Part shown: positions 1 through 64,000 of the stretch, piece by piece
How the letters are laid out: the number at the start of each line of letters is the position of its first letter
How positions within the stretch are numbered: position 1 is the stretch's first letter
Source of the DNA: Amycolatopsis thermalba
Lineage (GTDB): Bacteria > Actinomycetota > Actinomycetes > Mycobacteriales > Pseudonocardiaceae
NCBI RefSeq assembly: GCF_003385215.1
Contig: NZ_PQHW01000028.1
Span: forward strand, 1 to 64,000
Reading direction: 5' to 3'
DNA: 64,000 nt
Position numbers and translations under genes: made by a program
Notes under the pieces: model-generated
The model's input: the letters and a program-made list of their open reading frames with translations, nothing else
Databases searched by the model: none
What the model was told of the DNA's origin: nothing

Positions 1-60
1 GCCCAGACGGGCCAACTCGACGGCGCGCTGACGGAACTCAGGCGGGTGTGGTGCAGGCAC
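1..60 (-). CDS. IS3-type transposase OrfA, N-terminal fragment cut by window edge
   Basis: Only the first 20 codons are in the window, read leftwards from a GTG at 60. The GGAGGAT at about 66-72 is a well-placed ribosome binding site. The peptide contains PPEFRQRAVELARLG, which resembles the start of helix-turn-helix OrfA proteins of IS3-family elements; in that family the domain binds the element ends. If so, an insertion sequence lies to the left and its end should fall within 61-213, where I could not define a terminal inverted repeat or a target duplication. The assignment rests on this short stretch, so completeness and subgroup cannot be judged. Confidence 0.55.
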   Translation of the reverse strand, partial: MPAPHPPEFRQRAVELARLG

Positions 61-213
61 CGCAACATCCTCCCCGGTAACCGACGGTCACCTCAGGTCA
101 GGTGTCCGGGCCACAGGGCCAAGCTCAGTCCCCACCCTGTCAGCAGCACGCCACCGGGCCCCCGCAGAAACCCAGCCGGACCGACGGGGCGCTCAGGGCG
201 GCTGGTGATTCGG

Positions 214-996
214 TCACGCCGCCGTCGTGTCGGGCTGCAGGGCGGGGCCGAGCAGGAGCCCGCCGTCCGCGACGAACTCCGAGCCCGTGACGAATGAGGC
301 GTCGGCCGAGGTGACGTAGAGGAGCAGAGCGGTGATGTCGGCCGGGGTGCCCAACCGCGGGATGGCGTACGGCTCGGGCGAGAAGAAGTCCGCGATGGGC
401 GGCTGGCCCGCGATCGGCTCGCTGATCAACGGGGTGGAGATGACGCCGGGGTGGATGGAGTTGACCCGGATGCCGTCCCGGCCCAGCTCCAGCGCGGCGG
501 TCCTGGTGAGCCCGCGCAGCGCCCATTTGCTGGCGACGTAGGGCGCGTAGAGCGACGTGCCGACGTGGGCCATCGTGGAGGCGATGTTGACGATCACTCC
601 GCCGCCGTTGCGGCGCAGTGACGGGGTCACGGCCTTGATGCCGAGGAACGCGCCGGTGAGGTTGACGTCGAGAATGCGGTCCCAGACCCGCCGTTCGATC
701 GCCTCGATCGGCACTGCGGGGTTCTGGACGCCGGCGTTGTTGACCAGCACCGCGATCGGCCCGAAATGGCGTTCGGTCTCGGTGACCGTCGCGGCCCAGG
801 CGTCCTCATCGGTGACGTCCAGGCGGACGAACAGTGCCCGCTCGCCGAGTTCGGCGGCGAGTTCTTCGCCCGGCCCTTCGGAGAGCGCGGCGATGACGAC
901 GTTCGCCCCCTCCTCGTGGTAGGCCCGGACGTGGCTGGCGCCCTGCCCGCCGGTGCCGCCGGTGACGAGAACGGTGTGCTTGTCGAAGCGTCCCAT
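214..996 (-). CDS. SDR family NAD(P)-dependent oxidoreductase
   Basis: A 260-residue classical short-chain dehydrogenase of the usual length. The cofactor motif TGGTGGQG is at residues 12-19, NNAG at 86-89, the catalytic serine at 140 and the YxxxK pair at Y153/K157. It should be a soluble cytoplasmic enzyme that oxidises an alcohol or reduces a carbonyl; the substrate is not evident. It is transcribed divergently from a TetR gene at 1106, and two inverted repeats lie between them, so repression by that TetR is a reasonable inference. The ATG at 996 fits the conserved N-terminus. Confidence 0.9.
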   Translation of the reverse strand: MGRFDKHTVLVTGGTGGQGASHVRAYHEEGANVVIAALSEGPGEELAAELGERALFVRLDVTDEDAWAATVTETERHFGPIAVLVNNAGVQNPAVPIEAIERRVWDRILDVNLTGAFLGIKAVTPSLRRNGGGVIVNIASTMAHVGTSLYAPYVASKWALRGLTRTAALELGRDGIRVNSIHPGVISTPLISEPIAGQPPIADFFSPEPYAIPRLGTPADITALLLYVTSADASFVTGSEFVADGGLLLGPALQPDTTAA

Positions 997-1018
997 GACG
1001 CGGTCCTCTCTACAAACG

Positions 1019-1088
1019 GAGGTGAGTCGAGTGACTCACCTCGCCACCAAGCTACGTCCACGACAGGTGGTGAGTCAAGTGACTCGTC
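1019..1088. promoter_or_regulatory. twin TetR-type operators in a divergent promoter
   Basis: Two related inverted repeats lie in the SDR/TetR intergenic region. Site 1 (1021-1040) has arms GGTGAGTC and GACTCACC around GAGT. Site 2 (1069-1088) has GGTGAGTC and GACTCGTC around AAGT, so its right arm is degenerate. The sites are 48 bp apart start to start. This layout fits autoregulation of the TetR gene and repression of the SDR gene, which is inference. Confidence 0.65.
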
Positions 1089-1105
1089 TCGCGTAGGATG
1101 CGTCC

Positions 1106-1741
1106 ATGACGACGGAGTCTTCGACCTACCACCGGCGCGTCGCCGAGCAGAAGCGGGCAGCCATCATCGAGGCGGCCACCCGACTGTTCCTCGACGGCGG
1201 GTACGCCGGCACGTCGTTGGCCAAGGTCGCCGAGGCAGCTGGGGTGTCGAAGGCGACCCTGTTCAAGCAGTTCCCGACCAAGGCGGCGCTGTTCGACGCG
1301 ATCGTGACGGAGTCCTGGAAGGTCGAGGACGAAGGCGACCTCCGCCCACCGACGGGCGACCTGCGGGCGGGCCTGACTGCGATCGGCCGCCGGTACGTTG
1401 CCCTCCTTACCCGGCCCGGCATGGCGGCCCTCTTCCGCATCGTCATCGCCGAGCTGCCACGCTTCCCCGAGTTGGGCGAGGCCCACTTCGAGCGCGGCAA
1501 GATGCCCTACTTTGACTCGGTACGCCGGTATCTCGACACCGAGAAAGCCCTAGGAACGGCCAAGCTGGACGACACGGAGCTGGCAGCTACCCAGTTTCTC
1601 GGGATGATCTCCAACTACGTCTTCTGGCCCCGGATGCTGCTCATGAACTGGTCTCCCGACGACGCATCGATGGCACACGTCGTGGACGAGGCCGTACTGA
1701 TGATGGAAGCCAGATACGGCGTCGCGAACACCACCAACTGA
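1106..1741 (+). CDS. TetR family transcriptional regulator
   Basis: A 211-residue regulator with an N-terminal TetR helix-turn-helix (about residues 14-60; TSLAKVAEAAGVSKATLFKQ, then FPTKAALF) and a C-terminal helical ligand domain that cannot be assigned to a ligand class by eye. It is divergent from the SDR gene and preceded by the two inverted repeats at 1019-1088, so it probably represses both itself and the oxidoreductase. The ATG at 1106 is the natural start because the helix-turn-helix begins at the usual distance from it. Confidence 0.88.
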   Translation: MTTESSTYHRRVAEQKRAAIIEAATRLFLDGGYAGTSLAKVAEAAGVSKATLFKQFPTKAALFDAIVTESWKVEDEGDLRPPTGDLRAGLTAIGRRYVALLTRPGMAALFRIVIAELPRFPELGEAHFERGKMPYFDSVRRYLDTEKALGTAKLDDTELAATQFLGMISNYVFWPRMLLMNWSPDDASMAHVVDEAVLMMEARYGVANTTN

Positions 1742-1769
1742 AGCGGCAGGCGCCGTGTGTGAAGGTTGG

Positions 1770-2439
1770 TCAGCGGGCCGGCAAATAGTGCTCCGATCGA
1801 AACAGCTGCTCGGGGTTCTCCGACCCGAGCCGGTCCCGGGTCAGGCGCTCGGCGAACCCGAGGAAGTCCGCCGAGTGGCGCGGAACCATGAACGGCTGCC
1901 GCATGAACCAGCGGCTCTCCCGGCCCAGCCCGGGCACGCGGTGCCGACCCCACCGGAACCCGAAGTACCGCAGGATCCACCACGGCACGCTGAGCGCGAC
2001 CTTGCTCCAGCCGCCCGCCGGCACGTGCTCGACCGCCGCGTCCGCCCCGCCCGGTCCGCGCTGCCCGGTCCAGTCGCGCAGCAACCGCACGATCGGCCGG
2101 TCGCCCTTGCGCGAGCCGGTAGTGGTCGAAGTGCTTGAGGTGGCCGTGGCCGAACGCGTCCGCGCCGAGGCGGTCGTACAGCTCTTCCAGCAGCGGCAGG
2201 ACCGCCGGGTTGCGCACGGCGCCGGCGTCGAGGTAGGCGTGCGGGACCTGGCGGAGCTCGACGTCCAGCTGGGCGCCCGGCCGGGGCAGGAACGTCACCG
2301 AACCCGGTTTGCGGAGCAGGCAGACCAGGGGGAGCGGCACGTCGCCGCGGACGCGGAGCTCCGGGCCAAACAGCGTCCGGACCCGGCCGACCAGGGCATG
2401 GGCGCCCACGAACACGGGGTTCTCCGGTGTCTGCCGCAC
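1770..2439 (-). pseudogene. hypothetical protein gene broken by a frameshift
   Basis: Coding character starts at a GTG at 2439 (reads RQTPENPVFVGAHALVGRV) and stays in one frame to about 2110, giving roughly 110 residues. It then continues in another frame from about 2108 to a stop at 1770 (KGDRPIVRLLRDW onward, ending SEHYLPAR). A single extra base near 2105-2112, at the GCGCAAGGG run, would rejoin the halves into about 223 residues. I do not recognise the family. The second half is rich in Trp and Arg and has the hydrophobic stretch VPWWILRYFGF. It may be a remnant of a longer protein, or a sequence error may have split an intact gene. It is divergent from the photolyase gene. Confidence 0.55.
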
Positions 2440-2525
2440 ATGATCTAGACGTACGCACGGTCACCGGCGTTCCTGGCCGAGTAGTCGCCGAGCCGGATTG
2501 ACCCGGATCGCCTAGAGTCGGACCG

Positions 2526-3881
2526 GTGGGTACCGCCTTGTTATGGTTTCGGCGCGATTTGCGGTTGGCCGACCTGCCCGCCCTGCTGAGCGCGAGCGAA
2601 CGCGCCACCCGGGTACTCGCGCTGTACGTGCTGGATGAAGCGCTGCTGAAGCCGGCGGGCAGGCCACGGCAGGCGTTCCTGTACGGGTGCCTGGAGTCGC
2701 TGGCGGAGAGCCTGGACGGGCGGCTGATGGTGGTGCACGGCGATCCCGTGCGCGAGGTGCCGCGAGTGGCCCGGTCGATCGGTGCGGGCAGCGTGCACGT
2801 CAGCACCGACACCGGGCCGTACGGACGCCGCCGGGACCGGGCGGTGGCCGAGGCGCTGGGGGAGATCGAGTGGGTCGAGTGCGGTTCGTCCTACGCCGTG
2901 ACCCCGGGCCGCATCACCAAACCGGACGGCGAGCCGTACCGGGTGTTCAGCGCGTTCTACCGGGCCTGGTGCCGGCACGGGTGGCGCGCCCCGGCCGCGC
3001 GGTCCGAAGTGGACTGGCTCGAACCGGAGGAACCGTTTCGCCTGCCCGGAATCCCCGACCTGGGCTCGATGTCCCTGCCGCGCCCGGGCGAGGCTGCCGC
3101 GCGTGAGGCGTGGGAGAGGTTCCTCGACGGCGGTCTGGACGGTTACGCGACCGACCGCGACCGCCCCGACCGGCCCGCCACGACGCGGCTGTCGCCGTAC
3201 CTGCGCTGGGGCTGCATCCACCCGCGCACGCTGCTGGCCGGTCTGGATGCGGTGCGTGGCAAGGACGCCGAGTCGCTTCGCAGCGAGCTGGCGTGGCGCG
3301 AGTTCTACGCGGACGTGCTGTACCACCGCCCGGAAACCGCGCGGCGGAACTACGACAGCCGGTTCGACGAGCTGGAGTACGACACCGACCTGGACGCTTT
3401 CGAGCGGTGGCGCACGGGCCGGACGGGCTACCCGATCGTCGACGCGGGGATGCGGCAGCTGCTCGCGGAGGGCTGGATGCACAACCGGGTGCGGATGATC
3501 GTGGCGAGTTTCCTGGTCAAGGACCTGCACCAGCCGTGGTGGCTGGGCGCGCGGCACTTCATGAACAGTTTGGTTGATGGCGACCTGGCGTCCAACCAGC
3601 TGAACTGGCAGTGGGTGGCGGGCACGGGAACGGACCCGGCGCCGTTCTTCCGCGTCTTCAACCCCACCACCCAGGGCGAAAAGTTCGACCCGAACGGCGA
3701 CTACGTGCGACGGTACGTGCCGGAACTACGGGAGATTCCAGGGAAAGCCGTGCACCAACCCTGGAAGTTGCCGCACCCCCCGAAGAACTACCCGTCCCCG
3801 ATGGTGGACCACGCGGAGGAACGAAAGGTAGCGCTAACCCGCTTCAACGCAATCAACCAGAGCGCGCAGCGCAGCCTTTGA
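2526..3881 (+). CDS. phr: deoxyribodipyrimidine photo-lyase
   Basis: A 451-residue photolyase/cryptochrome-family protein of typical length. An N-terminal Rossmann-type antenna domain (starting LLWFRRDLRLADLPAL) is followed by the FAD-binding helical domain, with the signatures RLSPYLRWGCIHPR, ELAWREFYADVL, GYPIVDAGMRQLLAEGWMHN and DLASNQLNWQWVAGTGTD. In the family it uses blue light and reduced FAD to split cyclobutane pyrimidine dimers in the cytoplasm. The start is a GTG at 2526. The gene stands alone, followed by a large inverted repeat (3892-4041) that may terminate it. Class I CPD photolyase is most likely; a cryptochrome-like role cannot be excluded by eye. Confidence 0.93.
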   Translation: MGTALLWFRRDLRLADLPALLSASERATRVLALYVLDEALLKPAGRPRQAFLYGCLESLAESLDGRLMVVHGDPVREVPRVARSIGAGSVHVSTDTGPYGRRRDRAVAEALGEIEWVECGSSYAVTPGRITKPDGEPYRVFSAFYRAWCRHGWRAPAARSEVDWLEPEEPFRLPGIPDLGSMSLPRPGEAAAREAWERFLDGGLDGYATDRDRPDRPATTRLSPYLRWGCIHPRTLLAGLDAVRGKDAESLRSELAWREFYADVLYHRPETARRNYDSRFDELEYDTDLDAFERWRTGRTGYPIVDAGMRQLLAEGWMHNRVRMIVASFLVKDLHQPWWLGARHFMNSLVDGDLASNQLNWQWVAGTGTDPAPFFRVFNPTTQGEKFDPNGDYVRRYVPELREIPGKAVHQPWKLPHPPKNYPSPMVDHAEERKVALTRFNAINQSAQRSL

Positions 3882-3891
3882 ACCCAAGGTA

Positions 3892-4041
3892 GCTGGGTGG
3901 TCATCCCGTCGCCGGGAACTGGACGATCACTTTGAGCCAGGCCCGCAACATCCGCTGCCAACGCGAGATGACATGCCAACCTTGCGGGCCTGGCTCAAAG
4001 TGATACACACAAACCGGAAGGCGACGGGATGACCACCCAGC
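3892..4041. repeat. nested perfect inverted repeat (22-bp and 23-bp stems)
   Basis: Two concentric perfect inverted repeats. The outer arms are 3892-3913 and 4020-4041 (22 of 22 pairing; begins GCTGGGTGG). The inner arms are 3926-3948 and 3982-4004 (23 of 23; begins ATCACTTTGAGCC). A loop of about 33 nt closes the structure. It begins 11 bp after the photolyase stop, so it could terminate phr transcription. Its length, perfection and lack of a T tract make it unlike an ordinary terminator, and a small non-autonomous mobile element is also possible. Confidence 0.8.
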
Positions 4042-4202
4042 GACCACCTGCCCGAGGTGAGATAACAACGGTCCCCGTCATCCCGGAGCCTGCCCGTCCG
4101 GCGAGGACATCTTTTGATCTTTAAACCGGCGGCTTGGGCAGGCGGGGAGTCCGCCCTGCGGGCGGGAGCGCCTCACGGCGCCGGAAGGTCACCTTCCGAC
4201 CA

Positions 4203-4320
4203 CCCCCGCCCCCGATGCCTGATTGTGTTTCAGTCGCCGAGCAGTCGTGTCAAGGCGGGAAAGAGTACCTTGACACGCCTGATCGGCGACCAAAAGCGGG
4301 CTGTGGATCGGGGGCGGGGG
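4203..4320. repeat. three-stem hairpin element, copy 1
   Basis: Three nested stems. The outer stem pairs 4203-4216 with 4307-4320 (C5GC5GAT against its complement). The middle stem pairs GTCGCCGA at 4233-4240 with TCGGCGAC at 4283-4290. The inner core is 4249-4274: GTCAAGG, then CGGGAAAGAGTA, then CCTTGAC. A second copy with the same architecture and almost the same core lies at 16560-16660. This copy sits between the convergent phr and ABC permease genes. A bidirectional terminator or a structured repeat element are both plausible. Confidence 0.75.
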
Positions 4321-4334
4321 AGGTCTGGTTGGGG

Positions 4335-4508
4335 TAGTCGGTGCTGTCGCGTTGCCGGGCGGCGGTTGTGCAGGGCTGCCGCGCGGCCCCGGGGGTAGTC
4401 GGTGCTGTCGCGTTGCCGGGCGGCGGTTGTGCAGGGCTGCCGCGCGGCCCCGGGGGTAGTCGGTGCTGTCGCGTTGCCGGGCGGCGGTTGTGCAGGGCTG
4501 CCGCGCGG
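4335..4508. repeat. 61-bp tandem repeat, about 2.9 copies
   Basis: Direct repeats start at 4335, 4396 and 4457 (each TAGTCGGTGCTGTCGCG), giving an exact 61-bp period; the third copy decays after about 4508. Copies are almost identical. The block is downstream of the ABC permease stop and contains no credible gene. Nothing else was recognised in 3882-4573 apart from this and the two hairpin elements. Confidence 0.85.
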
Positions 4509-4573
4509 TCAGGCTGATTACCGGCCCGCTTGCGTTCCCGGCCGCCGGTCATGCAGGCCCGCCGCCGGTCTTC

Positions 4574-5761
4574 CTACAGCCGCAGTGCTGCCCGTAGCCT
4601 TACCCGGCTTCCCGTCTGCAGCACCGCGTTCCGGTACACCCGGCCGCTCACCCAGGTCAGCAGCGCCCCGAACAGCACGGTCAGCACGAGCGCCACCGCC
4701 ACCTCCCACGTCGCGGCCACCCCGGCGGCGATCCGGCCCGGCATGAGGATCGGTGAGAACACCGGGATCAGCGACAGCACCTGTGCGCCCGTGGAATCCG
4801 GGTCCTGGATCAGCACGTTGAACCCCGCCACGAAGCCCACCATCAGCGTCATGCTCACCGGCGTCACCACCGACGCCGTGTCCTCCTGCCGCGACACCAG
4901 CGAACCGGCCGCCGCGTAGACCGTCGCGTACAGGAAGAACCCCAGCAGGTACCACAGCAAGCCCCAGGCGACCGTGCCGATCGCGACCCCGCCCAGCGTC
5001 AGCACGCCGCTACCGACCGTCATCGCCAGTCCGGCCACCGCCAGGATCAGCAACTGCACCAACCCGACCAGCCCGAGCCCGATCACCTTCCCCAGCATCA
5101 GCTGCCACGGCCGCAGCGTGGACAGGAGGATCTCCACGACCCGGCTCGCCTTTTCCTCGACCACGCCCTGCGCGACCATGCCGCCGTAGGCCTGGATCGC
5201 GAAGAACATGAGGAACACGATCACCAGCCCGACCGCGAGCCGCTGGCCGGCGTCCGCGTCTCGGGGTTCCAGCTCGGTCAACTGGACCTGCGCCTGCCCC
5301 ACCTCCCGCATCACCTGCGCCGGGTCGAGGTCGGCCTCCAGCAGCTTCGCGTCCAGCACCTGCTGCTGCGCGATCCCGTTCAGCACGGCCCGCAGCCGCT
5401 GGTCCAGCTCCGATTCCACCACCACCCGCAGGTCGGCGGCGCTGCCGGAGACCAGCGCGTCCAGATCACCGTCGCGCACCTGCTGCTCGCCCTGTTCCGG
5501 GCTCGCCACCAGCACCGTCTCGACGTGCGAGCCGGCCGCTTCGGCCGCCTCCCGCAGCTGCGCCGCGATGCCCGTGGTCTGCCCGGTCAGCCCGACCTTC
5601 GACGTGTCCGCGTCCTTGATCAGCGTCGCCTGCAGCAGCAGGTACCCGGCCAGCACCAGCAGGATCACCACGGTCCCGACGACGAACGACCGCGTGCGCA
5701 GGCGCGTGTTGAGCTCCCGCCGCGCGACCAGGAACACACCCTTGATGGGCGAGACCGTCAT
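4574..5761 (-). CDS. ABC transporter permease (ABC-2 type, NatB-like)
   Basis: A 395-residue membrane protein. One N-terminal transmembrane helix (about residues 24-45) follows a short cytoplasmic leader containing RRELNTRLRTRSF, then a long extracytoplasmic segment and about five C-terminal helices. This is the ABC-2/NatB export architecture. The ATG at 5761 overlaps the stop of the ATPase gene as ATGA, which fixes the start and implies translational coupling. With the ATPase and upstream TetR it forms an efflux-type operon; the substrate (sodium, drug or lipid) is unknown. Confidence 0.88.
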   Translation of the reverse strand: MTVSPIKGVFLVARRELNTRLRTRSFVVGTVVILLVLAGYLLLQATLIKDADTSKVGLTGQTTGIAAQLREAAEAAGSHVETVLVASPEQGEQQVRDGDLDALVSGSAADLRVVVESELDQRLRAVLNGIAQQQVLDAKLLEADLDPAQVMREVGQAQVQLTELEPRDADAGQRLAVGLVIVFLMFFAIQAYGGMVAQGVVEEKASRVVEILLSTLRPWQLMLGKVIGLGLVGLVQLLILAVAGLAMTVGSGVLTLGGVAIGTVAWGLLWYLLGFFLYATVYAAAGSLVSRQEDTASVVTPVSMTLMVGFVAGFNVLIQDPDSTGAQVLSLIPVFSPILMPGRIAAGVAATWEVAVALVLTVLFGALLTWVSGRVYRNAVLQTGSRVRLRAALRL

Positions 5762-6684
5762 TCCCCGCTCCCCGTGACCACGTTCCGGAACAGCTCGGCC
5801 AGGCTCGGCCGCCGCCACCGGAATTCTCGCACCGCCCCGGTCGCCAGCGCGGCCGACAGCACGTGCTGGTCGTCCACCCCCGGATCCAGCTCCAGCACGG
5901 TCCGGCCCGGCTCCTCGGCGACCACCCGGACCCCGGCCAGCTCCTTGGCCCAGCCCGGAGCGGCCTCCGGCGCGGACACCACCAGCCGCGACCCGGCTGC
6001 GGAGGTCAGCTCCGCCACCGTCCCGCACGCGACCATCCGTCCGTTTTGGATGATCCCGACGCGGTCGCACAACCGCTCGACCAGATCCAGCTGGTGGCTG
6101 GAGAACACCACCGGCACGCCGGTCGCCGCCTTCTCCCGCAGCACCTCGCTCATCACGTCGACCGCGATCGGGTCCAGCCCGGAGAACGGCTCGTCCAGCA
6201 CCAGCAGCGCCGGATCGTGCACGAGCGCGGCAGCGAGCTGCACGCGCTGCTGGTTGCCGAGGCTGAGCTTCTGCACCTCGTCCCGGCGCCGCTCACGCAG
6301 CCCCAGCCGCTCGATCCACCCCTCGGCCGCCTGGTGCGCCCGCGTGTTGTCCAGCCCGTGCAGCTCGGCGAGGTACACCAGCTGGTCGAGCACGCGCATC
6401 TTCGGGTACAGGCCGCGTTCCTCGGGCATGTACCCGATCCGCGTCCGGGTGGCGAGCGTGACCGGGTCACCGCCGAACCGCACCTCGCCGCGGTCCGCCG
6501 CGAGCACGCCCAGCACGATGCGCATCGTCGTGGTCTTGCCGGCGCCGTTGCTGCCGACGAACCCGAACAGCTCACCCGGTCCGACCTCGAAGGAGATGTC
6601 GTCGAGGGCCACCACGGGTCCGTAGCGTTTGGACAGCCGGTCGATGGTCAGGGCTGGTGCGGGCAAGGACGTCCTCGGGGTCAC
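5758..6684 (-). CDS. ABC transporter ATP-binding protein
   Basis: A 308-residue single nucleotide-binding domain with a C-terminal extension, as in NatA-type exporters. The Walker A motif is GSNGAGKTT, the signature is LSLGNQQR (a variant of LSGGQ), Walker B is LLVLDEPFSGLDP and the switch histidine is in VVFSSHQLD. It energises the permease encoded directly downstream. The start is a GTG at 6684 overlapping the upstream TetR stop as GTGA, and its stop overlaps the permease start as ATGA, so three genes are coupled. Confidence 0.93.
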   Translation of the reverse strand: MTPRTSLPAPALTIDRLSKRYGPVVALDDISFEVGPGELFGFVGSNGAGKTTTMRIVLGVLAADRGEVRFGGDPVTLATRTRIGYMPEERGLYPKMRVLDQLVYLAELHGLDNTRAHQAAEGWIERLGLRERRRDEVQKLSLGNQQRVQLAAALVHDPALLVLDEPFSGLDPIAVDVMSEVLREKAATGVPVVFSSHQLDLVERLCDRVGIIQNGRMVACGTVAELTSAAGSRLVVSAPEAAPGWAKELAGVRVVAEEPGRTVLELDPGVDDQHVLSAALATGAVREFRWRRPSLAELFRNVVTGSGE

Positions 6685-7343
6685 AGCGGCCGCAGGGCCG
6701 CGTTGAGGTGGTGGGCCAGTTCGCCGAGCAGCGCCTCGGCCGCGACGTCCGCGGTGGCCGGCCGCAGCGACAGCACGAACGACTGCACCACGAGCAGCAC
6801 CGACCGCGCCTGCACGGCCGTGGATCCGCGCCGGATCGAGCCGTCCCGGTGCCCGGCCTCCAGCAGCGCGACGATGAACTTCTCGCCGAGCCGCTGGGTG
6901 CCGCCGAGCCGTTCCAGCATGTAGGGCACGACCAGTGCGGTGTCCACGTCGAGGATCGTGCGCATCAGCGGGTCGGCGTTGAGCAGCCGCACCGCGGCCA
7001 CCGAGCTGCGCACCAGGCGCGCGCGGGCGGTCGGCGCGTCGGCCCCGCTCACCGTCGCCTGGTGCAGCAGCGCGCCGAACTCGCGGGTCATCAGCGCCGA
7101 CAGCACGCTGTGCACGTCGGGGAAGCGCCGGTAGAGCGTCATCCGGCTGACCTTCGCGGTCCGCGCGATCTCGGCCAGCGTGGTGCGCCGCAGCCCGGAG
7201 GCGAGGACGCACCGGCGCGCGGCGTCGAGCACGACGTCGACGGACACGCGTGCCGCCGTGGGACGTCCGCGGGCGTTCGCGAGCGCGCTGGGGGGCCGGG
7301 CCTCGCCGATCACAGCGCGACTCTCATCGTCCATGGGTCGCAC
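6681..7343 (-). CDS. TetR family transcriptional regulator of the ABC exporter operon
   Basis: A 220-residue TetR protein if the GTG at 7343 is used, or 217 from the ATG at 7334. A leader of about 25 residues precedes the helix-turn-helix (TTLAEIARTAKVSRMTLYRR, then FPDVHSVLSALM). It is the first gene of a coupled TetR-ATPase-permease operon, so it probably senses the exported compound and represses the whole operon. A near-perfect inverted repeat at 7399-7417 is a candidate operator. Confidence 0.88.
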   Translation of the reverse strand: MRPMDDESRAVIGEARPPSALANARGRPTAARVSVDVVLDAARRCVLASGLRRTTLAEIARTAKVSRMTLYRRFPDVHSVLSALMTREFGALLHQATVSGADAPTARARLVRSSVAAVRLLNADPLMRTILDVDTALVVPYMLERLGGTQRLGEKFIVALLEAGHRDGSIRRGSTAVQARSVLLVVQSFVLSLRPATADVAAEALLGELAHHLNAALRPL

Positions 7344-7398
7344 TGCAGCCCGTTGCCGCCATTGTTGACCACCATGCCTCGTGGTTAGTCTGCCCCCA

Positions 7399-7417
7399 CC
7401 GGTACCGAGAGTATCGG
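7399..7417. promoter_or_regulatory. candidate TetR operator upstream of the ABC operon
   Basis: CCGGTAC-CGAGA-GTATCGG is an inverted repeat of 7-bp arms with one mismatch and a 5-bp spacer, about 56 bp upstream of the TetR start. A second, smaller dyad (ACCAC, 7 nt, GTGGT) lies nearby at 7371-7387. The spacing suits a repressor site over the promoter. Assignment to the TetR gene is inference from proximity. Confidence 0.5.
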
Positions 7418-7552
7418 GAAATCCGGCGTGAGGCGCGGTGTCTTTTGTAGGCGGGCGATATTAGACGATCGCGCAGGAGGCGACCGCCGTGACCCGAACG
7501 GGTTCACCAGTTACCAGTAAGCGCTCTGGCCTCGATGTCCCCGTCGGCGCGG

Positions 7553-8737
7553 TCAGGGGGTGATCAGGTAGACGACGCCGCCCGGACCGCTCGCGACCGA
7601 ACCGTCGGCGGTGTGCCGTTTGGTGCGCTGCCAGATGTTCTCGAACTGGGCCCGCGGATAGATGGTGCGCACGTTGTCGTTGCTGTTCGCGGCCGGGTCG
7701 TTGGCGATGACGTCGCCGTTCTCGGTGAACCCGATGACCACCATGATGTGCCCGGCGGTGCCGTAGCCCGCGCCGTCGAGTTCGTCCGCCAGGAAGGACT
7801 GCGACGTGATGACCGGGATGCCGCGGGCGATGTAGTCCTCCAGCTCGGTCAGCGAGTGCAGCCGGGTGACGTGCCCGCGCAGGCCGAAGGTGGCGGCGTA
7901 GGCGGTGTTGAACGGCCAGTTCCCGGTGCCCTCGTAGGTGTGGTCGTAGGTGTAGCGGGCCGCGTAGTCGACCGTCCGGTCCGGGTAGTCCGCGGGGATC
8001 CAGGTCATGTCCTCTTCGCGTGGGCGGCGGCCCCAGTACTCGACGACCATTTCGGTGGACGTCGGGCTGCACCAGCTCTCCCCGCCGCCGCCGTACTCCG
8101 GGAAGTGTCCCTTGTGGATGTTCTGCGCGTACGCGGGCACGGGTAGCTCGATGCCGGATGCCTTGCCCGGCCGGGAAACCGGCACCTCGAACCGGTCCGG
8201 CACGTTCGACGTCATCGCGCCCACCGCGCTGACCGAAGCCGTCGCGCGCGTGCCCGGGACGCGGTAGAGCGAGACCCGCAGCCGGTACGAGCGCAGCAAC
8301 ACGCCGGGTTTCATCACGAGCGTGTCGACCGAGACCCGCGCGTGCGCGTCGTCCTGGCCCTCGACGCTCGTCCGCTCGATGTCCTCGTCCCCGCTCGCCC
8401 AGCGGCCCATCACGTACCACGCGGTCTCCTCGCCGGTCGCGGTCCGCGCCTGCGCCTCGACCTGGATCCACGTCCGCGGCGGAGTCCGGGCGTTCCACGA
8501 CGCGATCAGTTCGGTGGCGTCGAAGCCGGGTGCGTGGAACGGCGAGGTCCACTGCGACCGCTCGTAGTCCCGGCCCGCGTAGGACTCGACACCGGCGGGC
8601 GCGAACGGACCGGCCGGCGCCCATGAGTGGTAGTCGATCGCCTCGTCGCCGGTGCGGCCGGGGGAGGCGGACGCGGGTTGCACGGTCACGGTCGCCATCA
8701 TGGCGGCGGCCAGCACGGCGAGCAGAGCGCGGGTCAT
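7553..8737 (-). CDS. secreted C39-family (papain-like fold) peptidase
   Basis: A 394-residue protein from the ATG at 8737; a TTG two codons earlier is possible. The N-terminus MTRALLAVLAAAMMATVTV ending in ASA is a Sec signal peptide. About 180 residues of beta-rich sequence follow, then a C-terminal C39-like peptidase domain with the nucleophile in GGESWCSPTS, the histidine in TAGHIMVVIG and the Asn-Asp in IANDPAANSND. It should act outside the cell as a cysteine peptidase or amidase. It is monocistronic as far as seen, and its substrate is unknown. Confidence 0.82.
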   Translation of the reverse strand: MTRALLAVLAAAMMATVTVQPASASPGRTGDEAIDYHSWAPAGPFAPAGVESYAGRDYERSQWTSPFHAPGFDATELIASWNARTPPRTWIQVEAQARTATGEETAWYVMGRWASGDEDIERTSVEGQDDAHARVSVDTLVMKPGVLLRSYRLRVSLYRVPGTRATASVSAVGAMTSNVPDRFEVPVSRPGKASGIELPVPAYAQNIHKGHFPEYGGGGESWCSPTSTEMVVEYWGRRPREEDMTWIPADYPDRTVDYAARYTYDHTYEGTGNWPFNTAYAATFGLRGHVTRLHSLTELEDYIARGIPVITSQSFLADELDGAGYGTAGHIMVVIGFTENGDVIANDPAANSNDNVRTIYPRAQFENIWQRTKRHTADGSVASGPGGVVYLITP

Positions 8738-8805
8738 CCGCAAATTCTCACCCGCCGCGGCGGTGGTGTAAACCAGTTGCCAACCATGAGGTGCGCCCGG
8801 GTGAA

Positions 8806-9840
8806 GTGCGCGGCCGGCGAGTTCCGGTCAAAAACTGGCCGGAAGCCTTTCTAGGGTCGATCTCGGCGGCCACCCGCGAGACGAGGACAGAACATGATCG
8901 CGCCCGTGAGATCCAGCTGACCGCCCAGGTCACCGGCGCCCCCGGGCTCGGCCACTTCACCGTCGCCACGGCCGAGGTGGACGGCGAGGTCCTGGTGCGC
9001 GCCGACTGCACCCTCCCGGTCCCGGCCTGGCAGCCGGGGCAGCGGGTCGGGGTGGCTGCCATCGGCACCGTGGTCCGGTCGGACAGCCCCGAACTCGAGG
9101 CCGGCGACCTGGTCCAGTCGATGACCGGCTGGAGCGAGTACTCGGCAGGCCCGGCCGGCTCGTACGTCAAGCTCGATCGGGACCTCTTCGCCGACCCCGG
9201 CTACCACCTCGGCCAGGGACCGACCGCCTACTACGGGATGGCCGAGGTGGCGGCCGTCGGCGAAGGCGACGTGGTGTTCGTCTCCGGTGCGGCGGGCGGG
9301 GTCGGCTCGCTGGCGGGGCAGATCGCCAAGTGCCTCGGCGCGGCGCGGGTGATCGGCAGCGCGGGCAGCCCGGCGAAGGTCGACTACCTGGTCGACGAGC
9401 TCGGATTCGACGCCGCCTTCGATTACCACGACGGCTCCGCGGCCGACCGGCTGCGGGAGCTGGCGCCCGAGGGCATCTCGGCCTTCTTCGACGTCGTGGG
9501 CGGCGAGCAGTACCAGGGCGCGCTGCAGGTGGCCCGGCCTGGCGCGCGATTCGCCCTCTGCGGCTCGCTGTCCAGCCAGCTCGGGGACGCGGCGCAGCGC
9601 TTTCCGGCGGCCGATCGCGCGGCGGCCGGGGCCAGGGGCGTCGAGCTGCTGCCGTTCTCCTGCTACCACACGCCGGAGCAGATCGCGGCCTGGCGTGAGC
9701 ACTTCAGCAGCTGGCTGGGCGAGGGCCGCTTCGTCTACCCGCAGACCGTGGTCGAGGGTGGGATCGAGGACGGGCCGCAGGCGTTCCTCGCCCTGCTGCG
9801 GGGTTCCTACCGGGGCAACGTCTCGGTGCGGCTGTCGTGA
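8806..9840 (+). CDS. zinc-independent quinone/alkenal oxidoreductase (MDR family), start uncertain
   Basis: An MDR-superfamily reductase with no zinc-ligand cysteines, the cofactor motif SGAAGGVGSLAGQ and a C-terminus ending RGNVSVRLS. This resembles NADPH-dependent 2-alkenal/prostaglandin-type reductases, which reduce carbon-carbon double bonds. Homology-like sequence begins at REIQLTAQV (about 8909). The best start by ribosome site and position is the ATG at 8894, but it is out of frame and meets a stop after eight codons. The nearest in-frame starts are GTGs at 8791 and 8806. Either a frameshift of one base lies at about 8900-8908 or an atypical leader is used. It is coupled to the next gene by a GTGA overlap. 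Confidence 0.7.
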   Translation: MRGRRVPVKNWPEAFLGSISAATRETRTEHDRAREIQLTAQVTGAPGLGHFTVATAEVDGEVLVRADCTLPVPAWQPGQRVGVAAIGTVVRSDSPELEAGDLVQSMTGWSEYSAGPAGSYVKLDRDLFADPGYHLGQGPTAYYGMAEVAAVGEGDVVFVSGAAGGVGSLAGQIAKCLGAARVIGSAGSPAKVDYLVDELGFDAAFDYHDGSAADRLRELAPEGISAFFDVVGGEQYQGALQVARPGARFALCGSLSSQLGDAAQRFPAADRAAAGARGVELLPFSCYHTPEQIAAWREHFSSWLGEGRFVYPQTVVEGGIEDGPQAFLALLRGSYRGNVSVRLS

Positions 9841-10940
9841 CCACACTCTCCCTCCGGGCTCTGAACCGGGCGCTGATGGACCGCCAGTTCCTGTTGCGGC
9901 GCACCGATCGCACCCCGCTGGAGGTGATCCGGCACCTGGTCGCGGTGCAGGCGCAGGAGCCCAACTGGGCCTATGTCGGGTTGTGGAGCAGGATCCACGC
10001 CTTCACGCAGTCCCAGCTCACCGCGCTGCTGGCGGACCGGCAGGTGGTCCGCTCCGCTCTGCTCCGCAGCACCCAGCACCTCGCCGCGGCCGACGACTTC
10101 CGTCGGCTGCGGCCGCTGCTGCAGCCCGTGCTCGATCGCACGGCCGGCTCGCCCCACTTCAGCCGGAACGGCACCGGCCCGGACCCCGCGTCCCTGGTGG
10201 CCGAGGGACTCGAACTGCTCGCGGGAGGAACGCTGTCGCGCAAGGAGCTGGCCCGGCGGCCGGCCGAACGCCATCCGGGGCGCGACGGCCGGAACCTGGC
10301 CGGGGAGCTGGAGTTGCGCACTCCTCTGGTCCACGGCGTGGCCACCGGCGCGTGGGGTTCCTGGGGCAACCGGTCGGGGGTCTCGGTCACGCCAGCCGAG
10401 GCCTGGCTGGGACAGCCGATGGCGGCAACGGCGACCGCCGCCAAGGAGCTGATCCGCCGCTACCTGGCCGCCTTCGGCCCCGCCGGGGTGAAGGACGTCC
10501 AGGCGTGGTGCGGACTGACCCGCCTGGCCGAGGTCGTCGCGGAGATGCGCGCCGAACTGCGCCGCTACTCCGGCCCCGACGGCGGGGAACTGCTCGATCT
10601 GGCCGACGCCGAGCTGCCCGACCCCGAAACACCCGCTCCGGTGCGGCTGCTGCCCGCCTTCGACAACGCCCTGCTCGGCCACGCCGACCGGACCCGGGTC
10701 ATCAGCGACGAGGACCGCAAGCGGGTGATGCCCGGCCAGGCGCGGGTGCGGCCCACCATCCTGGTGGACGGCCGGGTGCGCGGAACCTGGTCCCTCGACG
10801 CGGGAACGCTGTGGCTCACCCCGTTCCGCCCGCTGCGCGCAGCCGATCGGGCGGCTCTGGAGCAGGAAGCCGAGCGGCTGCTGCCCTTCGTGGGCGGCGG
10901 GGACGTGTCCTACGGCGACCCTGCCACCGCCCGGTCATGA
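9837..10940 (+). CDS. winged helix DNA-binding domain protein (HTH_42 type)
   Basis: A 367-residue protein. Its N-terminus (LSLRALNRALMDRQFLLRR, then IRHLVAVQAQEPNWAYVGLW) and its C-terminal half (PTILVDGRVRGTWSLDAGTLWLTPF) match the winged-helix HTH_42 family, which includes the AlkX/AlkZ-type DNA glycosylases. A repair role is therefore possible but not shown. The GTG at 9837 overlaps the stop of the oxidoreductase gene, suggesting an operon. No other domain was seen. Confidence 0.8.
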   Translation: MTTLSLRALNRALMDRQFLLRRTDRTPLEVIRHLVAVQAQEPNWAYVGLWSRIHAFTQSQLTALLADRQVVRSALLRSTQHLAAADDFRRLRPLLQPVLDRTAGSPHFSRNGTGPDPASLVAEGLELLAGGTLSRKELARRPAERHPGRDGRNLAGELELRTPLVHGVATGAWGSWGNRSGVSVTPAEAWLGQPMAATATAAKELIRRYLAAFGPAGVKDVQAWCGLTRLAEVVAEMRAELRRYSGPDGGELLDLADAELPDPETPAPVRLLPAFDNALLGHADRTRVISDEDRKRVMPGQARVRPTILVDGRVRGTWSLDAGTLWLTPFRPLRAADRAALEQEAERLLPFVGGGDVSYGDPATARS

Positions 10941-10947
10941 GGCGTCG

Positions 10948-11355
10948 CTAGAGGACGGACTGGCTCTGCGTCACCTTCGCGACGAGCTTGCCGGCGTCGT
11001 CGTGCAGTTCGGTCTCCACCACGACCACCTTGCGCCCGGCGTGCAGCGGCCGGGCCGTCGCGGTCACGTGCCCCTCGCGCACCCCGCGCAGGAAGTTCGT
11101 CTTCGACTCGATCGTCGACGTGCCCTGCGCGCCCTCGGGCAGGTTGAGGAACGCGCACACCGCACCGGTCGAGTCGGCCAGCGCCATCAACGCGCCGCCG
11201 TGCAGCACGCCGCCGATCGTGCACAGGGTCGCGTCCCACGCCAGCCGCGCCCGGACGACGTCCTTCGAGTGCTCCAGCACCTCGATGCCGAGCCGCTCGG
11301 AGAACGGCATCGACTGGTGGAACAACGCCGTCCCGGCCTCGTCGAGCTGAGTCAT
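10948..11355 (-). CDS. hotdog-fold PaaI-type acyl-CoA thioesterase
   Basis: A 135-residue single hotdog domain. The central HGGALMALADSTGAVCAF stretch is the family helix, and TSTIESKTNFLRGVREGHV follows as the beta region. In the family it hydrolyses small or aromatic acyl-CoA thioesters in the cytoplasm. It is followed after 9 bp on the same strand by no partner, and lies just downstream of the phosphoesterase gene (11365), with which it may be cotranscribed. The ATG at 11355 is the only sensible start. Confidence 0.88.
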   Translation of the reverse strand: MTQLDEAGTALFHQSMPFSERLGIEVLEHSKDVVRARLAWDATLCTIGGVLHGGALMALADSTGAVCAFLNLPEGAQGTSTIESKTNFLRGVREGHVTATARPLHAGRKVVVVETELHDDAGKLVAKVTQSQSVL

Positions 11356-11364
11356 GATCCGTTC

Positions 11365-13083
11365 CTACCGCAACGGGTGGACCAGTAACAACTCCGTGTT
11401 GTGGTCGGCGGCCGCGCCGGTGCGGGCCGGGTCGGCGTGCAGGTCGTTGAACGACAGCTCCCGGTACAGCGACGCCAGCGCGGCCGGCGAGGTGTCGCCG
11501 TAGTCCGCCGCGTACGGCGCCTGCGCCTCGATCAGCGTGGTGAACAGCGACAACGTGCCGTCGGCGTTGTCGGCCACCTCGATCACGCGCGCGTGCTGCG
11601 GGAAGTCGATGTGCGACGCGGTGTTGATCTCCCAGAACCCCTGCGCCGGGGTCGCGCCGGGGCGCGGCGTGATGCGGTTTTCGTGCGTGTGCCCGTTGAC
11701 CCACGCCAGCACGTTCGGGAACCGGTGCAGGAGCGCGACGAACGCGTCCCCGGTCAGGCGCGGCTCCAGCGGGTGGCGCGCGTCGGGCAGGACGTTGCCC
11801 ATCGTGTCCGACGTGTGGTGGCTGAACAGGATGAACAGCTCGTCGGTGACCGAGCGGGTGACCCGGTTGCCCCAGACGTCGTAGTACACCGAGCTGCCCC
11901 GCTTGAGCGTCTGCTCGACCCACCGGTACTGCCCGAGCCCGATCGAGCCGTCGGCGAACCCGGCGAGCGTGGTGGTGTCCAGGCTGATGCCGGTGATCCC
12001 CGGCGCGATGCGGAACGTGTAGTAGACGTCGATGCCGTCGGCGTTGCCGCCGGTGAAGCCGTGGCCCTCCGGGCCGGGACCGGTGTGGGCCGGATCGAGG
12101 TGCGCCTGCACGAACTCGGCCGTGGTGAACGGCCTGCGGCGCTCGTCGGGCGTGATCTCGCGGATCGTGCCGCTGCCGCCGAACAGCTCGGTGACCGGCA
12201 CGCTCGCGCCCGGCGTGCGGATGGCCCGCGCCAGCTTCTGCGCGGTGCCCGAGTCCTTGCCGACGACCTTGTAGCGGCCGGTGTACCAGTGCGCCATCCC
12301 GGGCAGGTCCGGCAGGCTGCCCACGATGCTGTCGTCGTGGTTGCCGAACGTGCAGTACCACGGCACGTCCAGGCCGGCGGAGGTGAACGTGCGGGTGCCG
12401 GCGGTGAGGACGCCGGGGAGCACCGGGAACGCCGACCAGTCGCCGTCGAGCCGGCGGTCCGGGTTCCAGTACAGCGGGTCCCCGGAGGCCTGCACGCCCT
12501 CGTACCGCTCCGGGTCGCCGGAGTTCGGGGTGACCTCGCCACCGTTGAGCACGCCGAGGAACCAGTCCAGCTCCAGGTGCTCGTGGTTGTCGGTGTTGTC
12601 GCCGGTGGTCATCACGAAGTCGAACGGCCGCCCGGTGAACGGGCCGCGCCGCAGGCTGTTCACCCGGTCCACCAAGGCCGCGGTGGCCACGGAGCCCAGT
12701 GTCTCCTGTGGACGGTGGGCCGAGCCGATCAGCGGGTGCAGGTACTCGAACCGCGCCGGCGACTCGGAGTCGGTGATGTGCAGATCGGTGAACTGGACGA
12801 ACGAGGTGAGCGCGACGCGCCGGTCGTCGCGGCCCGCCGTCCCGGCCACCAGGTCCTCGCGCACGACCAGCGGCCAGCCCGGCCCGCCGGTCAGCCGCGT
12901 GTAGGCAGCGGCGCCGTCGACCGGGGTCGCGACGCTGTCCAGCGTGGTGCCCGCCGTGCCGATCGCGCGCCGGGTGCTCTCCCGCAGCGCCCGGTCGAGC
13001 GCCTGCGCCGACGGTGCCGCGACGACCAGCCCGAGCCCGGCCGCGCCCGTGGCCGCCAGCATCTGCCGCCTGCTGATTCCCAT
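11365..13083 (-). CDS. Tat-exported metallophosphoesterase (TIGR03767-like)
   Basis: A 572-residue protein with a twin-arginine signal (ISRRQMLAATGAAGLGLVV) and all calcineurin-type metal motifs: FTDLHITD, MTTGDNTDN, TFGNHDDS and VNGHTHENR. Actinobacteria carry a conserved family of this length (TIGR03767) of unknown substrate. It should fold in the cytoplasm with bound metal, be exported by Tat, and act extracytoplasmically on phosphoesters. The thioesterase gene starts 9 bp beyond its stop on the same strand. Confidence 0.87.
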   Translation of the reverse strand: MGISRRQMLAATGAAGLGLVVAAPSAQALDRALRESTRRAIGTAGTTLDSVATPVDGAAAYTRLTGGPGWPLVVREDLVAGTAGRDDRRVALTSFVQFTDLHITDSESPARFEYLHPLIGSAHRPQETLGSVATAALVDRVNSLRRGPFTGRPFDFVMTTGDNTDNHEHLELDWFLGVLNGGEVTPNSGDPERYEGVQASGDPLYWNPDRRLDGDWSAFPVLPGVLTAGTRTFTSAGLDVPWYCTFGNHDDSIVGSLPDLPGMAHWYTGRYKVVGKDSGTAQKLARAIRTPGASVPVTELFGGSGTIREITPDERRRPFTTAEFVQAHLDPAHTGPGPEGHGFTGGNADGIDVYYTFRIAPGITGISLDTTTLAGFADGSIGLGQYRWVEQTLKRGSSVYYDVWGNRVTRSVTDELFILFSHHTSDTMGNVLPDARHPLEPRLTGDAFVALLHRFPNVLAWVNGHTHENRITPRPGATPAQGFWEINTASHIDFPQHARVIEVADNADGTLSLFTTLIEAQAPYAADYGDTSPAALASLYRELSFNDLHADPARTGAAADHNTELLLVHPLR

Positions 13084-13102
13084 GCATCCCCCAGGTGTGC
13101 GA

Positions 13103-13136
13103 AGGCCATCCGCATCGAAGCCGACGCGGATGGCCT
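13103..13136. terminator. hairpin downstream of the acyl-CoA synthetase gene
   Basis: A perfect 11-bp stem pairs AGGCCATCCGC (13103-13113) with its complement at 13126-13136, separated by a 12-nt loop. It begins 11 bp past the stop of the synthetase gene on the minus strand and 20 bp before the phosphoesterase start, so it fits a transcription terminator separating the two, although no T tract follows. Confidence 0.6.
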
Positions 13137-13147
13137 CCGGGCGAACA

Positions 13148-14770
<1,623 letters not shown>

Positions 14771-15030
14771 GGGCACTCCCGCGCGGTGAAGTTCGGCGAT
14801 GAACGTGTCTGCGGTCACTCTAAGTGGAAGACGCCGCCCGTCGCCAGAACCGGCCGCCCCCGCCCCGACCGGGGGTTTCCTCGCGTGTCGGTGTCGCGGC
14901 ATCGGCCCAGGTGGCGTTTACTGGGCGCGTGGACCAGACGGCCTGGCCAGCGCTTGCGTGAGCAAGCACCTCGCTGGGTGCCAGCCGTCGCCGCGAGAGC
15001 GGATATCCGACACACGGAAGGACTACTACG

Positions 15031-15342
15031 TTGGCTCTGCCCACGTTGACCCCGGAGCAGCGTGCGGAGGCCCTGGCCAAGGCGGCCGAGGCCCGGAAGG
15101 CTCGCTCCGAGCTGCTCGCGTCGATCAAGTCCGGTCAGCAGTCCATCGACACGGTGCTGTCGAAGGCCAAGGACGACAAGACGATCGGCAAGACCAAGGT
15201 CACCCAGCTGCTGAAGGCGGTTCCCGGGCTCGGTGCCGTCAAGGTGGCCGCGCTGCTGGAGAAGGCCGGGATCGACCCGGACCGGCGGGCCGGCGGCCTC
15301 GGCGAGCGCCGGCGCGTGGCACTGATCGACGCCCTCAAGTAA
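15031..15342 (+). CDS. mihF: integration host factor, actinobacterial type (mIHF)
   Basis: A small basic protein of 103 residues starting at a TTG at 15031 with GGAAGGA upstream. It begins ALPTLTPEQRAEALAKAAEARKAR and contains KTKVTQLLKAVPGLGAVKVAALLEK with a C-terminal RRxGGLGERRR motif, the helix-two-turn-helix and S13-like core of mIHF. In the family it bends DNA, supports nucleoid structure and phage integration. In most actinobacteria this gene sits next to gmk and rpoZ; here it is between fadD and isochorismate synthase, so it may be a second copy. Confidence 0.88.
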   Translation: MALPTLTPEQRAEALAKAAEARKARSELLASIKSGQQSIDTVLSKAKDDKTIGKTKVTQLLKAVPGLGAVKVAALLEKAGIDPDRRAGGLGERRRVALIDALK

Positions 15343-15424
15343 CGCGTTTCCGCAGGTCGGCGGCGAACTGTTGCGCCCGTGACAGTTTCGCTCGCCGCCG
15401 CCGGAGCGGGAGCACAATGGGGGT

Positions 15425-16552
15425 GTGGATGCCGCAGAGACGCTCGAGGACTACACGCCAGGCGACTTCTTCTTCGCCACCTCACGGCACACGATCTTCG
15501 GGTCCGGCTCTCGGCTGACCTTCACCGACACCGACGTGTCGGCACTCGGTGACGCGGTCCCGGCCGCCCTGGCCGGGACCCCGGGGGCGCTCGCGGTCGG
15601 TGTCCTGCCCTTCGACACCACCGCGACGCCCGGGCACCTCGTCGTGCCGGAAACGGCCTACGTGGCCGCTCCCGCGCACCCCGCCGCCGCCGGCCTGCCC
15701 CGCCTGACCGTCGACGGTCCGGACGCCATCCACGCCGTGCCCGAACCGGTCGCCCACGCGGAGGCGGTCGCGCGGGCCGTGCGGGCGCTGGCCGAGCGCG
15801 GCATGCGCAAGGTCGTGCTCGCGCGTGCCCTCGACCTGGAGTTCCCGGGCGAGGTGCCGGTCAAGGCCGTGCTGCACAACCTGGTCAAGGACAACCCGCA
15901 CGGCTACACGTTCGCCGCGGCCCTGCCCGGGTCGCGGTCGCTCATCGGCGCGACGCCGGAGCTGCTGCTGTCCCGCAGCGGACGGCGGGTCGTGTCGCAC
16001 CCGCACGCCGGTTCCGCGCCGCGTTCGGCCGACCCGGTCACCGACCGGGACAACGCCGAACGGCTGGCGTCCTCGCGCAAGGACCATATCGAGCACGAGG
16101 TCCTCACCGAGGCGATCGTCGAGACGCTGCGGCCGTTCTGCCGCGACCTGCACGTGCCGCGGACGCCGTCGCTGGTGTCCACGCCGACGATGTGGCACCT
16201 GAGCACGATGGTGACCGGGGAGCTGGCCGACCCGGACGTCACGGCGCTGCACCTGGCCGGCGCGCTGCACCCGACACCGGCGATCTGCGGCTCGCCCACC
16301 GAGGACGCGCGGCGGCAGGTCGGCGAGCTGGAGCCGTTCGACCGCGGGTACTACGCCGGGACCATCGGGTGGATGGACGCCCGGGGTGACGGCGAGTGGG
16401 CGGTGTCCATCCGGTGTGCCGAGGTGTCCGCGTCGCGCCTGCGGTTGTACGCGGGCGGGGGAATCGTGCCGGCCTCCGATCCGAAGGCCGAGCTGGACGA
16501 GACGTCCGCGAAGTTCCAGACGCTGCTGCGGGCTATGGGGTTGGAGCTGTGA
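15425..16552 (+). CDS. isochorismate synthase (chorismate-binding enzyme)
   Basis: A 375-residue protein of the MenF/EntC/DhbC family. The C-terminal chorismate-binding domain is intact (LIGATPELLLSRSGRRVVSHPHAGSAPRS, KDHIEHEVLTEAIVETL, HLSTMVTGELADPDVTALHL, LHPTPAICGSPTEDAR, GTIGWMDARGDGEWAVSIRCAEV). It converts chorismate to isochorismate for menaquinone, salicylate or catechol siderophores. The length and sequence favour the DhbC/EntC type. No menaquinone or siderophore genes are adjacent, except a Sfp-type transferase encoded convergently, so pathway use is unclear. The start is a GTG at 15425. Confidence 0.9.
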   Translation: MDAAETLEDYTPGDFFFATSRHTIFGSGSRLTFTDTDVSALGDAVPAALAGTPGALAVGVLPFDTTATPGHLVVPETAYVAAPAHPAAAGLPRLTVDGPDAIHAVPEPVAHAEAVARAVRALAERGMRKVVLARALDLEFPGEVPVKAVLHNLVKDNPHGYTFAAALPGSRSLIGATPELLLSRSGRRVVSHPHAGSAPRSADPVTDRDNAERLASSRKDHIEHEVLTEAIVETLRPFCRDLHVPRTPSLVSTPTMWHLSTMVTGELADPDVTALHLAGALHPTPAICGSPTEDARRQVGELEPFDRGYYAGTIGWMDARGDGEWAVSIRCAEVSASRLRLYAGGGIVPASDPKAELDETSAKFQTLLRAMGLEL

Positions 16553-16559
16553 CCTCCCG

Positions 16560-16660
16560 AACCCGATCTCTCAGTGTTCGGTTGCCGAGACACCGCGTCA
16601 AGGCGGGAAAGCGTGCCTTGACCCGGTGGCTCAGCAACCGATTTGGCTGGGGATCGGGTT
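16560..16660. repeat. three-stem hairpin element, copy 2
   Basis: Same architecture as the copy at 4203-4320. The outer stem pairs AACCCGATC (16560-16568) with GATCGGGTT (16652-16660). The middle stem pairs CGGTTGCCGAG (16579-16589) with CTCAGCAACCG (16630-16640), with one mismatch. The inner core, 16597-16622, has GTCAAGGC, GGGAAAGCGT, then GCCTTGAC, differing from copy 1 at only two of 26 positions. It lies between the convergent isochorismate synthase and phosphopantetheinyl transferase genes. Confidence 0.75.
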
Positions 16661-16720
16661 GCGGGAGAGGGGTGGCTCGGGAGGCGGGTTGCCTGCCGTT
16701 GCCGGCCGGCGGTCAGTCCT

Positions 16721-17413
16721 CTAGGTAGGCGCCCACCAGCGCTCGGTGACCTTCAGGTCCTCGTCCGCCAGCACGGCGATCGCCGCGCGGTAGCCCTCGC
16801 CGGGGTCCAGGTCGTGCAGACGCGTGCGCACCGGATCCAGCGCGGGGTCGGCCGAGGCGACCAGGCGGGGCGGCTCGTCCGGGCCGGCCAGCGTGATGCT
16901 CCGCAACGGGATCCGCAGTCCCCGCCCGGTGGCCTTCATCAGCGCCTCCTTGCCGGTCCAGTACCGGAAGAACGCGGCCACCCGCTCCGCGTCGGTCAGG
17001 CCGTCCAGTGCCGCCTGCTCGGTCTCGTTCAGCGCGTAGGCGATCAGCGAGTCGTCCGCCCGGCGAGTCGCGGTCTCGACGTCGAGGCCGACCGGTACAC
17101 CGCTGGTCACCGCGACCCCGATCCGCTCGCCGGAGTGCGAGATGGACAGGTCGAACCCGGCGCCGGGCACGCGCGGCCTGCCGTGGGGCTTGCCGCAGTC
17201 GTCGCAGGTGGCGTCGAACGTCACCTCGGCGGGGGCGCGGCCGAGCAGCTCCGCGGCGACGGTCTTGGCCAGCGCCCGCCCGGTGAGGAACCGCCGCTGG
17301 TCGATCTCCTGCCGGTAGGCGCGGTGGCGGCCGCGTTCCACGTCGTCCAGCAGGCCGAGGTACCCGGGGTCGTTCGGCAGCGGAACCGCCCACCACACCG
17401 CACACTCGATCAC
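16721..17413 (-). CDS. 4'-phosphopantetheinyl transferase, Sfp type
   Basis: A 230-residue two-lobed transferase. It has the magnesium-binding GLDVET motif near residue 110 and the WTGKEALMKATGRGL motif near residues 151-165, both diagnostic of Sfp/AcpT enzymes. It attaches phosphopantetheine from CoA to carrier domains of PKS, NRPS or fatty acid synthases. It also carries a CDDCGKPHG motif, common in this family. It is encoded convergently to isochorismate synthase, with the hairpin element between them. Confidence 0.92.
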   Translation of the reverse strand: MIECAVWWAVPLPNDPGYLGLLDDVERGRHRAYRQEIDQRRFLTGRALAKTVAAELLGRAPAEVTFDATCDDCGKPHGRPRVPGAGFDLSISHSGERIGVAVTSGVPVGLDVETATRRADDSLIAYALNETEQAALDGLTDAERVAAFFRYWTGKEALMKATGRGLRIPLRSITLAGPDEPPRLVASADPALDPVRTRLHDLDPGEGYRAAIAVLADEDLKVTERWWAPT

Positions 17414-17479
17414 GCCCCCAACCTACGCGGTGCGCGAACACGGGCGCGAGCAGCGGATGATCCGCCTACGTTGGCCGTC

Positions 17480-18325
17480 ATGAACCTGGTTCACGTCAAC
17501 GGGGCCGACCTGGCCTACGACGAGGCCGGCGCCGGCCCGGCCGTGATCTTCGTGCACGCGGGCGCGGGCGACCGGCGCATGTGGGACGACCAGTTCGACG
17601 GGCTCGCCGGCCAGTACCGCGTGATCCGCTACGACCAGCGCGGCTTCGGCGGGTCCGGGGACGCGGCCGGCGAGTACCGCCACTACGCGGACCTCCTCGG
17701 GCTGATGGACGCGCTCGACATCGACCGGGCGACCCTGGTCGGTTGTTCGATGGGCGGGTCGTACGCGCTCGAAGCCGCACTCGCGGCCCCGGGCCGGGTC
17801 AGCGGGCTGGTGCTGATCTGCTCGGGCCTGTCCGGGCGCGAGTGGCCGGAGTCGATGCGCGCCCGCGCGGCGCGCGAGGTGCACAGCGCGGTCCCGGCCG
17901 AGCGGCTGCGCGCCTACGCGGCGCGGACCCGGGAGCCCGACCCGGCCGACGTCGAGGCGATGGCGGTGGCCCAGGCGCGGTTCCTGGTGCCGGAACCGTC
18001 CGAACTCGTCCTCGACATGCTCCGCGGCGTCTTCCGGCGGACCTGGACCGGGCCGCAGCGGACCGAACGTCATTTGGAACCGGGCCCCACCGGCCGGCTG
18101 GGTGAGGTGGTGGCACCCACGCTGGTGGTCAACGGTCTCCTCGACGTGCCGGAGATCCAGGAGGTATCTGCCCTGCTCAGCGCGGGTATCACCGGGGCAC
18201 GGCGGCTCGACCTGCCGGACGCCGGTCACCTCCCGCCGATCGAACGACCGGCCAAGGTCACCGCCGTGCTGCGAGGGTTCCTCACCGAACTCCATTCCGG
18301 TGACGAGCGGCGTGCGCTAGCCTGA
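17480..18325 (+). CDS. alpha/beta hydrolase
   Basis: A 281-residue alpha/beta-fold hydrolase with the oxyanion region FVHAGAGDRRMW, nucleophile elbow GCSMGGS, acid Asp in VVNGLLDVPE and catalytic His in LPDAGHLPP. The complete triad suggests an active esterase, lactonase or peptidase of unknown substrate. It starts 66 bp from the divergent phosphopantetheinyl transferase, and ends 33 bp before an acyl-CoA dehydrogenase that has its own operator, so it may be a separate unit. Confidence 0.87.
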   Translation: MNLVHVNGADLAYDEAGAGPAVIFVHAGAGDRRMWDDQFDGLAGQYRVIRYDQRGFGGSGDAAGEYRHYADLLGLMDALDIDRATLVGCSMGGSYALEAALAAPGRVSGLVLICSGLSGREWPESMRARAAREVHSAVPAERLRAYAARTREPDPADVEAMAVAQARFLVPEPSELVLDMLRGVFRRTWTGPQRTERHLEPGPTGRLGEVVAPTLVVNGLLDVPEIQEVSALLSAGITGARRLDLPDAGHLPPIERPAKVTAVLRGFLTELHSGDERRALA

Positions 18326-18329
18326 CAGG

Positions 18330-18343
18330 TAAGCAAGCGCTTA
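18330..18343. promoter_or_regulatory. candidate operator before acyl-CoA dehydrogenase
   Basis: TAAGC-AAGC-GCTTA is a perfect 5-bp-arm dyad that contains the smaller palindrome AAGCGCTT, located 16 bp upstream of the acyl-CoA dehydrogenase ATG and within the intergenic gap. Sites of this kind are common upstream of TetR-controlled fatty acid catabolic genes. The responsible regulator is not adjacent and is unknown. Confidence 0.45.
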
Positions 18344-18358
18344 GTAGGAGGGCCGACG

Positions 18359-19528
18359 ATGGACTTCAGCTTGAGCACCGAAGAGCGGGAAGTGCGCGAC
18401 TGGGTGCGCACGTTCGTGCAGCGTGAGCTGATGCCGCTCGAACAGGAGGTGCTGCGCCGCGAACGCCGTGGCGAACCCGGCCTCACCTCGGACGAGCTGA
18501 CCGCGCTTCAGCTCAAGGCGAAGGAGTCCGGCTTCTGGGGCGTGCAGACCCCCGAGGAGTACGGCGGCATGGGCCTGTCGGCCGTGATGACCGCGCTCCT
18601 GGAGGCCGAACTGGGCCGCACCTTCGTGCCCTTCCGCTTCGGCGGCGCGGCGGACAACATCCTGTTCCACGCCAACGACGAGCAGAAGGAGCGCTACCTG
18701 CTCCCGACGATCGCCGGCGACCGCAAGTCGTGCTTCGCGATCACCGAACCGGGCGCCGGGTCGGACGCGAAGAACATCCGCACCTCGGCCCGCAAGGACG
18801 GCGCGGACTGGATCATCAACGGCGAGAAGACGTTCATCACCGGCGGCAACGAGGCCGACTTCGTGATGGTGTTCGCGGTCACCGACCCGGAGAAGGGCGC
18901 CAACGGCGGCGTCACCTGCTTCCTGGTCGACCGCGACATGGGCTGGAAGTCCGAGCCGATCGACACCATGGGCGAGTGGGGCCCGGCGTCGCTGGTGTTC
19001 GACGACGTGCGGGTGCCGGAGAGCCAGATCCTCGGCGAGGTGGGCCAGGGCTTCGCGCTGGCGATGCAGTGGATCGGCCGCGGCCGCTACCTGCTGCCGG
19101 CCCGCGCGATCGGGTCCTGCGAGCGGCTGATCTCGATGGCGATCGAGCACGCCAACACGCGCGAGACGTTCGGGGCGCCGATCGCGACCCGGCAGGCGAT
19201 CCAGTGGATGATCGCCGACTCCGGCGTGGAGCTGGAAGCGCTGCGCTGGCTGGTGCTGCACGCGGCCTGGCAGGTCGATTCCGGAATGGACTCCCGCCAC
19301 GCGCAGTCGATCGCGAAGCTGTACGGCGGCATCAAGGCCAACGAGATCGTGGACCGCGTCCTGCAGATCCACGGTGGCATGGGTTACACGCGAGAGCTGC
19401 CGATCGAGCGGTGGTACCGCGAGCTGCGGCTGCTGCGCATCTACGAGGGCACCGACGAGATCCAGCGCCGCACCATCGCCCGCAACCTGTTGAAGGGCCA
19501 CGTCAAGATCAGCGGCGCACTGGGCTGA
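18359..19528 (+). CDS. acyl-CoA dehydrogenase
   Basis: A 389-residue FAD-dependent acyl-CoA dehydrogenase of standard length. It contains CFAITEPGAGSD, the FAD-contact region GEKTFITGGNEAD, and the C-terminal IYEGTDEIQRRTIARNLL with the usual catalytic glutamate. It catalyses alpha,beta-dehydrogenation of an acyl-CoA and passes electrons to ETF. The ATG at 18359 follows a GGAGGG site. A strong hairpin (19535-19579) follows the stop. Confidence 0.93.
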   Translation: MDFSLSTEEREVRDWVRTFVQRELMPLEQEVLRRERRGEPGLTSDELTALQLKAKESGFWGVQTPEEYGGMGLSAVMTALLEAELGRTFVPFRFGGAADNILFHANDEQKERYLLPTIAGDRKSCFAITEPGAGSDAKNIRTSARKDGADWIINGEKTFITGGNEADFVMVFAVTDPEKGANGGVTCFLVDRDMGWKSEPIDTMGEWGPASLVFDDVRVPESQILGEVGQGFALAMQWIGRGRYLLPARAIGSCERLISMAIEHANTRETFGAPIATRQAIQWMIADSGVELEALRWLVLHAAWQVDSGMDSRHAQSIAKLYGGIKANEIVDRVLQIHGGMGYTRELPIERWYRELRLLRIYEGTDEIQRRTIARNLLKGHVKISGALG

Positions 19529-19534
19529 GAACAA

Positions 19535-19579
19535 CCCTCAGGGCCGCCCCCGGAACTTGTCCGGAGGCGGCCCCGAGGG
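19535..19579. terminator. bidirectional hairpin terminator
   Basis: A 20-bp stem with two mismatches pairs 19535-19554 with 19560-19579 around a 5-nt loop (ACTTG). It lies 7 bp after the acyl-CoA dehydrogenase stop and 14 bp beyond the stop of the convergent gene at 19594, so it suits termination from both sides. Confidence 0.75.
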
Positions 19580-19593
19580 ATCTGACAACTACC

Positions 19594-19923
19594 TCAGGAT
19601 TCGTTGGCGGCGTCCCGCAGTGCGCGCGGCGCCCCGGCCAGGTCCTCCTCGTTGCAGAGGAGTTTCAGGTCGTAGTACGGCGCGCCTTCGCGGTCGTCGT
19701 AGTCGAGGTGGATGGAGACCACATCCACCGGCTCGCCCAGCCACTCCTGTGCCGACCTGAGCCAGTGCGCACAGCGCTCGAGCGCGGTGGGCAGGTCGTC
19801 GTCACGGAACTGGACGGGGCGGTAGGGCACATCGTGTACATGATCCTGAGGGTGGGACGGGGCAGGGAGGCCCAGTGCGAGACCCTGCTCATCCAATTCC
19901 AGTTGGATCGTTCGCTCAGTCAC
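19594..19923 (-). CDS. conserved hypothetical protein
   Basis: A 109-residue acidic protein starting at a GTG at 19923 (TERTIQLELDEQGLALGLPA). It contains VDVVSIHLDYDDREGAPYYD and is rich in Asp and Glu, with no membrane segment or signal. I do not recognise the family. It lies 43 bp downstream of the TetR gene in the same direction and ends at the bidirectional hairpin, so it may be a separate short gene or the last member of the operon that starts at 22799. Confidence 0.65.
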   Translation of the reverse strand: MTERTIQLELDEQGLALGLPAPSHPQDHVHDVPYRPVQFRDDDLPTALERCAHWLRSAQEWLGEPVDVVSIHLDYDDREGAPYYDLKLLCNEEDLAGAPRALRDAANES

Positions 19924-19966
19924 CCTTCGAGGGTCCCTCAGCCCGGCCGAGTCGGCAAGACCCCAG

Positions 19967-20617
19967 CTAGGGCCGTATGCGCCACACCTGGGCGGCGACC
20001 TCGCGGGCCCGTTCGGCGGCCTTCCCACCCGGGGGTGACGGGCTGCCCAGCATGCGCAGCGCGAGCTGGGCGTATCGGGCGGCGAGGCGGTCCAGCGGCA
20101 GTGGACCACGCGGTGAGTACCAGCGGGCGACTCCGGTGCACATCTCCAGCAGGGCGAGCCTGGTCACGGCCGGTTCCGGGGCGTCGAACACGCCGGCCGC
20201 GACGCCCTTGGCGATGGTGGTGACCCAGATGTCCTCGTACTCGTCCCGCAGGCCGACGATCCGGCGCCGCGCGGGCCGGGACAGGGCGCTGACCTCGTTG
20301 TCCACCACCCGGGTCTCGTCGGGCTGGGCGGCGTGGGCCATGACGTGCAGCGTGACCAGGGCGGACAGCGCGTCGGCCGGGTCGGCTGGCTCGTCCATGG
20401 TGTCCAGCGTCTGGCGCGCGGCCAGCAGGAGCCGGTCGAGGCACTCCCGCATGATGCCGACGAGCAGGTCCTCCTTGGTGCCCATGTAGTGGTAGAGGCT
20501 GGCGCTGGAGATCCCCGCGGCCTGGGCCAGGTCGCGGATGCCGGTGCCGTGGAACCCCTTGGCGGCGAACAGCTTGACCGCGGCGCGGTGGACGCGTTGC
20601 TCGGTGGTCAGAGCCAC
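19967..20617 (-). CDS. TetR family transcriptional regulator of the acyl-CoA operon
   Basis: A 216-residue TetR protein with a helix-turn-helix at about residues 7-52 (GTGIRDLAQAAGISSASLYHYMG). The GTG at 20617 overlaps the CoA ligase stop by 10 bp, so it is the third gene of the hydratase-ligase-TetR operon. It is presumably a KstR/FadR-like sensor of an acyl-CoA intermediate. Autoregulation through the inverted repeat at 22810-22835 is inference. Confidence 0.88.
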   Translation of the reverse strand: MALTTEQRVHRAAVKLFAAKGFHGTGIRDLAQAAGISSASLYHYMGTKEDLLVGIMRECLDRLLLAARQTLDTMDEPADPADALSALVTLHVMAHAAQPDETRVVDNEVSALSRPARRRIVGLRDEYEDIWVTTIAKGVAAGVFDAPEPAVTRLALLEMCTGVARWYSPRGPLPLDRLAARYAQLALRMLGSPSPPGGKAAERAREVAAQVWRIRP

Positions 20618-22095
20618 GTCTGCGCCACCCGGTCGTAGGTCGGGGTGTCCAGGGCGGCGAGCTTGCCCTTCGCGATGCGCTCCGACGGGGTGCGCGGCAG
20701 GTCGGTGGTGAGGGACCAGTAGCGCGGGACCTTGAAGTAGGCGAGCTGGGTGGCGCAGAACTCGGCCAGCTCGTCCGGGGTGGTGTCCGCGGCCGGCACG
20801 ATGAAGGCTTTGACCTCTTCCCCGCGCAGGTCGTCGGGCACGGCGATGACGGCCGCCAGCTCGACGGCGGGGTGCTGCCGGAGGGCGCGTTCGACCTCGT
20901 CGGCCGAGATGTTCTCGCCGCTGCGGCGGATCATGTCCTTCGTGCGGCCGACGTAGTGGATGCGGCCTTCGGTGTCCATTGTGGCCAGGTCGCCGGTGTG
21001 GAACCAGCCGCCCCGGAACGCCCGCGCGGTCGCTTCGGGGTCGTCGTGGTAGCCGTGCATGAGGCCGACGCCGCGGATGAGCAGTTCACCGGTGCCGCCG
21101 CGGGGCACCGGGTTGCCGTCCTCGTCGGCGATCATCGCCTCGCGTTCCCGGATGGGGCGGCCGATGCAGCCGCTGCCGGGCCGGTGGTCCTCCGGGCGGT
21201 CGCGGATGTCGCCGCCCGTTTCGGTCATGCCGAACGCCTCGTACCAGGGGACGCCCCACCTGGCCTCCAGGTCGGCGTGCAGGTCGCGGGGGATGGCGGA
21301 GGCCATGACCGAGCGGACGGCGTGTCGGGTGTCGTCGGGGTGTGGGGGCTGGCGGAGCAGGAGCGTCGGCATGAGGCCGAGGCAGTAGAACCAGGTGACG
21401 CCGTGCTCGCGGACCTTGGGCCAGAAGGTCGTGGGGTGGAAGCGGTCCAGCACCACGAGCTTCGCGCCCGCCGCGAGCCCGGCCGCGACGTTCCACTGTG
21501 GATCGATGTAGTGGAACGGCTGGGCGGTGAGGATCGTGTCCTGGCCGGTGAGGTGGGGGAAGTCGTCGACGAGGCTGCGGGCGAGGGTGGTCCAGTAGCG
21601 GTGGGGCAGGACGCAGCCCTTGGGGGCGCCGGTGGTGCCGGAGGTGTACTGGATGTTGGTGGGTGCTTCGGCGGCCGGGTGGTGTTCGGGTGGTGGGCCG
21701 GCGAGCAGGTCGTCCGGGGTCCGGGTGGGGATGCCGATGCGGGTGAGCAGGTCGGTGAATTCGGGCGCGGCGATGGCGAGGCGGGCGCCGGAGTGGCGGA
21801 TGACGTGGGCGCCGTCGAGCTCGCGGTAGTTGGTGTTGACGGGGACGAGGACCGCCCCGCACTTGGCGAGCGCGAGCCAGAGCAGGGGAAAGGCAGGCTC
21901 GTTGCGCAGCATGACGGCGACTCGGTCGCCCGGTTCGATGCCGAGAGCGTGGAGACTTCCGGCGAGACGGTCGGTCTCACGGTCGATGTCGGCGAAGGTG
22001 AGGCTGGTGGCGGTTTCGTCGAAGAGCCACGCGGTGCGGCCGGGCCACAACCGCGCCGCACGACGGGTGAGGGCCACAAGGTCGTCCGGAATCAT
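20608..22095 (-). CDS. AMP-dependent acyl-CoA ligase (CaiC-like)
   Basis: A 495-residue ANL enzyme. The P-loop is YTSGTTGAPKGCV, the adenylate region is AFGMTETGGDIRD, the hinge region is GWFHTGDLA and KDMIRRSGENISADEVE, and the catalytic lysine is in ERIAKGKL. Its size and sequence resemble crotonobetaine/carnitine-CoA ligase CaiC, but substrate specificity cannot be read from sequence. Its ATG overlaps the stop of the enoyl-CoA hydratase as ATGA, and its 3' end overlaps the TetR start. Confidence 0.9.
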   Translation of the reverse strand: MIPDDLVALTRRAARLWPGRTAWLFDETATSLTFADIDRETDRLAGSLHALGIEPGDRVAVMLRNEPAFPLLWLALAKCGAVLVPVNTNYRELDGAHVIRHSGARLAIAAPEFTDLLTRIGIPTRTPDDLLAGPPPEHHPAAEAPTNIQYTSGTTGAPKGCVLPHRYWTTLARSLVDDFPHLTGQDTILTAQPFHYIDPQWNVAAGLAAGAKLVVLDRFHPTTFWPKVREHGVTWFYCLGLMPTLLLRQPPHPDDTRHAVRSVMASAIPRDLHADLEARWGVPWYEAFGMTETGGDIRDRPEDHRPGSGCIGRPIREREAMIADEDGNPVPRGGTGELLIRGVGLMHGYHDDPEATARAFRGGWFHTGDLATMDTEGRIHYVGRTKDMIRRSGENISADEVERALRQHPAVELAAVIAVPDDLRGEEVKAFIVPAADTTPDELAEFCATQLAYFKVPRYWSLTTDLPRTPSERIAKGKLAALDTPTYDRVAQTWL

Positions 22096-22799
22096 GCGCG
22101 GCTGCCGAGGGCGTTCTCGGGGAGGTGCTCGGTGATCAGGGCGTGGCTGACCTCGAGTTCGAGGGCCTGTTCGAGGGCGCTGTCGATGCCCGCGTCGAGG
22201 GCGCGCTTGGCGAGGGTGGTGGCCGGGTGGGCGGGGATGCGGCGGGCCCAGTCGAGCGCGGTGGCGTGCACGTCGGGGACGACGGCGTTGACGAGGCCGA
22301 GCGCGTGGGCGGTGCGGGCGTCGACGCGTTCGCCGAGGAGGAGGAGCTCCTTCGCCTTGAGCGGCCCGACGATGAGGGGCAGCAGGCGGGACGCGGCGCC
22401 GGTGACGCTGAGCCCGAGGCCGGCCTCGGGAAACGCGAAGACGGCGTCCTCAGCGGCGAGAACGAGATCACACCCGAGCGCGAACTCCGCCCCGGCGCCG
22501 ATGGCGTACCCGTGCACGGCCGCGATGACCGGTTGGGGAATGCTCCGCAGGCGGCGCGTGACGTCCTGCAGGCGTTCGATGCGTGCACGGGAGTCCCCGG
22601 CGGGCGTTTCCTTCAGGTCGTGGCCCGCGCAGAAGGCCCGCCCCCGCCCGGCGAGGATGACGACTTTCGCATCGCCCACCCGATCCAGCGCGGAGAGCAG
22701 GTCGTCGACAAGCACGGGCGCGACGGCGTTGAGACGCTCCGGCCGATTGAGCCAAATGCGCGCGACACCGTCGTCGATCTCGAGGTCCACCGAGGTCAT
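22092..22799 (-). CDS. enoyl-CoA hydratase/isomerase family protein
   Basis: A 235-residue crotonase. The oxyanion-hole segment is FCAGHDLKE and VHGYAIGAGAEFALGCDL, and both catalytic acidic positions, GAGAE and FPEAGLG, hold glutamate, so it should hydrate an enoyl-CoA. It is the first gene of the coupled hydratase-ligase-TetR operon for catabolism of an unidentified acid. The ATG at 22799 sits 11 bp from a large inverted repeat. Confidence 0.91.
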   Translation of the reverse strand: MTSVDLEIDDGVARIWLNRPERLNAVAPVLVDDLLSALDRVGDAKVVILAGRGRAFCAGHDLKETPAGDSRARIERLQDVTRRLRSIPQPVIAAVHGYAIGAGAEFALGCDLVLAAEDAVFAFPEAGLGLSVTGAASRLLPLIVGPLKAKELLLLGERVDARTAHALGLVNAVVPDVHATALDWARRIPAHPATTLAKRALDAGIDSALEQALELEVSHALITEHLPENALGSRA

Positions 22800-22809
22800 G
22801 GAAGGAGAG

Positions 22810-22835
22810 TAGCCGACCGATCGATCGATCGGCTA
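22810..22835. promoter_or_regulatory. TetR-type operator of the hydratase-ligase-TetR operon
   Basis: A perfect inverted repeat: TAGCCGA at 22810-22816 and TCGGCTA at 22829-22835 with a 12-bp centre, which overlaps a 16-bp perfect palindrome CCGATCGATCGATCGG (22817-22832). It lies immediately upstream of the hydratase ATG. Such palindromes are typical of TetR autorepressors of beta-oxidation operons, so the TetR at 19967 is the likely partner. Confidence 0.6.
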
Positions 22836-22884
22836 GGACTGCCGCGTCTACCGGCTCGATCTCCACCCGGGCCTGGCCCTCGAC

Positions 22885-23965
22885 GAGGGTGCCGCTCGTA
22901 CCGCGCGAGATCGCCCCTCATGCGGCTGCGACTGCCGCAGGCGCCCCTCATGCGGCTGCGACTGCTGCAGGCCCTCCGGGTCCCCGCCTGGCCCGCCACC
23001 TGCGCGACGGTGCCTCTCACGCGGCACGAAAGGGCCACTCGCGCCATGGCGACTGGCGCAGCGGCCGCCTCGATCCCCTCTGGGAGACGGCACCGGCGCG
23101 GGTGTGCCTCTCGCTCCGCACGAACGTGCCACTCGTGCCGCTGCGGCTGCTGCACGACGGCCCCCGGTCTCCGCCGCCTGCGCGACTGTGCCTCTCGCGC
23201 TGCACGAAAGTGTGTCTCGTGCCGCGGCGAGTGGTGCATCTATCGCCTCGGCCTCCGCGTGGGCCCGGGCTTGCGTGAGTGTGTCTCTCGCTCCGCACGA
23301 ACGTGCCACTCGTGCGGCTGCGGCTGCTGCACGACGGCCCCCGGTCTCCGCCGCTTGCGCGACTGTGCCTCTCGCGCCGCACGAAAGTGTGTCTCGTGCC
23401 GCGGCGAGTGGTGCACCTATCGCCTCCGCCTGGGCCTGGAGCTTGCGCGACTGTGCCTCTCGCCCGGCACGAACGTGCCACTCGTGCCGCTGCGGCTGCT
23501 GCACGACGGCCCCCGGTCTCCGCCGCTTGCGCGACTGTGCCTCTCGCGCCGCACGAAAGTGTCTCTCGTGCCGCGGCGACTGGTGCACCTATCGCCGCGG
23601 CCTCCGCGAGGGCCCGGGGCTTGCGCGACTGTGCCTCTCGCCCGGCACGAAAGTGCCACTCGCGCCATGGCGACTGTCGCAACGGCTGCCTCAAACACCC
23701 CTGGGAGCCGACACTGCGCGAGTGTGCTTCTCGCAACGGCACGAGAGTGCCCCTCGTGCCGTTGCGACTGCCACCACGGCAGCCTCGATCCCGACCTCCG
23801 TCCGGGCACTTGCGTGACTGTGCCTCTCGCGCTGCCACGAAAAGCGCTACTCGCGCCGCCGCGACCCGGTACGACCGCCGCACCGCCCCACTCGGGCTCG
23901 GTCCTACGCGGCTGTGCCTCTCGCGCCGCCACGAAAGCGCCACTCGCGCGATCGCGAGTGCCGAG
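22885..23965. repeat. repeat array A, degenerate units with dimeric higher-order period
   Basis: A gene-free block of 11 clear units, and two shorter degenerate ones before 23001. Unit starts are near 23001, 23096, 23179, 23271, 23355, 23443, 23527, 23621, 23715, 23810 and 23905, so spacing is 83-95 bp. Each carries TGTGCCTCTCGCGC, then GCACGAAAGTG, then CACTCGTGCCGC; many form dyads such as GGCACGAG-N7-CTCGTGCC (23738-23760). Units 2, 4 and 6 share one tail and 3, 5 and 7 another, giving a repeated dimer of about 175 bp (23096, 23271, 23443, 23621). All reading frames look like composition artefacts. It lies between the hydratase promoter and the EspG gene. Confidence 0.8.
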
Positions 23966-23975
23966 GGGCGTCCCG

Positions 23976-24722
23976 TCAGGTCAGCTCGCGGCGCAGGTCG
24001 TCCAGCCGGTCCGCCACGTCGGCGGCCGTGGCGGGCGCGAAGTGGAGCAGCTGGTCGTCGTAGTGCGGCTTGGTGAGGACGGTCCAGCGGCCCTCGGCGT
24101 TGTCGTACACCCGCAGCGGGAAGCGCGGGTGCCGCGGCTGGCCGCTGTGGTCGCGGACCTCGGCGTGCAGCTCGGCGATGAAGTACGGCTCGAGAGACGC
24201 CAGGTAGTCGGCGCGCATCACCGCGCGGCTGGGGCGCGTGCCGTTCATCTCCGCCTGTCGCGCGCCCCGGACCTCGCTGCGCAGCACGGTCAGCGACGGC
24301 TCCGGGGACTTGCGCACGCCCTGCGGGAGGACGTCGGCGAGCACCTTGCTGAGCCGGTCGCGCTGGAAGGTCCGGACCGAAATCTCCTGCCCCTCCCGCA
24401 CGGCGACAACCCCGAACCGCTGGTCGGCGGCGACGAGCGTGGAGACGTTCACCCCGGTCGTCGTGTCCGACAGCCACCCGAACCGGGCCTCCGCGGGGGT
24501 GGTGAGCAGGCGTGCGAGGTCGGCGAACGTCGGCTCGTCGCGGGTGGGCACGTGGTAGCGCGCGAGGGCGGCCTCGACGGTGCGGTCGAAGGCGAGCCGG
24601 GCGTCGTCCGGGCGCCACACGGCCTGCGGTGCGAGCGCGAGGTGCAGTTCGGCGCCGGTGACCTTGGCGACCATGGCCGCGAGGAGGTCGACCGGGAACC
24701 GTTCCGGTTCGGCGAACCACAT
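23976..24722 (-). CDS. ESX secretion-associated protein EspG
   Basis: A 248-residue protein resembling the EspG family (FPVDLLAAMVAKVTGAELHLALAP at the N-terminus, FGWLSDTTTGVNVSTLVAADQRFGVVAV in the middle). EspG is a cytoplasmic chaperone that binds PPE proteins and delivers them to a type VII secretion machine. The PPE-like gene lies only 4 bp upstream on the same strand, which supports the pairing. No ESX core components (EccA-E, MycP) are in the window. Confidence 0.82.
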   Translation of the reverse strand: MWFAEPERFPVDLLAAMVAKVTGAELHLALAPQAVWRPDDARLAFDRTVEAALARYHVPTRDEPTFADLARLLTTPAEARFGWLSDTTTGVNVSTLVAADQRFGVVAVREGQEISVRTFQRDRLSKVLADVLPQGVRKSPEPSLTVLRSEVRGARQAEMNGTRPSRAVMRADYLASLEPYFIAELHAEVRDHSGQPRHPRFPLRVYDNAEGRWTVLTKPHYDDQLLHFAPATAADVADRLDDLRRELT

Positions 24723-24726
24723 GGCG

Positions 24727-26028
24727 CTACTGGCCGAGGACCGGCGGGGAGACGGTCATGCCCGTGATCGGGTCGACGGCCTTCTCGCCCTCCGCGGTGA
24801 GCTGGAAGTGCTCGTCCTCGTCCACGATGTACTTCCGCTGGTGCTCGTCGTCGTCCTCGCCCCTGCCCCGGTTGCCCGCGCCGGCGCCCATCGCACCCGG
24901 ACTCCCGGCAGCGCCGGCCCGCCCCGACGGGCCACCGCCGCCGCGAGCGAACGACTCGCCCGCCGCGGCGGGGTTCCCGGCGCCGAAGCGCTTGCCCTCG
25001 CTGAGCGGGTTGCTCCCGCTGCCGGGACCGAAGCCCGCGCCACGGCCCGCGCCACCCGCACCGAAGCCCCGACCGGAGCCGACGCCGCCCCGGCCCGCCC
25101 CGGCGCCGGTGCCCGTCCCGAACCGCCCGCCGGCCGGGTTGGCGCCGCGGTATCCGGTGGTGCTGCCGTAGCCGGGCACGCCGTACGCACCGCCGCCGGG
25201 CGTGCCGTAACTGTTGCTGCCGTACCCGCCCTGTTGGGGCGGGTTGTAGGACGCCGCGGAGGGCGGCGCGTAAGCCGCGTCGGAGGCGACGGTGCGCCCG
25301 TCGGCGGGGATTTGCCCGGTGGGGGCCTGGTAGGGCCCCGACAGGGACGAGGTGCCGCCGGTGACGCCACCGCCGCCTCGGGAGGCACCCCCAGCGCCCC
25401 CGAAGCTCGGCCCGTCACTGGTCGGCTTGTTCTGGATGTCGACGCTGCCGCCGGGCTGGGCGCCCTGGGAGACGCCGAGCACGCCGGCGTCGAGGGTGCC
25501 GTAGGTGGTCGGCATCCGGGCACCGTTGTCACCGGAGGTCGTCGACCAGGCCTGCATGGCCTCGACGTTCTGCTTGGCAGCCGCATTGGCCGCCGCGACC
25601 TTCGCCATCTGGCTCCAGCCGCTGCTCGTATCGCCGATGATCTCCTTGAGCGCCGGAGGAGCCTCCGGAACCTCGGGAACGGGGACGACCTTGTTCTTGG
25701 TGTCGAAGAATGCCTGGCTCTGGCTTTCGATGAGGTCATTGGCCGTCTTCATGGCCGCAGCAGCACCCGAATGAGCGACGGCCAGTGGGCCGACACTACG
25801 GACAGCAGCGTTGGCCGCGTCGCCGGTCCAGCCCTCCTCCATGGCACCGGCGAGCGAGGTCACCTGTTCGGCGCGCACCTCGTACTTCTTCATCACCATG
25901 CGCAGGTGATGCTGGGCCTGCTGGAGTCCAGTAGGACCTGCCGCCTTCGTGTGGAAATTCTCGTAGATTTGCTGCCCGCTCATCCCTTCGAGGGAAGCGG
26001 TCGAGCCCAGTACCGCTCCGGTCATCAT
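24727..26028 (-). CDS. PPE-like ESX substrate protein with Gly-rich linker
   Basis: A 433-residue protein. The first 180 residues are helical and contain a WxG-type turn (EEGWTGDAANAAV), like PPE/WXG100 substrates of type VII secretion. Residues of about 190-390 are Gly/Pro/Tyr/Ser/Asn-rich low complexity (for example QQGGYGSNSYGTPGGG), and the last 40 form an acidic tail (KYIVDEDEHFQLTAEGEKAV). The ATG at 26028 overlaps the lipoprotein stop as ATGA. It is probably the client of the adjacent EspG. Confidence 0.8.
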   Translation of the reverse strand: MMTGAVLGSTASLEGMSGQQIYENFHTKAAGPTGLQQAQHHLRMVMKKYEVRAEQVTSLAGAMEEGWTGDAANAAVRSVGPLAVAHSGAAAAMKTANDLIESQSQAFFDTKNKVVPVPEVPEAPPALKEIIGDTSSGWSQMAKVAAANAAAKQNVEAMQAWSTTSGDNGARMPTTYGTLDAGVLGVSQGAQPGGSVDIQNKPTSDGPSFGGAGGASRGGGGVTGGTSSLSGPYQAPTGQIPADGRTVASDAAYAPPSAASYNPPQQGGYGSNSYGTPGGGAYGVPGYGSTTGYRGANPAGGRFGTGTGAGAGRGGVGSGRGFGAGGAGRGAGFGPGSGSNPLSEGKRFGAGNPAAAGESFARGGGGPSGRAGAAGSPGAMGAGAGNRGRGEDDDEHQRKYIVDEDEHFQLTAEGEKAVDPITGMTVSPPVLGQ

Positions 26029-26627
26029 CGCCCCCCGGCTTTGATGGTGTCGATGACTTCGGCTGCCACATTCGTGGCGGCCTTGCAGTTGTCCTTCGTC
26101 TCATCGCCACGAACCGTGACGTGGAAGATCGCGCCCGAATTCATGCCGACATTGAGATCGCACGTCTCCGGGCGGAAGTCGACGAGGTTGCTGAATACCG
26201 CCGGGTAACCCGCGACCTCGGTTGGCTCGAAGTAGCCGTCCTTGTAGGCCCCGGCGTTGTTCTTGTTGTAGTCGTTCGCAAGCCCGCCAGCGACCTCGAT
26301 GTAGGTCAACTGGACGACCCATTCCGAATTCGGACCGAAGTTCCAGCTGCATCCGCCCTCGACTGCTTGCCTTCCCTGTTGCTCAATGCCCAGATCCGAC
26401 TTCTGTGCGCTGGTCAAGCTGCTACAGGGATCCCCGAGGAACTTGCTTTCGTCGAGCGGTTCGCTGACCACAGGTGCCGCGCTCGAGCCTCCGGCGGATG
26501 AAGTAGTCGGACCAGAGGCGGCCGACGGCAGGATGGAATTAGTTCCCCCATCGTCCGAGCATGCCGTCGCACATGCGATCACAACGAGGAAAGTCGACAG
26601 AGCGGCGAGGAACCGCGTCGTGCTCAT
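26025..26627 (-). CDS. DUF3558-family lipoprotein
   Basis: A 200-residue secreted lipoprotein from the ATG at 26627. The signal sequence TRFLAALSTFLVVIACATAC ends in a lipobox with the acylated cysteine, followed by a Ser/Ala-rich linker. The folded domain has two conserved cysteines (DPCSSLTSAQK, GCSWNFGPNSEW) as in DUF3558. Such proteins occur with ESX gene groups in Pseudonocardiaceae. The stop overlaps the PPE-like gene start as ATGA. Confidence 0.8.
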   Translation of the reverse strand: MSTTRFLAALSTFLVVIACATACSDDGGTNSILPSAASGPTTSSAGGSSAAPVVSEPLDESKFLGDPCSSLTSAQKSDLGIEQQGRQAVEGGCSWNFGPNSEWVVQLTYIEVAGGLANDYNKNNAGAYKDGYFEPTEVAGYPAVFSNLVDFRPETCDLNVGMNSGAIFHVTVRGDETKDNCKAATNVAAEVIDTIKAGGR

Positions 26628-26639
26628 CAAGTCACACCC

Positions 26640-27098
26640 CTAGGAATACAGTCCGTGACCGCTCGTGTCCTTCTGGTCATCAACATACAGCCCCGCGCCG
26701 GTGTGTTGTTCTTGCTCCACGTAGGAGCCGTTTGCCCTCTTCAGGGCGTTGATCCAGTCGCTTGCGTACGAAACCATCCGCCTGTTGTGGTTCATGGCGG
26801 CCTCGATCGAGCTCCGCGTCGCGAGGGCGTTTTGTGCAGCGGGTTGATCGGGCGACGGCGCGGTAGCGGATCCCCAGGCGAGTTGCAGATTTTGGAAGTC
26901 GTCGTCCAGCCCGTGGAGAAGCTCTTCCCACTTGGGGATCAGCGCCGCGATCTGGTCGGGGTCGAAGCGGTACCCGGCGCCTCCCACGAAGCTCAGCCCA
27001 GCCCCCACCATCGGCCCGATCTGGGCCGGTCCCTGTGCGGCGTTGATCGCGGACTGGATCTCGGTCTTGGCCTGCCTGCCCCGGTCGCCCTCGGTCAT
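26640..27098 (-). CDS. small helical ESX-associated hypothetical protein
   Basis: A 152-residue soluble protein, mostly helical, with Trp-Glu and YASDW motifs (WEELLHGLDDDFQNLQLAWG, MVSYASDWINALKRANG), no signal peptide and a flexible C-terminus. It is the first gene of the four-gene group 27098-23976, 12 bp upstream of the lipoprotein start, and resembles the small proteins that precede DUF3558/PPE/EspG groups. A WXG100-like or PE-like substrate role is plausible but not proven. Confidence 0.7.
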   Translation of the reverse strand: MTEGDRGRQAKTEIQSAINAAQGPAQIGPMVGAGLSFVGGAGYRFDPDQIAALIPKWEELLHGLDDDFQNLQLAWGSATAPSPDQPAAQNALATRSSIEAAMNHNRRMVSYASDWINALKRANGSYVEQEQHTGAGLYVDDQKDTSGHGLYS

Positions 27099-27192
27099 CT
27101 GTCCCCTACCCCCTGTGTGGAACGCAGTTCAAGCAGAGACTAGCGCGACCGGATCAGGCACCGCCTCCGGTTGGGCGTAATTCCCGCATAGC

Positions 27193-27645
27193 ATGGGTCA
27201 CATGGCCGTACGAGAAGCCGAGGTCGGCGACGTCGAGGAGATCTGCGCGCTCATCGAGGAGCACGCCCGCTACGAGGGCAACGACTCCCTCGCCCTGGAC
27301 CGCGCCGAGATGACCAAGCACCTGTTCGGTCCGGAGCCCAAGGCCTGGGTCCTCATCGCGGAGCCGCCGGGTGACCACGTCGTCGCGGGGATGGCCTTCT
27401 GCTCCTGGAACTTCTCCACCTGGGAGGGCCGCCCGGGCATCTGGCTGGACGACCTCTACATCCGCCCCGAACACCGGCGCCACGGGCTCGGCAACGAACT
27501 GCTCACCGCCCTGCGGGCGCGCACCGACGGGCGCGTCGAGTGGGACATGCAGGAGGGCAACGAGCGGGCAGCGGCCTTCTACGCCCAGCTCGGCGCGCAA
27601 CCGGTCCCCGGCTGGATCCGCTACCGCTGGTCACCGGGAAGTTAG
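27193..27645 (+). CDS. GNAT family N-acetyltransferase
   Basis: A 150-residue single GNAT domain. The acetyl-CoA loop is RPEHRRHGLGNEL, and WLDDLYIRPEHR precedes it; this resembles diamine/spermidine-type acetyltransferases. It transfers acetyl from acetyl-CoA to an amine, substrate unknown. The start is ATG 27193, with a second ATG at 27202 that would drop only MGH. It ends 42 bp before the DtxR-family regulator gene. Confidence 0.86.
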   Translation: MGHMAVREAEVGDVEEICALIEEHARYEGNDSLALDRAEMTKHLFGPEPKAWVLIAEPPGDHVVAGMAFCSWNFSTWEGRPGIWLDDLYIRPEHRRHGLGNELLTALRARTDGRVEWDMQEGNERAAAFYAQLGAQPVPGWIRYRWSPGS

Positions 27646-27660
27646 GCAAGGCTGACTCCC
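27642..27660. promoter_or_regulatory. possible DtxR/IdeR-type box upstream of the regulator
   Basis: TTAGGCAAGGCTGACTC starts a region matching the family consensus TTAGGTTAGGCTAACCTAA at about 12 of 19 positions, in the first half best. It lies about 28 bp upstream of the DtxR-family gene at 27688 and overlaps the last codons of the GNAT gene. Autoregulation is the likely role; the match is partial. Confidence 0.4.
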
Positions 27661-27687
27661 GCCGGGACCGCACGTAGAGTTATTAGC

Positions 27688-28374
27688 ATGCCTGACAGTC
27701 CGCACCGCTCGCCCTCCTCGTCGATCGAGGACTACATCCGGGTCATCTACGGCCTGGTCGAGCGCGGTGAGGCCGTCACCAACACGACCCTGGCCGGCCG
27801 CCTCGAGGTGAGCCCCTCGTCGGCGTCCGGCATGGTCACCAAACTCGCCCAGCAGGGCCTCGTCGAGCACGTCCCCTACCGCGGCATCGAGCTGACCCCC
27901 GAAGGCCGCCGGCTCGCGCGGGGCGTGCTGCGGCGGCACCGGCTCATCGAGACCTACCTGGTCCAGGAACTGGGCTACACCTGGGACGAGGTCCACGGCG
28001 AGGCCGACGCGCTCGAGCACGCGGTCTCCGACCGGCTCATCGAGCGCATCGCGGCCAAGCTCGGCAACCCGGTCCGCGACCCGCACGGCGACCCCATCCC
28101 CGCGGCCGACGGCAGCGTCGAGGAGGTGCCGACCCGCCTGCTCGACGAGCTGGAACCGGGCGCGGTCGGGCAGATCGTGCGGGTGTGGGACACCGATCCC
28201 GACATGCTGCGCTACCTCGCCGACCACGCGATCGCGCTGGGGGAGCGGATCGAGGTCGTCGAGCGGCAGCCGTTCGGCGGTTCACTGGTGGTGAAGGTGG
28301 GGTCGGGTGCCGGGGCGGCGACGCACGCTCTGGGCAAGGAGATCGCGCAGGCCTTGAGCGTGGCCGTCTTCTGA
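27688..28374 (+). CDS. DtxR/IdeR-family metal-dependent regulator
   Basis: A 228-residue protein with an N-terminal winged helix (SIEDYIRVIYGLVERGEAVTNTTLAGRL, SSASGMVTKLAQQGLVEH), a metal-binding/dimerisation domain (HRLIETYLVQELGYTWDEVHGEADALEHAVSD) and a C-terminal SH3-like domain, the full IdeR/MntR layout. In the family it binds Fe or Mn and represses metal-uptake or storage genes. Whether it is the iron or the manganese member is not decided. A weak box lies upstream. Confidence 0.88.
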   Translation: MPDSPHRSPSSSIEDYIRVIYGLVERGEAVTNTTLAGRLEVSPSSASGMVTKLAQQGLVEHVPYRGIELTPEGRRLARGVLRRHRLIETYLVQELGYTWDEVHGEADALEHAVSDRLIERIAAKLGNPVRDPHGDPIPAADGSVEEVPTRLLDELEPGAVGQIVRVWDTDPDMLRYLADHAIALGERIEVVERQPFGGSLVVKVGSGAGAATHALGKEIAQALSVAVF

Positions 28375-28413
28375 CGCTGCGCTTCGGCCGCTGAAGCCAC
28401 GTAGGGTGTCGGG

Positions 28414-29454
28414 GTGCGCGCAGTCGTCTTCACCGAGTTCGGGGCAACACCGCAGGTCCGCGACCTGCCCGACCCGTCACCCGCCCCACACGGCGTGGTC
28501 GTCGCGGTCGAGGCGACCGGCGTGTGCCGCAGCGACTGGCACGGCTGGCGCGGCCACGACAGCGACATCACCCTCCCGCACGTGCCCGGTCACGAACTCG
28601 CCGGCCGGATCGTCGCGACCGGCGACCGGGTGCGCCGCTGGTCACCTGGTGACCGTGTCACCGTCCCGTTCGTGTGCGCCTGCGGCGCGTGCGAGCAGTG
28701 CGCCACCGGCAACCAGCAGATCTGCGCGAACCAGACCCAGCCCGGGTTCACGCACTGGGGATCCTTCGCCGAGCTGGTCGCCCTCGACCACGCCGACGTC
28801 AACCTCGTCCGCCTCCCCGACAGCCTCGAATCCACCACGGCCGCCGCCCTCGGCTGCCGCTTCGGCACCGCCTTCCGCGCCGTCCTGCGGCAGGGGCGGG
28901 CCACCGCCGGGCAGTGGGTCGCCGTGCACGGCTGCGGCGGCGCGGGCATCTCCGCGGTCATGCTCGCCGTCGCCGCGGGCGCGCGGGTCGTGGCCGTCGA
29001 CCTCTCGCCGGAAGCCCTCGCGCTGGCCACGAAACTCGGCGCGGAAGCCACGGTCGACGCTGCGCAGGACACCGCCGCCGCCATCCGCGACATCACCGGC
29101 GGCGGCGCGCACGTGTCGCTGGACTGCGTCGGCCTGCCGCAGACCTGCGCGGCCTCCGTGGCGAGCCTGCGCCCGCGTGGCCGGCACGTCCAGGTCGGGC
29201 TGATGCCGCCGGGGCGGGGCGTGCCGCCGATCCCGATGCACCGGGTGATCGCCGACGAACTGGAAATCCTCGGCAGCCACGGCATCCAGGCCCACGAGTA
29301 CCCGGAGATGCTGGCCATGATCGAACGGTCCACAATGGACCTCGATGCGCTGATCGGCCGGCGGATCACGCTGGACGAAGCACCGGCCGCGCTGATGGCG
29401 ATGGACGATCCGGTCGGCGGCGCCGGCGTCACCGTCGTGGAGTTGCGCGTGTGA
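28414..29454 (+). CDS. zinc-dependent alcohol dehydrogenase family protein
   Basis: A 346-residue MDR alcohol dehydrogenase. It has the catalytic zinc residues GVCRSDWHG and GHELAG, four structural-zinc cysteines in CACGACEQCATGNQQIC, and the Rossmann motif HGCGGAGISA. It oxidises an alcohol or polyol with NAD(P). The RpiR-type regulator overlaps its stop by GTGA, suggesting joint expression, perhaps with a sugar-linked substrate. GTG start at 28414. Confidence 0.9.
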   Translation: MRAVVFTEFGATPQVRDLPDPSPAPHGVVVAVEATGVCRSDWHGWRGHDSDITLPHVPGHELAGRIVATGDRVRRWSPGDRVTVPFVCACGACEQCATGNQQICANQTQPGFTHWGSFAELVALDHADVNLVRLPDSLESTTAAALGCRFGTAFRAVLRQGRATAGQWVAVHGCGGAGISAVMLAVAAGARVVAVDLSPEALALATKLGAEATVDAAQDTAAAIRDITGGGAHVSLDCVGLPQTCAASVASLRPRGRHVQVGLMPPGRGVPPIPMHRVIADELEILGSHGIQAHEYPEMLAMIERSTMDLDALIGRRITLDEAPAALMAMDDPVGGAGVTVVELRV

Positions 29455-30290
29455 AGGCCCCGGGGAGCTACCAGGAGCTGGCGGAGCTGCTCCGGAGCCG
29501 GTTGCCGAAACTGGTCTCCGGGCAGCTGCGCATCGCGCACCTGCTGCTCGCCGACCCGGAGGGCACGGCCTACCGCGGCATCACCGAGGCCGCGCGGCTG
29601 CTGGAGGTGCGCGAGTCGTCGGTGACGCGGTTCGCGAACTCGCTGGGGCTGCCCGGATATCCCGACATCATGGAGCTGTGCCGCGCGTGGGTGGCCGAAC
29701 AGGCGCAGGTGGCGCGGCGCGCCGAGCACGCCGGTGAGGCGGAACCGGGCGGCCTGCTCTCCGCGACGCTGGAACAGGAACAGACCAACCTGGCGCGCAC
29801 GTTCGGTCACCTGGAGCGGGCGTCGTGGTTGCGGGCGGTGGAGCTGGTCGCGCGGGCGCCGCGCGTGCACGTGATGGGCCTGCGGGAGTGCCGGCCGGTG
29901 GCGGATCTGGCGGCGCAGCGGCTGGGTGAGATCCTGCCCGCGGTGCACCGGCTCGGCGACGGTTCGCTGCCCGACGAGCTGAAGGAACTGCGCGAGGACG
30001 AGCTGCTGGTGGTGTTTTCGGTGCGCCGTTATGCCGCGGACACCGTGCGGGTGGCGGGGTATGCCAAGGAAACCGGGTTGCCGGTGGTGGCGCTGACCGA
30101 CAACGCCGCGTCGCCGTTGGTGGAGTTCGCGGAGGTGGGGCTGTTCGCGGAGACCACAGGCGTTTCGCACCGGCGGTCGCTGACCGCGCTGACCGCGCTG
30201 ACGCAGGCCCTGATCACGGAGGTCGCGATCGAGCTCGGCGACCCGAAGCCGGACCACCGGCTGCTGGACACGCTGCACTTCTACTACTGA
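29451..30290 (+). CDS. MurR/RpiR family transcriptional regulator
   Basis: A 279-residue regulator. An N-terminal helix-turn-helix of the RpiR type (TEAARLLEVRESSVTRFANSLG) is followed by a SIS sugar-isomerase domain (PRVHVMGLRECRPVADLAAQRL, ELLVVFSVRRYAADTVRVAGYAKETGLPVVALTD). In the family it senses sugar phosphates or sugar acids. The GTG at 29451 overlaps the alcohol dehydrogenase stop as GTGA, so it is probably cotranscribed and controls that gene. It ends 5 bp before a bidirectional terminator. Confidence 0.89.
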   Translation: MKAPGSYQELAELLRSRLPKLVSGQLRIAHLLLADPEGTAYRGITEAARLLEVRESSVTRFANSLGLPGYPDIMELCRAWVAEQAQVARRAEHAGEAEPGGLLSATLEQEQTNLARTFGHLERASWLRAVELVARAPRVHVMGLRECRPVADLAAQRLGEILPAVHRLGDGSLPDELKELREDELLVVFSVRRYAADTVRVAGYAKETGLPVVALTDNAASPLVEFAEVGLFAETTGVSHRRSLTALTALTQALITEVAIELGDPKPDHRLLDTLHFYY

Positions 30291-30295
30291 CAACG

Positions 30296-30337
30296 AAAAA
30301 CCGCCCTCCCCGCGCGTGGCGAGGAGGGCGGCTTTCT
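30296..30337. terminator. bidirectional rho-independent terminator
   Basis: The stem CCGCCCTCC (30301-30309) pairs with GGAGGGCGG (30323-30331), extended inward by CGC/GCG after one mismatch, flanked by AAAAA on the left and CTTTCTC on the right. It lies between the convergent RpiR gene and the sugar dehydrogenase-like gene. Confidence 0.85.
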
Positions 30338-30346
30338 CAGCGGAAC

Positions 30347-33160
30347 TCAGTACCGCCGGTCGACGACCGTTCCGTTCGGGTACCACTGGATGTAGCCCCA
30401 CTGGAAGTTGTTCCGCCGTCCACCCGCCGAGGCGAACTCACCCGTCGTCGGGTAGCCGAGGTACGACTTCTCCCAGCCCAGGGCCGCCCACCGCGCCCGG
30501 ATCGCGCCGTAGATCTCGTGCGCGCCCGTCGACGGCGAGAAGTAGATCGACCCGTCCTTGCTGAAGTGGTTGTACCGGCCGATCCCGTCCGGCGTGATCA
30601 GCTCGTCGGTCACCGGGTAGCCCATCGGCCCGGCCTCCCAGCCGGTCTGCTGCCACACCTGCCGGATCAGGCCCCAGATCGAGTGGGCCCCGTTCGCCGG
30701 CGTCCAGTAGATCGACCCGTCCTTGCTGAAGTGGTTGTACCGGCCGATCCCGTCCGGCGTCACCAGCTCATCGGTCGTCGGGTAGCCGAGCGGGCCGGCC
30801 TCCCAGCCCTTCTCCGCCCACTTCTCCCGGATCGCACCCCAGATCGCGTGCGTTCCGGTGTTCGGCGAGAAGTAGATCGACGCCGTCAGCGTGCCGGGCG
30901 TGCCGATGTAGTGGTTGTACTTGCCCACCCCGTCCGGCGTGGTCAGCTCATCGGTCGTCGGCGCGCCGAAGCGGGTGTGACCGCCCAGCTCCAGGAACTT
31001 GCCCAGGATCGCGCCGTGGATCTCGTGCACGCCGGTCTGCGCCGACCAGTACATCCGGCCGTTGGCGTAGACCCGGTAGTTGACGTTGCCGTCCTGCACC
31101 TCGGGCGCGGTCGGGGCGCCCAGCAGCGCCCGCACCGCGGGGTCGCTGTTGTAGCGCTGGTCGATGGCCGTCGCGTAGGTCGCGGTCAGCGTCAGATCCG
31201 AGGTGACCGTCAACGTGCGCGTCCGGCTGGTCGCCCCGTTCTCCCAGGCGGAGAACTTGGACGCGCCGTCGGACGCGGTCTCCGCGGCCACCACGTCGAG
31301 CGTGACGCCCTCGGTCACCAGCGCGCTGTTCACGCCGCCCTCGGACGGGATCTGCAGCGACGCGGGCACGTTCGAGGTCAGCGTGAGCCGGTGCTGACGC
31401 GGCCAGGCCGTGTAGCTGGTGCTCGTGGACACGCCCGCGCTGTCGGTGGTCGTCGCCGTCAGGATCATCCGGGAGTCCGGGTGGTCGGTGAACGGGACGC
31501 TGAAGGTCGAGCCGCTGGCCCCCACGCCGGGGTGCGAGTGGCAGGTCTCCTCCTCCGGGCAGTGCAGCACGATGCTGGTCCAGTTGACCTGCAGCGCGCC
31601 GTCCTCGGCGTCGGTCGCGGTCGCCGACAGCGACACGGACTCACCGATCGCGAAGTTCTTCGCGGCCGGCTCGGTCAGCGTGATCACCGGCGTGTGGTTG
31701 GCCGGTGCGACGGTGAACGAGGTGGTCCCGGTCTTGTTGAGCGGGTCGCGCACGGTCAGCGTCGCGGTGAACGGGCCGTCGGCGGTGTAGGTGTGCGTGG
31801 TGGTCACGCCGGTGCCGGTCGTGCCGTCGCCGAAGTTCCACGTGTAGGTCAGCGCGTCACCGTCGTAGTCGGTCGACTCGGACGCGTCGAACGTGACGGT
31901 GCGGGTCGCCGGGTCGGAGGTGGTGGTCGCCTTCGCCACCGGGGCCGAGTTGCCCGTGACGTAGCTCAGGCGGCGCAGGTTGCCGGTGTAGATGTCGGCG
32001 TAGACGATGTCGCCGTTGGGGGCCGCGGCGAACTTGACCGGGCCGCCGATGTCGGTCGCCAGCGGAGGATCCTGCGGCGCCTGGGTCAGCGTGCCCGCGG
32101 TGTTCCAGCGCGCGGTCCACAGCTTCTTGCCGACGTAGTCGCCGAAGAAGAACGCACCCTGGTACTCGGCGGGGTAGCTGGATCCGGTGTAGACGATGCC
32201 GGCGGTGATGCTGTTGCCCTGGTTGGAGGCGTCACCGTGGTGGTACTCCCACAGCGGCGCGCTGTTCGTCACCGACGCGCACCCGGGCAGGTCCGCGTAG
32301 CCGGGGGTGCGGTGGTTGCCTTCCCAGCACGGCCAGGCGTAGTTGCGGCCCGGCTGCACCAGGTCGAGCTCCTCCCACTCGTTCCAGCCGACGTCACCGA
32401 CGACGGGCAGGCCGCTGCTGGGGTCGAGCGTGAACCGGAAGGGGCTGCGGAAGCCGCTCGCGAACACCTTGCTGCGGGTGGCGGTGGGGTTGGCCGCGTC
32501 GTAGTACGGGTTGGTCGACACGCCGCTGCCGTTGGCGTTGATGTGCAGGACCTTGCCCTGGGGGCTGTTGACGTCCAGCGTCTTCAGCGCGTTCTCGTCG
32601 ACGCGGGTGTAGTCGGCGTTGTCACCGGTGGACACCCACAGCGTGCCGTCGTCGGCCGCGATCAGACCGGTCATCCCGTGCACATCGGACCCGCCGGGCA
32701 TCTCGAGCAGCGTCTGCTCACCGGTGATGCCGGTCGGCTCGGGGGAACCGGTGACCGTCCACTTCGCCAGGCGCAGCGTGAACGACGTCGCGCCGGGCAC
32801 CGAGCGGATCAGGTAGATGGCCTTCGACGTGGCGTAGTCGGGCGCCACGGCCACGCTGACGAGGCCCAGGTCACCCTGGTTGCGTACGCTCAGGGTGCGC
32901 AGGGTCCGCGTGGTCTTGCCGTCGGTGGAGGTCCAGTTGAGCTTGCCGCCCTTGCCGGTGGTCAGGTAGCTGCCGTCCGGCAGGTAGGCGAAGTCGGTGA
33001 GGTCGAACGCGTTCTGACCGGTCGGCTGGTCGAGCAGCACGAAGCCGGGCGGTGGCGCGGCGGCGGCCTGCGGGGCCGAGATCGCCGTGACCAGGCCCAA
33101 CGTGATCAGTCCCGTCCCGATGAACGCGAGTAAGCGTCTGGCTAACCACCGAGAGTGCAT
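30347..33160 (-). CDS. secreted glucose/sorbosone dehydrogenase-like protein with PKD and LGFP repeats
   Basis: A 937-residue exported protein. Residues 1-35 form a signal peptide (LLAFIGTGLITLGLVTAIS, cleavage after AAA). Residues of about 45-400 form a beta-propeller of the glucose/sorbosone dehydrogenase type (FRSPFRFTLDP, GDVGWNEWEELDLV, QPGRNYAWPCWEG, CEG-like motif, GAFFFGDY). A PKD domain (FDASESTDYDGDALTYTW) and further beta domains follow, then five LGFP-type repeats at about 690-937 (LGAPTAPEV, RFGAPTTDEL, LGYPTTDELV, MGYPVTDELI, LGYPTTGEF). LGFP repeats are thought to attach proteins to the mycomembrane-type cell envelope. It may oxidise aldoses at the surface. Confidence 0.85.
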   Translation of the reverse strand: MHSRWLARRLLAFIGTGLITLGLVTAISAPQAAAAPPPGFVLLDQPTGQNAFDLTDFAYLPDGSYLTTGKGGKLNWTSTDGKTTRTLRTLSVRNQGDLGLVSVAVAPDYATSKAIYLIRSVPGATSFTLRLAKWTVTGSPEPTGITGEQTLLEMPGGSDVHGMTGLIAADDGTLWVSTGDNADYTRVDENALKTLDVNSPQGKVLHINANGSGVSTNPYYDAANPTATRSKVFASGFRSPFRFTLDPSSGLPVVGDVGWNEWEELDLVQPGRNYAWPCWEGNHRTPGYADLPGCASVTNSAPLWEYHHGDASNQGNSITAGIVYTGSSYPAEYQGAFFFGDYVGKKLWTARWNTAGTLTQAPQDPPLATDIGGPVKFAAAPNGDIVYADIYTGNLRRLSYVTGNSAPVAKATTTSDPATRTVTFDASESTDYDGDALTYTWNFGDGTTGTGVTTTHTYTADGPFTATLTVRDPLNKTGTTSFTVAPANHTPVITLTEPAAKNFAIGESVSLSATATDAEDGALQVNWTSIVLHCPEEETCHSHPGVGASGSTFSVPFTDHPDSRMILTATTTDSAGVSTSTSYTAWPRQHRLTLTSNVPASLQIPSEGGVNSALVTEGVTLDVVAAETASDGASKFSAWENGATSRTRTLTVTSDLTLTATYATAIDQRYNSDPAVRALLGAPTAPEVQDGNVNYRVYANGRMYWSAQTGVHEIHGAILGKFLELGGHTRFGAPTTDELTTPDGVGKYNHYIGTPGTLTASIYFSPNTGTHAIWGAIREKWAEKGWEAGPLGYPTTDELVTPDGIGRYNHFSKDGSIYWTPANGAHSIWGLIRQVWQQTGWEAGPMGYPVTDELITPDGIGRYNHFSKDGSIYFSPSTGAHEIYGAIRARWAALGWEKSYLGYPTTGEFASAGGRRNNFQWGYIQWYPNGTVVDRRY

Positions 33161-33164
33161 GTAT

Positions 33165-33205
33165 CCCCCTTCCAGGCGTACGACTTCTCTTCGCCTGAAA
33201 GGGGG
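33165..33205. promoter_or_regulatory. hairpin covering the ribosome binding site of the sugar dehydrogenase-like gene
   Basis: An inverted repeat pairs 33165-33178 with 33192-33205 (13 of 14, CCCCCTTCCAGGCG against its complement, 13-nt loop). On the minus strand the right-hand strand of the hairpin holds the Shine-Dalgarno GGAAGGGGG, ending 4 nt before the ATG at 33160. It also follows the acyl-CoA dehydrogenase stop (33247) by about 42 bp, so it may act as terminator of the upstream operon, a translational switch, or both. Confidence 0.55.
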
Positions 33206-33246
33206 AATTCGTTGCTGACAGTTACCGATCTGTAATGCGAGATCGG

Positions 33247-34416
33247 CTACACGAACGCGCTCTGGCCGGTGATCGCCTTGCCGACGATCAGGGTGTTCAT
33301 CTCGCGGGTGCCCTCGAAGGAGTAGATGGCCTCCGCGTCGGCGAAGAACCGCGCCACGTCGTAGTCCAGCACGATCCCGTTGCCGCCGAGCAGCTCACGG
33401 CACCAGGCCACCACCTCGCGCATGCGCGCGGTGACGAACGCCTTGGCCAGCGAGGACTGCTCGTCGCGGAAGATCCCGGCGTCCTGCAGCCGGGCGAGCT
33501 GGACCAGCATGCCCCACGAGGCGGTGATGTTGCCCAGGCTCTTGACCAGCAGGTCCTGCACGAGCTGGAAGCCGGCGATCGGCTTGCCGAACTGCTCGCG
33601 CTCCTTCGCGTACGCGAGTGCGGCCTCGTACGCGCCGATCATCACGCCCAGCGCCTGCCAGGCAACGCCGCCGCGGGTGGCGCGCAGGATCTCGGCGACG
33701 TCCCGGAACGAGCGGATGTTCTGCAGCCGGTTCGCCTCCGGCACGCGCACGCCGGTGAGGGTGATCTCGGCGTTCTCCACGATCCGGAACGCGACCTTGT
33801 TCTCGATCTTGACCGGTGCGAACCCCTCGGCCGGGGTCTCCACGACGAACCCCTTGACGCGGTTGTCGTCGACGTCGCGGGCCCACACGGCGACCAGGTC
33901 GGCGAAGGTGGCGTTGCCGATCCAGCGCTTGGCCCCATTGAGCACCCAGGTGTCACCCTCGCGCTTGGCGGTGGTGCGCATGCCGCCGGCCACGTCCGAC
34001 CCGCCGAGCGGTTCGGTCATCGCGAACGCGCCGATCTTGTCCATCGCGGCCATGGCAGGCAGCCAGCGGTCGCGCTGCTCCTGGTTGCCGCCGGCGTACA
34101 CGCTGTACATCGCGAGTCCGTTGTGGACACCGAAGAAGGTCGCCACGGACGCGTCGACGCGCGAGTACTCCGCGGCGAGCATCCCGGTCAGCAGGTGGCT
34201 GCCGCGTGGCAGCGGATCGCCGTAGCCCTCGTACGCCACGCCGGCCAGGCCCAGCTCCCGGAACTTGCCGATCAGCTCGCGGGGGAACTCGCCGCGCGCC
34301 CAGTACTCGTTGACCAGAGGCTTGACCTCGGTGCGCAGGAAGTCGCGGGCCTTGAGCAGCGTCTTGCGCTCCTCTTCGGACAGCAGGTCCTCGTAGCCGT
34401 AGAAATCGGCGCTCAT
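33247..34416 (-). CDS. acyl-CoA dehydrogenase (glutaryl-CoA dehydrogenase-like)
   Basis: A 389-residue acyl-CoA dehydrogenase with FAMTEPLGGSD, the FAD region GAKRWIGNATFAD and the C-terminal YSFEGTREMNTLIVGKAITGQSAF that is typical of the glutaryl-CoA dehydrogenase branch (catalytic Glu in EGTREMN). It is the last of four genes overlapping as ATGA (37143 to 33247), and probably dehydrogenates the CoA thioester formed upstream in the pathway. Whether it decarboxylates cannot be told. Confidence 0.9.
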   Translation of the reverse strand: MSADFYGYEDLLSEEERKTLLKARDFLRTEVKPLVNEYWARGEFPRELIGKFRELGLAGVAYEGYGDPLPRGSHLLTGMLAAEYSRVDASVATFFGVHNGLAMYSVYAGGNQEQRDRWLPAMAAMDKIGAFAMTEPLGGSDVAGGMRTTAKREGDTWVLNGAKRWIGNATFADLVAVWARDVDDNRVKGFVVETPAEGFAPVKIENKVAFRIVENAEITLTGVRVPEANRLQNIRSFRDVAEILRATRGGVAWQALGVMIGAYEAALAYAKEREQFGKPIAGFQLVQDLLVKSLGNITASWGMLVQLARLQDAGIFRDEQSSLAKAFVTARMREVVAWCRELLGGNGIVLDYDVARFFADAEAIYSFEGTREMNTLIVGKAITGQSAFV

Positions 34417-35267
34417 TTCCTGTCTCCTTGTCCGCGGGCGGCGAGGATCGCGAGCTGCTTGCGGTCGCGCTCCGCCGCGAGTTCGGTGTATTCGTGGTCG
34501 CCGTAGGCCTTTTCCACGGCTTCGATGACGCGCTCGGTCGCCTCGGGGCTGTCGTCCGGCTGCCCGAGCGTCAGGCGCCGCATCGACGATCCGATGTGCG
34601 TGGCCAGGTGCCGGTAGCCGCCCGGCCCGCCGCCGAGGTGCGAGCCGAGGAACGGCCCGACCGCCGCCCAGCGCAGACCGAGCGAGTTGACCACGACCTC
34701 GTCCAGCCCGGCCGGATCGACCACACCCTCCTGCACCAGGTGGATCGCCTCGCGCTGCAGGGCGTTCTGCAGCCGGTTGCCCACGAAACCGGGAACTTCC
34801 CGGTGCTCGACGACGGGGACGCGGCCCAGCGAGCGGTAGAACTCCACGGCTTTCCGCACGGTTTCCTCGGTCGTGCGCGGGTTGGGGACCACCTCCACCA
34901 GCGGCATGACGTGCGGCGGGTTGAACGGGTGTCCAATCAGGACACGCGAGCCGTCGATCCCCGCGGTGAACTCGCTCGACGGGATCGCCGAGGACGAGCT
35001 GAGCAGCAGCGCGTGCGCGGGCGCCTCGGCGACGAGCTTGGCGAACAGCTCCCGTTTGAAGTCCAGGCGCTCGGGTCCGTTCTCCTGCACCACGTCCGCG
35101 TCGCGCACGGCTTCACTGACCGAGGCCGCGATGTGAACGTCGAGGTCGCCCACCGCTTCCACGAGGTCCGGGCGCGGGTCGCTGACCCGCACTTCGTGCC
35201 CGTGCCCGGCGAACAGCGCGGCCCAGGACAGGCCGATCGTGCCGGCGCCGATCACCGCGATCTTCAT
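34413..35267 (-). CDS. 3-hydroxyacyl-CoA dehydrogenase NAD-binding protein (carnitine dehydrogenase-like)
   Basis: A 284-residue protein from the ATG at 35267. It begins MKIAVIGAGTIGLSWAALFAG and contains DVVQENGPERLDFKRELFAKL, SSSSAIPSSEF and HPFNPPHVMPLVEVVP, the marks of the 3-hydroxyacyl-CoA dehydrogenase superfamily. The sequence and length resemble L-carnitine and L-gulonate 3-dehydrogenases, which act on free hydroxy acids. It overlaps both neighbours as ATGA. A free 3-hydroxy or 3-keto acid substrate is suggested, given the decarboxylase-like neighbour; this is inference. Confidence 0.86.
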   Translation of the reverse strand: MKIAVIGAGTIGLSWAALFAGHGHEVRVSDPRPDLVEAVGDLDVHIAASVSEAVRDADVVQENGPERLDFKRELFAKLVAEAPAHALLLSSSSAIPSSEFTAGIDGSRVLIGHPFNPPHVMPLVEVVPNPRTTEETVRKAVEFYRSLGRVPVVEHREVPGFVGNRLQNALQREAIHLVQEGVVDPAGLDEVVVNSLGLRWAAVGPFLGSHLGGGPGGYRHLATHIGSSMRRLTLGQPDDSPEATERVIEAVEKAYGDHEYTELAAERDRKQLAILAARGQGDRK

Positions 35268-36004
35268 GACGCCTCCAGGTAGTCGTGCACCGGGGTGACC
35301 GGCGCCAGGGTGAGATCGGTCAGCACGTGGCTCGCCGAGACGACCTCCCGCACGGGCAGATCGGCCAGCGGGGCCAGGACGTGCTCGAACAGCTGCAGCC
35401 GCGCGGGCCCGGTCCACGCCTCCTTGACCGTCACGTCGGTGATCCGGGTGCGGACCAGCTCGGCGACGCGTGGACGGCCGTCGTAGCCGGGGACGATCTT
35501 GAGCATGAACGTCGGCACGGCGATCTGCTCGCGGGCCTCGCCGGGGTCCAGGCGGTGGTGCTTGTAGCCCATGGTCGCGGTCGCAACCCGCAGCGTGCCG
35601 TAGTCCAGCGTGCCCACCAGTGCGCCGTGGTCGACGTACAACCGCGGCGCGCCAACGGTTTTCGGGTAGGCGCTGACCTCGCGGCCGGACGCGGTGGCCG
35701 GGAAGTTGTCCAGGTACATCGCGTGCAGGTACTCGCCGCGCTCGTCGCCGAGCCGCACCGGGATCGCCTGCCCGGCCTCGGTGTACGGGCCGTACCCGCT
35801 CACGTCGCCCATCCGCATCACCTCGAAGCGCAGCAGGGGCTCGTCGACCTCCAGCGGTTCCGGGACGACGGCCCGCAGCGCGTCCCGATCGGTGCGGTAG
35901 ACGATGTTGAGGTACTCGCGATCGGTGAACCGCGGCACGGTCGGCGCGTAGGCCGGGCTGGTCAGGGGCGTGGTGAGGTGTTGCGCGACCGCGGTGGCCT
36001 TCAT
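35264..36004 (-). CDS. acetoacetate decarboxylase family protein
   Basis: A 246-residue protein of the ADC superfamily from the ATG at 36004. The segment EVSAYPKTVGAPRLY has the lysine that forms the Schiff base in acetoacetate decarboxylase, and HAMYLDNFPATASGREV precedes it. In the family, members decarboxylate 3-keto acids or do related Schiff-base chemistry; some are not decarboxylases. It lies between the CaiB-type transferase and the 3-hydroxyacyl dehydrogenase with ATGA overlaps on both sides, so its product is presumably a 3-keto acid derivative. Confidence 0.85.
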   Translation of the reverse strand: MKATAVAQHLTTPLTSPAYAPTVPRFTDREYLNIVYRTDRDALRAVVPEPLEVDEPLLRFEVMRMGDVSGYGPYTEAGQAIPVRLGDERGEYLHAMYLDNFPATASGREVSAYPKTVGAPRLYVDHGALVGTLDYGTLRVATATMGYKHHRLDPGEAREQIAVPTFMLKIVPGYDGRPRVAELVRTRITDVTVKEAWTGPARLQLFEHVLAPLADLPVREVVSASHVLTDLTLAPVTPVHDYLEAS

Positions 36005-37143
36005 CGTCCGCTCACCTCGCGCAGGACCTCCTCGGTGTCCGCGCCCGGGACCGACGGCAGGCGGCGGATTTCGGCCGGCGTCTCCGAGAACCGCACCGGG
36101 ATGCCGGCCGTGCGGATCGCGCCCTCGGTCGGGTGCTCGACCAGCTGGATCAACCCGCCGTCGCGGACGTAGGGGTCCTCCTCGGCCCGGTCGAGTTCCA
36201 GCACCGGCGCCATCGGGATGCTGTGCTTCGCGCACACCTCCGCCCACTCCGCGGTGGTCAGCGCCGGAGCGCACTCCTCGATCAGGGCGGCCAGTGCGTC
36301 CTTGTCCGCCGCGTCCACGTAGTCGCCGTTCACGCGCGGGTCCTCGGCCAGCTCGGGCCGCCCGGCCGCGGCGAAGAAGTCGCGGAAGTTCCGCGGGTTG
36401 TACGGGATCACGCACGCCAGGCCGTCCTTGGTGCGCACCGCGCGGTGACCCTGCCCCATCGACAGCGGGAACCCGGTGGGCGCCGACGGCGGCTCGAACG
36501 TGTGCCCGGCGAGGTGCTCGACCAGGTTGAACGCGATCAGCGTGTCCGTCATCGGGACCTCGATGCGCTGGCCCCGCCCGGTCCTGCGCTGGTGCAGCAG
36601 CGCGGCGAGCACCGAGTAGGCGATGGTCAGCGCGGACACCTTGTCACCGAGGATCGTCGGCAGGTACACCGGCTTGCCCAGCGCCCGGTTGGCGATGTCG
36701 ACCAGCCCGGACGCGGCCTGCACGGTCTCGTCGTAGGCGGCGTGGCCGGCGCGGTCGGAGTCGCCGCGGAAACCCTGCGCGTGCGCGTAGACCAGCTTCG
36801 GGTTGCGGCGGGACAGCTCGTCGTAGGTCAGGCCCAGCCTGCCGAGCGCGCCGGGCCGCATGTTGGTGATCAGGGCGTCCGCGGTGTCGATCAGCGCGAG
36901 CGCCCGCGCCCGCTGCTCGTCGTCCTTGAGGTTGAGGGCCACGCTGCGCTTGTTGCGGTTCACGGCCATCGCCAGCGCGGTCATGCCCGGCGTGGTGCGG
37001 TAGTGCCCGTTGCGGGCCGAGTCGCCGGGCGCCTCGATCCGGATGACATCCGCGCCCAGGTCGCCGAGGATCTGCGCGGCGTAGGGGCCCATCACCACCG
37101 TGGAGAGGTCGATGACCCGGATCCCGTCGAGTGGACCACTCAT
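36001..37143 (-). CDS. CaiB/BaiF (family III) CoA-transferase
   Basis: A 380-residue family III CoA transferase. It begins SGPLDGIRVIDLSTVVMGPYAAQILGDLGADVIRIEAPGD and has LKDDEQRARALALIDTADALITNMRPG, both diagnostic. It transfers CoA from a donor thioester to an acid, activating it for beta-oxidation. It is the first gene of an operon with acetoacetate-decarboxylase-like, 3-hydroxyacyl dehydrogenase and acyl-CoA dehydrogenase genes (all ATGA overlaps), downstream of a LysR gene. Confidence 0.91.
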   Translation of the reverse strand: MSGPLDGIRVIDLSTVVMGPYAAQILGDLGADVIRIEAPGDSARNGHYRTTPGMTALAMAVNRNKRSVALNLKDDEQRARALALIDTADALITNMRPGALGRLGLTYDELSRRNPKLVYAHAQGFRGDSDRAGHAAYDETVQAASGLVDIANRALGKPVYLPTILGDKVSALTIAYSVLAALLHQRRTGRGQRIEVPMTDTLIAFNLVEHLAGHTFEPPSAPTGFPLSMGQGHRAVRTKDGLACVIPYNPRNFRDFFAAAGRPELAEDPRVNGDYVDAADKDALAALIEECAPALTTAEWAEVCAKHSIPMAPVLELDRAEEDPYVRDGGLIQLVEHPTEGAIRTAGIPVRFSETPAEIRRLPSVPGADTEEVLREVSGR

Positions 37144-37227
37144 TCCTGCTCCTCGTTCTCGTCCTCACCTGACAATTCGACGGTAGGCCGGAAAACGCGG
37201 AAAGGGAATGATCAATGCGCGAACAAT

Positions 37228-37250
37228 GGTATGACCACAGCGGTCATACC
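37228..37250. promoter_or_regulatory. LysR-type box between the LysR gene and the CaiB operon
   Basis: A perfect inverted repeat of 9-bp arms, GGTATGACC and GGTCATACC, with a 5-bp spacer (ACAGC). It contains T-N11-A symmetry as in LysR boxes, and the LysR stop codon at 37244-37246 lies in its right arm. It is about 85 bp upstream of the CaiB gene start (37143). It may bind the LysR product as an activator site for the operon, or terminate the LysR transcript. Confidence 0.5.
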
Positions 37251-38149
37251 AATTGCCGGAAAACCTCCCTGGCGTCCGCGACGAGCCCGGCCAGCTCGGC
37301 GCCGTCGCACGCCCGGTCACGCCGCCAGATCAGGCCGGTCCGCAGCTCGGGGTGGAAATCCGTGATCGGGAGCACGGCCACGTTCTCGACGCTGTAGTTG
37401 CGCATCGGGCTGCGCGGGTCGAGCATCGAGACGGTGAACCCGAGCCCGCTCGCGACGATCTCGGCGACCCCGGAATAGTCCGTCTGCGGCGGTTTGAGGC
37501 GTTTCTTCACACCTGCCGCGCGCAATTCCTGGTCCAGTTGTTCGAAATACAACGGTTGCGCTTCCGGTGGCACCGGCACGTACGGCAGGTCCGCGAGGTC
37601 GGTGAGGCTCAGCGAGTCGCGGCCGGCGAACCGGTCGGCGGGCACGACGGCGCCCAGCGGTTCCGACAGCACCCGCACGACCTCCAGCGCGGGGTCGCTC
37701 ACCGGCAGCCGGACCAGCGCGAGGCTCAGCCGGCCGTCGTGCACCGCCTCGATCAGATCGCTGGTGCGGCCGGGCCAGCGTTTGAGGTCGAACCGGTCGC
37801 GGCAGCGTTCCTCCAGCTCCTGCACGCGGGCCCGCAGATCGGGGTGCAGCCCGGCGGGCACCCCGATGAGCGCCATCCGGTGCCGGGGCCCGATGGCCTC
37901 GCGCAGGCGCCACGGAATCGCGTTGAAGTGTTCCAGGGCTTCGCGTGCCAGCGGGAGGAGCGCGGCGCCGGCGTCGGTCAGCTCGACGCTGTGCGTGCTG
38001 CGCCGGAACAGCTGGTGCCCGAGCTCGTGTTCGAGGTCCTTGATGCGCTGGCTCAGCGGGGACGCGGCCATGTGGAGCTTGCGGGCGGCCTGCGAGAAGT
38101 TCAGCTCCTCGGCCACCACGACGAAGTAGCGCAGGTGAAAGATCTCCAC
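37244..38149 (-). CDS. LysR family transcriptional regulator
   Basis: A 301-residue regulator with an N-terminal winged helix (MEIFHLRYFVVVAEELNFSQAARKLHMAASPLSQRIKDLE) and a type 2 periplasmic-binding ligand domain. It lies immediately upstream of the four-gene CaiB operon in the same direction, with a 100-bp gap that holds the inverted repeat at 37228-37250, so it probably activates that operon in response to its substrate. The 3' end overlaps this repeat. Confidence 0.88.
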   Translation of the reverse strand: MEIFHLRYFVVVAEELNFSQAARKLHMAASPLSQRIKDLEHELGHQLFRRSTHSVELTDAGAALLPLAREALEHFNAIPWRLREAIGPRHRMALIGVPAGLHPDLRARVQELEERCRDRFDLKRWPGRTSDLIEAVHDGRLSLALVRLPVSDPALEVVRVLSEPLGAVVPADRFAGRDSLSLTDLADLPYVPVPPEAQPLYFEQLDQELRAAGVKKRLKPPQTDYSGVAEIVASGLGFTVSMLDPRSPMRNYSVENVAVLPITDFHPELRTGLIWRRDRACDGAELAGLVADAREVFRQLV

Positions 38150-38159
38150 CCGGCCGAGC

Positions 38160-38711
38160 TTACGGGCGGCAGAGGATGATCAGGATGCAGCTCGGGGGCG
38201 TGCGCGACGGGGTGGTGGTGGTCGTGGTGTCACCGCCGGGCGCGGTGCCGGTCTGGCTCGGGCCGGTCTGCCCGGGCGGCGACCCCGGATCGGTGTTCGA
38301 GGCCGGCGGCTGGTTGGAGTCGGTCACCGTCACCGTTTCGGTGGAGGTGCTGGTGCGCGGCTTCGTGGACCACGGGATGCCGTTGCCGGGTGCGTCGGCG
38401 TCGGTGGCCTGGTTGGTGACCACGACGCGGGACGAGCTGTTGGTGCGCTCGGTGGTGTGCGGGTTCTCCGGGACGCCACCGCCGGCGAGGCCACCGGTCG
38501 GCCCGGACGGGAGGCTGAACAACGCGGCGTCGTCGGTGGGCTGGGTGTCCGCGCCGACCTTGACCAGGATCGCGGCGAGCCCGCACCCCAGGACGACGGC
38601 CAGCATCACGGCCACCACCTGGAACCGGGATCTCGGCGCGCGCGGCTGTTCCGTCCAGCCCTCGCGCTCGAGCAGTTCGGCCACCGACACTTCGTCGTTC
38701 ACCGGACCCAC
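38160..38711 (-). CDS. membrane-anchored Thr/Ser/Pro-rich hypothetical protein
   Basis: A 183-residue protein starting at GTG 38711 (or GTG 38702, VNDEVSVAELLEREGW). One transmembrane helix lies at about residues 30-50 (FQVVAVMLAVVLGCGLAAILV), then a Thr/Ser/Pro/Gly-rich extracellular tail with runs of threonine (TTTTTTPSRTPP) and a final hydrophobic CILIILC. No domain is recognised. The N-terminal VAELLEREGW motif recurs in actinobacterial cell-envelope proteins; role unknown. It lies 100 bp from the TetR gene. Confidence 0.65.
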   Translation of the reverse strand: MGPVNDEVSVAELLEREGWTEQPRAPRSRFQVVAVMLAVVLGCGLAAILVKVGADTQPTDDAALFSLPSGPTGGLAGGGVPENPHTTERTNSSSRVVVTNQATDADAPGNGIPWSTKPRTSTSTETVTVTDSNQPPASNTDPGSPPGQTGPSQTGTAPGGDTTTTTTPSRTPPSCILIILCRP

Positions 38712-38810
38712 CTTTCGAGACGCGAAGGCATACCGACAGTTGCGCGCATTTGTACCGCAACCGGGTGATGCCGATACACGCGGGGCGGGAAAACGGCGTC
38801 CAAATTACGG

Positions 38811-39377
38811 TCAGTGTTGGGAAATCGCTCCAAGCAACTTCCGTACCCCATCAATCGCACGTTCGAAGGGTTCCGCGGAACTGGCCGCCCGAGCGAGCAC
38901 GTAGCCGCCCTGGACGACCGCGGCGAGGGTAACCGCGGTGGCGTCCGGATCCAGATCGGCGGGCAGTTCGTCGTGTGCGACGCCGTCGGCGAGAACCTCG
39001 GCGAGCCGGCGCCGGAGCCAGTCGAAGGTCTCGTGCACCGGCTGCCGCAGGTCCTCGCTGGCGACGATGTCCGGGTCCTGGGCCAGCCGCCCGACCGGGC
39101 ACCCGCGCAGGACGTCCCGCTCACGCAGGAGGTACTTCTCGATCCGGTCGAGCGCGGTGCCACCACCGGCGAGCAGGGCCTCGGTCTCGGCACGCAACTC
39201 CTCGGCGGTGCGGCGGATGGCGGCGAGCGCGAGGGCCGGTTTGCCGCTGAAGTGGTGGTACATGCTGCCCTGGCCGGCCTGCGCGCGCTGCTGGATGGCC
39301 TTCGGGCTGGTGCCGACGTAGCCGCGGTCCCGCAGCAGCTCCTGCGTGCTGCGGATCAGCCGCTCCGAGGTGTCCAC
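38811..39377 (-). CDS. TetR family transcriptional regulator
   Basis: A 188-residue TetR protein with a GTG start at 39377 and helix-turn-helix GYVGTSPKAIQQRAQAGQGS, then MYHHFSGKPALALAA. The C-terminal region resembles the LmrA/YxaF-like class with ERDVLRGCPVGRLAQDPDIV. It lies 29 bp beyond the glutaredoxin stop, and the CTACCGGTAG palindrome in that gap is a candidate operator. Confidence 0.86.
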   Translation of the reverse strand: MDTSERLIRSTQELLRDRGYVGTSPKAIQQRAQAGQGSMYHHFSGKPALALAAIRRTAEELRAETEALLAGGGTALDRIEKYLLRERDVLRGCPVGRLAQDPDIVASEDLRQPVHETFDWLRRRLAEVLADGVAHDELPADLDPDATAVTLAAVVQGGYVLARAASSAEPFERAIDGVRKLLGAISQH

Positions 39378-39390
39378 GGCTCCACTGTAC

Positions 39391-39400
39391 CTACCGGTAG
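39391..39400. promoter_or_regulatory. palindrome CTACCGGTAG upstream of TetR
   Basis: A perfect 10-bp palindrome in the 29-bp gap between the glutaredoxin and TetR genes, 14 bp from the TetR start, in the context GTACCTACCGGTAGATC. TetR proteins that bind ACCGGT-like sites are common, so autoregulation is plausible. Confidence 0.5.
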
Positions 39401-39406
39401 ATCGCG

Positions 39407-39664
39407 TCAGAGCAGCTCGGGAGCGTGCTCGCGCACCGCCGCCAGCACCTCGTCCACGCTGGGGTTCACCATGGCCGTCGGGCCGACGAAGACCGTGGGC
39501 ACCGTCTCGTTGCCGTTCGCGGCCTCGCGGACCCGTTCGGCCGCTCCCGGCTCCTCCCAGATGTTCACCTCGGTGAACGGCAGGCCGGCCCGCTCCAGGC
39601 CGGCCCGCAACGCCATGCAGAAGCCGCAGCCGGGGCGCCAGTAGAACTCCACGGGAGTGCTCAT
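39407..39664 (-). CDS. mycoredoxin-like glutaredoxin
   Basis: An 85-residue single thioredoxin-fold protein with the dithiol motif CGFC (FYWRPGCGFCMALRAGLERAG) and the cis-proline TVPTVFV. Size and CxxC type fit mycoredoxins, which reduce mycothiol-protein mixed disulfides in actinobacteria. It would cooperate with mycothiol pathways such as that of the amidase at 50173. It ends 29 bp before the TetR gene. Confidence 0.86.
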   Translation of the reverse strand: MSTPVEFYWRPGCGFCMALRAGLERAGLPFTEVNIWEEPGAAERVREAANGNETVPTVFVGPTAMVNPSVDEVLAAVREHAPELL

Positions 39665-39680
39665 GCGTTCAGGTTAGCCA

Positions 39681-40736
39681 TCACGGGATGACTTTACGCT
39701 TGCGCAGCTCGTCGAAGATCGACAGGAACATCTCCTCGGTGTCGACGAACTCGTGGAACCCGAATCGGCGCGCCTTCGACCCGTCCGCGATCACGTCGTA
39801 GTCCCAGCCGAAGACGAAGTCGCCGAAGCGCCACGAGGACACCTCGCCGAACGACGGCTCCAGCCCGTACCGCTCACGCATCGAGTTCCACAGCGGCTCC
39901 TTGTCCGCCATGACCGTCTCCAGCGACATCTGCAGCGGCGGCGCGACTTCCAGGTCGAACCACCGGGCCAGCTTCGGCCACAGCTCGTGCCACCGGAACA
40001 GGTCGCCGTTGTTGATGTTGAAGGCCTGGTTGCCGCAGCGCTCGTCGGTCGCCGCCCACACGGTCGCCTTCGCGAGCAGCCCGGCGTCGGTCATCTCCAG
40101 CAGCGACGTGTACGCGCCGGGCTTGCCCGGGAACCGCAGCGGCACGCCGAGTTCCTTCGAGATCGAGGCGTACACCGCGATCACGGTCGCCAGGTTCATC
40201 GGGTTGCCGAGCGCGAACCCGCACACCACTGACGGCCGCAGCGCCGACCACGTCCACGCCTTGCCCCGTTGCCGCTGCTCCAGGAAGTTCTGCTGGTCCA
40301 CATTGAACTCCGGCGGCAGGTGCCCGGCGTCGTCCTCGCGGGCCGGCGTCTTGAACGGGCCGAGGTGCGCGCCGTAGACCTTGTAGCCCTGCATGAGGCT
40401 GATGTGCCGCAACCCGCGGGCGACCGGCTCGATCGCGTCCACGAGGTTGACCAGCATCCCGACGTTCGGCCCGACCAGCTCGGCCCACGTCGGCTTGTCC
40501 TGGTAGGCCGCGTAGAAGACGTGCGTCACATCGGTCAGCCCGCCGAGCTTGTCCCGGGCGTCGGCCGGGTCCAGCAGGTCGACCGCGACGTGGCGGACGC
40601 GCCCGCGCCCCGTCCCGCCGCGCCGGGACAGCCCGATCACCTCCCAGTCCCCGAGCGAGACCAGGTGGTCGACGAGGTTGCGGCCGATGACCCCGTTCGC
40701 CCCGGCGACCAGGGCGACTTTGCGTTCCGTGCTCAT
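39681..40736 (-). CDS. SDR family oxidoreductase (PRISE-like, extended)
   Basis: A 351-residue extended SDR from the ATG at 40736. It has the motif VAGANGVIGRNLVDHL and LMQGYKVYGAHLGPF with the YxxxK-type pair replaced by the PRISE-type arrangement (ISLMQGYKVYG). It resembles progesterone 5-beta-reductase/iridoid synthase-like enzymes (PRISE), which reduce activated enones with NADPH. The physiological substrate is unknown. The ORF ends at 39681, 17 bp before the glutaredoxin start. Confidence 0.84.
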   Translation of the reverse strand: MSTERKVALVAGANGVIGRNLVDHLVSLGDWEVIGLSRRGGTGRGRVRHVAVDLLDPADARDKLGGLTDVTHVFYAAYQDKPTWAELVGPNVGMLVNLVDAIEPVARGLRHISLMQGYKVYGAHLGPFKTPAREDDAGHLPPEFNVDQQNFLEQRQRGKAWTWSALRPSVVCGFALGNPMNLATVIAVYASISKELGVPLRFPGKPGAYTSLLEMTDAGLLAKATVWAATDERCGNQAFNINNGDLFRWHELWPKLARWFDLEVAPPLQMSLETVMADKEPLWNSMRERYGLEPSFGEVSSWRFGDFVFGWDYDVIADGSKARRFGFHEFVDTEEMFLSIFDELRKRKVIP

Positions 40737-40804
40737 GAGCCCAGGTTCCGCCGCCGCGAGCGATAAGTCCAAGTCCCGTTGGTACCGGGACCCATGAACG
40801 CTCT

Positions 40805-41635
40805 TTATGCGCCCCAGGTGCGTCCGGTGATCCGCTCGTAGACCTCGATGTAGCGGGCGCGGGTGGTGGCCACCACGTCGGCCGGGATCTCCGGCGCGGG
40901 CGGCGTCTTGTCCCAGCCGGTGCCGCTGACCCAGTCACGCACGTACTGCTTGTCGAACGAGAACTGCGGGCGGCCCGGCTGCCACCGGTCGGCCGGCCAG
41001 AACCGCGACGAGTCGGACGTCAGGACCTCGTCGCCGAGGGTCAGCACGCCGTCGGCGTCCCAGCCGAACTCGACCTTGGTGTCCGCGACGATGATCCCGT
41101 TCGCGGCGGCCCGCTCGGCGCCCGCGCGGTAGATCGCCAGGGTCAGCTCCCGCAGGCGCTCCGCGGTCTCGCGGCCCTCCTGCGCAATCACGTCGTCGAA
41201 GGTGATGAACTCGTCGTGGCCCTCGGTCGCCTTGGTGGTCGGCGTGAAGATCGGCTCCGGCAGCTTGCTGCCCTCGACCAGGCCCGGCGGCAGTGCGACG
41301 CCGGACACGGTGCCCTGCTTCTGGTACTCCTTCAGGCCGAGGCCGGTCAGGTAGCCGCGCGCGATGCACTCGACCTGCACCATCTTCAGCGGCTTGACGC
41401 GGATCGCGCGGGCGGCGAACTCCTCGGGCACGTCGGTGGACACGACGTGGTTCGGCACGATCTCCGCGAGGTGCTCGAACCACCACAGCGACAGCTGGGT
41501 GAGCAGCTTGCCCTTGTCCGGGATCGGAGTGGGCATCACCACGTCGTAGAGCGAGATGCGGTCGGATGCGACGAGCAGGATGTCGTCCCCGTCGGAGTAC
41601 AGCTCCCGGACCTTGCCCGCGTAGATGTGCTTCAT
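40805..41635 (-). CDS. purC: phosphoribosylaminoimidazole-succinocarboxamide synthase
   Basis: A 276-residue SAICAR synthetase of standard length. It contains KHIYAGKVRELYSDGD, ASDRISLYDVVMPTPIPDKG, GYLTGLGLKEYQKQGTVSGV and KVEFGWDADGVLTLGDEVLTSDSSRFW. It ligates aspartate to CAIR with ATP, purine biosynthesis step 7, in the cytoplasm. The ATG at 41635 is divergent from the MFS gene at 41734. It is isolated from other pur genes in this window. Confidence 0.96.
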   Translation of the reverse strand: MKHIYAGKVRELYSDGDDILLVASDRISLYDVVMPTPIPDKGKLLTQLSLWWFEHLAEIVPNHVVSTDVPEEFAARAIRVKPLKMVQVECIARGYLTGLGLKEYQKQGTVSGVALPPGLVEGSKLPEPIFTPTTKATEGHDEFITFDDVIAQEGRETAERLRELTLAIYRAGAERAAANGIIVADTKVEFGWDADGVLTLGDEVLTSDSSRFWPADRWQPGRPQFSFDKQYVRDWVSGTGWDKTPPAPEIPADVVATTRARYIEVYERITGRTWGA

Positions 41636-41710
41636 CGTCCCGTCCCGTGTCGCCGGATTTCGCCGCGCCCATCCTACGGTGCTGCTCAGCGAGCATTGAC
41701 CTCGACATTA

Positions 41711-41723
41711 CTAGAGGTTCTAG
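41711..41723. promoter_or_regulatory. palindrome CTAGA-GGT-TCTAG before the MFS gene
   Basis: A perfect 5-bp-arm dyad with a 3-bp spacer, 11 bp upstream of the MFS ATG, in the 98-bp region divergent from purC. Position suggests an operator over the promoter of the exporter. The binder may be the LysR at 43138 or the MarR at 44098, which are nearby; unproven. Confidence 0.4.
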
Positions 41724-41733
41724 CTTCGGGATC

Positions 41734-43128
41734 ATGGAACGGATTCCCTGGCCCGTGTGGCGGATCTCCCTGGTGATCGTCTTCGGCGCCTTCGTCGGCA
41801 TGCTGGACTCGTCACTGGTCAACGTCGGTCTCGACCGCATCGGCACGGACCTGGGCGCCTCGCTCGGCGAGGTGCAGTGGGTGACGACCGCCTACCTGAT
41901 CGCGCTCGCCGTGTCGCTGCCGCTGTGCGGGTGGCTCGGCCGCCGCATCGGTGTCGGGCGGCTGTGGCTGGGCGCTTTCGCGGCGTTCACCGTCGCGTCC
42001 GGGCTGTGCGCGCTGGCCGGCGACATCGGGTGGCTCGTCGCGCTGCGCGTCGTGCAGGGCCTGGCCGCCGGGCTGCTGACCCCGGCCGGGCAGACGATCC
42101 TCGGCCAGGCGGTCGGCCCCGCGCGGCTCGGGCGCGTGATGAGCATCCTCGGCATCGCGGTGAGCAGCGCGCCCGCGATCGGACCGACCGTCGGCGGGGT
42201 GCTGCTGGACTCGCTGTCCTGGGAGTGGCTGTTCCTGATCAACCTGCCGATCGGCGCGATCGGGGTGGCGCTCGGGCTGAAGTACGTGCCGCGCGGTGAG
42301 CCGGGTGGCGCCGGACGGCTGGACTGGACCGGGTTCGCGCTGGTCGGGCTCGGGTTGCCGCTGTTCGTCTACGCGCTCACCGCGGTCGGCGAGGGCGGCG
42401 GCGGGATCGGCCCGTCGGTGCTGGTGGCGCTGGCGCTCGGCGCGGCCGGCCTGGTGGTGTTCGCGCTGCGGTCGTGGCGGCGGGAGCGGCCGCTGCTGGA
42501 CCTGCGGCTGTTCGGCAACCCGGTGTTCGCGGCGGGCACGGTGTCCAGCCTGTTCATCGGCGCCGCGATGTTCGGGGCGATGCTGCTGTTCCCGCTGTAC
42601 TTCCAGATCCTGCGCGGCGCCGACGTGGTGACGACCGGGCTGTCGCTGTTGTCGCTCGGCCTGGGCACGATGGTGGTGCTGCCGCTGGCCGGGTGGCTGA
42701 CCGACCGGTACGGCGGCGGGATCGTCGCGCTCGCCGGCGGGGTGTTCACCGTGCTCACCACGGCGCCGTTCGCCGTCCTCGGCGCGGACGCGGACCCGGT
42801 GCTGCTGCAGGTGCTGCTGTTCCTGCGCGGGATGGCGCTGGCGCTGTCGGCGTCGCCGGCCGGGACCGCCGCGTTCACCGCGGTGCGGCGCGAGCAGCTG
42901 CCGGACGCGACGACGATGCTGAACATCCTGATGCGGGTCGGCGGCGCGGTCGGCGGCGCGATGTCCGCGATCGTGCTGTCCCGGTTGCTGCCCACCGGCG
43001 CCGAGCACGCCTTCCAGGTCGCGTTCTGGTGGCTGACCGGCGCTTCGGTGATCGCGCTGGGTGCCGCGTGGTGGCTGTGGCGAGCGCAGCAGCATGAGCG
43101 GGTCCGCGCGGTTCCGGTCGCGGCATAA
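41734..43128 (+). CDS. MFS transporter (DHA2-type drug exporter)
   Basis: A 464-residue major facilitator with about 13-14 transmembrane helices. It begins MERIPWPVWRISLVIVFGAFVGMLDSSLVNVGLD; motif A is present as GRRIGVGRLWLG and the antiporter motif C as VSSAPAIGPTVGG. It probably exports a drug-like compound using proton motive force. ATG start at 41734; an in-frame upstream extension lacks coding character. The LysR gene follows 9 bp later and the MarR gene 970 bp later on the same strand. Confidence 0.92.
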   Translation: MERIPWPVWRISLVIVFGAFVGMLDSSLVNVGLDRIGTDLGASLGEVQWVTTAYLIALAVSLPLCGWLGRRIGVGRLWLGAFAAFTVASGLCALAGDIGWLVALRVVQGLAAGLLTPAGQTILGQAVGPARLGRVMSILGIAVSSAPAIGPTVGGVLLDSLSWEWLFLINLPIGAIGVALGLKYVPRGEPGGAGRLDWTGFALVGLGLPLFVYALTAVGEGGGGIGPSVLVALALGAAGLVVFALRSWRRERPLLDLRLFGNPVFAAGTVSSLFIGAAMFGAMLLFPLYFQILRGADVVTTGLSLLSLGLGTMVVLPLAGWLTDRYGGGIVALAGGVFTVLTTAPFAVLGADADPVLLQVLLFLRGMALALSASPAGTAAFTAVRREQLPDATTMLNILMRVGGAVGGAMSAIVLSRLLPTGAEHAFQVAFWWLTGASVIALGAAWWLWRAQQHERVRAVPVAA

Positions 43129-43137
43129 GCTGCGTTC

Positions 43138-44037
43138 ATGAGCCTGCGCCAGCTGGAGTACCTGGTGACCATCGTCGACGCGGGCTCGTTCACGCGGGCG
43201 GCCGAGCTGCTGCACGTGACGCAGCCCGCGTTGTCGCACCAGGTGCGGGCGCTGGAGCGGGCGACCGGCGGACCGCTGCTGGAACGGCTGCCGCGGTCGG
43301 TGCGGCTGACGCCGATGGGCCGGGCGATGCTGCCGCACGCGCGGGCCACGCTGGCGGCGGCGCGGAAGTCGGTGTCCGCCGCGCGGCAGGCGGCCGGGCT
43401 GCAGTGCGGCGAGATCATGGTCGCGACGGTGTACTCGGTGAGCCTGGGCGTGCTGCCCCCGGTGCTCAAGGCGTGGCGGCGGGCCCATCCGGAGGTGCAC
43501 GTGCGGCTGTTCGAGCACCGGCACGCCGACGAACTGGCCGCCGCGATGGCCCAGGGGCAGGCGGATCTCGCCGTCGGGCCGCCACCGTCCGATTGGGACG
43601 GTCCGGTGCACCCGCTGGGCGAGGAGGAGCTCGTCGTCGTGGTACCGCCGGACGATCCGGCCGCGGACGGCACGCGAGTGCGCCTCGCGGACCTCGCCGA
43701 GCGGGAATGGGTGCACTACGCGCCCGGCAACGGGCTCGCCGATCTGCTGGACCAGGCCTGCGCGGCGGCCGGGTTCCAGCCGCGCGCCGCGGTGCGGACC
43801 GAACAGACGGCCGCGGCGCCGTCGCTGGCCGCGGCCGGTCTGGGTCCGGCGCTGGTGCCGGCGAACGTGCTGCCGCCCCGGTTCGCCGGGCACCTGCTGC
43901 GCCCGGACCCGCCGGTGCGACGCCGATTGGCGGCGTACACGCGCCCGGGTGGCGATCCCGTTTCCGCGGCGTTCACCGAAATCCTCCGCCGCAAGGCCGT
44001 TCTGGTGCCGGGCCACGTGCAGCGGTGCCTGAATTGA
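43138..44037 (+). CDS. LysR family transcriptional regulator
   Basis: A 299-residue LysR protein. The winged helix MSLRQLEYLVTIVDAGSFTRAAELLHVTQPALSHQVRALE starts at the N-terminus and the ligand domain follows. It is 9 bp after the MFS gene, so it is cotranscribed and may regulate the exporter. The ATG at 43138 is the only reasonable start. Confidence 0.9.
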   Translation: MSLRQLEYLVTIVDAGSFTRAAELLHVTQPALSHQVRALERATGGPLLERLPRSVRLTPMGRAMLPHARATLAAARKSVSAARQAAGLQCGEIMVATVYSVSLGVLPPVLKAWRRAHPEVHVRLFEHRHADELAAAMAQGQADLAVGPPPSDWDGPVHPLGEEELVVVVPPDDPAADGTRVRLADLAEREWVHYAPGNGLADLLDQACAAAGFQPRAAVRTEQTAAAPSLAAAGLGPALVPANVLPPRFAGHLLRPDPPVRRRLAAYTRPGGDPVSAAFTEILRRKAVLVPGHVQRCLN

Positions 44038-44097
44038 CCCGGCTGTTCCCTGCCGATCGGCTATATTCCAGCCTCTGCCGACCAACTGGGAGGGTCC

Positions 44098-44562
44098 ATG
44101 CGGGAGAGCCACCGGCTGTCCGATGACCAGCTCCGGGCCTGGGTGCAGTACCTGGGCGCGCAGACCCTCGTGCAACGCGCGCTCGAACGGCACCTGCACG
44201 AGGCCGCGGGCATTTCCCACGCGGAGTACGAAATCCTCACCAGGCTGGACGGCGCGCCGGACCGCCGGATGCGCATGGGCGAGCTGGCCGCCGTGCTGTT
44301 CTCGCCGGGCAGCAGGCTGAACTACCGGATCACCCGGCTGGCCGGCCTCGGCTGGGTCCGCCGCGAACAACACCCGACGGACCGCCGCGGCCTGTACGCC
44401 GTGCTGACCGCGGAGGGAGCCGATTTCCTCCACCGCGTGACGCCCGGATACCGCCAGGCCGTGCACGATTCCGTGGTGGCCCCCCTGAGCGACGACGAGT
44501 TCGCCGAGCTGGGCCGGATCAGCCGGAAGCTGTTCCAGCACCACCTCGGCCGCGCGGATTAG
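44098..44562 (+). CDS. MarR family transcriptional regulator
   Basis: A 154-residue MarR protein with winged helix ISHAEYEILTRLDGAPDRRMRMGELAAVLFS, SRLNYRITRLAGLGWVRREQHPTDRRGLYAVLT. It represses efflux or stress genes, often nearby. It lies 60 bp after the LysR gene and its end overlaps by 4 bp the convergent decayed oxidoreductase. Targets may be the MFS gene or the DUF1772 gene. Confidence 0.88.
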   Translation: MRESHRLSDDQLRAWVQYLGAQTLVQRALERHLHEAAGISHAEYEILTRLDGAPDRRMRMGELAAVLFSPGSRLNYRITRLAGLGWVRREQHPTDRRGLYAVLTAEGADFLHRVTPGYRQAVHDSVVAPLSDDEFAELGRISRKLFQHHLGRAD

Positions 44563-45199
44563 GGCACCAGGACCAGACGCCCCCGCAGCCCGCCGTCCCG
44601 CAGCCGCGCCGCCGCTTTCGCCGCGTCGGCCAGGGGGAGGGTGCCGGCCACCGCCACGTCAGGTGCCCGGCCGCGGCCAGCCGGGACAGCCCGGTGAGGG
44701 CCACACCGTCGGCCTTGATCCGCACCGGGCGGATCCGGATGCCCCGGTAGTTGTCCGGCCCGTTGCCGATCACCGCCACGAACGCGCCGCCGTCCTTGAC
44801 CGCGTCCAGCGCCGGATAGCCCAGCACGGCCGCGTCGATCGCGCCGTCGACCCCGCCCGGCACCCGCTTGCGCACCCCCTCGGCGAGGTTCTCTCCTCGT
44901 CGCGCGCGCTCGCGGCCGCGACCACCCGGAGCCCGCGCAGCGCGGCGAGTTCGACCGCGAACCCGCCGGCCGCGCCGGTCACCAGGAGGGTCTGCCCCGT
45001 CCGGTGCCGGTGCGACGGCGTCCGCGTCGAGGACGATGTGCTCCGCCCACGCGCCGAGCGGGTCGGCCGGCCTGGTCCGCAGCCCGATCACCGCGTCCTC
45101 GGGCGTGAACGCCACCCCGGCGCCGGCCTCCTCGACCACGCCGGCGACGCCCGTCCGGGCGAACAGCCCGGCCGCCGACACCCGGATCACCGCACGCAT
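44559..45199 (-). pseudogene. decayed quinone oxidoreductase (MDR family)
   Basis: Fragments of a zinc-binding-dehydrogenase-type protein are spread over different frames on the minus strand: MRAVIRVSAAGLFARTGVAG with the N-terminal domain (45199 down to about 45000), then QTLLVTGAAGGFAVELAALRG in another frame (about 44990-44900), then the middle part with GAIDAAVLGYPALDAVKDGG (about 44870-44690), then DVAVAGTLPLADAAK and GLRGRLVLVP in another frame to a TAA at 44559. At least three frame changes are needed, and the reading window is shorter than a full MDR protein. The gene is dead, or the sequence has clustered errors. Confidence 0.75.
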
Positions 45200-45314
45200 T
45201 CTTCGTCTCCTCCGGAATGAATCGATGGCGCCTGCAGTCGTTCAGAACCGGAGGCGCCGCAACGCGCATCCCACGGTCGAGGAGATCGAGCAGGCGCGCG
45301 CCGCCCACGACGGC

Positions 45315-45465
45315 TGAGGCGGCCTTGCCAGGAAGTCCGCGAGGACGGAGTTGAACTCGGCGGCGCGTTCCAGGCGAGGACCAGTGCGCGGATCCGCTCC
45401 GGGAAGAGGTGGTGGCACTCCATCACGATCTGCCCGCCCATCGACAGCCCGCCGAGGACGAATCC
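45315..45465 (-). pseudogene. internally deleted duplicate of the alpha/beta hydrolase at 46097
   Basis: Two segments match the intact hydrolase gene closely: 45315-45373 resembles 46106-46164 and 45374-45465 resembles 46555-46645, so about 390 bp of the gene is missing. The second segment encodes FVLGGLSMGGQIVMECHHL, with one residue different from the intact FVLGGLSMGGQIVMECHRL. It reads as a partial duplication or a relic of a paralogue. 45200-45314 and 45466-45560 hold nothing else recognisable. Confidence 0.75.
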
Positions 45466-45564
45466 GCAGTGGAGGCCAGCGCCCGTGGCGCGACCATTGG
45501 GGCGCCGGTGTGGTTCCGCGGTTGACCACCAATTCCGTCCTCCGCGCTGCCGTCGCCGGGGCGC

Positions 45565-45632
45565 ATCGCTAGCGCCGCTAGACAATCGAGCGATAGAAAT
45601 GCTAGCGTTGCCATGTTGCCTATCAACGCTAG
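45565..45632. promoter_or_regulatory. cluster of GCTAG dyads before DUF1772 gene
   Basis: Upstream of the DUF1772 gene there is an inverted pair ATCGCT / AGCGAT (45565-45570, 45589-45594) containing GCTAGCGCCGCTAG, and a perfect 9-bp pair CTAGCGTTG / CAACGCTAG (45602-45610, 45624-45632) with a 13-bp spacer. Multiple MarR- or TetR-type sites are suggested, the nearby MarR gene being a candidate. The last dyad ends 21 bp before the ATG. Confidence 0.5.
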
Positions 45633-45653
45633 AACTCCAGGAGAGAGATCCCC

Positions 45654-46100
45654 ATGCTCAACGCACTCGAGGTGTTCACGACCGTCGTCGTCGGCGTGAT
45701 GGTGGGGGTGGAGTTCTCTGTCGCCTTCGTCATCAACCGCATCCTCGACCACCTGCCGGACGACAGCGCCCTGCGCGGCCGCGCCTACGGCGGCCGGATG
45801 CTCGGCGCCGTGATGCCGGTCTGGTACATCACCTCGGTCGTCCTGGTCGCGATCTGGGCGATCGCCGGGTGGCAGCACGGCACCGGTCTCGTGGTCACCG
45901 CCGGCGCGCTGCTGATGGTCAGCGTGCTCATGTCGGTCCTGCTGCTCGTCCCGATCAACAACCGCAGCAAGACGTGGACCCCCGAGAACCGGCCCGCGAA
46001 CTGGAAGCAGCAGGCGAACCGGTGGGACCGCTTCCACTACGGCCGCGTCGCCGTCATCATCGCCGCCTTCGTCCTGCTGGCCGCGGCGCTCGGCTCCTAG
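45654..46100 (+). CDS. DUF1772 family membrane protein
   Basis: A 148-residue protein with four transmembrane helices: LEVFTTVVVGVMVGVEFSVAF, YITSVVLVAIWAIAG, LVVTAGALLMVSVLMSVLLLV and VAVIIAAFVLLAAALG. The sequence INNRSKTWTPENRPANWKQQANRWDRFHYGR is typical of DUF1772 (anthrone oxygenase-like) proteins. It may act as a small membrane oxygenase or unknown factor. The 3' end overlaps the convergent hydrolase stop by 3 bp. GCTAG operators lie upstream. Confidence 0.82.
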   Translation: MLNALEVFTTVVVGVMVGVEFSVAFVINRILDHLPDDSALRGRAYGGRMLGAVMPVWYITSVVLVAIWAIAGWQHGTGLVVTAGALLMVSVLMSVLLLVPINNRSKTWTPENRPANWKQQANRWDRFHYGRVAVIIAAFVLLAAALGS

Positions 46101-46885
46101 GACGCCTGAGGCAGCCTCGCCAGGAAGTCCGCGAGGACGGAGTTGAACTCCGCGGTGCGTTCCAGGTTGGGCATGTGCGCCGCGCCCGTGATGACCGCCA
46201 GTTCGGCGCCGGGGACGTGCGCGTGCAGGAATTCGGCCTCGGCGACCGGGGTGTACTCGTCCTGGTCGCCGACGACGACCAGGGTCGGCACGCGGATCCC
46301 GGCCAGCGTCGGCACGTAGTCCGGGCGCTCGGCCCGGCCCCGCAGCGCCGCCGCCGCGCCCTCCGGCGAGGTCGAGCGCATCATGCGGTGGACGTGCTCG
46401 GCGAGGTCCGGCATCGCGGCGACGTTGGCGGGCGCGACCATCTTCGTGAGGACCTCGTCGGCGTACGGGCGGAGCCCTTCTCGGAGCAATCGCTCGGCCA
46501 TCTCGGTGCGATTGCGCTTGCCCGCCTCGGTCTCGGCGCGGGGCGAGGTGTCGGCGAGGACCAGTGCGCGGATCCGCTCCGGGAAGAGGCGGTGGCACTC
46601 CATCACGATCTGCCCGCCCATCGACAGCCCGCCGAGGACGAACTCGCCGACGTCCAGCCGGTCCAGCAGCGTTTCCAGGTCGCGGGCGAACACCGTGAGC
46701 GGCGTCTTGCCGGGCACCACCGTCGTTTCGCCGTACCCGCGGAGGTCGGGCACGATGACGCGCCAGCCGCGCTCGCTGAAGTGGTCCAGCTGCGGCCGCC
46801 ACATCGAGCGGTCGAACGGGTGGCCGTGGACCAGGACCAGCGCGGGGCCCGAGCCCTTGTCGTCGAAGGCGATGTCGATCGTCAT
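46097..46885 (-). CDS. alpha/beta hydrolase
   Basis: A 262-residue hydrolase from the ATG at 46885. Triad marks: oxyanion region LVHGHPFDRSMW, nucleophile elbow GGLSMGGQ, acidic residue VVGDQDEYTP, histidine AAHMPNLE. It resembles 3-oxoadipate enol-lactonase-like and other esterases, substrate unknown. It is divergent from a MocR-type regulator gene and may be its target. A deleted copy lies at 45315-45465. Confidence 0.88.
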   Translation of the reverse strand: MTIDIAFDDKGSGPALVLVHGHPFDRSMWRPQLDHFSERGWRVIVPDLRGYGETTVVPGKTPLTVFARDLETLLDRLDVGEFVLGGLSMGGQIVMECHRLFPERIRALVLADTSPRAETEAGKRNRTEMAERLLREGLRPYADEVLTKMVAPANVAAMPDLAEHVHRMMRSTSPEGAAAALRGRAERPDYVPTLAGIRVPTLVVVGDQDEYTPVAEAEFLHAHVPGAELAVITGAAHMPNLERTAEFNSVLADFLARLPQAS

Positions 46886-46911
46886 GCCCCGACCGTAGAT
46901 CCGGTGATATG

Positions 46912-46945
46912 CTCGGTGCAATACCAATATTGCTCTCGGTGCAAT
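46912..46945. promoter_or_regulatory. direct repeats of a MocR-type site
   Basis: CTCGGTGCAAT occurs at 46912-46922 and again at 46935-46945, 23 bp apart. Between them lies GCAATA-CCAA-TATTGC, a 6-bp-arm inverted repeat (46918-46933) that includes ATACCA, a sequence known from GabR operators. Location between the hydrolase start (46885) and regulator start (46957) suits control of both. Confidence 0.55.
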
Positions 46946-46956
46946 GTGGGGTGTGG

Positions 46957-48270
46957 ATGGACTACCGGACGATCGCGGACTCGGTCGCCGCCGACGTCGC
47001 CGCCGGGCGGCTCCGCCCGGGTGACCAGCTGCCGCCGCAGCGCCGGTTCGCCCGGCAGCGCGGGATCGCGGTCTCCACCGCGGCCCGGGTGTACGGCGAG
47101 CTCGTCCGGCGCGGGCTGGCGGTCGGCGAGACCGGGCGGGGCACGTACATCCGCGCCGCGCCGAAGCCGGAGTCCGCGCTGGCCGAACCCGCGGGCGCGA
47201 CGGTGGACCTGGAGCTGAACTTCCCGGTCCTGCCGGAACAACCCGGGTTGATCGTCGCGAGCCTCGGCCCGGTGCTGCGACCGGACCTGCTGGTCCAGGG
47301 GCTGGGGCCGTCCGTCGTGACCGGGACCGCCGAAGCGCGCGCGGAGGCCGCGCGGGTGCTGGCACGGGGCGAGTGGGCGCCGGACGCGGGGGATGTGGTG
47401 TTCACCGGCAACGGCCGCCAGGCGATCGCCGCCGCGATGGCCGCGCTGGTCCCGGCGGGCGAGCGGCTGGGGGTCGAGGCACTGACGTACCCGGTGGTGA
47501 AGGGCATCGCGGCGCGGCTCGGGGTCACGCTGGTGCCGCTGGAGATGGACTCGTCCGGTGTGGTGCCGGACCTGCCGCCGCGGTTGCGGGCGGTCTACCT
47601 GCAGCCGGTGCTGCACAACCCGCTGGGCGTGACGATGCCCGCGGCGCGGCGGGCCGAGCTGGCCGAGGCGGTGCGGGAGCGGGACCTGCCGGTGATCGAC
47701 GACGGCATCAACGGCTTCCTGCGGCCGGACGTCGCGCCCCTGGCGGAGCTCGCGCCGGAGCGGACGATCGTGCTGGACAGCCTCTCGAAGCGGCTCGCGC
47801 CCGGGATGACGCTGGGTTTCGCGGTGGCGCCACCGGTTCTGCGTGATCGGCTGGCTGCCGCGGTGCGGTCGGGCGGCTGGGCGGCCGCGCAGTTCCCGCT
47901 GACGGTGGCGACGCGCCTGATGGCGGACGGCACGCTGGCGAAGATCGAGGCCGCCAAGCGCGACGACGCGATGGCGCGGCAGGAGCTGGTCCGCACGCGG
48001 CTGGCGGGCTTCTCGGTGCGGGCGGATCCGCGGGCCTACCACTGCTGGTGGCAGCTACCGGAGCCGTGGCGGGCGGAAACCTTCGTGGCGGCAGCCGCGC
48101 GGCGCGGCATCGCGGTCACCCCGGCCGCGGCGTTCGCCGTAACCCCCGGCCGAGCCCCCACCGCCGTGCGGCTCGCACTGGCCTCCCCGAGGCTCGACGT
48201 GCTGGCCGGGGCGCTGGACACGCTGGCCGCACTGGCGCGAAGCAGCCCGGAGGACAGCGGAATCGAGTGA
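46957..48270 (+). CDS. MocR/GabR-type GntR-aminotransferase regulator
   Basis: A 437-residue fusion from the ATG at 46957 (GTG 46951 is possible): N-terminal GntR winged helix (DSVAADVAAGRLRPGDQLPPQRRFARQRGIAVSTAARVYGEL) followed by a PLP-dependent aminotransferase class I domain (GNGRQAIAAAMAALVP, PLEMDSSGVVPDLP, PLP lysine in LDSLSKRLAPGMTLG). Such proteins sense amino compounds via PLP. It is divergent from the hydrolase gene at 46097 and is flanked by direct repeats, so it likely controls itself and that gene. Confidence 0.91.
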   Translation: MDYRTIADSVAADVAAGRLRPGDQLPPQRRFARQRGIAVSTAARVYGELVRRGLAVGETGRGTYIRAAPKPESALAEPAGATVDLELNFPVLPEQPGLIVASLGPVLRPDLLVQGLGPSVVTGTAEARAEAARVLARGEWAPDAGDVVFTGNGRQAIAAAMAALVPAGERLGVEALTYPVVKGIAARLGVTLVPLEMDSSGVVPDLPPRLRAVYLQPVLHNPLGVTMPAARRAELAEAVRERDLPVIDDGINGFLRPDVAPLAELAPERTIVLDSLSKRLAPGMTLGFAVAPPVLRDRLAAAVRSGGWAAAQFPLTVATRLMADGTLAKIEAAKRDDAMARQELVRTRLAGFSVRADPRAYHCWWQLPEPWRAETFVAAAARRGIAVTPAAAFAVTPGRAPTAVRLALASPRLDVLAGALDTLAALARSSPEDSGIE

Positions 48271-48504
48271 CGCCGGGCGCTGGCCGCGCACTCACCGCGG
48301 GGAGCGCCGGGGCCAGCCACCCGCCGTCTGTGTCCGCTCACCCCCGGTTCAGGGGATGGTCGCCCCGGGCCAAGGCGGTCACGGGGGCAACCTCTCCTCG
48401 TCCGGCCATCCGCCCCCGCCGGTCATCGCCTTCCCTGCCGCGGGCACCAGGATCGAGTGAATTCTCGCCGCGCGGGACGGCCCCGCCGAGCCTAGGTTCG
48501 GGCC

Positions 48505-49545
48505 ATGACCAGCGAACACAGCGGCCCGCGCGGCCTCGCCGGTGATCTGCGGGACGCGATCGCCCCGCGGACCGTTCTGCTCGTCCTCGGGGTGCTGCTC
48601 CTGCAGCTCGGCTTCATCCTGTCCTACGTCGGCGCCTTCCACAGCCCCACGCCGCACCGGATCGCCGTCGCCGTCGTCGGTCCACAAGAGACGGTCGACC
48701 GGATCAACGCCATCGACGGCACCCCGATCGAGGCGTCGCCGAGCCCCGACCCGGCCGACGCGCGCCAACGGGTGCTCGACCGCGACGTCGAGGCGGCTTA
48801 CCTCATCGACACCGCGGGCACCACCGACACCCTCCTGGTCGCGACCGCCGCGGGCCCCGCCCTCGCCACCGCCGTCGAGCAGGTCTTCACCCAGCTCGAC
48901 GCCGCGCAGAACCGCACCCTCACCGTCACCGACCTCGTCCCACCACAGCCCGGCGACGCGCGTGGGCTGACCGCGTTCTACGCCGTCGTCGGCTGGCTCG
49001 TCGGCGGCTACCTCGCCGCCGCCGCGCTCGGCATCGCGAAGGGCGCCCGGCCGGCGACCCTGCGCCGCACGGCGATCCGCCTCGCCGCGATGGTGCCCTA
49101 CGCGATCGTGTCCGGCCTGGGTGGCGCGCTGGTCGTCGACCAGGTCCTCGGCGCGCTGACCGGGCACTTCCTGTCCCTGTGGTGGATCGGCGCGGCCCTC
49201 ACCTTCGCCGCGGCGACCGTGACGATGGCCTTCCAGGTGCTGTTCGGCGTCATCGGCGTCGGCATCACCGTGCTGATCTTCGTGATCCTCGGCAACCCGA
49301 GCGCGGGCGGCGCCTACCAGACCGAACTGCTGCCGCCGTTCTGGCGCGCGATCGGCGACTGGTTGCCGAACGGCGCCGGCACCGAGGCGATCCGCGACGA
49401 GGTCTACTTCGCCGGCAACGCGACCGGCGGGCCGATCGTGGTGCTGGTGGTCTGGGGCGTCGCCGGGCTCGTGGTGACCCTGCTCGCCTCGGCGTTCCGG
49501 ATTCGCCGGGAAAATGCCGCGAATTCCATTACCCTGACCGGATGA
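48505..49545 (+). CDS. DUF3533/YhgE-like multi-pass membrane protein
   Basis: A 346-residue protein. One N-terminal helix (VLLVLGVLLLQLGFILSYVGAF), then an extracytoplasmic domain of about 130 residues, and five C-terminal helices, the ABC-2-like/YhgE-Pip arrangement. It belongs to a poorly understood family possibly involved in cell-envelope processes. Its stop overlaps the rhomboid start as ATGA, so the two are cotranscribed; interaction with the protease is speculative. A 234-bp gene-free leader (48271-48504) shows nothing recognisable. Confidence 0.75.
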   Translation: MTSEHSGPRGLAGDLRDAIAPRTVLLVLGVLLLQLGFILSYVGAFHSPTPHRIAVAVVGPQETVDRINAIDGTPIEASPSPDPADARQRVLDRDVEAAYLIDTAGTTDTLLVATAAGPALATAVEQVFTQLDAAQNRTLTVTDLVPPQPGDARGLTAFYAVVGWLVGGYLAAAALGIAKGARPATLRRTAIRLAAMVPYAIVSGLGGALVVDQVLGALTGHFLSLWWIGAALTFAAATVTMAFQVLFGVIGVGITVLIFVILGNPSAGGAYQTELLPPFWRAIGDWLPNGAGTEAIRDEVYFAGNATGGPIVVLVVWGVAGLVVTLLASAFRIRRENAANSITLTG

Positions 49546-50201
49546 AGGAACGCCCGCTGCCCAGTGGCGCCGAAGCCCAGGCCATGATCGCCGAGGCGCG
49601 CAAGGCGCTGTGGGTCATGGTCGGGTTCCTCGCCGTCATCTGGATCGTGCAGATCGTCAACTGGGCCACCGACTACGCGCTCAGCTTCGACTTCGGCATC
49701 CGCGCCCGCGAGCTGAGTTCGCTGCCCGAGGCGCTGACGGCCCCGTTCCTGCACTTCAGCTGGGGACACATCGAGAGCAATTCCGGGCCGCTGTTCATCT
49801 TCGGGTTCCTCGCCGCCTACCGCGGGGTGCGGAAGTTCTTCGGTGTCACGGCGCTGATCGTGATCGGCAGCGGGCTCGGCGTATGGCTGGTGTCGCCGGC
49901 GAACGGGGTGACCGCCGGCGCGAGCGGTGTCGTGCTGGGATATTTCGGCTACATCATCGTGCGGGGACTGTTCGACCGGCGGCCGATCGACCTCGTCATC
50001 GGGCTGGTGATGGCGTTGTGCTTCGCCTACCAGTTCACCGCGCTGCTGCCCGCCGAGGAGGGCATCAGCTGGCAGGGGCACCTGTTCGGGTTCGGTTCGG
50101 GCGTGATCGGCGGCTGGGTGTTCCGGGAGCGGCGGCGCAAGCAGGTCGAGCCCGCGCCGGCGGACCCGACGGTCATGCTGGATCCGCCGAAACAGCCCTG
50201 A
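49542..50201 (+). CDS. rhomboid family intramembrane serine protease
   Basis: A 219-residue membrane protein with six transmembrane helices. It has the L1 loop sequence FLHFSWGHIESNSGPLFIFG, the nucleophile in GASGVVLG and the catalytic His in SWQGHLFGFGSGVIGG. Rhomboids cleave other membrane proteins. The ATG at 49542 overlaps the DUF3533-like stop. Its 3' end overlaps the convergent mca gene by 29 bp. Confidence 0.91.
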   Translation: MKERPLPSGAEAQAMIAEARKALWVMVGFLAVIWIVQIVNWATDYALSFDFGIRARELSSLPEALTAPFLHFSWGHIESNSGPLFIFGFLAAYRGVRKFFGVTALIVIGSGLGVWLVSPANGVTAGASGVVLGYFGYIIVRGLFDRRPIDLVIGLVMALCFAYQFTALLPAEEGISWQGHLFGFGSGVIGGWVFRERRRKQVEPAPADPTVMLDPPKQP

Positions 50202-50997
50202 TCCCGGCGAACAGGTCGTCCTCGGGCGGGTCGGCCGGGACCAGCGAGCGGGCCAGCACGTAGTCCTCGGTGGGCCACACCTCGCGTTCGACGTCGCGCG
50301 GGTGGCGCAGGAAGCCGTGGGCGGGGTCGACCTGGGTTTCGTGGGCGAGCAGGGCGCGGTCGCGGACGTCGAAGTAGTCCGCGCAGTGGATTCGCGTGGT
50401 GATCGGGATTTCGGTGTCCGGCAGTTCGGCCAGGACCTCGCCCATGGCGGAGTCGAGGCCGCGTGCGGTGAGCGCGTCGTGCATGGCCTGGAACCACTGG
50501 CGGCTCAGGGTGGCGAGGTAGTAGAGCTTCGCGATCTGCCAGGGCGTGCCGGTGACGGCGTCGAACGCGGTGACGGCGACCTCGTGGGTGCGGATGTGGT
50601 CCGGGTGCGGGTAGCCGCCGGTCTCGTCGTAGGTGACGAGCACGTCCGGGCGGAACTCGCGGATGACCTCGACGAGCCTGTGCACGGCGGTGCCGAGGGG
50701 TTGCCGGGCGAAGCTGTCCGCGGGCGGGTCGTCGGTCAGGCCGGAGTCGCGGAAGCCGAGGAACCGTTGCCGCACACCGAGGATCTCGCGCGCGCGGGCC
50801 ATTTCCCGGCGGCGGATCTCGGGCAGGTTGGCGCGGATCTCGGGGGTGTTCAGGCGCGGGTTGAGGACGTCGCCGCGCTCGCCGCCGGTGCAGGTGACGA
50901 CCAGGACGTCGGCTCCTTCCGCGGCGTAGCGCGCCAGCGTGGCGGCGCCCTTGCTGGACTCGTCGTCGGGGTGGGCGTGGACGGCCATCAGCCGCAT
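50173..50997 (-). CDS. mca: mycothiol S-conjugate amidase Mca-like
   Basis: A 274-residue PIG-L-family zinc amidase. It has AHPDDESSKGAATLARYAAEG, TGGERGD and VTYDETGGYPHPDHIR, with His-Asp zinc ligands. In actinobacteria Mca cleaves mycothiol conjugates for detoxification, and MshB deacetylates GlcNAc-Ins; the length and sequence favour Mca. It is divergent from a TetR gene with a twin operator (51018-51049). Confidence 0.88.
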   Translation of the reverse strand: MRLMAVHAHPDDESSKGAATLARYAAEGADVLVVTCTGGERGDVLNPRLNTPEIRANLPEIRRREMARAREILGVRQRFLGFRDSGLTDDPPADSFARQPLGTAVHRLVEVIREFRPDVLVTYDETGGYPHPDHIRTHEVAVTAFDAVTGTPWQIAKLYYLATLSRQWFQAMHDALTARGLDSAMGEVLAELPDTEIPITTRIHCADYFDVRDRALLAHETQVDPAHGFLRHPRDVEREVWPTEDYVLARSLVPADPPEDDLFAGIRAVSADPA

Positions 50998-51017
50998 CGG
51001 TGCCTCCTGCGCTTTGG

Positions 51018-51049
51018 TTAGGTTCGACCTAATTTTAGGTCAAACCTAA
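51018..51049. promoter_or_regulatory. tandem TetR operators between mca and tetR
   Basis: Two near-palindromic 15-bp sites: TTAGGTTCGACCTAA (51018-51032) and TTAGGTCAAACCTAA (51035-51049), 17 bp apart start to start and mutual inverted repeats. They are in the 74-bp gap between mca (start 50997) and the TetR gene (51072). One TetR dimer per site is expected, and both genes could be controlled. The divergence and symmetry are seen directly. Confidence 0.8.
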
Positions 51050-51071
51050 TCAGTTGGCTAGGGTGGGGTGC

Positions 51072-51653
51072 ATGGAGCGCGGGTTGAGGAAGCAGCGGAC
51101 GCGGCAGGCGATCTCGGACGTGGCCACGCGGTTGTTCATCTCGCGGGGCTTCGAGGAGGTGACGATCGCGCAGGTCGCGGAGGCGGCGCAGGTGGCGAAG
51201 ATGACGGTGACCAACCACTTTCCGCGCAAGGAGGACCTGGTCTTCGACGTGCACGAGTCGTTCGTGGCGAGCCTGGCGGAGGTCCGGGGCCGGCCGCTGG
51301 TCGCCGCGTTCCGGCGGGCCTGGCGAGCGGGCCTCGAGCGGCGGGATGCGCTGCTGGGTTTTTCGGGGCCGGAGTTCGCCCGGATGATCGTCGAGAGCCC
51401 GACGCTGCTCGCCCGTCTGCGGGAGCTGCACGAGGAGCGGGAGAAAGCGCTGGCCGCATCGCTCCTCGACGAGCTGGACAGCGATACGGCGCGCGCGGTC
51501 GCCGCCCAGATCGGGAGCGTGGCGCGCCTACTCTTCGACGAGGTCCTGCGGCGTATCGCCGATGGTGAGCCGGAGGCCGAGGTCGCGGCGGCGGTGGGGC
51601 GCGCCGGAGAGCGGATGTTCGACCTACTGGAGTCCGGCCTGGGGTCGATTTAG
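51072..51653 (+). CDS. TetR family transcriptional regulator
   Basis: A 193-residue TetR protein from the ATG at 51072 (a TTG at 51054 would add six residues). Helix-turn-helix: GLRKQRTRQAISDVATRLFISRGFEEVTIAQVAEAAQVAKMTVTNHFPRKEDLVFD. It is divergent from mca, and twin operators lie between, so it probably represses mca in the absence of an electrophile or stress signal. The stop lies 24 bp before repeat array B. Confidence 0.88.
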   Translation: MERGLRKQRTRQAISDVATRLFISRGFEEVTIAQVAEAAQVAKMTVTNHFPRKEDLVFDVHESFVASLAEVRGRPLVAAFRRAWRAGLERRDALLGFSGPEFARMIVESPTLLARLRELHEEREKALAASLLDELDSDTARAVAAQIGSVARLLFDEVLRRIADGEPEAEVAAAVGRAGERMFDLLESGLGSI

Positions 51654-51677
51654 GTTCTTGTGTGTACCGGCGGGGCG

Positions 51678-52445
51678 ATGAATGGTCCGTTCATGTGTGC
51701 GCGAGTGGGCCGATGGTGGGGCGATGAACGGTCCGTTCACGAGGCGGCGAGTGAGCGGTGAGGGGACGATGAACGGTCCATTCATGAAGCGGCGAGTGGC
51801 CCAGCCATGCCTCGGTGACCGTCCCGTTGGTGTGTTAGCGAGTGGGCCAACGATGGCCCGATGAATGGCCCGTTCAGGAGGCGGCGAGTGGGCCGGTGGC
51901 GGGGCGATGAATGGTCCGTTCATGTGTGCGCGAGTGGGGCCAGTAGCGGCGTCGTGAATGGCCCATTCATATGTTCGCGAGTGGGGCCAGTGGTGGCGCC
52001 GTGAATGGCCCATTCATAACGGGAGTGGTGGGACCGCTCGTGGGGCGATGAACGGTCCGTTCATGCCTTCAGCCTTCATGACTGGGCCAGTAGTGGATCG
52101 ATGAATGGTCCGTTCATGAGTTGGGTGAGCGGGAGGGCCAATGGCGGCGCGATGAAGGGTCCATTCATGTCTTGGCGAGTGGCCCGGTGGTGTCTAGGCG
52201 AGGGGACTCTTCGGGCGGCGGTGAGTGGGCCAACGGTGGCCCGATGAACGGTCCATTCATGCCTTGTCGAGTGAGCCCGGTGGTGGCCTGGTGATTGGCC
52301 TGTTCGCGCGGTCGTGAGTGGGCCAGTGGTGGTGCGATGAAGGGACCGTTCGTGTATTCGCGAGTGGGCGAACGGACGTCCGATGAACGGTCCATTCACG
52401 CCGCGACGAAGGTCCCAGTCATATCGCGATGAATGGGCCGTTCAC
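51678..52445. repeat. repeat array B, 17-bp palindrome every 46 bp
   Basis: The palindrome RTGAAYGGNCCRTTCAY starts at 51678, 51724, 51769, 51861, 51907, 51954, 52001, 52048, 52101, 52152, 52244, 52337, 52383 and 52429, with degenerate members at 51815, 52198 and 52291. Spacing is 45-47 bp for most, 92 where the intermediate member is degenerate, and 53 and 51 at two places. Spacers of 29 bp are related, with a recurring GCGAGTGGGCC and TGGTGG. It lies between convergent tetR (ends 51653) and the ECF sigma gene (ends 52474); frames through it read as artefacts such as MNGPFI. No gene is seen in 51654-52473. Confidence 0.9.
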
Positions 52446-52473
52446 GCCCAGCTGGGCGACGAACAAACCCCAC

Positions 52474-53742
52474 TCACCCCCCAGCAGCCTCCGCCGCCCG
52501 GGCCAGCAGTACCTCCCGCTCCCGGGTGTTGCGCGTCAGCGCAGCCGCCCGTTCGAACTCCGCCCGCGCCTCCTCCCGCCGGCCGACCTTCGCGAGCAGG
52601 TCGCCCCGTACCGTCGGCAACAGGTGGTACCGCGCCATCGCCGGCAGCTGCGCCAGCGCGTCCACCAACGGCAGCGCCGCCTCCGGCCCGGCCGCCATCG
52701 ACACCGCCACCGCCCGGTTCAGCTCCACCACCGGCGACGGCGCCACCTCCGCCAGCTCCCCGTACAGCGCCGCGATCCGCGCCCAGTCGGTGTCCTCCGG
52801 CGTCCCCGCCCGGGCGTGGCACGCCGCGATCGCCGCCTGCAGCACGTACGGCCCGCGCACCTCCGACAACTTCTCGGCCCGCTCCAGGGCGGCCAACCCG
52901 TGCCCGATCAGCAACCGGTCCCACCTCGCGCGGTTCTGGTCCAGCAACAGGATCGGCTCACCGTCCGCCGTCACCCGCGCCCGGGACCGCGAAGCCTGCA
53001 ACTCCATCAGCGCCACCAACCCGAACACCTCGGGCTCCTGCGGCGCCAGCCCGGCCAGGATCCGCCCGAGCCGCATCGCGTCGGCGCACAACTGCGGCCT
53101 CATCCAGTCGTCACCGGCCGTCGCCGAGTAGCCCTCGTTGAAGATCAGGTACACGACCTCCAGCACGGACCCCAACCGCTCCGCCAGCTCCGGCCCGGCA
53201 GGCACCTCGAACGGCACCTTCTTCTGCGCCAGCGTCCGCTTCGCCCGCACGATCCGCTGCGCCACCGTCGCCTCCGGCACCAGGAACGCGCGCGCGATCT
53301 CCTCGGTCGTCAGCCCGCCCAGCAGCCGCAACGTCAGCGCCACCCGCGCCTCCGTCTTCAGCACCGGGTGGCACGCCGTGAAGATCAACCGCAGCAGGTC
53401 GTCGGGCACCTCGTCCGGCTCGACCGCGATCGCCTGCTGCGTCGTCTCCAGGTCGAGCCCGATCTCCTCGTGCTTGCGCTCGGCCATCTTCAGGTGCCGG
53501 AAGTGGTCGATCGCGCGGCGCTTGGCGATCGTCATCAGCCACGCGCCCGGGTTGGACGGCACCCCGGACGACGGCCACTGCTCCAGCGCCGCGACCAGCG
53601 CGTCCTGCGCCAGCTCCTCGGCCAGCCCCACATCACGGACCATGCGCGTCAGCGCCGCGATCAGCTTCGCCGACTCCATGCGCCAGACAGCGTCGATGGT
53701 GCGGTGTGCCTCGGTGACCGTCACGGTCACCGAGCACACCAC
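52474..53742 (-). CDS. ECF42-type sigma factor with C-terminal TPR-like domain
   Basis: A 422-residue sigma factor, about 190 residues longer than a normal ECF sigma. Region 2 (RMVRDVGLAEELAQDALVAALEQWPSSG, ...FRHLKMAER) and region 4 (TTEEIARAFLVPEATVAQRIVRAKRTLAQ) are followed by a DUF6596/TPR-like region rich in Ala and Leu (ALPLVDALAQLPAMARYHLL, REEARAEFERAAALT). This is the layout of the ECF42 group, which always occurs beside a DGPF/YCII protein, as found here at 53766. GTG at 53742 or 53730 are possible starts. It is followed by array B. Confidence 0.9.
   Translation of the reverse strand: MVCSVTVTVTEAHRTIDAVWRMESAKLIAALTRMVRDVGLAEELAQDALVAALEQWPSSGVPSNPGAWLMTIAKRRAIDHFRHLKMAERKHEEIGLDLETTQQAIAVEPDEVPDDLLRLIFTACHPVLKTEARVALTLRLLGGLTTEEIARAFLVPEATVAQRIVRAKRTLAQKKVPFEVPAGPELAERLGSVLEVVYLIFNEGYSATAGDDWMRPQLCADAMRLGRILAGLAPQEPEVFGLVALMELQASRSRARVTADGEPILLLDQNRARWDRLLIGHGLAALERAEKLSEVRGPYVLQAAIAACHARAGTPEDTDWARIAALYGELAEVAPSPVVELNRAVAVSMAAGPEAALPLVDALAQLPAMARYHLLPTVRGDLLAKVGRREEARAEFERAAALTRNTREREVLLARAAEAAGG
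53710..53734. promoter_or_regulatory. 25-bp near-perfect palindrome at the 5' end of the sigma factor gene
   Basis: CTCGGTGACCG, then a central TCA, then CGGTCACCGAG: 11-bp arms perfect and a one-base centre mismatch. It spans the first codons of the sigma gene, including the alternative GTG starts. It could be an operator or a translation-regulating stem; a coincidence of repetitive ValThr codons (VTVTVT) is also possible, since the DNA repeats in the coding sequence. Confidence 0.45.
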
Positions 53743-53765
53743 CTCACCGCGGCGAGGGCAAGCTC

Positions 53766-54188
53766 CTACTGCCCGTGCTGCTCCTCGATCCGCTGACGCA
53801 TCCGGTCCTCGGCCTCGCGCAGCTCCGGCGTGTACGCCTCACCGAAGTCCTCGGCCTCGAACACCTGCCGGATCTCGATCTCGGTGTTCTGGAACGGCGC
53901 CCGCTTGAGCCACTCGACGGCCTCCTCCTTCGACTTCACGTCGAGGATCCAGAAGCCCGCGATCAGCTCCTTCGACTCGGCGAACGGCCCGTCGATCACC
54001 GTCGTGCCCTCGCTGGAGTACCGCACGCGCGCGCCCTTCGAGCTGGGGTGCAGGCCCTCACCGGCCAGCATCACGCCCGCCTTGACCAGCTCCTCGTTGA
54101 ACTTGCCCATCTCGGCCAGCTCCTGCTCGGTCGGCATCGCGCCGGCCTCGGTGCTCTCGTCGGCCTTGACCAGGACCATGAACTTCAT
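53766..54188 (-). CDS. DGPF-motif YCII-related protein, ECF42 partner
   Basis: A 140-residue protein from the ATG at 54188 (MKFMVLVKADESTEAG). It contains the family motif VIDGPFAESKELIAGFWILDVKSKEEAVEWL (DGPF). Proteins of this type accompany ECF42 sigma factors and resemble YCII; biochemical role unknown. It is 23 bp upstream of the sigma gene in the same direction and almost certainly cotranscribed. Confidence 0.9.
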   Translation of the reverse strand: MKFMVLVKADESTEAGAMPTEQELAEMGKFNEELVKAGVMLAGEGLHPSSKGARVRYSSEGTTVIDGPFAESKELIAGFWILDVKSKEEAVEWLKRAPFQNTEIEIRQVFEAEDFGEAYTPELREAEDRMRQRIEEQHGQ

Positions 54189-54290
54189 CGTCTTCTCCCT
54201 GCTCTCGTGGTGTCCCCGCGGGACCGTCACGATGACATCGATCGAGCACCGGGCGAATCGACAAGGCCGGACAATTTTCTTTCGGGAATC

Positions 54291-55697
54291 TCAGCGGACC
54301 CCGGTCAGCACGAGAACCCGCTGCTCAGTGAGGTCTTCCATCGCCGCGCGGAGGCCCTCCCGGCCGGTGCCGGACTCCTTCACCCCGCCGTAGGGCATCT
54401 GGTCCGCGCGGTAGCTCGGCACGTCGCCGACGACCACCCCGCCGACCTCCAGCCGCGCCGACGCCTCGAACGCGATCCGCAGATCGTGCGTGAACACCCC
54501 GGCCTGCAGACCGAACCGCGACGCGTTGACGCGGGCGAAGGCCTCGTCGACCGAGTCGACCGGCGCGAGCGAGAGCACCGGGCCGAAGATCTCCTCGGCG
54601 TTGACCGCGCAGTCCTCGGGCGCGTCGGCGAGCACGGTCGGCGCCACCGTCGCGCCCTGCCGCGTCCCGCCGGCCAGCAACTCGGCACCCGCGGCGACCG
54701 CGTCGTCGACCCACGACTGCACCCGCACCGCCGCCGCCTCGTTGATCAGCGGGCCGACCTCGCCGTCCACGTCCAGCTTGCGCACGTGCGCGACCACCCG
54801 GTCGGCCAGCTCGGCGTAGACGTCGCGGTGCGCGTAGACCCGCTGGACCGAGATGCACGACTGGCCGCCCTGGTAGGTGCCGAACGTCGCGATCCGCTGC
54901 GCGGCGAACTCCAGGTCCGTCCAGTCCGGGCAGACGATCGCCGCCGCGTTCCCGCCCAGCTCCAGCGTGACGTGCTTGCGCGGCACCCGGTCCTGGATCG
55001 ACCAGCCCACCGGCCCGGACCCGGTGAACGACACGACCGGCAGCCGCGGATCGGCCACGAGTTCGCTCGCCGCCTCGTTCGGCATCGGCAGCACCGACCA
55101 GGAGCCCGCGGGCAGGCTGGTCTCGGCGAGGAGTTCACCGAGCACCAGCGCGGCCAGCGGCGTCGCGGGCGCGGGCTTGAGCACGATCGGGCAGCCGGCG
55201 GCGATCGCCGGGGCGACCTTGTGAGCGACGAGGTTGAGCGGGAAGTTGAACGGCGTGATGCCCAGGACCGGCCCGCGCGGCGCGCGGCGGACCAGGGCCA
55301 GCCGCCCGGCCGAGGCGGCGTCGGTGTCGAGCCGCTGCAGCTCACCGGAGAAGCGGCGGGCCTCCTCCGCTGCCCAGCGGAAGGTGGAGACGCCACGGCC
55401 GACCTCGGCGCGCGCCCACTTCAGCGGCTTGCCGGACTCGGCGTGGATCAGGTTCGCGATCTCGTCGGCGCGCTCGGCCAGGCGACGCGAGACGTGGTCG
55501 AGGGCGTCCGCGCGCACGTACGCGGGCAGCTGGGCGACCTCGTGCCGTACGTCGTGCGCGGCAGCGAGGGCGGTTTCGACGTCCTCGGCGGTCGCGTTGC
55601 TGGTGCTCCCGGCGAGGGCGCCGTCGCGGGGGCTGCGGACTTCGACGAGGTCGTCGCTCGACGCCGGGCGGCCGGCGACCCAGTAGGGGAAGGTCAT
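54291..55697 (-). CDS. aldehyde dehydrogenase family protein
   Basis: A 468-residue ALDH. The cofactor and active site motifs are PFNFPLNLVAHKVAPA, FTGSGPVGWSI, LELGGNAA with the general-base glutamate and GGQSCISVQR with the catalytic cysteine. It oxidises an aldehyde to its acid with NAD(P). It is divergent from the PucR regulator at 55790, with 92 bp between, so it may be controlled by that regulator. No other gene shares its operon. Confidence 0.91.
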   Translation of the reverse strand: MTFPYWVAGRPASSDDLVEVRSPRDGALAGSTSNATAEDVETALAAAHDVRHEVAQLPAYVRADALDHVSRRLAERADEIANLIHAESGKPLKWARAEVGRGVSTFRWAAEEARRFSGELQRLDTDAASAGRLALVRRAPRGPVLGITPFNFPLNLVAHKVAPAIAAGCPIVLKPAPATPLAALVLGELLAETSLPAGSWSVLPMPNEAASELVADPRLPVVSFTGSGPVGWSIQDRVPRKHVTLELGGNAAAIVCPDWTDLEFAAQRIATFGTYQGGQSCISVQRVYAHRDVYAELADRVVAHVRKLDVDGEVGPLINEAAAVRVQSWVDDAVAAGAELLAGGTRQGATVAPTVLADAPEDCAVNAEEIFGPVLSLAPVDSVDEAFARVNASRFGLQAGVFTHDLRIAFEASARLEVGGVVVGDVPSYRADQMPYGGVKESGTGREGLRAAMEDLTEQRVLVLTGVR

Positions 55698-55789
55698 GCG
55701 TCCAGCATCGGCTCGCCCGGACCGGACGGAAATGGCCGGACTGGCCAGTTGGATACCCGGAAACTGGACGAAGTGGCAGAGTGGTGGAC

Positions 55790-57187
55790 ATGCCGGTGAC
55801 CCTGCGGCGGCTGCTCGCCGATCCGACGCTCGGTCTGCGTGCGCTGGCCGGGGAGTCCGGTGTGGACCGTCCGGTGGGCTGGGTGCACGTCAGTGAGCTG
55901 GACGACCCGACGCCGTTCCTCGAAGGCGGCGAGCTGCTGCTCACCACGGGATTGCGCCTGTCGGGCGAGACCGAGTACGTGGACCGGCTGACCGCGCGCG
56001 GGCTGGCCGGGCTGGGCTTCGGCATCGGGCTCAGCCACGACGAAGTGCCCGTCGGCCTGGTGCGCGCCGCCGCCGCGGCCGGGCTGCCGCTGATCGAGGT
56101 GCCGCGGCGGACGCCGTTCATCGCGATCAGCAAGGCCGTGTCGGCGGCGCTGGCGGCGGACTCGTACGCCGAGGTCACCGCGACCAACGCGGCACAGCAG
56201 GAGCTGACGCGGGCGGCGTTGCGCGGCCCGGACGCGGCGGGCCGGCGGCTGGCGCGGCTGCTCGACGGGTTCGTGCTGCTGGTCGGCCGCGGCGGTGAGC
56301 TGGTGCGCGCCGCGCCGGCGGCGGCCGCGGAACGGCTGGCTTCCGTCGCGGGCGAACTGGCGCGGCTGCGCGGTGGTCCGGCGAGCGCGACTTTCGAGGT
56401 GGACGGGCAGCACGTGGTCGTCCAGGTGCTGCGCAACCACGGGTTCCTCGTCGCCGGACGGCCGCAGCCGTTCGACCGCACCAGCCGGCACGTGCTGAGC
56501 GCGGCCGCCTCGCTGCTCACCCTGGCGTTGACGCGGGCGGACGGCGTGGAAACGGTGCGACGCAAGATACATACCGCATGTATGTCTTTGCTGCTGGCCG
56601 GGCATCACGAGCTGGTCGCGGGGATCGTCGATCTGCCGCCGGAGCCGGTCGAGGTCTTCGCGTTCACCGGGCCACCCGAACGGGTGCTCGACGCGCTCGA
56701 GGGGAGCCCGGTGTTTCCCGCGGAGGTGGAGGGATTCGTCGTGGCGATCGCGCCGCCGGGCTGGCCGGCCCCGGAGCTGACGGGTGGGGTGGCACCGGCG
56801 GCCGGGTACGCCGAGCTGGCTTCGGCGCACCGGCGGGCGGTGGGCGTGGCCTCGGCGACCGAGCTGGTGCGGTTCCGCGGTGACCTGGTCTCGCTGCTTC
56901 CCGCGGAAGAGGCGCAAGCGTTTGCCACCGCGGTGCTGGAGCCGTTGGTGCGCCACGACGAGGGCGGGCGGGGTGATCTGTTGGCGTCGCTGGCGGAGTG
57001 GCTGCGGCGGCACGGGCAGTGGGACCCGGCGGCGGCGCGGCTCGGCGTGCACCGGCACACCTTGCGCAACCGCATCGCCAAGGTGGCCGAGCTGACCGGC
57101 CGGGACCTCGACGACCCCGACGTGCGGGCGGAGCTGTGGATGGCGCTGCGGCTGCGCGGCCTGGGGTCGGGGAGTGTCCGTGCGTGA
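55790..57187 (+). CDS. PucR family transcriptional regulator
   Basis: A 465-residue regulator from the ATG at 55790 (a GTG at 55781 would add three residues). The N-terminal PucR domain ([51 protein letters not shown]) precedes a middle GGDEF-like region and a C-terminal helix-turn-helix ([32 protein letters not shown]). PucR proteins activate purine, amine or GABA catabolism. It is divergent from an aldehyde dehydrogenase, its likely target, and overlaps the next gene's start by 14 bp. Confidence 0.9.
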
Positions 57188-58106
57188 ACTGGTGGTGCTG
57201 GGGACCGGGAGCCAGGTGCCGACCCGCACCCGCAACCACAACGGCTACCTGCTGCGCTGGGACGGCGAGGGCCTGCTGTTCGACCCCGGCGAGGGCACGC
57301 AGCGGCAGATGCTGTTCGCCGGGGTGGCGGCCAGTTCGATCACGCGGATCTGCCTGAGCCACTTCCACGGAGACCACTGCCTGGGCGTGCCGGGCATCGT
57401 GCAGCGGCTGTCGCTGGACGGGGTGCGGCACCCGGTCGTCGCGCACTACCCGGCGTCCGGCGCGGAGTACTTCGCGCGGCTGCGGCACGCGAGCGTCTTC
57501 CACGAGACGGCGGAGCTGGTGGAGTCGCCGGTGGCGGAGCCGGGCGTGATCGCGCGTGGGGCGTTCGGCCGGCTGGTGGCGCGGCGGCTGTCGCACCCGG
57601 TCGAGTCGTTCGGGTACCAGCTGGTCGAGCCGGACAGCCGCCGGATGCTGCCGGAGCGGCTGGCGGGGCTCGGCGTGCGCGGCCCGGCGGTCGGGCGGCT
57701 GCAACGGGAGGGCTCGATCGAGGTCGACGGCCGGCGGGTCGAGCTGGCGGAGGCGAGCGAGCCGCGCCGGGGCCAGCGGTTCGCGTTCGTGATGGACACC
57801 CGGCTGTGCGACGGCGTGTTCGAGCTGGCCGACCGGGCGGACCTGCTGGTGATCGAGTCGACGTTCCTGTCCGCGGACGCCGCGCTGGCCGCCGAGTACG
57901 GCCACCTGACGGCCGCGCAGGCCGGGCGCGTGGCGGCGGAGTGCGGGGTGCGGAAGCTGGTGCTGTCGCACTTCTCGCAGCGGTACGCGGACCCGGAGGC
58001 GTTCCGCGCGGAGGCGGGGGAGTTCTTCGGCGGGGAGGTCGTGGTGGCCTCGGACGTCAGCCGGGTCGCGGTGCCGGCGCGGCGGCCGGAGTCGGTGGCG
58101 GGCTGA
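57174..58106 (+). CDS. rnz: ribonuclease Z / MBL-fold hydrolase
   Basis: A 310-residue metallo-beta-lactamase-fold protein. Its zinc motif is [13 protein letters not shown], with a second ligand in VLSHFSQRY, and an N-terminal [24 protein letters not shown] like RNase Z. It would cut 3' trailers from tRNA precursors; related arylsulfatases and phosphodiesterases are less likely. The start is a GTG at 57174 (a GTG at 57180 is possible), inside the PucR gene. Confidence 0.86.
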
Positions 58107-58305
58107 TCGCGGCCCGCGACGTGGCCGGAAGCCGCCGGTTGAGCACCATCCCGCACCCCCTCCTCCCGAGCGGCCTACGTCACACGTGTGGGGGATAACC
58201 GCAGGTCACTCAGGTGTGGCCCTCCCGGGGCTGGGTAGCCACTCCACCGGAAGCGCTTCAGAAACGGGGCGCAGGTTGCTCCTGCAACGGAAGGGAGAGA
58301 GGCCA

Positions 58306-59145
58306 GTGGCAACGTCCAACCTGGCGGCCGTCGACTTCGGCCAGGGTGTGTCCAACGCCTGGAGCGCGGTGGCGACCTTCGTGCCGAAGTTCGTCGCGTT
58401 CCTGGTGATCCTCGCGATCGGGTGGTTCGTCGCGAAAGCGCTGGGCAAGATCGTGAACAAGGTGCTCGAGAAGGTCGGTTTCGACCGCGTCGTCGAGCGC
58501 GGCGGCATCAAACAGATGCTCGCCAAGAGCAAGTACGACGCCTCGGACATCATCGCCAAGCTGGTGTACTACGCGGTCCTGCTGATCGCCCTGCAGATCG
58601 CCTTCGGGGTGTGGGGCCCGAACCCGGTGAGCGGCCTGCTCGCGGGCATCGTCGCGTGGCTGCCGAAGGCCGCGGTCGCGATCATCATCGTGGTCATCGC
58701 CGGCGCCATCGCCCGTGCCGTCAAGGACCTGATCGGCAGCGCCCTCAGCGGCCTGTCCTACGGCAAGACCCTGGGCACGATCGCCGCGGTGTTCATCTGG
58801 GCGCTGGGCATCATCGCCGCGCTGAACCAGATCGGCGTGGCCACCACGGTCACCACGCCGGTGCTGATCACCGTGCTCGCGACGGTCGCCGGTGTGGTCG
58901 TCGTCGGCGCCGGTGGTGGCCTGGTGAAGCCGATGCAGCAGCGCTGGGAGCGCTGGCTGGGCCGCGCCGAGGAGCAGATCCCGGCCGCCAAGGCACACGC
59001 CGAGGCCTACCAGCGGGGCCGTGAGGACGCCACCCGCGCCACCACGCCGACCGCGGAGGCGGCCACGCAGGAGATGCGCCAGCCGACCGGTTCCACCGCG
59101 TCGGACAGCGGCGCGACCACGCGGCCGCCGGAGAGCTTCCGGTAA
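58306..59145 (+). CDS. conserved TM helix protein (CmpX/mechanosensitive channel-like)
   Basis: A 279-residue membrane protein starting at a GTG at 58306 behind AAGGGAGAGAG. It has five to six transmembrane helices (VAFLVILAIGWFVAKALGKI, KLVYYAVLLIALQIAFGV, AVAIIIVVIAGAIARAV, GTIAAVFIWALGIIAAL, VLITVLATVAGVVVVGAGGG) and a hydrophilic C-terminal tail. The repeated KLVYY and AKDLI-type motifs fit the conserved TM helix (PF05552, CmpX) family, small-conductance channel-like proteins. It is monocistronic, with a 199-bp leader that also has CACACGTGTG at 58181. A GNRA-loop terminator follows. Confidence 0.84.
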   Translation: MATSNLAAVDFGQGVSNAWSAVATFVPKFVAFLVILAIGWFVAKALGKIVNKVLEKVGFDRVVERGGIKQMLAKSKYDASDIIAKLVYYAVLLIALQIAFGVWGPNPVSGLLAGIVAWLPKAAVAIIIVVIAGAIARAVKDLIGSALSGLSYGKTLGTIAAVFIWALGIIAALNQIGVATTVTTPVLITVLATVAGVVVVGAGGGLVKPMQQRWERWLGRAEEQIPAAKAHAEAYQRGREDATRATTPTAEAATQEMRQPTGSTASDSGATTRPPESFR

Positions 59146-59155
59146 CGCGGGGAGC

Positions 59156-59185
59156 AACGGCCGGTCCGGCGACGGACCGGCCGTT
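59156..59185. terminator. terminator with GCGA tetraloop
   Basis: A perfect 13-bp stem: AACGGCCGGTCCG (59156-59168) pairs with CGGACCGGCCGTT (59173-59185) around a GCGA tetraloop. It follows the CmpX-like stop (59145) by 11 bp and lies 9 bp beyond the stop of the convergent gene at 59195, so it can serve both. Confidence 0.8.
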
Positions 59186-59194
59186 CTCGTGCGT

Positions 59195-59587
59195 CTAGCG
59201 CAGTTCCAGCTCGAAACCCTGCCGGTACCAGGGGTCGTCCATCGAGGTCGCCAGCGCGCAGACGGCGAGCAGGCGGAAGGTGAGCCAGTCCATCGGCCCG
59301 GACTCGGGGCCGTGCGGCACGCTCAGCCGCCACCCGGCTTCGCGGGCGTGGTCGAGCAGGCCGCGCGCGTAGCCGGCGAGCAGCACGACACCCGCGACGG
59401 CCGCGGAACCCTCGACGCCCGCGGCCAGGATGTCGCGCACCGCGGCCGCGTGCTGGTCCACCACCGCGGCCAGGCCGGGCGCGGTGGCCACGGCGGCGAC
59501 GAGCCCCGCGGCACCCAGCTGGCTGTGCAGATGATTCAGCGTCCGGCGGGACGACCGTTCCGCCCAGACCGCGGCCAAACCGAACAT
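59195..59587 (-). CDS. conserved hypothetical protein (DUF6401-like)
   Basis: A 130-residue protein from the ATG at 59587, or 133 from GTG 59596. It is Ala/Leu/Val-rich with possible helices at LGAAGLVAAVATAPGLAAVV and GSAAVAGVVLLAGYARGLL, but with a conserved hydrophilic C-terminus (MDDPWYRQGFELELR). It resembles actinobacterial proteins of the DUF6401 type of unknown function. It converges on the CmpX-like gene with a terminator between. Confidence 0.6.
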   Translation of the reverse strand: MFGLAAVWAERSSRRTLNHLHSQLGAAGLVAAVATAPGLAAVVDQHAAAVRDILAAGVEGSAAVAGVVLLAGYARGLLDHAREAGWRLSVPHGPESGPMDWLTFRLLAVCALATSMDDPWYRQGFELELR

Positions 59588-59737
59588 GCCTCCCACGGTA
59601 ACCCCCGGATTCGACCTTGTGGACCGGGGCGGCGACGATCGACATGGCCGTTTTCCTCGCGGCCGGGACGCGGTGTCAGCGCGGCGTCACCGACGGCTTC
59701 CGTTACAGGTGCGGAACTTCACGATGACGAGGCGGGA

Positions 59738-60595
59738 ATGAGACGGATCGGCGGGTTCCGGTCGCCGGGCAGCCGGGCGCGCTACGACGCCGTCTACGAC
59801 GAAGGCCTGCGCGCCCTGCCCGAGCCGGCCGCGCGGCACGACGTGCCGACCGCCTTCGGCACGGTCCGCGTCTACCGCTTCGGCGCCGACGGCGACCCAC
59901 TCGTCCTGCTGCCCGGGCGCTGCGGCACGAGCGTCATGTTCCGCACGAGCATCCCGCGGCTGGCCCGCCGGCACCGCGTCCACACCGTCGACCTGCTCGG
60001 CGAACCGGGCCGCAGCGAGCAGACCGCGCCCATCCGCGACGCCGGGGACCAGGCGCGCTGGCTCGACGAGACCCTGGCCGGGATCGGCCTCGGCGAGGCG
60101 CACCTGCTCGGCGTCTCCTTCGGTGGCTGGCTGGCCGCCAACCTCGCGATCCGGCGGCCCGCGCGGGTCGCGTCGGCGACGCTCGTCGATCCGGTCGCCA
60201 CGTTCGCGCCGCTGCCGCCCGCACTGGTGCTGCGGGCCATCCCGGTCGGCCTGCCCTACGTGTCCAGCTGGGCCCGCCCGCGGTTCCTGGCCTGGGTCAC
60301 CGGCGCGGACCCGGCGGACGCCGTCGAAGGGCGCCTGGTCAGCGCCGGTTTCCAGCACTTCCGGATCGCGCTGCCCCGGCCCGTCCCGTTCCCCGGCGAG
60401 CAGTTGCGCGGGATCGGTGCGCCGGTCCTGGCGCTCATCGGCGGTCGCAGCGTGGTGCACGACCCGCGCCGCTCGGTGGCCCGGGCCCGCGAACTCCTCC
60501 GGCACGGCGCGGCCGAGCTGTGGCCGGACGCCACCCACGCCATGCCGGCGGACGAGGTCACCGAGCGGACGCTGCGCTTCCTGTCCGGCCGCTGA
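59738..60595 (+). CDS. alpha/beta hydrolase
   Basis: A 285-residue hydrolase from the ATG at 59738 (MRRIGGFRSPGSRARYDAVYDEGLRAL). It has oxyanion strand PLVLLPGRCGTSVMF, nucleophile elbow LLGVSFGGWLAA and histidine DATHAMPADEV; the acid residue is not certain (IGGRSVVHDP). Family members are lipases, esterases or haloperoxidases. No neighbour suggests its role. It ends 28 bp before a convergent gene. Confidence 0.86.
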   Translation: MRRIGGFRSPGSRARYDAVYDEGLRALPEPAARHDVPTAFGTVRVYRFGADGDPLVLLPGRCGTSVMFRTSIPRLARRHRVHTVDLLGEPGRSEQTAPIRDAGDQARWLDETLAGIGLGEAHLLGVSFGGWLAANLAIRRPARVASATLVDPVATFAPLPPALVLRAIPVGLPYVSSWARPRFLAWVTGADPADAVEGRLVSAGFQHFRIALPRPVPFPGEQLRGIGAPVLALIGGRSVVHDPRRSVARARELLRHGAAELWPDATHAMPADEVTERTLRFLSGR

Positions 60596-60623
60596 ATCGT
60601 CGCGAGTGGACGGTCACATACCG

Positions 60624-60977
60624 TCACCGTTGCCGGCCGGGTGGCCGGGGTTCCTCGAGCAGCATGGCGCGCAGGAGTTCGCGGGCCTGTCGGCGGATCT
60701 GCACCGAGTCGCCGTGACCGCCGATGGTCCACAGCAACTCGGCCAGCGCGCAGCCCGCCGTCTTCTGCAGCGAGCCCAGGTACTGCGCGAAATGCTGAGC
60801 CCAGCGGCCGTGCAGGGTCACCAGCAGCTCGTCGCCGAACTGGTTGCGCAGCACGATTTCCTCGCCTTCGCGCGCCTCCGTCCAGAACGGCAGCGCACCC
60901 GCGAGCGAGCGCCACTGGTCCGCCAGCTCGGCGATCCGTTTCCGCTCCAGGCGGTCTTCCTCGTCCTGCCGGTTCAT
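60624..60977 (-). CDS. hypothetical protein, mostly helical
   Basis: A 117-residue protein from the ATG at 60977. It has charged helical segments (EEDRLERKRIAELADQWRSLAGAL, GDSVQIRRQARELLRAMLLEEPRPPGRQR) and one Cys, no signal or membrane helix. No family recognised. The 20-residue hydrophobic patch QYLGSLQKTAGCALAELLW may be a packing helix. It lies 49 bp downstream of the secreted hypothetical gene (stop 61027) in the same direction. Confidence 0.6.
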   Translation of the reverse strand: MNRQDEEDRLERKRIAELADQWRSLAGALPFWTEAREGEEIVLRNQFGDELLVTLHGRWAQHFAQYLGSLQKTAGCALAELLWTIGGHGDSVQIRRQARELLRAMLLEEPRPPGRQR

Positions 60978-61026
60978 CGTGCACTCCTCACCCTCCGTGC
61001 ACGACGCTAGAACAGGTGTTCGATGA

Positions 61027-61458
61027 TCACAAGCTCGGGGTGGGAGCCGTCTCAGGTTCGCGTGGCTGCACCCGGACCTCGAAACCGTAGCCGGGCGAGG
61101 GCGGGAAACCGGCTTCGCCGACGGCTTGGATCGACACGCTGTCGCCGGGGAAGAGGTAGCCGGATCCCTTGATGGGTTGCGGATTCGTGCCGCACGGGAA
61201 CATTTCCGTGTGCCAGTCCTCGCGCGGCGATCGGTATCGCACACCCATTTTCGGCGTGCTCAGCAGGTGCGCCGCGGGGCACGCGCCGGACACGCTCAGC
61301 TCGATCGAGTACGCCTGGTCGCCGTCCTTCGTCACGGTGCCCGCGACCTGCAGGCTCCACCCGTTTCCGTAGTAGGACGTGAGAAACGCCGGCTCGGCGG
61401 CGGCGGGCGTCGTGGTCAGCAGGAACGCGGCTGCGGTCAGTGCGGCGATCGTTCGCAT
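61027..61458 (-). CDS. secreted hypothetical protein
   Basis: A 143-residue protein from the ATG at 61458 with a Sec signal peptide (MRTIAALTAAAFLLTTTPAAA) and a small beta-rich domain with two cysteines (SGACPAAHLLS and EMFPCGTN) that could form a disulfide. No family recognised. It would act outside the cell. No clear operon partners. Confidence 0.65.
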   Translation of the reverse strand: MRTIAALTAAAFLLTTTPAAAEPAFLTSYYGNGWSLQVAGTVTKDGDQAYSIELSVSGACPAAHLLSTPKMGVRYRSPREDWHTEMFPCGTNPQPIKGSGYLFPGDSVSIQAVGEAGFPPSPGYGFEVRVQPREPETAPTPSL

Positions 61459-61519
61459 GAATTCGACGTTCGCAAGCGCCGTCGGAGTGCGCAAACCGCC
61501 GGTGTCCCTCGAATGAGGG

Positions 61520-62194
61520 TCACGTCCAGTGTGCGGCGCCGCGGGCGATCAGCTTCAGCCGGTTCTCCGCGGTGGCGAGAATGCGTTCGTCGGATTCCGC
61601 GGTGCGCGGCACGGTTTCGATGAGTTCCACCGCGGTGGACAACAGCGTGGTGACGATCATGTCGGCGAGCATCCGCAGGTCGTCGGTGCGCCAACGGCGC
61701 AGGCAGTCGAACCGGGCGAGGTCGACGGCCAGGTCGCCGGCGAACATGCGCAGCTCGGTGCGCGCGGCCTGCGGCACCGCGCCCCCGCCGGCGTGCCGCT
61801 CGCGGGTCAGGAAGCGGATGTGGGCCTCGTGCGCACGCGTGTACTCGTACAGCGTCCGCACGACGGTGTGGACGACCCGGTCGAAGTCGGTGCCGGTGTC
61901 GCGCGCCGCGTCGAGCATCCGGTGCAGGACGTCCATCGACTCGCCGAGCAGCACCAGGCCCAGCTCGTCCATCGAGGTGAAGTGCCGGTAGAAGGCGGTC
62001 GGCACGATGTCGGCCTGCTTGGTCACCTCGCGCAGGCTCAGCACGGCGAACGGGCGGTCCGCCAGCTGGGCGAGCGCCGCGTCCAGCAACGCCTGGCGGG
62101 TGCGCTGCTTGCGTTCCTGCCGGCTCACGGGCTTGACGGACTCGGCCGACACATCGCCGATCTTACGTCCGGCTCCGGGTGCGACCTGCGTCAC
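61520..62194 (-). CDS. TetR family transcriptional regulator next to desaturase genes
   Basis: A 224-residue TetR protein with a GTG start at 62194 (a GTG at 62152 would drop 14 residues). The DNA-binding part is SRQERKQRTRQALLDAALAQLADRPFAVLSLREVTKQADIVPTAFYRHFTSMDELG, with an unusually long C-terminal sensor. It is divergent from the ferredoxin reductase/desaturase pair, so it probably controls unsaturated fatty acid synthesis in response to acyl-CoA, as DesT/FasR-like regulators do. The 91-bp gap holds TGTACAAGTGTTC-like sequence but no clear dyad. Confidence 0.87.
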   Translation of the reverse strand: MTQVAPGAGRKIGDVSAESVKPVSRQERKQRTRQALLDAALAQLADRPFAVLSLREVTKQADIVPTAFYRHFTSMDELGLVLLGESMDVLHRMLDAARDTGTDFDRVVHTVVRTLYEYTRAHEAHIRFLTRERHAGGGAVPQAARTELRMFAGDLAVDLARFDCLRRWRTDDLRMLADMIVTTLLSTAVELIETVPRTAESDERILATAENRLKLIARGAAHWT

Positions 62195-62285
62195 GCCCGC
62201 ACCTCCCTCGGTTGACAGCGCCCCCGGCGGGTACGCCACCATTGAGTGTACAAGTGTTCTCCGAAAATGATCCCGGGGAGGAATC

Positions 62286-63332
62286 ATGCGGCTCGCCGCG
62301 ATCGCCGAGGCGCTGCTCACCCCGCACGGCATCGACCGCTACCTGGAGCTCATCGACCCGATGCTGGTGCGCCGCGAGATCCGCGGCGAGGTCACGGCGG
62401 TCGAGCACCAGACCGCGGACACCGTCACGCTGACCCTGAAGCCCAGCGCGGCCTGGCGCGGCTTCCGGGCCGGCCAGTACGTGCGGGTTTCGGTGGACAT
62501 CGACGGGGTGCGGCGCACCCGCTGCTACTCACCGGCCGGCTCGCAGCACCGCGACGGGCGGCTGGAGCTGACGATCAAGGCGCAGGGCCTGGTGTCGCGG
62601 CACCTCAACCGGGCCCGGCCGGGCTGGGTGCTGGGCCTGTCCCAGGCCGAGGGCGCGTTCACCCTTCCCGAGCCGCGGCCGGAGAAGCTGCTGCTGATCA
62701 GCGGCGGCAGCGGGATCACCCCGCTGATGTCGATGCTGCGCACCCTCGCCGACGAGGGGCACACCGGCGAGGTGGTGTTCCTGCACTACGCGAACACCCC
62801 CGGCGACGTGCTCTACGCCGGTGAACTGGCGCGGCAGGCGCCGAACGTGCGGGTCGTGCTGGCCTGCACGCACGCCGAGGGTGGTGAGCTGAGCGGGTTC
62901 TTCTCGCGGGACCACCTGGTCGAGGCCGCGCCCTGGTACGCCGGCGCGCTGACGTACCTGTGCGGCCCGGCGCCGCTGATGGACTCGGTGCGCGCCGTGT
63001 ACGACAGCGAACAATTGGGTGAACAACTGATCACCGAAGAGTTCACGCCGCCGGAGCTGGTGATCGACGAGTCGGCGGCCGAGGGGACGGTGCGGTTCGC
63101 GCACAGCGGTGTCGAGGTCCCCAACTCGGGCCGCCCGCTGCTGGAACAGGCCGAGGAGGCCGGGCTCAGCCCGGAGCACGGGTGCCGCATGGGCATCTGC
63201 TTCTCCTGCACGAAGGTCAAGGCCCGCGGCCGGGTGCGCAACGCGAAGTCGGGCGAGGTGTCCGGCGAAGACAACGAAGAGATCCAGCTGTGCATCTCCG
63301 TCCCCGCCGGGGACGTGGAGATCAACGCGTAG
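62286..63332 (+). CDS. ferredoxin reductase (Rv3230c-like desaturase electron donor)
   Basis: A 348-residue flavo-iron-sulfur reductase. FAD-binding RCYSPAGSQ, NAD(P)-binding ISGGSGITPLMSML and a C-terminal plant-type 2Fe-2S domain with CRMGICFSCTKVKARG and IQLCIS. This is the arrangement of the Mycobacterium tuberculosis protein Rv3230c, which supplies electrons to the stearoyl-CoA desaturase DesA3. The desaturase-like gene follows 11 bp later. Confidence 0.9.
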   Translation: MRLAAIAEALLTPHGIDRYLELIDPMLVRREIRGEVTAVEHQTADTVTLTLKPSAAWRGFRAGQYVRVSVDIDGVRRTRCYSPAGSQHRDGRLELTIKAQGLVSRHLNRARPGWVLGLSQAEGAFTLPEPRPEKLLLISGGSGITPLMSMLRTLADEGHTGEVVFLHYANTPGDVLYAGELARQAPNVRVVLACTHAEGGELSGFFSRDHLVEAAPWYAGALTYLCGPAPLMDSVRAVYDSEQLGEQLITEEFTPPELVIDESAAEGTVRFAHSGVEVPNSGRPLLEQAEEAGLSPEHGCRMGICFSCTKVKARGRVRNAKSGEVSGEDNEEIQLCISVPAGDVEINA

Positions 63333-63343
63333 AGGAGCTTCCC

Positions 63344-64000
63344 ATGACCGGCTTGCAGGACCGGCTCACGCCGGAGCAGATCGAGGAGTTCGGCCGCGAG
63401 ATGGACGCGATCCGGCAGCGGATCGTCGCCGACCTCGGCCAGGACGACGTCGACTACATCATGAAGATCATCCGGACCCAGCGCGGGCTGGAGGTCGCCG
63501 GGCGGGCGCTGCTGTTCGGCGGGTTCTTCCCGCCGGCCTGGCTCGCCGGGGTGGGCGCGCTGTCGCTGGCGAAGATCCTGGACAACATGGAGATCGGCCA
63601 CAACGTGATGCACGGCCAGTACGACTGGACGCGCATCCCCGAGCTGAGCTCGCAGAAGTTCGAGTGGGACACGATGGCGCCAGCCGAGAACTGGCGGCAC
63701 TCGCACAACTACATCCACCACACGTTCACCAACGTGCTCGACAAGGACCGCGACATCGGGTACGGCATCCTGCGCATCGACCCGGCGCAGAAGTGGCACC
63801 CGTACTACCTGGGCAACCCGGTGTACGCGACGGTGCTGGCGTTCATCTTCCAGTGGGGCGTGATGCTGCACGACCTGGAGTTCGACCGGATCGTGCGCGG
63901 TGAGCGGAAGTGGTCGGACCCCGAGCTCAAGGAGATGCGGGCGCGGATGGCGCAGAAGGCGGTGAAGCAGGTCGGCAAGGACTACGTGCTGTTCCCGCTG
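63344..64000 (+). CDS. membrane fatty acid desaturase (DesA3-like), cut by window edge
   Basis: The first 219 codons of a membrane desaturase; the end lies outside the window. It begins MTGLQDRLTPEQIEEFG and contains two histidine boxes, HNVMHGQ and HSHNYIHH, typical of the di-iron acyl-lipid/acyl-CoA desaturases. It would introduce a cis double bond (delta-9 in the homologue). It is 11 bp after its likely electron-donor reductase, and a TetR gene is divergent; the three form a small membrane-lipid unit. Confidence 0.9.
   Translation, partial: MTGLQDRLTPEQIEEFGREMDAIRQRIVADLGQDDVDYIMKIIRTQRGLEVAGRALLFGGFFPPAWLAGVGALSLAKILDNMEIGHNVMHGQYDWTRIPELSSQKFEWDTMAPAENWRHSHNYIHHTFTNVLDKDRDIGYGILRIDPAQKWHPYYLGNPVYATVLAFIFQWGVMLHDLEFDRIVRGERKWSDPELKEMRARMAQKAVKQVGKDYVLFPL

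What the first reader, a model, noticed from the sequence alone, without database searches (positions are those of the whole stretch)
51678..52445. Regular 46-bp array of 17-bp palindromes between convergent genes
About 17 positions of RTGAAYGGNCCRTTCAY occur at a nearly constant 46-bp spacing; where a site is missing, a degraded version is found exactly where expected (51815, 52198, 52291). The 17-bp site is a true palindrome and the 29-bp spacers are related to each other, so this is neither a CRISPR array nor a simple satellite. Regular palindromes at fixed spacing resemble protein-binding arrays such as centromere-like or iteron clusters, but no partition or replication gene is adjacent. 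Selection seems to keep both arms of the palindrome, as the copies often have compensatory A/G and T/C changes at symmetric positions; that would mean a dimeric protein or RNA stem.
Basis: partly seen in the sequence, partly recalled or inferred. Interest (0 to 1): 0.78.

Follow-up and report, generated by a model that had tools for sequence, protein, structure and literature searches.

The report
Palindrome satellite arrays in Amycolatopsis
Between two genes of a soil bacterium lies one of several repeat arrays built around the same 17-letter near-palindrome, which evolution preserves while the DNA between copies drifts; it is most likely a landing strip for an unidentified DNA-binding protein.

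Summary
The array is real. There are 14 sites within 2 mismatches of RTGAAYGGNCCRTTCAY against 0.15 expected, plus degraded units in register. It fills the gap between convergent TetR and ECF sigma genes in an Amycolatopsis genome. It is one of a family: 8 of 19 genus genomes hold 11-43 exact sites at two or more loci. Unit length (46-50, 52-54, 74, 84-85, about 94 bp) largely follows the locus; the palindrome is shared. In 9 ortholog pairs its 12 core bases differ at 24 of 589 positions against 372 of 2365 in spacers. A half-site RYGAnnGG sits exactly 23 bp from the palindrome start in 221 of 495 flanks, in 18 of 21 locus groups. The window has a second array on a 22/23-bp pitch near 23.0-23.8 kb. 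An RNA stem, REP/RAYT and coding are disfavoured. Best reading: binding lattice for an unidentified dimeric DNA-binding protein, kept as a variant of the enigmatic fixed-pitch bacterial satellites of Subirana and Messeguer. The protein and its function were not found.

The parts
51654..52473 (.). Whole intergenic array between the stop codons of the convergent TetR and sigma genes
51678..51694 (+). P1 site, exact
51724..51740 (+). P1 site, exact
51769..51785 (+). P1 site, exact
51815..51831 (+). P1 position, degraded (4 mismatches), in register
51861..51877 (+). P1 site, 1 mismatch
51907..51923 (+). P1 site, exact
51954..51970 (+). P1 site, exact
52001..52017 (+). P1 site, exact
52048..52064 (+). 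P1 site, exact; the only copy in the window with all 8 pairs
52101..52117 (+). P1 site, exact
52152..52168 (+). P1 site, 1 mismatch
52198..52214 (+). P1 position, degraded (7 mismatches), in register
52244..52260 (+). P1 site, exact
52291..52307 (+). P1 position, degraded (3 mismatches), in register
52337..52353 (+). P1 site, 2 mismatches
52383..52399 (+). P1 site, exact
52429..52445 (+). P1 site, exact
51701..51708 (+). Example of the secondary half-site H (GCGAGTGG) exactly 23 bp after a P1 start; an H scoring 5-6 of 6 follows 12 of the 17 units
51054..51653 (+). TetR-family regulator; its end borders the array
52474..53742 (-). ECF sigma factor with DUF6596; its end borders the array
22990..23870 (.). 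Second array with no P1-like site (none within 3 mismatches), half-sites on a 22/23-bp pitch, TRF period 84/172; between two minus-strand genes; a matching half-site pair lies in A. deserti (G010:C4 about 203.7 kb)

Best explanation
The array is one of a family of intergenic satellite arrays in one group of Amycolatopsis species. Each unit carries one 17-bp binding site (P1, RTGAAYGGNCCRTTCAY) for a sequence-specific, dimeric DNA-binding protein. Weaker half-sites often lie 23 bp to either side, so neighbouring dimers can dock on a fixed 23-bp lattice. Unit number and length change by tandem duplication and deletion, while selection for binding purges changes in the core and leaves the centre and the R/Y positions free. 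Shown: the family, the shared core, constraint on the core, the 23-bp register, and placement mostly between convergent or tandem genes rather than divergent ones. Inferred: that the constraint comes from a protein, that it is a dimer, and that its role is local nucleoid organisation or insulation between transcription units. The protein is not identified.
For: Same palindrome at loci with different spacers and unit lengths. In 9 aligned ortholog array pairs the core differs at 24 of 589 positions against 372 of 2365 in spacers (p 2e-16; core rate is the lower in each of the 9 pairs). In 8 of them positions 6/12 change by 28 transitions to 1 transversion while spacers show 155 to 192, and the centre is free, 19 of 47. 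Within arrays core identity is 0.87-1.00 against a spacer mean of 0.45-0.77, in each of 12 arrays tested. Half-site at exactly +23: 221 of 495 flanks, 18 of 21 locus groups, against 77 hits summed over 8 neighbouring offsets, although P1-to-P1 steps vary. Dyad symmetry stops at 17 bp. In G016, whose best match to the window's TetR is only 40% identical, P1 arrays sit at two loci not matched by flanking genes to the other arrays.
Against: No binding protein found; no binding data. The secondary half-sites are no better conserved than spacer between orthologs (56 of 346 against 199 of 1258), and flank consensus sequences are partly shared between loci, so the register may be inherited from a common ancestor rather than selected. 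The two G016 arrays mostly lack it (5 of 28 and 0 of 14 flanks). The best 12-column spacer stretch reaches 0.50-0.92 identity within arrays. Arrays are gained and lost: absent at the same junction in G009, G005 and G011. Eleven of 19 genus genomes have no exact site or only 1-2, so the function is not essential to the genus. Sites were found by matching P1, which favours a conserved core. The 9 pairs are not all independent (L040 is used twice), and the contrast is weaker in L038/L055 (3 of 47 against 41 of 322) and L039/L037 (1 of 13 against 25 of 210; over its whole alignment 0.74 and 0.74).
Confidence: 0.55

Rival explanations
1. Neutral or selfish minisatellite: a palindrome-bearing unit expanded by slippage or unequal recombination at tolerant 3' ends, seeded from a common ancestor, without a binding protein.
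For: Copy number differs between orthologs and arrays come and go. Placement avoids divergent promoters, as neutral DNA would. The shared 23-bp register and flank sequences could be ancestry. Many genomes of the genus and most outside it lack the arrays.
Against: Slippage copies the whole unit, so core and spacer should diverge equally; they do not. Transversions are almost absent at 6/12 but common in spacer.
Confidence: 0.25
2. RNA-level element: hairpins in 3' UTRs acting as bidirectional terminators, mRNA stabilisers or small RNAs.
For: Location at gene ends and between convergent genes. Both strands fold better than 20 shuffles each, z -6.6 and -6.3, as any array of inverted repeats would. 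52-nt satellites of Bacillus coagulans are reported as transcribed (PMC8625621, passages).
Against: No compensatory pairs, and negative association at 6/12. In tandem arrays the sense strand shows 36 T-G (wobble-tolerant) against 34 C-A (mismatch) of 111 sites, so no preference. Flanks do not extend the stem. The terminator scan found nothing inside the array (one site at 51635-51647, at the TetR end). Rfam gave no match in the array; the only hit in 51000-53000 is mir-1814 at 51006-51056, E 0.11, far below its threshold.
Confidence: 0.12
3. REP/BIME-like mobile palindromes spread by a RAYT/TnpA-REP transposase.
For: Extragenic, palindromic, repeated, near 3' ends.
Against: Y1_Tnp (PF01797) has no match in 18 of 19 genus genomes; the one match (G011, 36 of 121 profile positions) lies in a genome without an exact P1 site. 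Copies lie mostly in tandem arrays, with a few singles.
Confidence: 0.04
4. Operators of the adjacent TetR gene.
For: A TetR gene flanks the window array and 4 others of 20 array loci scanned; dyads of this size are typical of TetR operators (recalled).
Against: The array is at the 3' end of the TetR gene, and 15 of 20 scanned array loci have no TetR neighbour. Regulators of any kind flank 11 of 20 array loci but also 6-7 of 15 control gaps.
Confidence: 0.03

Closest known systems
Fixed-length bacterial satellites of Subirana and Messeguer (20-23 or 52 nt; 22/44 recalled)
   Same: Non-coding tandem arrays; short sequences and their reverse shared by the arrays of a species; species-specific; partly conserved between relatives; unit lengths near 46 and 52; function unknown, a DNA-polymerising protein proposed (PMC8161180, sections 3, 10 and 14 read). 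A. mediterranei is tabulated with 23 satellites (PMC6749651, passages).
   Different: Here unit length is NOT constant in a genome (46 to about 94), while a 17-bp palindrome and a 23-bp register are. PMC8161180 says 52-nt repeats occur only in Firmicutes; here 52-54-bp arrays occur in Amycolatopsis. Its main text has no word beginning palindrom or hairpin.
REP / BIME elements
   Same: Extragenic palindromes, repeated, at gene ends; BIMEs have regular spacing and bind proteins (PMC2817692, start of abstract in the listing).
   Different: No full RAYT found; no covarying stem; head-to-tail arrays, where BIMEs alternate orientation.
parS/parC centromere-like arrays and iterons
   Same: Regular arrays of protein-binding sites (recalled).
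   Different: No partition or replication gene among the window neighbours scanned; 2 to about 9 P1 loci per array-bearing genome, spread over megabases in three genomes with complete or near-complete contigs.
CRISPR arrays
   Same: Regular repeat and spacer pitch.
   Different: Spacers are related to each other and the repeat is degenerate.

Membership tests
Subirana-Messeguer bacterial satellites | Non-coding tandem repeats, 4 or more units, unit 10-270 nt | tested here: met
Subirana-Messeguer bacterial satellites | Constant repeat size, 20-23 or 52 nt | tested here: not met
   46-50, 52-54, 74, 84-85, about 94 within single genomes; a 23-bp sub-period is present
Subirana-Messeguer bacterial satellites | Short sequences and their reverse shared by the arrays of a species | tested here: met
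   P1 in the arrays fetched, which were found by P1; the second array of the window shares only the half-site
REP/BIME | Associated RAYT (Y1_Tnp) transposase | tested here: not met
   18 of 19 genomes without; 1 partial match in a genome lacking P1
REP/BIME | Hairpin with compensatory stem changes | tested here: not met
REP/BIME | Conserved tag next to the hairpin (GTAG- or CGTC-tagged, title of PMC3733652) | not tested
   not searched for
Dimeric protein-binding array | Palindromic core under purifying selection | tested here: met
Dimeric protein-binding array | Cognate protein binds the site | not testable with these tools
   no binding data; six motif strings absent from the paper library
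parS/iteron | Adjacent par or rep genes | tested here: not met
   none in the Pfam results for neighbours of 20 array loci
CRISPR | Unrelated spacers between near-identical repeats | tested here: not met
Protein-coding repeat | Open frame favoured in the P1 frame | tested here: not met
   median 35 codons to stop in the P1 frame, 33 in frame +2; frame +1 is mostly closed at once by TGA inside P1, which makes the pooled test there uninformative

The most novel reading that the evidence does not exclude
A chromosome-organising protein of one group of Amycolatopsis polymerises on 23-bp lattices of palindromic sites at up to about 9 satellite loci per genome, mostly on one side of oriC: a bacterial counterpart of satellite-bound chromatin. 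The fixed-length satellites of other bacteria would be its analogues with other motifs.
Probability: 0.18. Interest if true: 0.8.

Novelty: new variant of a known kind. Interest (0 to 1): 0.55.

Why it matters
Bacterial satellites of fixed pitch have been called enigmatic (PMC8161180). Here arrays of one family can be compared between orthologs and between loci, which separates what is kept (a 17-bp core and a 23-bp register) from what drifts (spacers, unit length, copy number). That turns 'is it RNA, protein-binding or junk?' into a direct test: pull down the binder with an array fragment.

Tried and rejected
Arm covariation / RNA stem: rejected. Extended 45-bp palindrome: flanks are no more complementary than within-array shuffles. 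A second true palindrome in each spacer: in the arrays of 46-52 bp the best spacer dyad is 0.38-0.53 against 0.70-0.88 for P1 (up to 0.68 in longer units); what exists is a half-site at +23. RAYT: one partial match in 19 genomes. Coding: the degeneracy of P1 coincides with Met-Asn-Gly-Pro-Phe codons on both strands (my reading), but the P1 frame is no longer than frame +2. Association with regulator genes: 11 of 20 array loci against 6-7 of 15 controls, not clearly enriched (two of the 20, L013 and L047, fall in one locus group); the p of 0.0007 used a recalled base rate and is void. Mobile elements: no similar DNA in plasmids or phages; two of the possible 15-mers gave 19 and 21 viral stretches, each with one hit. 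Arrays of other palindromes: my detector refound P1 arrays and gave none in 19 mononucleotide-shuffled loci; in 400 kb of G013 and 400 kb of G005 it listed 7 three-copy clusters without regular spacing and no P1-like array; that sample is too small to exclude them, and its TRF rows were not followed up. Paper searches: six motif strings, no paper; arrays in Amycolatopsis or Actinobacteria, judged from listings, named nothing that describes them; supplements were not read.

Full report
OBSERVATION. The window holds 14 sites within 2 mismatches of RTGAAYGGNCCRTTCAY, all at 51678-52445, where 0.15 are expected. TRF gives period 46 and 14.8 copies. Three degraded units lie in register. The array occupies the 820 bp between the stop codons of a TetR gene and a DUF6596 ECF sigma gene.

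ORGANISM AND SPREAD. The sigma protein is 94-95% identical to those of Amycolatopsis tucumanensis and A. deserti, so the genome is an Amycolatopsis. Its assembly (G000, 7.24 Mb, 222 contigs) has 41 exact sites and 55 with up to 1 mismatch, none for the pattern read backwards, in clusters on contigs C45, C58, C144, C148 and C170 plus one site on C147. In the genus 12 of 19 genomes have at least one exact site: eight have 11-43 and four have 1-2; seven have none (counts for G002, G003 and G017 also). Of 42 relatives outside the genus, four have 2-3.

ANATOMY. Fetched loci cover the places listed for G003, G009, G010, G013, G016 and G017 and 15 of the 35 sites of G002, whose listing was cut off. 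Arrays have unit lengths 46-50, 52-54, 74, 84-85 or about 94 bp. Flanking genes sort the array loci into 22 groups. Unit length largely follows the group: 52-54 in four genomes (84 in a fifth, G003), 46-50 in four, 74 in four, 84-85 in four; other groups are mixed (74-115; 73-98). Dyad symmetry is strong over 17 bp and stops there: flank complementarity equals within-array shuffles. From a P1 start, a half-site RYGAnnGG (5 of 6) occurs at exactly +23 in 221 of 495 flanks, in 18 of 21 groups with flanks to score, against 77 at eight neighbouring offsets together; background is 0.025. The window array shows autocorrelation at 23 as well as 46. Exact composite patterns of half-site plus P1 are found in 4 of 19 genomes, none for the reversed pattern.

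EVOLUTION. In G009, G005 and G011 the gap before the sigma gene is short and holds no array, judged by eye; G009 has another P1 array about 7 kb away. G003 has about 650 bp of other repeats. In G008 and G015 the sigma gene does not follow, by eye. In 9 aligned ortholog array pairs, restricted to blocks of at least 65% local identity, the 12 core positions differ at 24 of 589 and spacers at 372 of 2365 (p 2e-16). One search, on 8 of these 9, gives 23 of 576 against 347 of 2155, positions 6/12 at 29 of 94 (28 transitions), the centre at 19 of 47. The ninth pair, L039/L037, had been left out because its whole alignment was poor (core 0.74, spacer 0.74). The pairs are not fully independent. Secondary half-sites differ at 56 of 346, like spacer: their register is striking but not shown to be under selection.

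COVARIATION. At positions 6/12 the two arms are negatively associated (odds ratio 0.29; stratified 0.31): a copy tends to have one TGAAC and one TGAAT arm. This contradicts compensatory change and has no explanation yet.

CONTEXT. Of 47 clusters with an exact site, 20 lie between convergent genes, 24 between tandem genes (2 with a gene called over the site), 1 between divergent genes and 2 are undetermined (home-made gene finder). By locus group, tallied by hand, 10: 11: 1; other gaps of at least 200 bp in the same loci are 25: 76: 36; p 0.010 for convergent and 0.028 for divergent (one search used 26 for 25). In five genomes with dnaA on the same contig, a hand tally of 21 placed groups gives 17 to 4 on the side upstream of dnaA (p 0.007; 14 to 4, p 0.03 without single-site groups). 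A broader pattern gives 23 of 23 sites in G013 and 54 of 57 in G017 on that side (ter taken as opposite dnaA), but only about 21 to 10 loci in G003, and G016 is opposite. This is a lead, found after the fact.

MECHANISM. A conserved core with R/Y-degenerate and free central positions, shared in trans by arrays with different spacers, is what a sequence-specific dimeric DNA-binding protein would leave. The 23-bp register fits adjacent dimers. The RNA rival fails on covariation and strand preference; a neutral satellite fails on the core/spacer contrast but could explain gain, loss, placement and shared ancestry.

LITERATURE. Subirana and Messeguer describe fixed-length bacterial satellites of unknown function and suggest a protein polymerising on DNA (PMC8161180: outline, sections 3, 10 and 14 and passages; PMC6749651: outline and passages; PMC8625621: passages). 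Their J Bacteriol 2020 paper was not held; its '22/44 or 52' sizes are recalled. This family is a variant in which motif and sub-pitch, not unit length, are constant.

Noticed in passing
window 22990-23870: A second array (TRF period 84/172) whose half-sites RYGAnnGK come in groups at 22 and 23 bp, without P1 sites; a matching pair exists in A. deserti about 29 kb from its P1 array, as in the window (28-29 kb).
   Followed up: partly
window 4331-4565: Tandem repeat of 61 bp, 2.9 identical copies, extending as a 122-bp period, in a gap between convergent genes.
   Followed up: no
window 30470-30887: 165-bp tandem repeat, 2.5 copies; coding status not checked.
   Followed up: no
L005 1471-1577 (G031): In another genus of the family, four P1-like palindromes at exactly 30 bp with near-identical spacers, an apparently independent small array.
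   Followed up: no
L048 10042 and L057 9945: An identical single site GTGAACGGGCCGTTCAC lies inside a called gene in G003 and G009; the G003 copy matches the diacylglycerol kinase family.
   Followed up: no
P1 sites of array loci: Copies with T in both arms are rarer than expected and mixed C/T arms commoner (stratified odds ratio 0.31); unexplained.
   Followed up: partly
G003, G009, G013, G017 chromosomes: Array loci lie mostly on one side of dnaA; G016 is the exception.
   Followed up: partly
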